From IMG/VR virus record IMGVR_UViG_3300033142_000168, positions 1-21,973 of that record: a DNA stretch of 21,973 nucleotides. One strand, 5' to 3'. Position numbers and translations under genes: made by a program. The stretch comes from a virus. Shown here piece after piece: positions 1-21,973 of the stretch. The notes under the pieces are model-generated. The model had not been told where the DNA came from and ran no database searches. It saw only the letters and a program-made list of their open reading frames with translations. Within the stretch, counting starts at the first letter, position 1; the number at the start of each line of letters is the position of its first letter.

Positions 1-456
1 TATACCAGATGTAGCACTATCTCTATTTGCTCTAGCTTGTGCTTGTCTTTGTTGAGCACCTGTTTCTTTGGCAATATTATAAGCTAAATCAGCATTAGTT
101 CTATCTTCTTGAGCATGAAACTCAAATATATTACCTTGAGCCTCTGCAGCTTGAACTCTTTGTCCTTCTGTGATTGCTATTGATTGTAATCTTTGTTGTT
201 CACTTATTTTTGCTTGTTGTAGTTTAGCTTCACCTTCTGCTCTTAGTTTTTCATTAGTTGCTTCTTGAGCTTCGATTCCAGCTGATACACCTTTTTTACT
301 TCTTAATGCGGCTTGTGCTAATGCAGTTGCTCCACCAGCACTAGCTCCTGTGGCCATCATAGCGTCTAGTGAATTAGCTAAAGCTATATCACTTTGCTCC
401 ATTTGTATTTCTGCAGCTTGAGTTGCTACACCTAAACTAGCATAAGGATTACTCAT
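1..456 (-). CDS. Main body of the internal virion protein, partial at the window edge
   Basis: This frame is open from 483 down to base 1 (161 codons) and runs off the window. The first ATG is at 456 (MSNPYASLGVATQAAEIQ), but no ribosome-binding signal marks it, and it most likely continues the piece at 473-643. The visible protein is rich in Ala, Gln and Glu, with helical stretches (SNSLDAMMATGASAGGATAL in outline, then LRAEGEAKLQQAKISEQQRL and QARANRDSATSG). The pattern SLGVATQAAE ... GASAGGATALAQAALRSKKG ... EKLRAEGE matches a family I remember from tail-module ends of marine podoviruses, presumed to lie inside the capsid or be ejected with DNA. No catalytic motif is visible in the part present. 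Its place after the tail genes fits an internal or cargo protein. The C-terminus is not seen. Confidence 0.6.
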   Translation of the reverse strand, partial: MSNPYASLGVATQAAEIQMEQSDIALANSLDAMMATGASAGGATALAQAALRSKKGVSAGIEAQEATNEKLRAEGEAKLQQAKISEQQRLQSIAITEGQRVQAAEAQGNIFEFHAQEDRTNADLAYNIAKETGAQQRQAQARANRDSATSGI

Positions 457-472
457 TTGACCAGATAAATCA

Positions 473-643
473 CTAGCCGTTTGTTATTTCTTGCCTACTA
501 GCCTGAAGCTCTTCAACTTTCCATTTAGCTGCTTCCTTTTCATTTCTAGCTCTACGCATGGCTTTATGCTGCTTGCCCGCTTGGACCGCACCACCTACTG
601 CTGTTCCAACAACTGCTGTTGCTACTGCTGCTACTACTGCCAT
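473..643 (-). CDS. N-terminal piece of an internal virion (ejection-type) protein, broken by a frameshift
   Basis: Starts at ATG 643 and encodes 56 residues before TAG at 473-475. It opens with an alanine/valine-rich hydrophobic stretch (residues 1-20, MAVVAAVATAVVGTAVGGAV), then becomes strongly charged and helical (AMRRARNEKEAAKWKVEELQ). This layout is typical of the N-terminus of podovirus internal or ejection proteins. The piece ends in QEITNG-stop, and the neighbouring frame continues at once with TASDLSGQMSNPYASLG, which is how the protein would be expected to continue. I therefore read 1-643 as one gene interrupted by a one-base insertion (or two-base deletion) between 473 and 486. A genuine +1 recoding site is possible but less likely. 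The gene follows the GNAT-like gene by 10 bases. The upstream leader is A/T-rich with no Shine-Dalgarno box. The family call rests on my memory of similar marine phage proteins and was not checked. Confidence 0.55.
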   Translation of the reverse strand: MAVVAAVATAVVGTAVGGAVQAGKQHKAMRRARNEKEAAKWKVEELQASRQEITNG

Positions 644-653
644 AATATTGTTT

Positions 654-1061
654 TTAAATTATCATTTTTATCATTTCGTGTGACGGTTTATCATCAACCG
701 ACCAACCTAATTTTTTATGTATCTTAAGTAAACTATTACTTCTACTTATTGACATAATGCAAGCTTTACCTGCATCTTTAACCATTTGCTCTACAGTTTC
801 TATTAAAAACTTTACAGCTAAAGGTCTAGCTCTTTTATTACCATCATGATCAGAAACTACCCAATCAAACCAACACAAACCCGAGTTACTCCAATATATA
901 AATCCAGCTACTATTGGTTTACCTTTATACTCAATCATCACGCCACCAGTTCCGTTGTCTGGTAATATAGCTTTATTAACAGATGGCCAACCCCAAGCTT
1001 TCCACCATGTTTCTAAAAGACTATAGTCTTCTTCTTTTAATATTCTTGCTTTAAAATCCAT
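654..1061 (-). CDS. GNAT-like N-acetyltransferase
   Basis: A 135-residue protein of the right size for a single GNAT domain. It begins with a typical strand-helix opening (FKARILKEEDYSLLETWWKA), followed by a central beta region (GGVMIEYKGKPIVAGFIYWS) and WFDWVVSDHD, the likely strand before the acetyl-CoA-binding loop. The basic stretch GNKRARPLAV (74-83) sits where motif A (Q/R-x-x-G-x-G/A) would be, but is degenerate. The end, ISRSNSLLKIHKKLGWSVDD (105-124), resembles the usual GNAT C-terminal N-x-x-x-x-x-x-Y-x-K-x-G-F pattern. Predicted role: transfer of an acetyl group to an amine; the substrate cannot be told. It sits between the propeller-like tail protein and the internal virion protein, so a virion or host-modification role is possible. 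The start at 1061 directly follows a tandem TTAAA repeat that replaces a Shine-Dalgarno box. Confidence 0.7.
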   Translation of the reverse strand: MDFKARILKEEDYSLLETWWKAWGWPSVNKAILPDNGTGGVMIEYKGKPIVAGFIYWSNSGLCWFDWVVSDHDGNKRARPLAVKFLIETVEQMVKDAGKACIMSISRSNSLLKIHKKLGWSVDDKPSHEMIKMII

Positions 1062-1080
1062 TTAATTTAATTTAATTTAA
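1048..1080 (-). promoter_or_regulatory. TTAAA tandem-repeat leader abutting the GNAT-like start codon
   Basis: On the coding strand the bases before ATG 1061 are four tandem copies of a TTAAA-type pentamer, reaching back to the stop codon of the previous gene. A near-identical leader precedes the coiled-coil gene at 18918. There is no purine-rich Shine-Dalgarno box. In Bacteroidota, A-rich upstream bases are known to support initiation without a Shine-Dalgarno contact, so this is probably the initiation region. That function is inferred. Confidence 0.4.
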
Positions 1081-2603
1081 CTACTTTGTACAAACGTAGA
1101 GTTAACTGCAAATAATTCTTTTGCACCACCAATGTTTGTGTAGTCATCATTTTCAATAGTTACCGTACAATAGTAAGCTTTAATACCAGTCATTTCTTCA
1201 CCAAATCTAACTTCGCCTGCAGTTGCTGAAGAATTATTAACAAGATTAGCATAGTATTTATTTTCTTTTCTTACAAAACCAGCATATTCTTTATTATAAG
1301 GAGGATCATCGCTTCCAAAAACAGTTACATAATCTGGTCTGTATACTGGTGTTCCAAAAGTAGGACTAGCTTGTAAAGGGTTTATTATATATTCTCCTTC
1401 ATAATAACTAAGTATACTATTTGTAGTATCTCTTGTTTCTGGTGGTAACAACCAAACTGGTTGTCCAAAAGAATCTACTTCAATGCTATCAACTCCTGTT
1501 ATATCAGAAACATATGAAATAACTTCCCAACCATTACTACCTTCGTAATTAACTGTTTTAAACACTTTACTAGTACTGACTGAAGGATTAACAACAAATG
1601 TTATATTAGATTTACCTTGAATAGAATAGAAGTTTGCTCTATTAGTATTTAAATCATTGTGAACCCAAACATTATCTTGAGTAGATCCCTCATTACTAAT
1701 ACTATAAAATCTATTAGCTAGACTAAACATGAACCTTGGTTTAAATGTATAGAAAGAAGGCCAACCTAATATTTTTTCATCAAACTGTAATGTGTGATAA
1801 GTGGATTCTGGAGCAGCATCATTTTGTTGTAATGATACTGTATATTGTTTTGTATATATATCCCATCCACCTATTATTTTTCCAGCACCAAAACTAGTTG
1901 AATCTACTGCGCTTAGATTATCTCTAAACCAATCAATCATACCGTAGTTAGATATTTCTGTAATACCATCTCTAGACAGTCTTAAAACAGCGTTTCTATT
2001 TTTATCTACAAAATATTTTCTATAACCATATACAGCAAAACTTTCTGGATTATCAGCTATACCATAATTTCCAGCGTAAGGTATTATTTGTCCTATAACT
2101 AGGTTTAATTGACTAACAGGTACACCGCCACCTTCAGCTGTGTATATAGCATCTTTATCTATTAAAGCTCTACTTACTTTCTTTTCAGAAAATATAATTA
2201 AATTAGTATCTTCTGCGTACAATCTTTGTATACTACCATCTGATGGATCAGTAGATTTAGTTATTTCACTACCAACAGGAAACTGATTAGTTTGGTTTAT
2301 TCCAGTTCTAGAATTAAATATTCCAGAGTAAATCATAGAGTTACCTCTAATACTTCCTTCAGGTTCATCTTCTACTAAATAAGCTTTAGCGCCTAAAGAA
2401 GTTGATGTATTATTGTAACCGCCTCTAATTCTAGACTCTTCAATAGCCCAATTTAATGTATTATTAGCGTCAACAGCTCCCTGTTCCCAACCACCTACAA
2501 CTTGAGGTATACCTCTAGAACCAAACCATTGTGGTTGATTAGATGAATCTACACTTTTTCTAAGTAGAAAAGAATTAAAATATTTTACTTCTATTAATGC
2601 CAT
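1077..2603 (-). CDS. Propeller-like tail structural protein (ring/hub type)
   Basis: 508 residues with no signal peptide or membrane segment. The opening (VKYFNSFLLRK) and the blocks AIEESRIRGGYNNTSTSLGA, AYLVEDEPEG, NSMIYSGIFNSRTGINQTNQ, IQRLYAEDTNLIIF and VYGYRKYFVDKNRNAVLRLS are patterns I recognise from tail proteins of crAss-like and related marine podoviruses. The many short repeated beta strands ending in aromatic or Gly-Trp turns (GGWDIYTKQYTVSLQ, FDEKILGWPSFYTF) suggest a beta-propeller, comparable in role to the nozzle protein of T7-like tails. It lies 35 bases downstream of the 1530-residue protein, in the same direction, and probably assembles with it in the short tail. The start at 2603 is preceded by an A/T-only leader. 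The structural call is fairly secure; the exact position in the tail is inference. Confidence 0.7.
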   Translation of the reverse strand: MALIEVKYFNSFLLRKSVDSSNQPQWFGSRGIPQVVGGWEQGAVDANNTLNWAIEESRIRGGYNNTSTSLGAKAYLVEDEPEGSIRGNSMIYSGIFNSRTGINQTNQFPVGSEITKSTDPSDGSIQRLYAEDTNLIIFSEKKVSRALIDKDAIYTAEGGGVPVSQLNLVIGQIIPYAGNYGIADNPESFAVYGYRKYFVDKNRNAVLRLSRDGITEISNYGMIDWFRDNLSAVDSTSFGAGKIIGGWDIYTKQYTVSLQQNDAAPESTYHTLQFDEKILGWPSFYTFKPRFMFSLANRFYSISNEGSTQDNVWVHNDLNTNRANFYSIQGKSNITFVVNPSVSTSKVFKTVNYEGSNGWEVISYVSDITGVDSIEVDSFGQPVWLLPPETRDTTNSILSYYEGEYIINPLQASPTFGTPVYRPDYVTVFGSDDPPYNKEYAGFVRKENKYYANLVNNSSATAGEVRFGEEMTGIKAYYCTVTIENDDYTNIGGAKELFAVNSTFVQSS

Positions 2604-2638
2604 TATATATTAGATTACATGTTTTAACTACGCTTTAC

Positions 2639-5600
2639 TTAGTCATTATATACAGATGTGCCAGCTACTTTTGTTCCTGTGGCAGAATTAACTTGACAAG
2701 CCCATCTTCTAAATGATTGAGTAGTAGATGGATTTGCTCCATCTAATTGAGCACCTTCAGCGGCTTTTGCTAAATCTTTAGTGGTTGTTGTAGAAGCACT
2801 ACCACCTAATGGAGTAGTCCAAGTAGCACCAGCATTACTTCCAGCGTTATATGCTACAAAGCTATTAGCTGGGTTAGTCCAAGCTACATACGGTGTTGTT
2901 AAAGCAGGATCTGTAAAAAATGTACTTACATATCTACATACTGGTTCTCTAGCGTATAAAGTTTGTGTTGTTAGTCCGAGGCCATTAAACGCAAGAGCAG
3001 CTGATTCAGTTGCAAATTTTTCAGTACATACTAGATAAGAAAAAGCTCTTTGTGTTCCTAGATCATAGAAGAAATCTCCATGTTTTAATTCTCCTACAAA
3101 CGGATTAGAAGAAGAAATAGCTTTTGGTCCAGTAGAACCACATCCTTGACACGTGAGACAATCACCACCTATAGTTTGTATAACAACTCTATATTCTCCA
3201 TAAGCAGCTGGTAAACCATATGTTGGACTATTTCCAACAGCTACAAATTTACTCATAACAGCTGTTGAAGATGGAGCCGAAGAAGTATTTCCTCTCTGCG
3301 ATGTCATTCTTATAAAGTTATTATTTGGTGCACCTACAGTTCCAATTGACGTTGTTGCAGCACCAAAATTTTGATCCATTCCAGAAGAACTAGAATTATT
3401 CGCTAAAGCCCCAATATGAGCTGTGTTAGACTGTATAGGATTAGTTGGAGATGGTCCAGACAAAAGACTATTAAAAGATAATATGTTTCCTTCAATATCA
3501 ACCGCAGCTCTCCACGTAGGCGTACCAATTGGTCTATATTCTATAGCCCAAGATATATCACAACTATTGTAAGAACCAAATGCTCCAAAGCCACTACTAT
3601 TAATTTCTACATCCAACCATATATAACCTGTTCCTTGAGTTATTGCACCAACAGTACCAGATGAAGGTAGTTGACGACTTTCAAGAGTTTGAGGACCACC
3701 AACACCCGAAGTATAACTATTACAAGACGTGTTGTTAATGAAATTATTAAACGAACCAGTAGATGCTAAACTAAGAACATTAGGATATATACCGGGATAA
3801 CCAACGTTATTTAATTGGTTATAAGCAACAGAAATATCATTGTGTAAACTAAAAACATATGCACTATCATAAAACAATAAATTTAAACTTGTTCCTCCTG
3901 ATGTAAAAGAACCATCTGCTGGAGGTACACCTATAACTAAAGAAAATAAACATATATCAAAAGTACCGTCAGTACCTGTAACTTGTACTCTTATGTCATA
4001 TCTACCCGTTGCACTACCTGGGGATGTTTCAGTTATTTCACCACTTGCTGGATCTATTTGAAAAGCTGTTGATGCAACTCCACCTTGCGTTACTGTAATA
4101 AAACTAAATTGTAATCCAAATTGATTTTCACTTAATGGAACCGATGGTGGATCACCATAATTAGCACCATTCATAGCGTATAGTTTTACTAAAACTCCTA
4201 ATGTTCCAAAATCAACAATTACTTGAGAAGGTGGACAAACTTTTGCGTAATCTAAAATAGGAGGCGATGGTGTACTTGCAGATGGGTTTTGACCCCACTG
4301 TTGTGGTACACTACCAAAGCTTTCACCACCTACAAAAATTGTATCTAAATTATCTAATTCAGTTCCATTGGCTAGTGGAGTGTACGTAAATACTTTAATA
4401 GGTCTAGGTGATGGCACACTTGCGTCACTAACCTGTAGTTCTATATCAAACTCTTGAGAGTTAGGAGTGCTTGTTTGCCATAATCTATATGATTTATTTA
4501 CTAATAAAAAAGAATCATGTGCATACGCAACAGTTGGAACAGTTGTTCCATCATATTTTATATAGTTACCTGGACCAGGCGTTGATGACGATGTTCCGTA
4601 TATTTGAAGTATTTCAAAATCCGCTGTTACATCTACACCTGCTCCATCAGTTACTGTAAATCCTTCAACTATAACATCTACAATTGCAGTTGAAGTTGTA
4701 TCTTCAAACCAAAAAGGACCAGCTAAAACATTTCTAAATCTACCACACTCACCATTTGAAGGCACTGGTGTACATGAAGGATATGTTGGACCTGGTTGTT
4801 CTGGTGTTCCTTGTACAGCTGGATTCCAAGCACCTGTTACTGCAGGATCAAATATTCCAAAAAATTCATTAAACTCAAAACTGAAGTTTACAGTTTGAAA
4901 TATAGTTTGGCCCCCAGTTTCTTCAACTTGTTCATTTAAATCATCTATAGTACCTGTTGTACTTGTTTCCCAATATATATCTAATCTTGATTCTGTAGGC
5001 TCTGTCTCATACACTGCTAAATTAAAAATAGAATAAGTACCACCACCCGATGTTGGTTCTATTTGACCTATTTGATTAGTTGTGCTAATTCTAGCTATTA
5101 ATGGGTTTGATTCTACTTCATAAAAAGAAGCCTCTTGTTCGCCTGTGGGACCTGCGGAACCTACATTGAAAAGTTCAAATTCAGTAGATATTGTAGATAC
5201 TGTATCTGAAAATCTAGAAGGATAATATTGTTGATTAACAACGCCGAAATCAGTTGATGGTGTTCCAGCTGGTGTTTGATTTGTATTTTCCACTCTACCA
5301 AATAACTGTACAGAGCTTCTAAATTGTTTTTGATCAGGACCAACCTCACTTAAATCTCTTGGAACTTTATTTATATTGTCATTTAACAATACTATATGCG
5401 ATGTTAAACCTAATTCTTTTGTTGGATCGTCAGGATATGAAGCTAATATACCAGGTAAATAAACATTATAATAATCTTGTTCTTGTTGTTTTACTACAAC
5501 TTTCCAAGAATAAAATCCTAAAGGATTATAATCTGATTGCGTTGGATCTCCCTTGTAAGTACCTGGGTATAAAGTTTGAGCAATAGGTGTTTCACTAATT

Positions 5601-7231
5601 GTATCATTAACCTGAACAAATAAAGCATCTCCTGGCCATTGTCCTATATCTGGACCACCATCTGCAGGATCTAAATTATAAGCAGAATAAACTGTGGATA
5701 ACTGTGATGCAGTAGATGCTGAAACAGTTGCTTGATTTGAAAGCAACGTTGAAGTTGTTCTACCAAACCTATCAGATAATACAAAACCAGCTTGATAATT
5801 TCTATTTTGTTTTAAAGTGCTATTAGGATATTCAACAATGCTTGTGTTCCAAGAAACAGAAGTTGCTGGAGTACTAACATCAAAAGGTAGTTTAGGACCA
5901 GCACCAACATTGTAATCAATACCAGCTGGTGGAGTGTGTCTAGTTTGAAAATTACTATATACAACTCTGTTGCTTATTACTTCTTGACCTAAAGCTTTTA
6001 CTGGTACTTTATCATAAACTCTAACTAATTGACTTTCAGGTAAAGTTCTAAATGGTTTTGTACCAGAGTATTTATATAAATATGTATTACCCAAACCTGT
6101 TGGATCATATTGTGCAATTATCTGACTAGCAGGTATTGTATCTACAACCAAAACAGCCGCACTATCAGATTCTTTAAATAATATTTCTAACTCTGTTATT
6201 TTAAAATAGTCTGTAACATTAGATAATCTTGTACCTGGAAAAGCTGGGTCTTGATTTTCAGGCATTTCAATTAACAAAGTCAACTGATTAACTTTGTTTT
6301 CCATAAAATCAACTATCGTGCTTCTATAAGCAGCTGACATGTCGTTATCATCATTGTCAGTTCCTGATGGATTAAATAAAAAATAACCATCTTGTTGAGG
6401 TATAAAACACTCTTGAGTAAAAGGAGCAAATACAGAATATTCTCCATCATCAAATTTAAATCTATAACTAAATCTAACAAATTTATCTTCTAAATAATCA
6501 GGATCACCTTGATATAAGGGATCTTCATATGGATTAGGTGTAGTGCCGTCAGGTAAAAATTCACTAACAACATCTTGCATAGTTGTTTGGTATTCACCTA
6601 AAGCCGGTGTTAAATCAGCAGGAGTACCACTATCGTCAATAACTTTTTGTGTAATTTCTTGCCATAACACAGGTGCTTTATAAGGCATGTATTTAGCTAC
6701 ACTTATAGTATCTTCTATTGTGTAATAAGTAGAATCATCTCTAGCAAAACTAATATTAATTTTTCTAGGTTGATTTCTATTATCAGTAAAAAATAATAAA
6801 TCTTCTAATAAGTTAACTCCATATATAGGTGAACCTTCCCAAAAATTTAAAAAAGCTCCTTCTACTAATATAGTATTAGTTGTTGCTACGCCTTGAGATA
6901 TTATAGATTCAATAATAAAATTTGTAGCACCAGGCGCATAAACTCCGTTTGGATTACTATCTAATGTGTTTGATGTAAGGAAAAAATAAACACTAGAGTT
7001 TACTTCTGAAACTAGGTAACCTACACAAATTACATCATCTTCACCTGTTACTGTTTCAAAACTAATTATCTTATCATTACCTAAAACATTTTCTAGCGCA
7101 CCAACATCTGAAGACTCGGATTTACTGACTTGTATATTTACTGCGTTTCTATATTCGCCTTGTGGTAACAAACGATCATCAAGATCTTTGTTCATTTTAG
7201 ACTTTATAAAAACATTTTTAAATTCCGCCAT
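2639..7231 (-). CDS. Stabilization/muzzle-type tail protein, very long
   Basis: 1530 residues, the longest gene here. The N-terminus carries the hallmark KMNKDLDDRLLPQGEYRNAV followed by NIQVSKSESSDVGALENVLG (about residues 12-50), which I recognise from the stabilization protein of crAss-like phages and their marine relatives. The first ~700 residues look like this conserved body (FVRFSYRFKFDDGEYSVFAP; SNRVVYSNFQTRHTPPAG; RNYQAGFVLSDRFGRT). The rest is lower-complexity beta structure: about 790-900 contains a possible cystine-stabilised loop, about 1000-1105 a cadherin/Ig-like block (ENQFGLQFSFITVTQ ... IDPASGEITETSPG ... GRYDIRVQVTGTDGTFDI), and about 1360 a small CLTCQGCG cluster. The C-terminal third could face outward and bind other tail or host surface parts; that is inference. 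It starts 6 bases after the stop of the upstream ring protein. No enzymatic motif is seen. Confidence 0.75.
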   Translation of the reverse strand: MAEFKNVFIKSKMNKDLDDRLLPQGEYRNAVNIQVSKSESSDVGALENVLGNDKIISFETVTGEDDVICVGYLVSEVNSSVYFFLTSNTLDSNPNGVYAPGATNFIIESIISQGVATTNTILVEGAFLNFWEGSPIYGVNLLEDLLFFTDNRNQPRKINISFARDDSTYYTIEDTISVAKYMPYKAPVLWQEITQKVIDDSGTPADLTPALGEYQTTMQDVVSEFLPDGTTPNPYEDPLYQGDPDYLEDKFVRFSYRFKFDDGEYSVFAPFTQECFIPQQDGYFLFNPSGTDNDDNDMSAAYRSTIVDFMENKVNQLTLLIEMPENQDPAFPGTRLSNVTDYFKITELEILFKESDSAAVLVVDTIPASQIIAQYDPTGLGNTYLYKYSGTKPFRTLPESQLVRVYDKVPVKALGQEVISNRVVYSNFQTRHTPPAGIDYNVGAGPKLPFDVSTPATSVSWNTSIVEYPNSTLKQNRNYQAGFVLSDRFGRTTSTLLSNQATVSASTASQLSTVYSAYNLDPADGGPDIGQWPGDALFVQVNDTISETPIAQTLYPGTYKGDPTQSDYNPLGFYSWKVVVKQQEQDYYNVYLPGILASYPDDPTKELGLTSHIVLLNDNINKVPRDLSEVGPDQKQFRSSVQLFGRVENTNQTPAGTPSTDFGVVNQQYYPSRFSDTVSTISTEFELFNVGSAGPTGEQEASFYEVESNPLIARISTTNQIGQIEPTSGGGTYSIFNLAVYETEPTESRLDIYWETSTTGTIDDLNEQVEETGGQTIFQTVNFSFEFNEFFGIFDPAVTGAWNPAVQGTPEQPGPTYPSCTPVPSNGECGRFRNVLAGPFWFEDTTSTAIVDVIVEGFTVTDGAGVDVTADFEILQIYGTSSSTPGPGNYIKYDGTTVPTVAYAHDSFLLVNKSYRLWQTSTPNSQEFDIELQVSDASVPSPRPIKVFTYTPLANGTELDNLDTIFVGGESFGSVPQQWGQNPSASTPSPPILDYAKVCPPSQVIVDFGTLGVLVKLYAMNGANYGDPPSVPLSENQFGLQFSFITVTQGGVASTAFQIDPASGEITETSPGSATGRYDIRVQVTGTDGTFDICLFSLVIGVPPADGSFTSGGTSLNLLFYDSAYVFSLHNDISVAYNQLNNVGYPGIYPNVLSLASTGSFNNFINNTSCNSYTSGVGGPQTLESRQLPSSGTVGAITQGTGYIWLDVEINSSGFGAFGSYNSCDISWAIEYRPIGTPTWRAAVDIEGNILSFNSLLSGPSPTNPIQSNTAHIGALANNSSSSGMDQNFGAATTSIGTVGAPNNNFIRMTSQRGNTSSAPSSTAVMSKFVAVGNSPTYGLPAAYGEYRVVIQTIGGDCLTCQGCGSTGPKAISSSNPFVGELKHGDFFYDLGTQRAFSYLVCTEKFATESAALAFNGLGLTTQTLYAREPVCRYVSTFFTDPALTTPYVAWTNPANSFVAYNAGSNAGATWTTPLGGSASTTTTKDLAKAAEGAQLDGANPSTTQSFRRWACQVNSATGTKVAGTSVYND

Positions 7232-7237
7232 TTAATT

Positions 7238-8461
7238 TTAGTGTTTTATCCATTTAGATTTACCTCTCATTACTTGTACTATCTCATCAAGTTTAATATT
7301 AGATAATCTTATTTTAGCATTTCTTAATTTAGCACTTGCTTCTCTTTTCAATCTTTGTATGATATACTCTGGTTGATTAATTCTACTCGCTAATACAGCG
7401 TGAGATAAATAAGCGTATATAGCAGCTTCAGCTAATTTTGGAACTCTACTATCCATATCATATGCTAAGCCGTCTGATATATATTCTAGTATTATTAATC
7501 TTCCAACTAAATTACTAGAAAAAGATATTTTACCTTCTCTTTCATTCATGTTAAACCAACCGTTTACTTGAGAATATTGAGGATCATTTCCATACAACTG
7601 TCCGTAACCCCAAAACCACATACCTCCATAACCCCAATCATAGCCCCACCAATCTAAACCAGCATTGTATTGACCTTGGTTAAACTCTTGGTTTATTAAA
7701 CTAGGATTATTATTTCTCCATCTTTCTTCTGTTATAGAAGTTCCTTGTAAATTTTCTCCAAAATTATCTTGTGTTGGTACTCCTTCGCCATCTTGTATTG
7801 GAGTTCTATAGGGTGAGTCTGTTAAGTTATTAGCTGGATATATAATTCTTTGTACTCCTTGCATATCTATCCAAGACATACGTACATAGTTTACGTAATC
7901 TTGAGGTATTACTACACTTAAACTTGGTGGTATAGTTAGCTCTTGAGATTTTATACTCTTAAGTGTATCGTAACTAAATTCTTGCAATGCTCTTTTCGCA
8001 TGGAATATTAAGTCAGTTCTTTTAACACTAGGTATTAATTTACCTGCTCCTACATATGCTACTATAAAATTATTAACTACATCATTTAAAGTTATATATT
8101 CATAACTTCCATAGTTTTGTTCTGTAGTAGAACCGTAAGCATCTCTATTACCATAACTTCCACCATCTAATCTTTTTAATTGACAAACTAAAACATGTTC
8201 AAATGGTAATGCTACTCCTAATGAAATAGTGTTACCAGTTACAGTGTAAGAGTTTGTATATTCATTATATGTCAATCCATCAATACTAGAATATAATTTA
8301 AAATTATTTTTTTGATAGTTAATATCTGTAGGATCAAAAGATCCAAATATTAAATCTGTATCAAAGGTAAAAGTAAAATCAGTTTCACCTAAAAGTTCTT
8401 TAACTACAAAGCCTTGTGCGCCTGCGTAATACTGCTGATTGGTTTCATTTATAACTGCCAT
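7238..8461 (-). CDS. Head-tail connector / ring-type protein with extra N-terminal domain
   Basis: 407 residues. The core from about 122 onward (ITLNDVVNNFIVAYVGAGKL, IPSVKRTDLIFHAKRALQEF, SYDTLKSIKSQELTIPPSLS, VIPQDYVNYVRMSWID) is a pattern I associate with ring or adaptor proteins below the portal in crAss-like and marine podoviruses. The end is helical and basic (IIQRLKREASAKLRNAKIRL), as expected of a helical bundle docking on its neighbours. Residues 1-120 form a separate beta-rich domain (FTFTFDTDLIF ... NNFKLYSSIDGLTYNEY ... YTVTGNTISLGVALPFEHVL) that resembles T7 tail-fibre N-terminal adaptor folds. Residues about 265-297 are strikingly aromatic (WWGYDWGYGGMWFWGYG). It sits 3 bases after the stop of the next ring-like gene. 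Confidence is high for virion structure, moderate for the exact ring. Confidence 0.68.
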   Translation of the reverse strand: MAVINETNQQYYAGAQGFVVKELLGETDFTFTFDTDLIFGSFDPTDINYQKNNFKLYSSIDGLTYNEYTNSYTVTGNTISLGVALPFEHVLVCQLKRLDGGSYGNRDAYGSTTEQNYGSYEYITLNDVVNNFIVAYVGAGKLIPSVKRTDLIFHAKRALQEFSYDTLKSIKSQELTIPPSLSVVIPQDYVNYVRMSWIDMQGVQRIIYPANNLTDSPYRTPIQDGEGVPTQDNFGENLQGTSITEERWRNNNPSLINQEFNQGQYNAGLDWWGYDWGYGGMWFWGYGQLYGNDPQYSQVNGWFNMNEREGKISFSSNLVGRLIILEYISDGLAYDMDSRVPKLAEAAIYAYLSHAVLASRINQPEYIIQRLKREASAKLRNAKIRLSNIKLDEIVQVMRGKSKWIKH

Positions 8462-8464
8462 TTA

Positions 8465-9280
8465 TTAACTTTTTTTATTTACTTCTTTACCTTGAACTTG
8501 TTGACTAGCTACCTGTATTATAGCAGGATCTTCTATTATTATTCCAGAATAAGCCAATATTCTTAATATAACATTTGTTTGTTCTGATTCATGTAGTTCA
8601 AAATTTCTTGAACCTAAGCCAGTTGCAGGATCATAAAAAGAATCTTTATATATATATTGACCTGCACTACCTGTTGAAAAACCCCATATAGGACTAACAG
8701 GTTTTCTAATATAATCCACTGTAATATTGCTAGTAATACTAGTAGGATTGACAAATAAGATGTTTTGTAAATGATCATCTAAACTTGATCCTGAAGTATT
8801 TTGATTACCTCTATTCTCATATAAATATGTAGGAAAACTTTTTGTTGCTTTTGTTAGTGGAGATCTTTCTATGTTGTAGAAATCTGTTCTAGATAATCTT
8901 TGAAGTTCTATTTGATTACCTCTATCATCAGTGTATATCACAGTACCAAGTCTATAAAAATCAACAGTAGCACCATAAGCATCTATTTTTGGTAGTGTGA
9001 AATATTCTAACCCGGGTGTGCTCACTGTGTCGTAAGACGCATTACCAAATGTTTTAAATATAGCTAATTTCTCATCAAGATTCATTATTCTGTCTGAATA
9101 ATCTGCATCTGCCTGAGGAACTCTCAACTGTTGATTTAAATCTTCAAAGTATTTTTCAAATATTTCTAATTGTACTTGACCACCTACTTTGTTAAATTCT
9201 GCTGGAGTTAGATAACCTCTCTGCTCTTTGTTTAATATAGACAGGACTGTTTGATATACAGTGTTTACGTTTATAGCCAT
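8465..9280 (-). CDS. Ring/connector-type tail protein
   Basis: 271 residues. It begins with a helical section (VNTVYQTVLSILNKEQRGYL, TPAEFNKVGGQVQLEIFEKY, FEDLNQQLRVP), followed by beta strands with YFTLPKIDAYGATVDFYRLG, IELQRLSRTDFYNIERSPLT, TYLYENRG and the late ITVDYIRKPVSPIWGFS. This helix-then-sandwich plan and the R-K-P-x-x-P-x-W-G-F pattern recur in short-tail connector proteins of crAss-like and marine podoviruses as I remember them. The C-terminus is a helix (NVILRILAYSGIIIEDPAII). It lies between a conserved head-region gene and the 407-residue ring protein, which supports a role at the head-tail interface. It is preceded by a 68-base gap that holds a stem-loop. The start at 9280 gives the whole conserved helix. 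Confidence 0.65.
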   Translation of the reverse strand: MAINVNTVYQTVLSILNKEQRGYLTPAEFNKVGGQVQLEIFEKYFEDLNQQLRVPQADADYSDRIMNLDEKLAIFKTFGNASYDTVSTPGLEYFTLPKIDAYGATVDFYRLGTVIYTDDRGNQIELQRLSRTDFYNIERSPLTKATKSFPTYLYENRGNQNTSGSSLDDHLQNILFVNPTSITSNITVDYIRKPVSPIWGFSTGSAGQYIYKDSFYDPATGLGSRNFELHESEQTNVILRILAYSGIIIEDPAIIQVASQQVQGKEVNKKS

Positions 9281-9302
9281 ACTTATTTAAATTATAATAC
9301 AC

Positions 9303-9329
9303 TAGGGTATCACTATTGGTGACACCCTA
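9303..9329 (-). terminator. Stem-loop between the 272- and 271-residue genes (weak terminator or processing site)
   Basis: An 11-base stem with a 5-base loop: arms TAGGGTGTCAC and GTGATACCCTA on the minus strand around CAATA. In minus-strand RNA all 11 positions pair, one of them as a G-U wobble; in plus-strand RNA that position would be an A-C mismatch, so the structure belongs to the minus transcript. No U-run follows it in the direction of transcription, so full rho-independent termination is uncertain. It may stabilise or process the upstream message. Confidence 0.5.
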
Positions 9330-9348
9330 ATATATTAGTATCACTTGT

Positions 9349-10167
9349 TTATATTCTTTTTTCTATAGATTTATAAACTTCTACACCTTCATCAGTTTTA
9401 AACCAAGCGGCTAAAGCTGAGTATGGGTTTTCATCAAATGGTACTGTAAATAATTTTCTATCATTTGAGCCCCAGTGAAAAGTTCTTTGATCTTGAGATA
9501 AATTAATTATTCTGGCTTCAATTGCTTTTATACCAAAGTTTCTTAATTGAACATTCTCATCATTAGCTAGGTTTAAAAATAAACCTGGTTTGCGTTTAGC
9601 GAATAATAATAAATCTCTTTTGAGTTCTTTAGATTTCATATTAGAAACAGCACTACCTTTTTCAACTCTTAATATAGCTTCTGCTTGATCAACGTCCATT
9701 GATTGAGCTGCATTTAATGCTGCTATTTCCATTTCAATAATATCTAAATCATCTTCTGCTTCTATAACAGCGTCAAACTCATAGTATTTTTTACCTTTTA
9801 ATGGGTGATATAAACTTAATAATTTTTGTAAAATTTGATTCTCTTGTGGAACCGATAGCACTCCATCTCTAAAGGTAATATGCCCTAATGTAACTTCTCC
9901 TTTTTGTTCATCAACAAAAGGACTGTTCATATTAGTAGCGTATCTTAGTTCTCTTTGTGAATTTGATTTTGGATCAAAATACAATAAAGGACTTTTTCTT
10001 GTATGTTTACCTGGAATAGTCATTGTTAAAGGTTGTTTATTTCCTTTAATAATATATGTTCTAGGTTTTATTTCCCACTCTGGTTTCGTGGGTTTTGGAG
10101 GTGCAGTTTTTACCGCAACCTCTTGAGGTGCAACCTCAACAGCTTCTGCTTTAGCTTTTTTAGCCAT
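9349..10167 (-). CDS. Conserved head-region protein of unknown function
   Basis: 272 residues. A lysine/alanine/proline-rich N-terminus (residues 1-30) precedes a folded part with EWEIKPRTYIIKGNKQPLTM, SPLLYFDPKSNSQRELRYAT and NSPFVDEQKGEVTLGHITFR, then an acidic helical part (FDAVIEAEDDLDIIEMEIAA ... MDVDQAEAILRVEKGSAVSN) and an end with RDLLLFAKRKPGLFLNLAND and TFHWGSNDRKLFTVPFDENP. I remember this combination from marine tailed-phage genomes next to the capsid gene, always without a proven role. No catalytic motif is visible. It is flanked on both sides by stem-loops and immediately follows the major capsid gene, so an auxiliary capsid, vertex or packaged protein is plausible, but this rests on position only. 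Confidence 0.6.
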   Translation of the reverse strand: MAKKAKAEAVEVAPQEVAVKTAPPKPTKPEWEIKPRTYIIKGNKQPLTMTIPGKHTRKSPLLYFDPKSNSQRELRYATNMNSPFVDEQKGEVTLGHITFRDGVLSVPQENQILQKLLSLYHPLKGKKYYEFDAVIEAEDDLDIIEMEIAALNAAQSMDVDQAEAILRVEKGSAVSNMKSKELKRDLLLFAKRKPGLFLNLANDENVQLRNFGIKAIEARIINLSQDQRTFHWGSNDRKLFTVPFDENPYSALAAWFKTDEGVEVYKSIEKRI

Positions 10168-10203
10168 AATATAATATAATTAAATAGTTTATAAAAGTAA
10201 TAA

Positions 10204-10230
10204 TTACCCCCGTTAATATAACGAGGGTAA
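10204..10230 (-). terminator. Stem-loop downstream of the major capsid gene, probable terminator or attenuator
   Basis: A 12-base stem with a 3-base loop: arms TTACCCTCGTTA and TAACGGGGGTAA on the minus strand, 22 bases after the capsid stop codon. In minus-strand RNA all 12 positions pair, with one U-G wobble; the plus-strand RNA would have a C-A mismatch there. It is followed by ATTATTACTTTTAT, a loose U-rich stretch. The position just after the most highly expressed gene fits a partial terminator or 3' stabiliser. Confidence 0.6.
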
Positions 10231-10252
10231 AAATTACATTAGTATTGAGTAA

Positions 10253-11710
10253 TTACACTCCTTTGAATAATACAAAGTTATTAGCAGCCTGAGTTACTAA
10301 ACATCTTTCAGATAAGAAGTTTACAGTCATAGCATCTAAATCGCTAGTGAAAGCTCCACCAACAGATCCAGTTAACCAAGACTTCATACGTCTATCATCA
10401 GCTTGTGACGCTCTATATCTTACGTGTAAGAAAGGACGTCTAATGTTAGTACCTAAAATCTGATCGTAAACTGTACTTGTTCCAGCAGGAACTAATACAC
10501 CTTCAATAGAAGCAGGTCCACTCATAGCACCACGAGTTGAAGCATCGTTTAAGTATTTCCAGTCAGTTTTGTAGAAGTCATAAGAACCTCTTCTGAATCC
10601 AGAGAAACCTAAATTTAATGCCATCTCCTCAGAGTTTTCGAATAAACCGAAAGCAGTACCACCAGCATTTCCATAAGATATAGAAGCTAGCATGTCATCA
10701 AAATCAAGATTAGTATTTCTGTTTAAGAATAACATGTTTTCTTCAATTGCTCCTTGAGTATCTAAGTTTCTAAGAATATCATCAAAGTCACTAATACCTG
10801 TTCCAGCAGAGAATCCAACTTGTACATTACCTCTATCTTCAATAGCAGCAAATAAACCTTCAGTACCTGTTACGTTTGCAATAGCAGAACCAGCACCAAC
10901 TTGCTCACCTTCTACAACAGACATTTCTAGGTAGTCTTCAAATCTAAGTCTTGTTTCAGACTCAGCTTTTAAATACCATAAATATCCAGAAGTACCATCT
11001 TCAGTAGCAACTTCTACCCAACCGATCTGAGCAGTGTCAGAACCATTGATTGAATATTGGCTTCTAATAATGATTGGCTTGTTAGAAAACTGAGTAAAGT
11101 CAGGAGTTACTGTAGCGATTGGATAATCATTACCAGCAACAGCTACACCAGCAGCAGAAGGAGCGATTGTAGTGTTTGTTCCTTTTGGATATTCAGAACC
11201 GTAAACAAATATCTTTACGTTACCTACAAGACCTTCAGTAGCTAAACTAGCAGAACCGTAAGGTAATACATTAAGTACACCAGTACCACCCCCAGCAGCT
11301 GTTCTTAAATCAGAATCAACAACTAAACATTTTGACTCACCACCAAAATCATCCATTACGACAATAGTTTGTTGTGGTGAAACAACGTTGTTAATATCTG
11401 CAGCAACTGGAATAGTAATTGTATTCGCAGCACCACCGTTAGCACAGTTATCATATGCAATATGTAATCTATTTTGTTCAGACCAGATTACTTGGTCAGA
11501 CGTCATTGGTAATTCAGCACCAACCATTCTTAAGAATCCAGATAAAGTTCTATTACCATATCTTTCAACTTCCTGCTCATAAAGCTCAGGTAAGTATTGT
11601 TGTGCGAAATTTCCACCAGCAGCGCCGTCAAAAGTCAAATAGTTACTCGCAAGAGTTTGTTGTACCTGCGATGGAACTATTGTACCAAATTGTGGATTTA
11701 AAATTCCCAT
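10253..11710 (-). CDS. Major capsid protein (HK97-like fold expected)
   Basis: 485 residues, close to the length usual for crAss-like capsid proteins. Recognisable blocks are NPQFGTIVPSQVQQTLASNY, GGNFAQQYLPELYEQEVERY, GNRTLSGFLRMVGAELPMTS and DQVIWSEQNRLHIAYDNC near the N-terminus (a likely N-arm and long helix), ETRLRFEDYLEMSVVEGEQV in the middle, and PFLHVRYRASQADDRRMKSW followed by SDLDAMTVNFLSERCLVTQA at the end. It lies directly after the scaffold gene (16 bases) and before a stem-loop, the usual place. Codon use is visibly different from neighbours, with more C-ending codons for Asn, Tyr and Phe and somewhat higher GC, as expected for the most abundant virion protein. The start MGILNPQFG is the only sensible one. 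No separate protease gene is seen beside it. Confidence 0.85.
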   Translation of the reverse strand: MGILNPQFGTIVPSQVQQTLASNYLTFDGAAGGNFAQQYLPELYEQEVERYGNRTLSGFLRMVGAELPMTSDQVIWSEQNRLHIAYDNCANGGAANTITIPVAADINNVVSPQQTIVVMDDFGGESKCLVVDSDLRTAAGGGTGVLNVLPYGSASLATEGLVGNVKIFVYGSEYPKGTNTTIAPSAAGVAVAGNDYPIATVTPDFTQFSNKPIIIRSQYSINGSDTAQIGWVEVATEDGTSGYLWYLKAESETRLRFEDYLEMSVVEGEQVGAGSAIANVTGTEGLFAAIEDRGNVQVGFSAGTGISDFDDILRNLDTQGAIEENMLFLNRNTNLDFDDMLASISYGNAGGTAFGLFENSEEMALNLGFSGFRRGSYDFYKTDWKYLNDASTRGAMSGPASIEGVLVPAGTSTVYDQILGTNIRRPFLHVRYRASQADDRRMKSWLTGSVGGAFTSDLDAMTVNFLSERCLVTQAANNFVLFKGV

Positions 11711-11726
11711 AATTTAAAAGTTTTAA

Positions 11727-12965
11727 TTAGTTAAATTTTCGTTTTTTAATTTTTAGTTTAGACGAATCCAAACCACTTATTGATTTTACTTTTAAACCAT
11801 TTATAAAGACGTTTCCGTCGGCAACTTGCCTAGGCTTGTCACTACTTAGATTTTTAGAAGAATCGACAACGTTTTTAACACCGTCAGCTCTTCCTTGTTC
11901 GTAAAAATGATTAGCGATTTTATCCGCATTCATTGCAGCATAAAGTGCTTTGTGATAACCTGCAGGGTTAGTTACAGCTCCTTTTTCATCAATGTATTTA
12001 CTAATGAAATTATTAACATCTAACTGTGACTTACCTACTTCACTTGGATTTTGAACTTTATATCTAAACTTTTTTTCACCTAAACTAAAATCAAAACCTT
12101 TGAAATCGTCGTTAAAAATTTGTTCAGTTTGCTTTTTAAAATCCTGTTGAAGGGTTTTCGCTTGCTCTTCTTGCTGCTTGTATCTATTGAAAAAGTCCGT
12201 GGCTTTCTGCTGTTCTTGGGTAACACCAGGTCTCAACTTGATTTCCTGGTAATATTTATCCTTCATAGCATCAAGCTCTAATCGAGCTTTAGCAACTTCT
12301 TCTTTGAAAGCCAATTTCTTTTTTCTAATTTCTCTTGGCTCATCAATTTCCTCATCATAAGAAAAATTATCCTCCATAATAAAGTTAATTTCTTCTTGAT
12401 CTAAATGAGGTTTAGCTTGTTTATAGTATTCTTGTAATAATACTTTTTCGTTTACATTAGAATAATCATGATTTAATCTTACATAATCTTCTATTGTACC
12501 ACCTGTTTCTGACATAAAGTCTACAAGTGATTGTACGTTTTCAGGTAATTCTTTACCTTGTGTAACTTGATCTTTAACAGCTTGCTCTGCTTCTTCATAT
12601 AACTCAATAGTCTTTTCGTCAACTTCTTCTTCAGTTATTTCTTGTAAAGGACTTTCTAGTTTTTCTTCGGTGTCCCGTACTTTTTCAACCACTTCTTTGC
12701 TGTCGCCACTGTTTTCGGGCTTTTCGATAACAACATTGCTATCATCTGTCTCTTGTGCTTGAACGGCATTTTCTTGTTTTTTATCTGTTAAATCAACTTT
12801 AACTATATCCTCTACAAGTTCTCCTTGTGCTTCAGGTTTAGTTAAATCTACTTTTACTGGTTGTTCTTTTGAACTGTCAACCAATTTTTTAGGTTTTGTT
12901 TTCTTTCCTTTTAAAGAAAAGTCACCTTCTTGTTTGACCTCTTCGGTCGGTTTTACTTCTGACAT
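11727..12965 (-). CDS. Scaffolding-type protein
   Basis: 412 residues, highly charged and largely helical. Residues 1-130 are acidic and low in complexity, with a repeated KVDLT motif (two copies about 15 residues apart) suited to a disordered tail. The region about 205-290 is a predicted coiled coil (REIRKKKLAFKEEVAKARLE ... LRPGVTQEQQKATDFFNRYK ... QEEQAKTLQQDFKKQTEQIF). The end is small, polar and basic (VFINGLKVKSISGLDSSKLK). A charged coiled-coil protein between portal and major capsid protein is the standard position and profile of a scaffold that organises procapsid assembly and is later removed. I see no protease active site. The A/T-only leader at 12965 shares ATATTATATTATG with the start at 10167. 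Confidence 0.7.
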   Translation of the reverse strand: MSEVKPTEEVKQEGDFSLKGKKTKPKKLVDSSKEQPVKVDLTKPEAQGELVEDIVKVDLTDKKQENAVQAQETDDSNVVIEKPENSGDSKEVVEKVRDTEEKLESPLQEITEEEVDEKTIELYEEAEQAVKDQVTQGKELPENVQSLVDFMSETGGTIEDYVRLNHDYSNVNEKVLLQEYYKQAKPHLDQEEINFIMEDNFSYDEEIDEPREIRKKKLAFKEEVAKARLELDAMKDKYYQEIKLRPGVTQEQQKATDFFNRYKQQEEQAKTLQQDFKKQTEQIFNDDFKGFDFSLGEKKFRYKVQNPSEVGKSQLDVNNFISKYIDEKGAVTNPAGYHKALYAAMNADKIANHFYEQGRADGVKNVVDSSKNLSSDKPRQVADGNVFINGLKVKSISGLDSSKLKIKKRKFN

Positions 12966-12990
12966 AATATAATATTATAAAATTAAAAAA

Positions 12991-15399
12991 TTATTTAGGA
13001 CCAAAGGCTTCTAAACCAAAGTCACCTAAACTATCATTAGTAGATTCAAAATCGATAGGTGTTCCATCATTTTGTCTCTGCTGTATCATTTGAGACTGTT
13101 GAGTCCCTATTATTCTAGCTCTTTTATCTTTTCTATCTTCTATTTCTTTCTCTTTATTTCCTTCACTAGAGAATTTTTCTTTAGCAAGTTGAACATTATA
13201 ATTAAACTCTTCAGCCATTAACTGTCGTTTAATTTCAGCTTCAGCCTGCATTCTTTGTATTTCAAATTGAGATTTGGCTTGTTCTAATTGCATTTTTTGA
13301 TCAACTAAAACTTGTTGTTTTTGAGTTTCAGCTAATGCTGTTTGCTCTGCTAATTTTGCATTTGCTTGAGCTTGAGCCTGCATATTAGCTTGAGCAGCCT
13401 TTTGATCTCTTTCCTGTTTTAATCTACGTTTTTGTTTTAGCATTTGATTAGCTAACTTTAAATTGCGTATTTGTCTAAGATCAATAGCGTCTTCTAAATC
13501 AATACCACCTGATTGCAATGCAACTTGGATGTTTTGTTCTAGTTGAGCTTTTTCTTCTTCATCTGGTTCAAGATCTAAGAATATTCCAAAATCATGTAGA
13601 TTTAAATTAGAAACTTCTCTTAACGTATTAACATTAAATGTTGATATAGAATTTTTTAAAGCTTCAGCTGTTAATGGAAAATTAAGAACATCAACTAATT
13701 TTTTAGATATATTCTCGCATAATCTTAACGTTAAATATAAACTAGCATTGTTAATATGCTTAGTCGCTATATTAGACTGTTGAGCTGCAATTTTTTGTAA
13801 ACCAACCAAAGTATCTCTATCTGGTAAACTACCATCTCTAGCTTCGTTTAATCCTGTTACATCCCGTATCATTTGTACGTAGTAATTATAGGTATTTATT
13901 AAAGAACCTATTTTAGCTTGACCTGAAGAGGTGGATAATTCTTGAACAGGTACTTTACCAGCGTTCATAGTACCATCTTGAGTAAGTGATCTACCAACTA
14001 CAGAACCAGTTTGAAAATACATGTTTAATGCTTCAGCTGGATTATAATTAGTTCCATTACCTAAATCAACTTCCGCTAACCCATCCATGTCTAAGAATAC
14101 ACCATCAGGAACCATTCTAGCTATAACCTGTTGTAGTTTTAAATGAGTTAATTGTATCATATCAGCAAAACCTATAGTTTTACTAACAATAGATTCTATT
14201 CTACCTTTATACATACGAGGTGCACAAATAGCATAATTCATTTCTACTTTAGTTGTATCAGCTAATGGCCTAGTCATGTTCTCAGCCATTTTCCAGCTAA
14301 GCATCATATCTGTTCCTAACACTTTTACACCCTCAAATAAAACCTCTACACTTCTTGAAACTTTATTAAAATTATCACTTTCTGGTGGATTAAAAGTATC
14401 TGGTTTTTCTAATGCTTTTTCTAAACCTTGATCTGTATGTTTTATTTTAAATACTTGATCCATATAAGTCTTATATTCAAAATATAAAACTTGAACAGTG
14501 TTTTCATCGTAAGCACCCCAACCGTAAATATAATTATTATTACTATAAGACTTTTGAATTTTTTCTAACGCGTCATCAGATATGTTTGGAAATTGTTGTT
14601 TTATTTCTGGAATAGTAACAGCTTTAACCTCTCCAACATAATATATATCTTCAAAATTAGGATCTTCTGTATATGAATAAATCATATAAGCAGGATCAAC
14701 ATAATCTAAAGTTATACCTTCAGCTGTATTGAAATTTGTTTTTGCAGCTGCAATACCTAATGTAACTAGATCATAATTTAACCTACGTTTAAGTAAATCG
14801 TATTTATTTTTATCTAACGTTTGTGTTATTGCTTCTTCTTCAGCTATCTCAATTGATTGTTTATAAGATAGTTGTAAATGAAGTTCCATTTCTTCCATTG
14901 TTTTAGGAAGATCAACTGCTGGTATATTTGTTTGTGATATATCTTGTCCTGTAGTAGCTTTTACTTCTTCTATAATATCTTGACCATACATATCCATAGC
15001 TAGCCTAGTAGCGTAGTCTGTTCTCTTTTTAACAGACATAGGATCGTTAGCATAAGCTTTTATATCATAATCTTTATTAGAAATACCATTAGTAAGTATA
15101 TCTACAAATTTAGATAATATAGGCACTGGTTTCCAATCTAAGTTTAAATAAGATAAATCACCATTTATAGATAATTCATCTTTATATTTTTGAGTTGATT
15201 GTTCACCTCTAGCATATAATCTACGAGTGTGATAATTGTTAAAGGTTGTTAAATACCTATTTCCATTAGTTCTACCTTGCGCAAACCATTCTGATTGTAT
15301 AGCATCAGCAACCTGACTACCATACTTCATACTTAATTTTTCCTCCAAAGGTACCACCTGATTGGGAAAAGCGCTATTAGTATTATAATTTATATTCAT
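12991..15399 (-). CDS. Portal protein
   Basis: 802 residues, the length typical of crAss-like portals. The N-terminal part has RTNGNRYLTTFNNYHTRRLY and YLNLDWKPVPILSKFVDILT, where a portal clip and wing would begin, then LLKRRLNYDLVTLGIAAAKT and TLDYVDPAYMIYSYTEDPNF, a common portal signature. YVQMIRDVTGLNEARDGSLP (about 510-530) matches the stem/crown region of portals. From about 645 to 765 there is a long Gln/Ala/Glu/Lys coiled coil (QKRRLKQERDQKAAQANMQA onward), a C-terminal barrel-like extension seen in large portals of this group. It forms the dodecameric ring through which TerL pumps DNA. The start ATG follows the TerL stop codon with no gap, so the two are probably translationally coupled. 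Confidence 0.85.
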   Translation of the reverse strand: MNINYNTNSAFPNQVVPLEEKLSMKYGSQVADAIQSEWFAQGRTNGNRYLTTFNNYHTRRLYARGEQSTQKYKDELSINGDLSYLNLDWKPVPILSKFVDILTNGISNKDYDIKAYANDPMSVKKRTDYATRLAMDMYGQDIIEEVKATTGQDISQTNIPAVDLPKTMEEMELHLQLSYKQSIEIAEEEAITQTLDKNKYDLLKRRLNYDLVTLGIAAAKTNFNTAEGITLDYVDPAYMIYSYTEDPNFEDIYYVGEVKAVTIPEIKQQFPNISDDALEKIQKSYSNNNYIYGWGAYDENTVQVLYFEYKTYMDQVFKIKHTDQGLEKALEKPDTFNPPESDNFNKVSRSVEVLFEGVKVLGTDMMLSWKMAENMTRPLADTTKVEMNYAICAPRMYKGRIESIVSKTIGFADMIQLTHLKLQQVIARMVPDGVFLDMDGLAEVDLGNGTNYNPAEALNMYFQTGSVVGRSLTQDGTMNAGKVPVQELSTSSGQAKIGSLINTYNYYVQMIRDVTGLNEARDGSLPDRDTLVGLQKIAAQQSNIATKHINNASLYLTLRLCENISKKLVDVLNFPLTAEALKNSISTFNVNTLREVSNLNLHDFGIFLDLEPDEEEKAQLEQNIQVALQSGGIDLEDAIDLRQIRNLKLANQMLKQKRRLKQERDQKAAQANMQAQAQANAKLAEQTALAETQKQQVLVDQKMQLEQAKSQFEIQRMQAEAEIKRQLMAEEFNYNVQLAKEKFSSEGNKEKEIEDRKDKRARIIGTQQSQMIQQRQNDGTPIDFESTNDSLGDFGLEAFGPK

Positions 15400-17619
15400 T
15401 TATTTTATAATTTTCGAAACAATACCAGTGTTATCATATTTTTTTATACCCAAATCATAAGATATAACTTGTCTTTTTGGTACAGGTCTGTATCTATTTT
15501 TGTTACATGCCATTAAAGCAAGTCCAGAACTTATAGACGCATCATGCTTTGTTCTATTGTTTATGTTAAATCTACTCCAATCATTTAAAGTTCTTTGAAA
15601 ATACATGTCTCCATAACCCTTATCTTGTAAACCTATAAAGTTTTCTATATAAGTTTCTATTGCAGCAGCGTGTGCTTGTTTTATATCTTCACTTGAGTTT
15701 GGTATACCTCCAATATCTCTTTCAGTAACAGATAACTTGTTATATATTTTGTCAGGTCTATTCATTGAAAAACCTCTATATCCTCTTCTTTTAAAATGAT
15801 ACAACAATCTAGGTTTATTATTTTCCGCTAATATAGGCATGCCATAAAAAACACAGGCCATAAGTACATCTTCAAAAAATATCTCTGCTGTTTGAGGTCT
15901 AGCTATATATTCTAAAAAGAAATGATTAGGTGGAACGTCTAGCATACTAAAACTAGTTAATCCATGCAACGAACCATTAGAACCTCTACTATCCACTGTT
16001 CCAGATATATCATAACTATCACAACCAAAAGCACCTAAATCCTCATTACCTGGATATTTAACCCCATTCTTTACTATTACACGATTTTGTAAGTTTTCAG
16101 GTGGAACCCAAGTTACTAAAAATCTGCCATTGCTATTTGGAACAAATATAACGCTAGTATCTTTTATTCCATCTCTCCATTGGAAACTACCTTTAGTAAC
16201 TAAATTACTGTGTTTTAAATCTCCATTAAAATCAATTTGCTCATAAATTTTTGTCAAATTAAAAAGAGATTGCTTTGCTTCATCTCTAAAAGCATGTTCT
16301 TCAGTTCTTGGAAATTGTCTATAAAATTCATTTAAAGCATCTTGATCTCCTTTTAAACCGTTTACTTCGTTTTGCCAATATTCAATTACACCTAAATCTA
16401 TTATATCTCCATGCGGTCCAACACTTTCAGTTTCTGGTGTTTCGAATACAGGTACGCCATAAGAATCAATGTATCCTTCGTAGTTCCATTCCATAGGTAT
16501 GAACAAACTATATAATCCCGAGCGAGTCTGTCCGTTGCGGTTTCGTTTTGTAACGTCGGAGTCATAATATAGTTTTTTAAAGTTATCACCACCTTTGTCC
16601 AGCGCATTACAGGTACTACCCATCATACACTTTCCAATAATTCTACTACCTAATCGTAGTGTGGTTTTCGTAACCCTCCAGTTGTTGAGGATGTTGTTCG
16701 GACGTTCCCATTTACCCGATTCATCGTGGACGAGGAGTTTGAGTTTCTCTCCATCATAGGAGTTATCACCGGTGTTCTTCCAATCGATGGTCGTGTCAAG
16801 TCCCTGTAATTCCTGTTGGGTTTCGTCAGGGGTTGTGGTAAGTTTTCTACGGGTGAACTTACTGGCGGGGACACGGTAGGCAAGCTCGGTCTTTGGACGG
16901 TCCATTCCGTCCTGGATGGGTTTGAAAAAGAAGGGATAATTAACTGAAATTGGAACCACCTTGTCTGTGAACATCGTCTTTGCATCAGGACCGGACTTTG
17001 AAAGTATACCATACCTGGAGTCACTTGATATGGTTGCCATGTTGACCACCTCTCCAGAGGCCATGAAAGAAAACCCGGAACGCCTGTTCTTAAGGTAGCA
17101 CATCCCATAGGATCGTGGATCTGCCTTGCAAGCTTCCCAAAAGATAAAGAATAATCTGTTTGCTTCCCTATAGTCTGGCTTCCCAACATCAATTTTGGAC
17201 CACTGCAAGTACATAAAATGAGTACCACTAATGTAAGTAGCCACACCTTTATTATAGAACCAAAAGCCTTCGTCTCTGCGAGTAAATTCTTTATCAATGT
17301 AATCATACCATTTCTCCTTGAAATCAACAGGGTATCTCTCCCAATCAAATATCGTTTTTATTTTCTTTAATTCAACAGGTATAGGGGTTTGCTCCCAAGT
17401 ATTAGACTTAAACTTATGTACGTCTTTTGGTTGTTTTGGTAGAGCTATTTTTAAATTTTGTATTTCATATATCTCACCTATTTGACCAGTCTTACTTATA
17501 ACAACTACATCATGCTCTTTGTTATAACCATATTTCCATTTTTTATATCTATTGTTTTTTTTGATTATATGTGGTTTTATATAATCATCTAAAACTTTAT
17601 AAAGATCTTGAGTATACAT
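15400..17619 (-). CDS. terL: Terminase large subunit (ATPase-nuclease packaging motor)
   Basis: 739 residues. The ATPase half has a Walker A-like KNRRSGFS (177-184) lacking the classical GK[ST], which is usual in this group, a Walker B KLLVHDE with Asp299-Glu300, and a coupling motif GST at 334-336. The nuclease half shows the RNase H-like acidic residues in FGCDSYD (Asp534 and/or 537), ILAEN (Glu599) and KHDASIS (Asp693). The enzyme packages DNA into the head through the portal and cuts the concatemer. It overlaps the TerS stop in a TAATG junction. A composition anomaly covers about residues 90-370, precisely the ATPase core: GC rises from roughly 25-35% to about 50-60% and codon use switches (GAC, ACC, CTC, CGT, TCC), while flanks keep the genome's A/T style. 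The frame stays intact, so the protein is probably functional. Confidence 0.9.
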   Translation of the reverse strand: MYTQDLYKVLDDYIKPHIIKKNNRYKKWKYGYNKEHDVVVISKTGQIGEIYEIQNLKIALPKQPKDVHKFKSNTWEQTPIPVELKKIKTIFDWERYPVDFKEKWYDYIDKEFTRRDEGFWFYNKGVATYISGTHFMYLQWSKIDVGKPDYREANRLFFIFWEACKADPRSYGMCYLKNRRSGFSFMASGEVVNMATISSDSRYGILSKSGPDAKTMFTDKVVPISVNYPFFFKPIQDGMDRPKTELAYRVPASKFTRRKLTTTPDETQQELQGLDTTIDWKNTGDNSYDGEKLKLLVHDESGKWERPNNILNNWRVTKTTLRLGSRIIGKCMMGSTCNALDKGGDNFKKLYYDSDVTKRNRNGQTRSGLYSLFIPMEWNYEGYIDSYGVPVFETPETESVGPHGDIIDLGVIEYWQNEVNGLKGDQDALNEFYRQFPRTEEHAFRDEAKQSLFNLTKIYEQIDFNGDLKHSNLVTKGSFQWRDGIKDTSVIFVPNSNGRFLVTWVPPENLQNRVIVKNGVKYPGNEDLGAFGCDSYDISGTVDSRGSNGSLHGLTSFSMLDVPPNHFFLEYIARPQTAEIFFEDVLMACVFYGMPILAENNKPRLLYHFKRRGYRGFSMNRPDKIYNKLSVTERDIGGIPNSSEDIKQAHAAAIETYIENFIGLQDKGYGDMYFQRTLNDWSRFNINNRTKHDASISSGLALMACNKNRYRPVPKRQVISYDLGIKKYDNTGIVSKIIK
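16510..17340 (-). other. GC-rich, differently coded patch inside the large terminase gene
   Basis: By hand count, 16861-16920 is 38/60 G+C and 16681-16740 is 29/60, against 15/60 for 15421-15480 in the same gene. In the stretch coding residues 234-257, 18 of 24 third positions are G or C. Two styles seem to exist: about 17040-17220 favours AGG, TCC, GGG and AAG, while about 16640-16930 favours CGT, ACC, CTC and GAC. The edges at about 16510 and 17340 are gradual over 100 bases or so. This looks like imported sequence (homologous exchange) or an assembly join; see findings. Confidence 0.75.
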
Positions 17620-17894
17620 TATTTAGATCTACCTTCAGCAAAACCTTTAAAAGCTCTTTCTTTTTTAACTTCTTTAGGTTTTTCATTTAACATATTCTCT
17701 TCTTCTTGTATGCGTTGTAGTATTTCAAACGCATCAAATATAGCTAGTTTTTTTGTAGCGGCAGCGTTCTTAAGTCTGTCAGCTGATATATCATCATCTG
17801 AATCAACAATAGCTTCTTTAGCTACTTTGATTAACTCTTCAACTGCTTTTTGCCCAGCTTGGATTATACTCTTTTTGGTCTTCTTTATATCCAT
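17619..17894 (-). CDS. Probable terminase small subunit
   Basis: 91 residues, almost entirely helical and charged. The first 30 residues (KKSIIQAGQKAVEELIKVAK) form a helix, then an acidic linker (DSDDDISADR), and DRLKNAAATKKLAIFDAFEI with LQRIQEEENMLN forms a second coiled helix. The tail is basic (KKERAFKGFAEGRSK). Small DNA-recognition subunits are typically short, helical and coded just before TerL. The pattern LKNAAATKKLAIFDAFEIL is one I have met in this position in marine phages. The stop overlaps the TerL start codon (TAATG), implying fixed stoichiometry by coupling. Its own start at 17894 lies 56 bases inside the upstream GroES-like gene; no later methionine would leave a meaningful protein. 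No helix-turn-helix is obvious, so the role rests on position, size and helical profile. Confidence 0.65.
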   Translation of the reverse strand: MDIKKTKKSIIQAGQKAVEELIKVAKEAIVDSDDDISADRLKNAAATKKLAIFDAFEILQRIQEEENMLNEKPKEVKKERAFKGFAEGRSK

Positions 17895-18444
17895 GTTCTA
17901 ATAAAATATCATTTGATTTCATACAATACAAACGCTCACCGTCTATATTAAACTCCCATTCTGACCCAGCTTTATAAGTAACTATGTGTCCTGGAGTTAT
18001 TCTTAGCTCTTCTAAGAAGCTATTACCTATTTTTAGTATACCAATATTGTTTAATTCTTTTTTGTTTAATAGAATATCTTTATTTTTAATAGGTATTATA
18101 AAGCACCTATCGTTTAAAGAGTTCCAATATTTATTTCTTTTATACAAATAAACCTGGTCTACACTAGCAAAATATAAATCATCTTTAAAATAAGATCTAC
18201 TATTTGTCTGCTTACCTTGCATGTTATAAAATCTTCTAAAAATGTTTTGATGTATTACAACTATATCACCCTGTTTAACAGGCGTTGCAATAGCGAGAGG
18301 TGTTGATACTACTTCAGCAAATCTATTTACAAATTTCCAACCTTCAACTTTAGTATTTAAAACTAATTCCTTATCACCTATTTTTTTTGTATTAGAATAT
18401 CTTTCACCTATCGGCTTAACGATAAAATCATACACACTTCTCAT
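17839..18444 (-). CDS. GroES-like protein with two lobes
   Basis: 201 residues. The N-terminal lobe starts with FIVKPIGERY (7-16), close to the GroES opening K-P-L-G-D-R-V, followed by a VVSTP strand and VKQGDIVVIHQNIF (56-69), where GroES has its V-x-x-G-D-x-V hairpin. The C-terminal lobe from about 113 repeats the scheme: FIIPIKNKD, then a GILKIGN strand, ITPGHIVTYKAGSEWEFNID (149-168) and GERLYCMKSNDILLEHGY (169-186), like the GroES ending of K-x-D-G-E-E-Y-L-V-L-R-E-x-D-I-L. This suggests a tandem duplication of the fold. The mobile loop that contacts GroEL is not clearly recognisable. It may assist capsid folding with host GroEL or be a structural relative with a new job. It starts on a TAATG junction and its last 56 bases overlap the small terminase gene; the tail EYNPSWAKSS is a motif I remember in relatives, so the overlap seems real. 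Confidence 0.55.
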   Translation of the reverse strand: MRSVYDFIVKPIGERYSNTKKIGDKELVLNTKVEGWKFVNRFAEVVSTPLAIATPVKQGDIVVIHQNIFRRFYNMQGKQTNSRSYFKDDLYFASVDQVYLYKRNKYWNSLNDRCFIIPIKNKDILLNKKELNNIGILKIGNSFLEELRITPGHIVTYKAGSEWEFNIDGERLYCMKSNDILLEHGYKEDQKEYNPSWAKSS

Positions 18445-18671
18445 TAGTACTTAAGATCATACTCGATTGATATAGCCATGTTAGAATTAAACTTCTTCCA
18501 AGGTAATACCTCATCGTTCTTTTTTATATAAATGTTATATGATAAATCTTTATCTTCTAGCAGTATGTGAGATATAGTGTGCCCGCCATATACTTCTTGA
18601 CCAACAGAATAGTGCATGGCATCATTTTTATAATCAGATCCAATACTGATTTTTCTTATAATGTTGTCCAT
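18444..18671 (-). CDS. Small conserved phage protein of unknown function
   Basis: 75 residues, mostly beta (IRKISIGSDYKNDAMHYSVG, GGHTISHILLEDKDLSYNIY, IKKNDEVLPWKKFNSNMAIS, IEYDLKY). The opening IIRKISIGSDYKNDAMHYSV and the closing IEYDL resemble a small protein I recall next to GroES-like and TerS genes in marine phages. There is no signal peptide, membrane segment, zinc site or catalytic motif. It starts 1 base after the coiled-coil gene ends and its stop overlaps the next start (TAATG), so it is expressed with the packaging genes. The function is not known to me. Confidence 0.6.
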   Translation of the reverse strand: MDNIIRKISIGSDYKNDAMHYSVGQEVYGGHTISHILLEDKDLSYNIYIKKNDEVLPWKKFNSNMAISIEYDLKY

Positions 18672-18672
18672 T

Positions 18673-18918
18673 TTACTTTTCTTTTTCTATCTCTGTATAT
18701 GTTCCGTCTTCTAAATTAATATTTACTTGACCGTATTTTCCTTCTAAATCTTTTTTCGTTTCGTCTATCTCTTTATTAAGAGTTGCAACTTGGTGTAATA
18801 GACTATGTTTTTGAGTTTCTAAAACACCCATTTTAATGAGCATGTTGTTTAATTTTTCTTGTTGTTCTACAACTTTTGATAACTCATTTTCTTCGATTTT
18901 ATTTAATTGTTCTGACAT
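18673..18918 (-). CDS. Small coiled-coil protein
   Basis: 81 residues. Residues 1-58 form one long amphipathic helix with a heptad-like pattern of Leu, Met, Val and Ile (LSKVVEQQEKLNNMLIKMGV, LETQKHSLLHQVATLNKEID), followed by a short beta tail (YGQVNINLEDGTYTEIEKE) with a terminal KEK. It probably oligomerises. Similar short coiled coils occur upstream of terminase in marine phages without a proven job. It begins after a TTAAA-type tandem repeat leader nearly identical to the one at 1061, and follows the holin-like gene by 10 bases. Confidence 0.6.
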   Translation of the reverse strand: MSEQLNKIEENELSKVVEQQEKLNNMLIKMGVLETQKHSLLHQVATLNKEIDETKKDLEGKYGQVNINLEDGTYTEIEKEK

Positions 18919-18934
18919 TTAATTTAATTTAATT
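18916..18934 (-). promoter_or_regulatory. TTAAA tandem-repeat leader at the coiled-coil gene start
   Basis: Three tandem copies of the TTAAA-type pentamer run from the stop codon of the holin-like gene straight into ATG 18918. The holin-like gene's last four codons are Asn (AAC/AAT) and its stop lies in this low-complexity tract. It mirrors the leader at 1061 and probably serves as a Shine-Dalgarno-free initiation region; that role is inferred. Confidence 0.4.
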
Positions 18935-19291
18935 ATTATTGTTGTACGCGCCATACACCGTGATTAATAAAGACTGAAAAATCGGTATATATTCTTCAGC
19001 AACTTGAAAACCTCCAATATTACCATCAAAAAAAGATAGAGCTGTAAATATTATAGTTAAATATATTAATACTAAAGGCCTTATGTTTTTAGATAAGAAC
19101 GAATCAGATTGCATATCCACTTTCCATCTTTCAGTAATCTGCGTCTGTGCATCCTGATCCGCTTTCTCTAATAATTCTTGTACCTTTTGTTTTGCAGCTA
19201 ATCTCTCTTCGTCTGTAGTTGTAAGCTTATCGATTACATCACCTACGTCTTTAATTAAACCACCAGTTAAAAGACTTAAGATTTTTTTCAT
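18929..19291 (-). CDS. Holin-like membrane protein (three-segment holin type)
   Basis: 120 residues. An N-terminal amphipathic helix (LSLLTGGLIKDVGDVIDKLT, 5-24) is followed by a charged helix (EERLAAKQKVQELLEKADQD) and the pattern ITERWKVDMQSDSFLSKNIR (52-71), then two membrane segments at about 72-89 (PLVLIYLTIIFTALSFFD) and 101-116 (YIPIFQSLLITVYGAY). The W-x-x-D-x-x-S-D-S-x-L-S-K-N-I-R-P-L block before the first segment is the hallmark I associate with the three-transmembrane GTA/phage holin family. Its expected job is timed pore formation in the inner membrane at lysis. It starts on a TAATG overlap with the 416-residue gene. The nearby small HExxH gene might be part of the lysis unit, but no classical endolysin is present in this window. 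Confidence 0.75.
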   Translation of the reverse strand: MKKILSLLTGGLIKDVGDVIDKLTTTDEERLAAKQKVQELLEKADQDAQTQITERWKVDMQSDSFLSKNIRPLVLIYLTIIFTALSFFDGNIGGFQVAEEYIPIFQSLLITVYGAYNNNN

Positions 19292-20541
19292 TATTTTTTA
19301 TTACCTTGTTTCATTCCAAACTTCATTGGACCTTGAGGCATTTTAGGTGAACCACCAGATAAATATTCTTGAGGGGTGTTGAATCCTCCATAACTACCAA
19401 CAGTACCAGGATCAGTATTAACACCAGTAACAATAGCTGTACCTTTACGGTTTTTACCAATCTTAATTTCCTTCCCTACATTAGAAGGCTTATATTGCCC
19501 ACCAAATGATGAATAACCATAACCAATATTAATTTGATCACCTGTTTTAGCTTTACTCCCTCTACCACTAGTCACATTTGCTGTTCCTGTTCCTACATTA
19601 TCACTAAACATTTCATTAGCTTCATCGTGAGTAAATCTAAATTCTCCTGCTTTTTCTTTAAAGCTACTATCTTTATTTGAATCTCGACTAACTAAAGTTC
19701 TTCTACCTATTTTATTACCATGTTTTATAGCGTGTAGAAGAGTTTGTTCATTGATAGGTCTATCTTTTAAATACTGATCAGCTACATTAGCACTATCTCT
19801 TCTAGCTAAATTTACTCTTTCTGCTTGACCAGCCTCATATCTATTTCTTCTATTTTCTTCTCGTTCCATACCAGCATCTAATAATTCCTGAGCACCTTGG
19901 TTTTTAGAAGTTTTCTTTTGTTTTTTAACCTCTGTTTTAACACTTGGCTTAGTTGTAGAATTAGAAGAAGTACTTCCACCTGAACTAGATGTACCAGCTA
20001 TTTTATCATATGCACCAATGTTTGATTGAGAAATATGACCAGCTTCTGCCATTTCAGTTCCAGTTCTACCAGAAAACTTTTCATTTTTAGATAAGCTAGT
20101 CATGTAATCTGAATCAGATTGTTTTGTTTTTGTTCCTGACTTAGCTTTTTCTAATTTAGTTTTTGATTCTGAACCACCACCACTTGAAGAAGTATCTGTG
20201 GAACTACTAGTGCCTGGCACTACTACTTGACTTGTATTTTGTTGTGTATACGATGGTCTATCACTACCTACTTCGTGACCTTTTGTTGGGTCATTAGGAT
20301 CTAAGTGTCTTCCCGGTGCATGCATACCTTTAGAAGCTCCTTCATATTTAGGTGCTCCATTCATGTACATACCAGCACCATCGTAATACTTAGCAGCTGC
20401 ATCACCATGCATCATTTTAGCTGCTGTTAAGTCTCCTTTTTTTCCTGGTGCTATTCTTCCAGCACCTAACTTTTGGATGTATCCTAGCTTTTCCGCAGGA
20501 ACGTCATATTTAAAACCATCCATGTAACTATCTTTACCCAT
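19291..20541 (-). CDS. Low-complexity Ser/Gly/Lys-rich protein of unknown function
   Basis: 416 residues. The N-terminus has KYDVPAEKLGYIQKLGAGRI and a Gly/Met/Tyr/Lys stretch (AAKYYDGAGMYMNGAPKYEG) typical of poorly understood virion-associated proteins in this phage group. Residues about 95-210 are Ser/Thr/Gly repeats (SSSTDTSSSGGGSESKTK; SSGGSTSSNSTTK), probably disordered. A more ordered part (about 215-340) includes an Arg-rich helix (EREENRRNRYEAGQAERVNL) and EFRFTHDEANEMFSDN. The end is basic and Gly/Met-rich (MPQGPMKFGMKQGNKK). No catalytic motif, signal peptide or membrane span is seen. It lies between a small HExxH gene and a holin-like gene; its stop overlaps the holin start. A virion-internal or DNA-associated role is a guess. 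Confidence 0.55.
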   Translation of the reverse strand: MGKDSYMDGFKYDVPAEKLGYIQKLGAGRIAPGKKGDLTAAKMMHGDAAAKYYDGAGMYMNGAPKYEGASKGMHAPGRHLDPNDPTKGHEVGSDRPSYTQQNTSQVVVPGTSSSTDTSSSGGGSESKTKLEKAKSGTKTKQSDSDYMTSLSKNEKFSGRTGTEMAEAGHISQSNIGAYDKIAGTSSSGGSTSSNSTTKPSVKTEVKKQKKTSKNQGAQELLDAGMEREENRRNRYEAGQAERVNLARRDSANVADQYLKDRPINEQTLLHAIKHGNKIGRRTLVSRDSNKDSSFKEKAGEFRFTHDEANEMFSDNVGTGTANVTSGRGSKAKTGDQINIGYGYSSFGGQYKPSNVGKEIKIGKNRKGTAIVTGVNTDPGTVGSYGGFNTPQEYLSGGSPKMPQGPMKFGMKQGNKK

Positions 20542-20563
20542 AATTATAAAATTAATTTGTTAT

Positions 20564-20896
20564 TTATTTTTTTGTTTTGATTTCGTTTGCATAAGCTGGA
20601 GGCTCCCACGGTCCAGTACCTTTTGCAAAATGTTCTTTTGAATATTTTTTATCCTTATAATAAATCCAATTATCGTCCCAGTCAAAACCCTCGTGTTTCA
20701 TTTGATCCACGTGTGTTTGCTCGTGGGAATGAGTTTCAGTTTTAAGTGATGGAGACAAATCTTCTTCCATTATAATTACACCATTTTTTAAAGTTCTACC
20801 TACAGCAGGATCTGCTGACATATCTCTTTCGTAAACTGGCGTAACACTAGTTGGATAAAAAGGTTTAATTTTAAAACTACCTTTTAATGTGATCAT
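20564..20896 (-). CDS. Small HExxH putative metallopeptidase-like protein
   Basis: 110 residues from the start I prefer at 20896 (MITLKGSFKIKPFYPTS). The motif HSHEQTHVDQMKHEG contains HEQTH (His58, Glu59, His62), the zinc-binding and catalytic core of minimal gluzincin-type metallopeptidases, and the later PWEPPAYANEI offers Glu98 or Glu104 as a third ligand. The reading frame is open further upstream to a methionine at 20974, but those 26 residues lie over the conserved Cys-containing protein in another frame and look like a shadow. The chosen start overlaps the end of that gene by 20 bases. With a holin-like gene two genes downstream, a cell-wall or prohead-protein cutting role is possible, but the substrate cannot be told; it may also have lost catalysis. 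Confidence 0.6.
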   Translation of the reverse strand: MITLKGSFKIKPFYPTSVTPVYERDMSADPAVGRTLKNGVIIMEEDLSPSLKTETHSHEQTHVDQMKHEGFDWDDNWIYYKDKKYSKEHFAKGTGPWEPPAYANEIKTKK

Positions 20897-21047
20897 TTCT
20901 ATATGGAAATTTTTTATTAAACCACTCTTGTCTGTTGTTGCAACCGCAAGGGATATTAAGCCCGTCAGAGACAATATCTACAACGTGCTTAATACCTGTT
21001 TTTTTTGTGAAATTAGCTATGCTATCTCCTAATCCTTTTGGTTTCAT
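20877..21047 (-). CDS. Small CxC protein of unknown function
   Basis: 56 residues, starting at ATG 21047 and ending at TAG 20877-20879. Sequence features: KPKGLGDSIANFTKKTGIKH (2-21), VVDIVSDGLNIPCGCNNRQE (22-41) and WFNKKFPYRNDHIKR. The N-terminal G-L-G-D-x-I, the single CGC motif (34-36) and the F-P-Y-R near the end match a small family I remember from marine tailed phages, where C-G-C-x-x-R-x-x-x-x-N-x-x-F-P-Y is constant. Two cysteines could contribute to a metal site in an oligomer. It is easy to miss at this length. The 3' end overlaps the HExxH gene start, and it starts 10 bases after the 113-residue gene. The function is unknown. Confidence 0.7.
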   Translation of the reverse strand: MKPKGLGDSIANFTKKTGIKHVVDIVSDGLNIPCGCNNRQEWFNKKFPYRNDHIKR

Positions 21048-21057
21048 TGTTTAACTT

Positions 21058-21399
21058 TTATACGAAGTTAACGTTTCTGATGTACATTTGATCACCATTG
21101 TCGTCTTTTCCTAAGAAAACTTTAGCTTTAACACCGCCTGGATTAGCTGTTAACGCGTAGTTAAAAGCTTTAGTTCCTAAACCTGCTACCATAACTGGAG
21201 ATACAAAAGCACCAGAAACAGTCGTAGAAAGTGTTAGCTCAATCTTATCACCTGGTGTTCCAGCTGTTGTTAAGATTTCAACAGCATTATCTGCTGTTTG
21301 AATAACACCTACAATAGTGTCTTTGTTTACTAATACTTCTCCGTTTTCCCAATCGTTAGTCGCTCCGACTACTTCAAATGCAATAAAACTTGCTGCCAT
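21058..21399 (-). CDS. Small, highly expressed beta-rich protein; candidate capsid decoration protein
   Basis: 113 residues, nearly all beta strand (FIAFEVVGATNDWENGEVLV, TIVGVIQTADNAVEILTTAG, TPGDKIELTLSTTV, VKAKVFLGKDDNGDQMYIRN), with no signal peptide, membrane span or catalytic motif. Codon use is biased to AAC, TAC, TTC, GAC and GCT/GCA/GGT and resembles that of the major capsid gene more than that of neighbours; an abundant virion component is the natural reading. It is separated from the capsid gene by 10 kb, so a decoration or other accessory head role is an inference. The start at 21399 follows an A/T-only leader. Confidence 0.6.
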   Translation of the reverse strand: MAASFIAFEVVGATNDWENGEVLVNKDTIVGVIQTADNAVEILTTAGTPGDKIELTLSTTVSGAFVSPVMVAGLGTKAFNYALTANPGGVKAKVFLGKDDNGDQMYIRNVNFV

Positions 21400-21443
21400 A
21401 ATTTTTGTTTTTAATTGTTAATGTTTATTTGTTTTTTGATTTA

Positions 21444-21941
21444 CTACAGTTTTCTCTGTTTATTTTGGACTCGAGGTTTTGGTTTATATTTATTTAAAAG
21501 ATCTTCTTTTTGTTTTTCCTCTTTTTTCTTTAAATATTCTTCTAAATCTCGCGGGGTAGCTTGTTGAGCTCCTCCGCTTTCACCTTTTCCGCCTTTACCT
21601 TTGTTCGGATCTGGTTTTGCTGGTCCTTGATGAGCTTTTCCTTCAGCGTGTAAAACTTTATGATAACCTCCTTTAAAATCACCAGGTCCATGATGCTTTT
21701 CATCATATTTAAGATCTCCAGCTAATTTAGAAATATGCTTTTCATCAGCTGTCATTTTCTCGTCGCTATGTCCGTGATGAGCGTCATATAATACATCTCT
21801 TTTAAGATAGTCCATATGTGCTTCATCATCTCTTTTAGTTGCTTCATAATTACCCGCAGTTACTCTTGTGTGTGCGTGATTATATGAGTGTCTTGAATTA
21901 CCGGAATATTTCCCAGCATGTCCTTGTTCGTTTACTGCCAT
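21444..21941 (-). CDS. Histidine- and lysine-rich protein of unknown function
   Basis: 165 residues. The first ~105 residues hold 14 histidines (KYSGNSRHSYNHAHTRVTAG, VLYDAHHGHSDEKMTADEKH, KLAGDLKYDEKHHGPGDFKG), then a Gly/Lys/Pro linker (PNKGKGGKGESGG) and a basic coiled-coil-like tail (LEEYLKKKEEKQKEDLLNKY, KPKPRVQNKQRKL). There is no membrane segment or known motif. The pattern could bind metal or nucleic acid, but neither is shown. It is the second gene from the right edge and is expressed in the same direction as the rest. It starts at 21941 after an A/T-only leader. Confidence 0.55.
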   Translation of the reverse strand: MAVNEQGHAGKYSGNSRHSYNHAHTRVTAGNYEATKRDDEAHMDYLKRDVLYDAHHGHSDEKMTADEKHISKLAGDLKYDEKHHGPGDFKGGYHKVLHAEGKAHQGPAKPDPNKGKGGKGESGGAQQATPRDLEEYLKKKEEKQKEDLLNKYKPKPRVQNKQRKL

Positions 21942-21943
21942 AA

Positions 21944-21973
21944 TTATTTTATTAATGGTTCTATATCAGCACC
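21944..21973 (-). CDS. C-terminal end of an upstream gene, cut by the window edge
   Basis: From the right edge only one minus-strand frame is open; it reads GADIEPLIK and stops at TAA 21944-21946, two bases before the next ATG. Short gaps between genes are normal here, so this is probably the tail of a real gene. Nothing can be said about its product. Confidence 0.35.
   Translation of the reverse strand, partial: GADIEPLIK

What the first reader, a model, noticed from the sequence alone, without database searches (positions are those of the whole stretch)
20564..20896. Tiny HExxH protein two genes before a holin-like gene
The 110-residue protein has HEQTH plus a possible downstream Glu ligand, and its start overlaps the CxC gene. 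It could be a minimal metallopeptidase acting on the cell wall or on virion proteins; no classical endolysin is seen in this window.
Basis: partly seen in the sequence, partly recalled or inferred. Interest (0 to 1): 0.5.

Follow-up and report, generated by a model that had tools for sequence, protein, structure and literature searches.

The report
Small phage zinc-protease-like late protein
A 110-residue protein of an uncultured phage related to flavobacterial phages looks like a very small zinc protease, but relatives that carry it usually carry an ordinary cell-wall-cutting enzyme as well, so it is probably a helper enzyme and not the missing lysin.

Summary
The minus-strand ORF 20896-20564 encodes 110 residues with H58-E59-x-x-H62, overlaps the CxC gene by 20 bases and lies two genes before a holin-like gene. 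The motif alone is weak evidence (68 of 3,395 non-family ORFs carry HExxH). The family evidence is strong. At least 557 IMG/VR stretches encode relatives. Of 170 family ORFs collected, 168 keep HExxH plus a downstream ExxA. The only invariant residues across the widest alignment are H, E, H, E (E98 here) and A. AlphaFold models of two members 34% identical are confident, and their best PDB matches are zincin-type metallopeptidases: IrrE/PprI, ArdC, minigluzincins.

The endolysin reading is not supported. Of 23 relative contigs with the gene, 17 also carry Peptidase_M15_3 or Amidase_2. The other six are fragments; the window's own group ends inside the giant virion gene that precedes M15 in relatives.

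Best reading: a stand-alone mini-zincin, a late accessory protease of unknown substrate. It is a new member of a known kind.

The parts
20564..20896 (-). gene of the 110-residue zincin-like protein (ATG start, stop included)
   Evidence: family alignment; dN/dS 0.05-0.29
20711..20725 (-). HEQTH (residues 58-62): predicted zinc ligands H58 and H62, catalytic base E59, in a predicted helix 49-68
   Evidence: invariant (65 rows) and (45 rows); DSSP of the model
20603..20605 (-). codon of E98, predicted third zinc ligand (WExxAY), first residue of predicted helix 98-103
   Evidence: invariant; secondary structure. Ligand geometry not measured (no coordinates returned)
20877..21047 (-). 56-residue CGC protein upstream, overlapping by 20 bases; a frequent neighbour but not a dedicated partner
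   Evidence: found in 57 of 131 family loci, directly upstream in 52; also in MW202828, which lacks the zincin
19291..20541 (-). 416-residue low-complexity late protein between the zincin and the holin (variable gene)
   Evidence: no Pfam or PHROG hit
18929..19291 (-). holin-like protein
   Evidence: PHROG 3427 E 7.7e-22; Pfam GTA_holin_3TM just under its cut-off

Best explanation
(1) The protein is a stand-alone minimal zincin-fold metallopeptidase of about 100 residues. H58, H62 and E98 would bind one zinc ion, and E59 would activate water for peptide cleavage. (2) It is not the phage's endolysin. It is an accessory enzyme carried at a fixed place in the late operon, between the appendage genes and GroES-terminase, close to the holin. 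(3) My committed guess for the role is a late endopeptidase that cuts protein in the host envelope or matrix and helps lysis and release, working beside a separate M15 or amidase lysin. Steps: open frame, conservation and genomic position are shown; fold is predicted; zinc binding, catalysis and substrate are inferred. The stated confidence covers (1) and (2) together; I give (3) about 0.3.
For: H, E, H, the distal E and A are the only invariant residues across 45 proteins that include four large-phage relatives. 168 of 170 family ORFs keep both halves of the site, the two misses being halves of one split gene. Models of the window protein (pLDDT 88.7, pTM 0.77) and of a member 34% identical to it (pLDDT 86.9, pTM 0.80) share three strands, then the HExxH helix, then a hairpin, then a helix at or beside the distal Glu. 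That is the architecture described for phage zincin-like peptidases (passages of PMC5512222). The best PDB comparisons are IrrE/PprI (Z 6.5, rmsd 3.8, 85 aligned; Z 5.4, rmsd 3.6, 86 aligned), ArdC (Z 4.9 and 5.0) and minigluzincins. Best member E-values are 2e-12 to PHROG 16532, 1.4e-10 to PHROG 10499 and 6.6e-5 to PHROG 87 'metallo-protease'. Separate lysins occur in 17 of 23 contigs. The holin lies within 3 kb downstream in 98 of 115 loci, and in 10 of 56 loci both a lysin upstream and the holin downstream lie within 3 kb.
Against: No Pfam or NCBIfam model passes its cut-off for any member scanned. Foldseek found no PDB match at E 0.001 or better, and Z values of 5-6.5 are in the range the tool calls middling. 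Zinc geometry was not measured. The holin link is not specific: terminase lies within 8 kb downstream in 42 of 42 testable loci, so fixed order in one phage lineage explains it equally well. The four large-phage relatives have no holin annotated nearby; one lies four genes from a GH108 gene. In 17 of 115 loci no holin was found within 3 kb downstream. Nothing shows secretion, substrate or expression time.
Confidence: 0.72

Rival explanations
1. A virion-maturation protease: made late, it processes a head, tail or giant internal virion protein during assembly.
For: The gene lies among late and appendage-type genes upstream of GroES, terminase and portal. A conserved zincin-like peptidase of one jumbo-phage group has been proposed for such cleavages (passages of PMC7824862). 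Relatives encode very large virion-type proteins (for example 2,259 and 2,720 residues).
Against: Seven reference phages with related terminases lack the gene (MW202828 and elemoA; phi13:2, phi38:1, Gundel_1, Calle_2 and phi46:3), so it is dispensable for this assembly plan. No proteomic data were available.
Confidence: 0.25
2. A host-directed or injected effector protease, like IrrE/ArdC-type zincins of phage polyvalent proteins, cutting a host defence or regulatory protein.
For: The nearest folds are IrrE/PprI and ArdC. Phage zincins have been proposed as host-targeting proteases (PMC5512222, PMC7824862 passages).
Against: The position is in the late region. The protein is small and stand-alone, with no DNA-binding or ArdC-N part. 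The sequence is strongly conserved rather than variable (dN/dS 0.05-0.29).
Confidence: 0.15
3. The endolysin of the window's own phage group: a mini-zincin that cuts peptidoglycan.
For: No Amidase_2, M15_3, M15_4, GH108, Amidase_3 or lysozyme in the window or in the two longest contigs of its group, G004 and G005. In reference phages the stretch upstream of GroES-terminase holds the endolysin.
Against: 17 of 23 contigs with the gene carry an M15_3 or Amidase_2. In relatives M15 can lie directly after the giant virion gene, or one small gene after it, and G004, G005 and the window's twin all end inside that gene.
Confidence: 0.07
4. A catalytically dead zincin-fold structural or binding protein.
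For: No activity is known; distant homology only.
Against: The catalytic E59 and all three predicted ligands are among the only residues kept throughout, which is the opposite of what a dead enzyme usually shows.
Confidence: 0.06

Closest known systems
PHROG 16532 and PHROG 10499 (phage families of unknown function)
   Same: Same profile region with HExxH; 61 of 65 family members match each at E up to 1, best 2e-12 and 1.4e-10
   Different: The window protein itself matches only at E 0.11 and 0.005; the profiles are longer (138 and 149 positions)
IrrE/PprI (Peptidase_M78) and ArdC C-terminal zincin
   Same: Best structural comparisons: Z 6.5 and 5.4 (IrrE), 4.9 and 5.0 (ArdC)
   Different: Pfam M78 cut-off not met (best member 14.1 of 22 bits); no extra domains here; 12-16% identity
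Minigluzincins (abylysin, jannalysin/selecase) and the Wss1/SprT group
   Same: About 100-residue stand-alone zincins; Z 2.8-4.4 against the window model. Wss1 and Spartan are described as minigluzincins (passages of PMC4559962)
   Different: No sequence match found; lower Z than IrrE
Zincin-like peptidase domains of phage polyvalent proteins
   Same: Three strands plus two helices carrying HExxH and Glu (passages of PMC5512222)
   Different: Those are parts of large multidomain proteins; this one stands alone near holin and packaging genes
Putative zinc metallopeptidase of Maribacter phage Molly (PMC8776804, passages)
   Same: Short phage zinc peptidase in a flavobacterial phage, proposed to act on extracellular matrix proteins or help release
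   Different: 199 residues with a lipoprotein domain; its sequence was not compared here

Membership tests
Zincin/gluzincin metallopeptidases | HExxH on a helix | tested here: met
   Residues 58-62 in predicted helix 49-68; kept in 168 of 170 ORFs
Zincin/gluzincin metallopeptidases | Conserved downstream Glu as third ligand | tested here: met
   E98 invariant in 65 of 65 rows and in the 45-row alignment; conservation only, binding not shown
Zincin/gluzincin metallopeptidases | Zincin core fold | tested here: inconclusive
   Predicted models match zincins best, but Z is below 8 and Foldseek E is above 0.001
Zincin/gluzincin metallopeptidases | Bound zinc and peptidase activity | not testable with these tools
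   No coordinates returned; no bench data
Peptidase_M78 (IrrE/ImmA) | Pfam PF06114 gathering score | tested here: not met
   Absent for the window protein at E 10; best family member scanned 14.1 of 22 bits
DUF6782 putative metallopeptidase (PF20573) | Pfam gathering score | tested here: not met
   Window protein 12.7 of 27 bits; best member 20.1
PhageMetallopep (PF18894) | Pfam gathering score | tested here: not met
   One member of ten proteins at 13.3 of 23.7 bits
Minigluzincins | About 100-residue soluble zincin scaffold | tested here: inconclusive
   Length fits (110 residues); Z 2.8-4.4, 2.3-3.8 for the second model
Phage endolysin | The phage's peptidoglycan hydrolase, with no other lysin in the genome | tested here: not met
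   17 of 23 relative contigs also carry M15_3 or Amidase_2; not decided for the window's own genome, which is incomplete
Phage endolysin | Cuts peptidoglycan | not testable with these tools
   Needs purified protein

The most novel reading that the evidence does not exclude
A lysis-linked zinc protease that does for these phages of Gram-negative Bacteroidota what spanins do elsewhere: released by the holin beside a separate lysin, it cuts proteins that tie down or cover the outer membrane, so that the cell bursts.
Probability: 0.1. Interest if true: 0.65.

Novelty: new member of a known kind. Interest (0 to 1): 0.3.

Why it matters
It gives a function class to a large unnamed phage protein family: at least 557 IMG/VR stretches matched, no Pfam or NCBIfam model passed its cut-off for the members scanned, and the nearest PHROGs are 'unknown function'. 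It also warns against reading a nearby holin and a missing lysin as proof of a new endolysin when the contig is a fragment. If the family proved to be a lysis or envelope protease it would be unusual, because phage lysis is normally described in terms of holins, peptidoglycan hydrolases and spanins (general knowledge, not from a call).

Tried and rejected
Sole endolysin: rejected as the main reading because separate lysins occur in 17 of 23 contigs. The CGC gene as a dedicated partner or cysteine-type inhibitor of the protease: weakened, because it occurs in MW202828 without the zincin and in only 28 of 65 loci with 3 kb upstream. MAFFT first aligned a distant group's distal Glu to E105; the larger set and the wider alignments place it at E98. 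phmmer and profile searches of PDB sequences gave only chance-level hits. tblastn of the window protein in the phage collection gave nothing useful and that of the most distant group nothing; a mid-family member found the large-phage relatives. Contig G027 lacks the zincin but starts just downstream of its slot, so it tests nothing. A first count of holins demanded no overlap and gave 86 of 115; allowing small overlaps gave 98 of 115, and I use the latter. Rows dropped before the neighbour counts: identical genes (170 ORFs to 136 distinct), then two L072 halves and three large-phage genes, leaving 131. A split by frameshift was assumed for L072 and not checked against reads. No search for spanins was made. 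Of the families that did not appear in the VIA list I conclude nothing. Paper searches; I found no paper on this family in those, which is no proof that none exists. For PMC6899460 I saw the search listing and start of abstract only; for PMC5512222, PMC7824862, PMC8776804, PMC4559962, PMC7077304 and PMC8235301 I saw passages.

Full report
What is there. The ORF on the minus strand at 20896-20564 encodes 110 residues, with HEQTH at 58-62. Its ATG lies inside the 56-residue CxC ORF. The longer TTG-started version of the same frame (136 residues) is not favoured, because the family's conserved part begins just after the ATG. Two genes downstream is a holin-like protein. The window is a 21,973-base virus record. 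Its terminase is 63% identical to that of MW202828, about 44% to Flavobacterium elemo phages, and 30-37% to the Cellulophaga and Tenacibaculum phages among the 25 records listed of 87.

Is it more than chance? HExxH alone is not rare here: 68 of 3,395 ORFs outside the family contain it, and 47 of those are one 75-residue gene. The family evidence is different in kind. In the 170 family ORFs I collected, 168 keep HExxH and a downstream ExxA motif, and the two others are halves of one split gene. Nine close relatives give dN/dS of 0.05-0.29. In the 65-row alignment E98 and A101 are invariant with H58, E59 and H62. When four proteins from large phages are added, only H, E, H, E and A stay invariant (in one search, a 10-row alignment, one Gln as well).

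Fold. The AlphaFold model of the window protein has mean pLDDT 88.7 and pTM 0.77. Three strands are followed by the HExxH helix 49-68, a hairpin, and a helix that starts at E98. An independent model of L016's protein, 34% identical, has pLDDT 86.9 and pTM 0.80 with the same order. Foldseek gives no PDB match at E 0.001 or better. The VIA second look is mostly zincins. For the window model: IrrE/PprI 5.0-6.5, a Mycobacterium regulator 4.5-5.1, ArdC 4.9, CapP 4.5, Wss1 4.3-4.4, selecase/abylysin/jannalysin 2.8-4.4, several listed toxin or effector peptidases 2.4-4.2, and two rows of other or unclear kinship at 3.2 and 2.5. For the second model, 12 rows: IrrE/PprI 4.3-5.4, ArdC 4.8-5.0, minigluzincins 2.3-3.8 and one fungal zinc peptidase at 2.5. 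That these entries are zincins rests on their titles and on my recollection of them. The Z values are middling and are support, not proof. The architecture agrees with the description of phage zincin-like peptidases in PMC5512222 (passages). In the viral structure library the best match is a 301-residue protein of an uncultured virus (E 1.5e-6, TM 0.74 on the query), which I could not follow up.

Families. No Pfam or NCBIfam cut-off is reached for the proteins scanned; most of the weak scores are with putative or IrrE/SprT-type metallopeptidases. PHROG 16532 and 10499 (unknown function) match 61 of 65 members each at E up to 1, best 2e-12 and 1.4e-10; PHROG 87 'metallo-protease' matches 43 with best 6.6e-5.

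Neighbourhood. Among 131 nucleotide-distinct family genes (rows dropped are told under Tried and rejected), the holin lies within 3 kb downstream in 98 of the 115 with enough sequence, terminase within 8 kb in 42 of 42, the CGC gene within 3 kb upstream in 28 of 65, and a lysin (12 M15, 3 amidase) within 3 kb upstream in 15 of 65. The gene thus has a fixed seat in the late operon of one phage lineage. Because terminase is equally constant, the holin's nearness is not specific evidence for lysis. The four large-phage relatives sit in other contexts.

Is it the endolysin? I searched whole contigs. Of 23 relative contigs that hold the zincin (20, three more; the window itself not counted), 14 also hold Peptidase_M15_3 and 3 hold Amidase_2, 17 in all. 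The six others (G004, G005, G012, G013, G018, G019) gave no Amidase_2, M15_3, M15_4, GH108, Amidase_3 or lysozyme, and neither did the window; M23 gave only sub-threshold matches in the window and its twin. M15 has two seats in this lineage: shortly upstream of the zincin, or directly after (or one small gene after) the giant virion gene. The window's own group has no M15 at the first seat in G005, whose sequence reaches 10 kb upstream. At the second seat the sequence is missing: the twin contig L189 (508-residue protein 100% identical), G005 and G004 all end inside the giant gene; in L189 its frame is broken once and goes on to the contig end. So the missing endolysin is most simply a missing piece of sequence. 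Seven reference phages with related terminases lack the zincin, and in those whose region I read the lysin is annotated as an M15-type peptidase, a GH108 or an amidase, or simply as endolysin, so the zincin is an accessory gene.

How it probably works. By analogy with zincins, H58, H62 and E98 hold zinc, E59 activates water, and a peptide bond is cut. The substrate is unknown. I favour, at about 0.3, an envelope- or matrix-directed protease that helps release, because of its seat beside the holin and sometimes the lysin and its late position. Virion maturation (about 0.25) and a host-directed protease (about 0.15) are close rivals. A flavobacterial phage paper proposes a release or matrix role for another short phage zinc peptidase (PMC8776804, passages), which is a suggestion and not a demonstration.

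Verdict. This is a widespread, unnamed member of a known kind.

Noticed in passing
window 18444-18671 (minus strand) and homologues: A conserved 75-residue gene carries GGHEISH in many relatives (47 with HExxH) but GGHTISH in the window; it shows that HExxH scans alone give false leads.
   Followed up: partly
window 20877-21047 and relatives: A small CGC protein (about 50 residues, GLGDxIxxFTKxTGIK...CGC..R...N..FPY) is found in 83 loci and in MW202828; its function is unknown.
   Followed up: partly
contig of L050 (G008, 129,537 bases): Two copies each of the zincin (63.8 kb apart) and of M15 (62.3 kb apart) in one contig, as if two related genomes of about 63 kb were joined or concatenated.
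   Followed up: no
L024, L016, L037 and others, upstream of the zincin: Phage-encoded GroEL-like and small GroES-like proteins by look, in addition to the 201-residue GroES-like protein next to terminase.
   Followed up: no
L094-L101: Relatives in MAG contigs labelled Aliivibrio, Euryarchaeota, Woesearchaeota, Bacteroidetes and others; probably virus contigs binned into MAGs, not checked.
   Followed up: no
window 10859-11029 (minus strand): A sub-threshold Peptidase_M23 match (15.4 of 28.7 bits) inside the 485-residue ORF, probably chance.
   Followed up: no
window 21444-21941 (minus strand): A 165-residue His-rich, low-complexity late protein with relatives near the zincin in many loci; the cluster is loose because of low complexity.
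   Followed up: no
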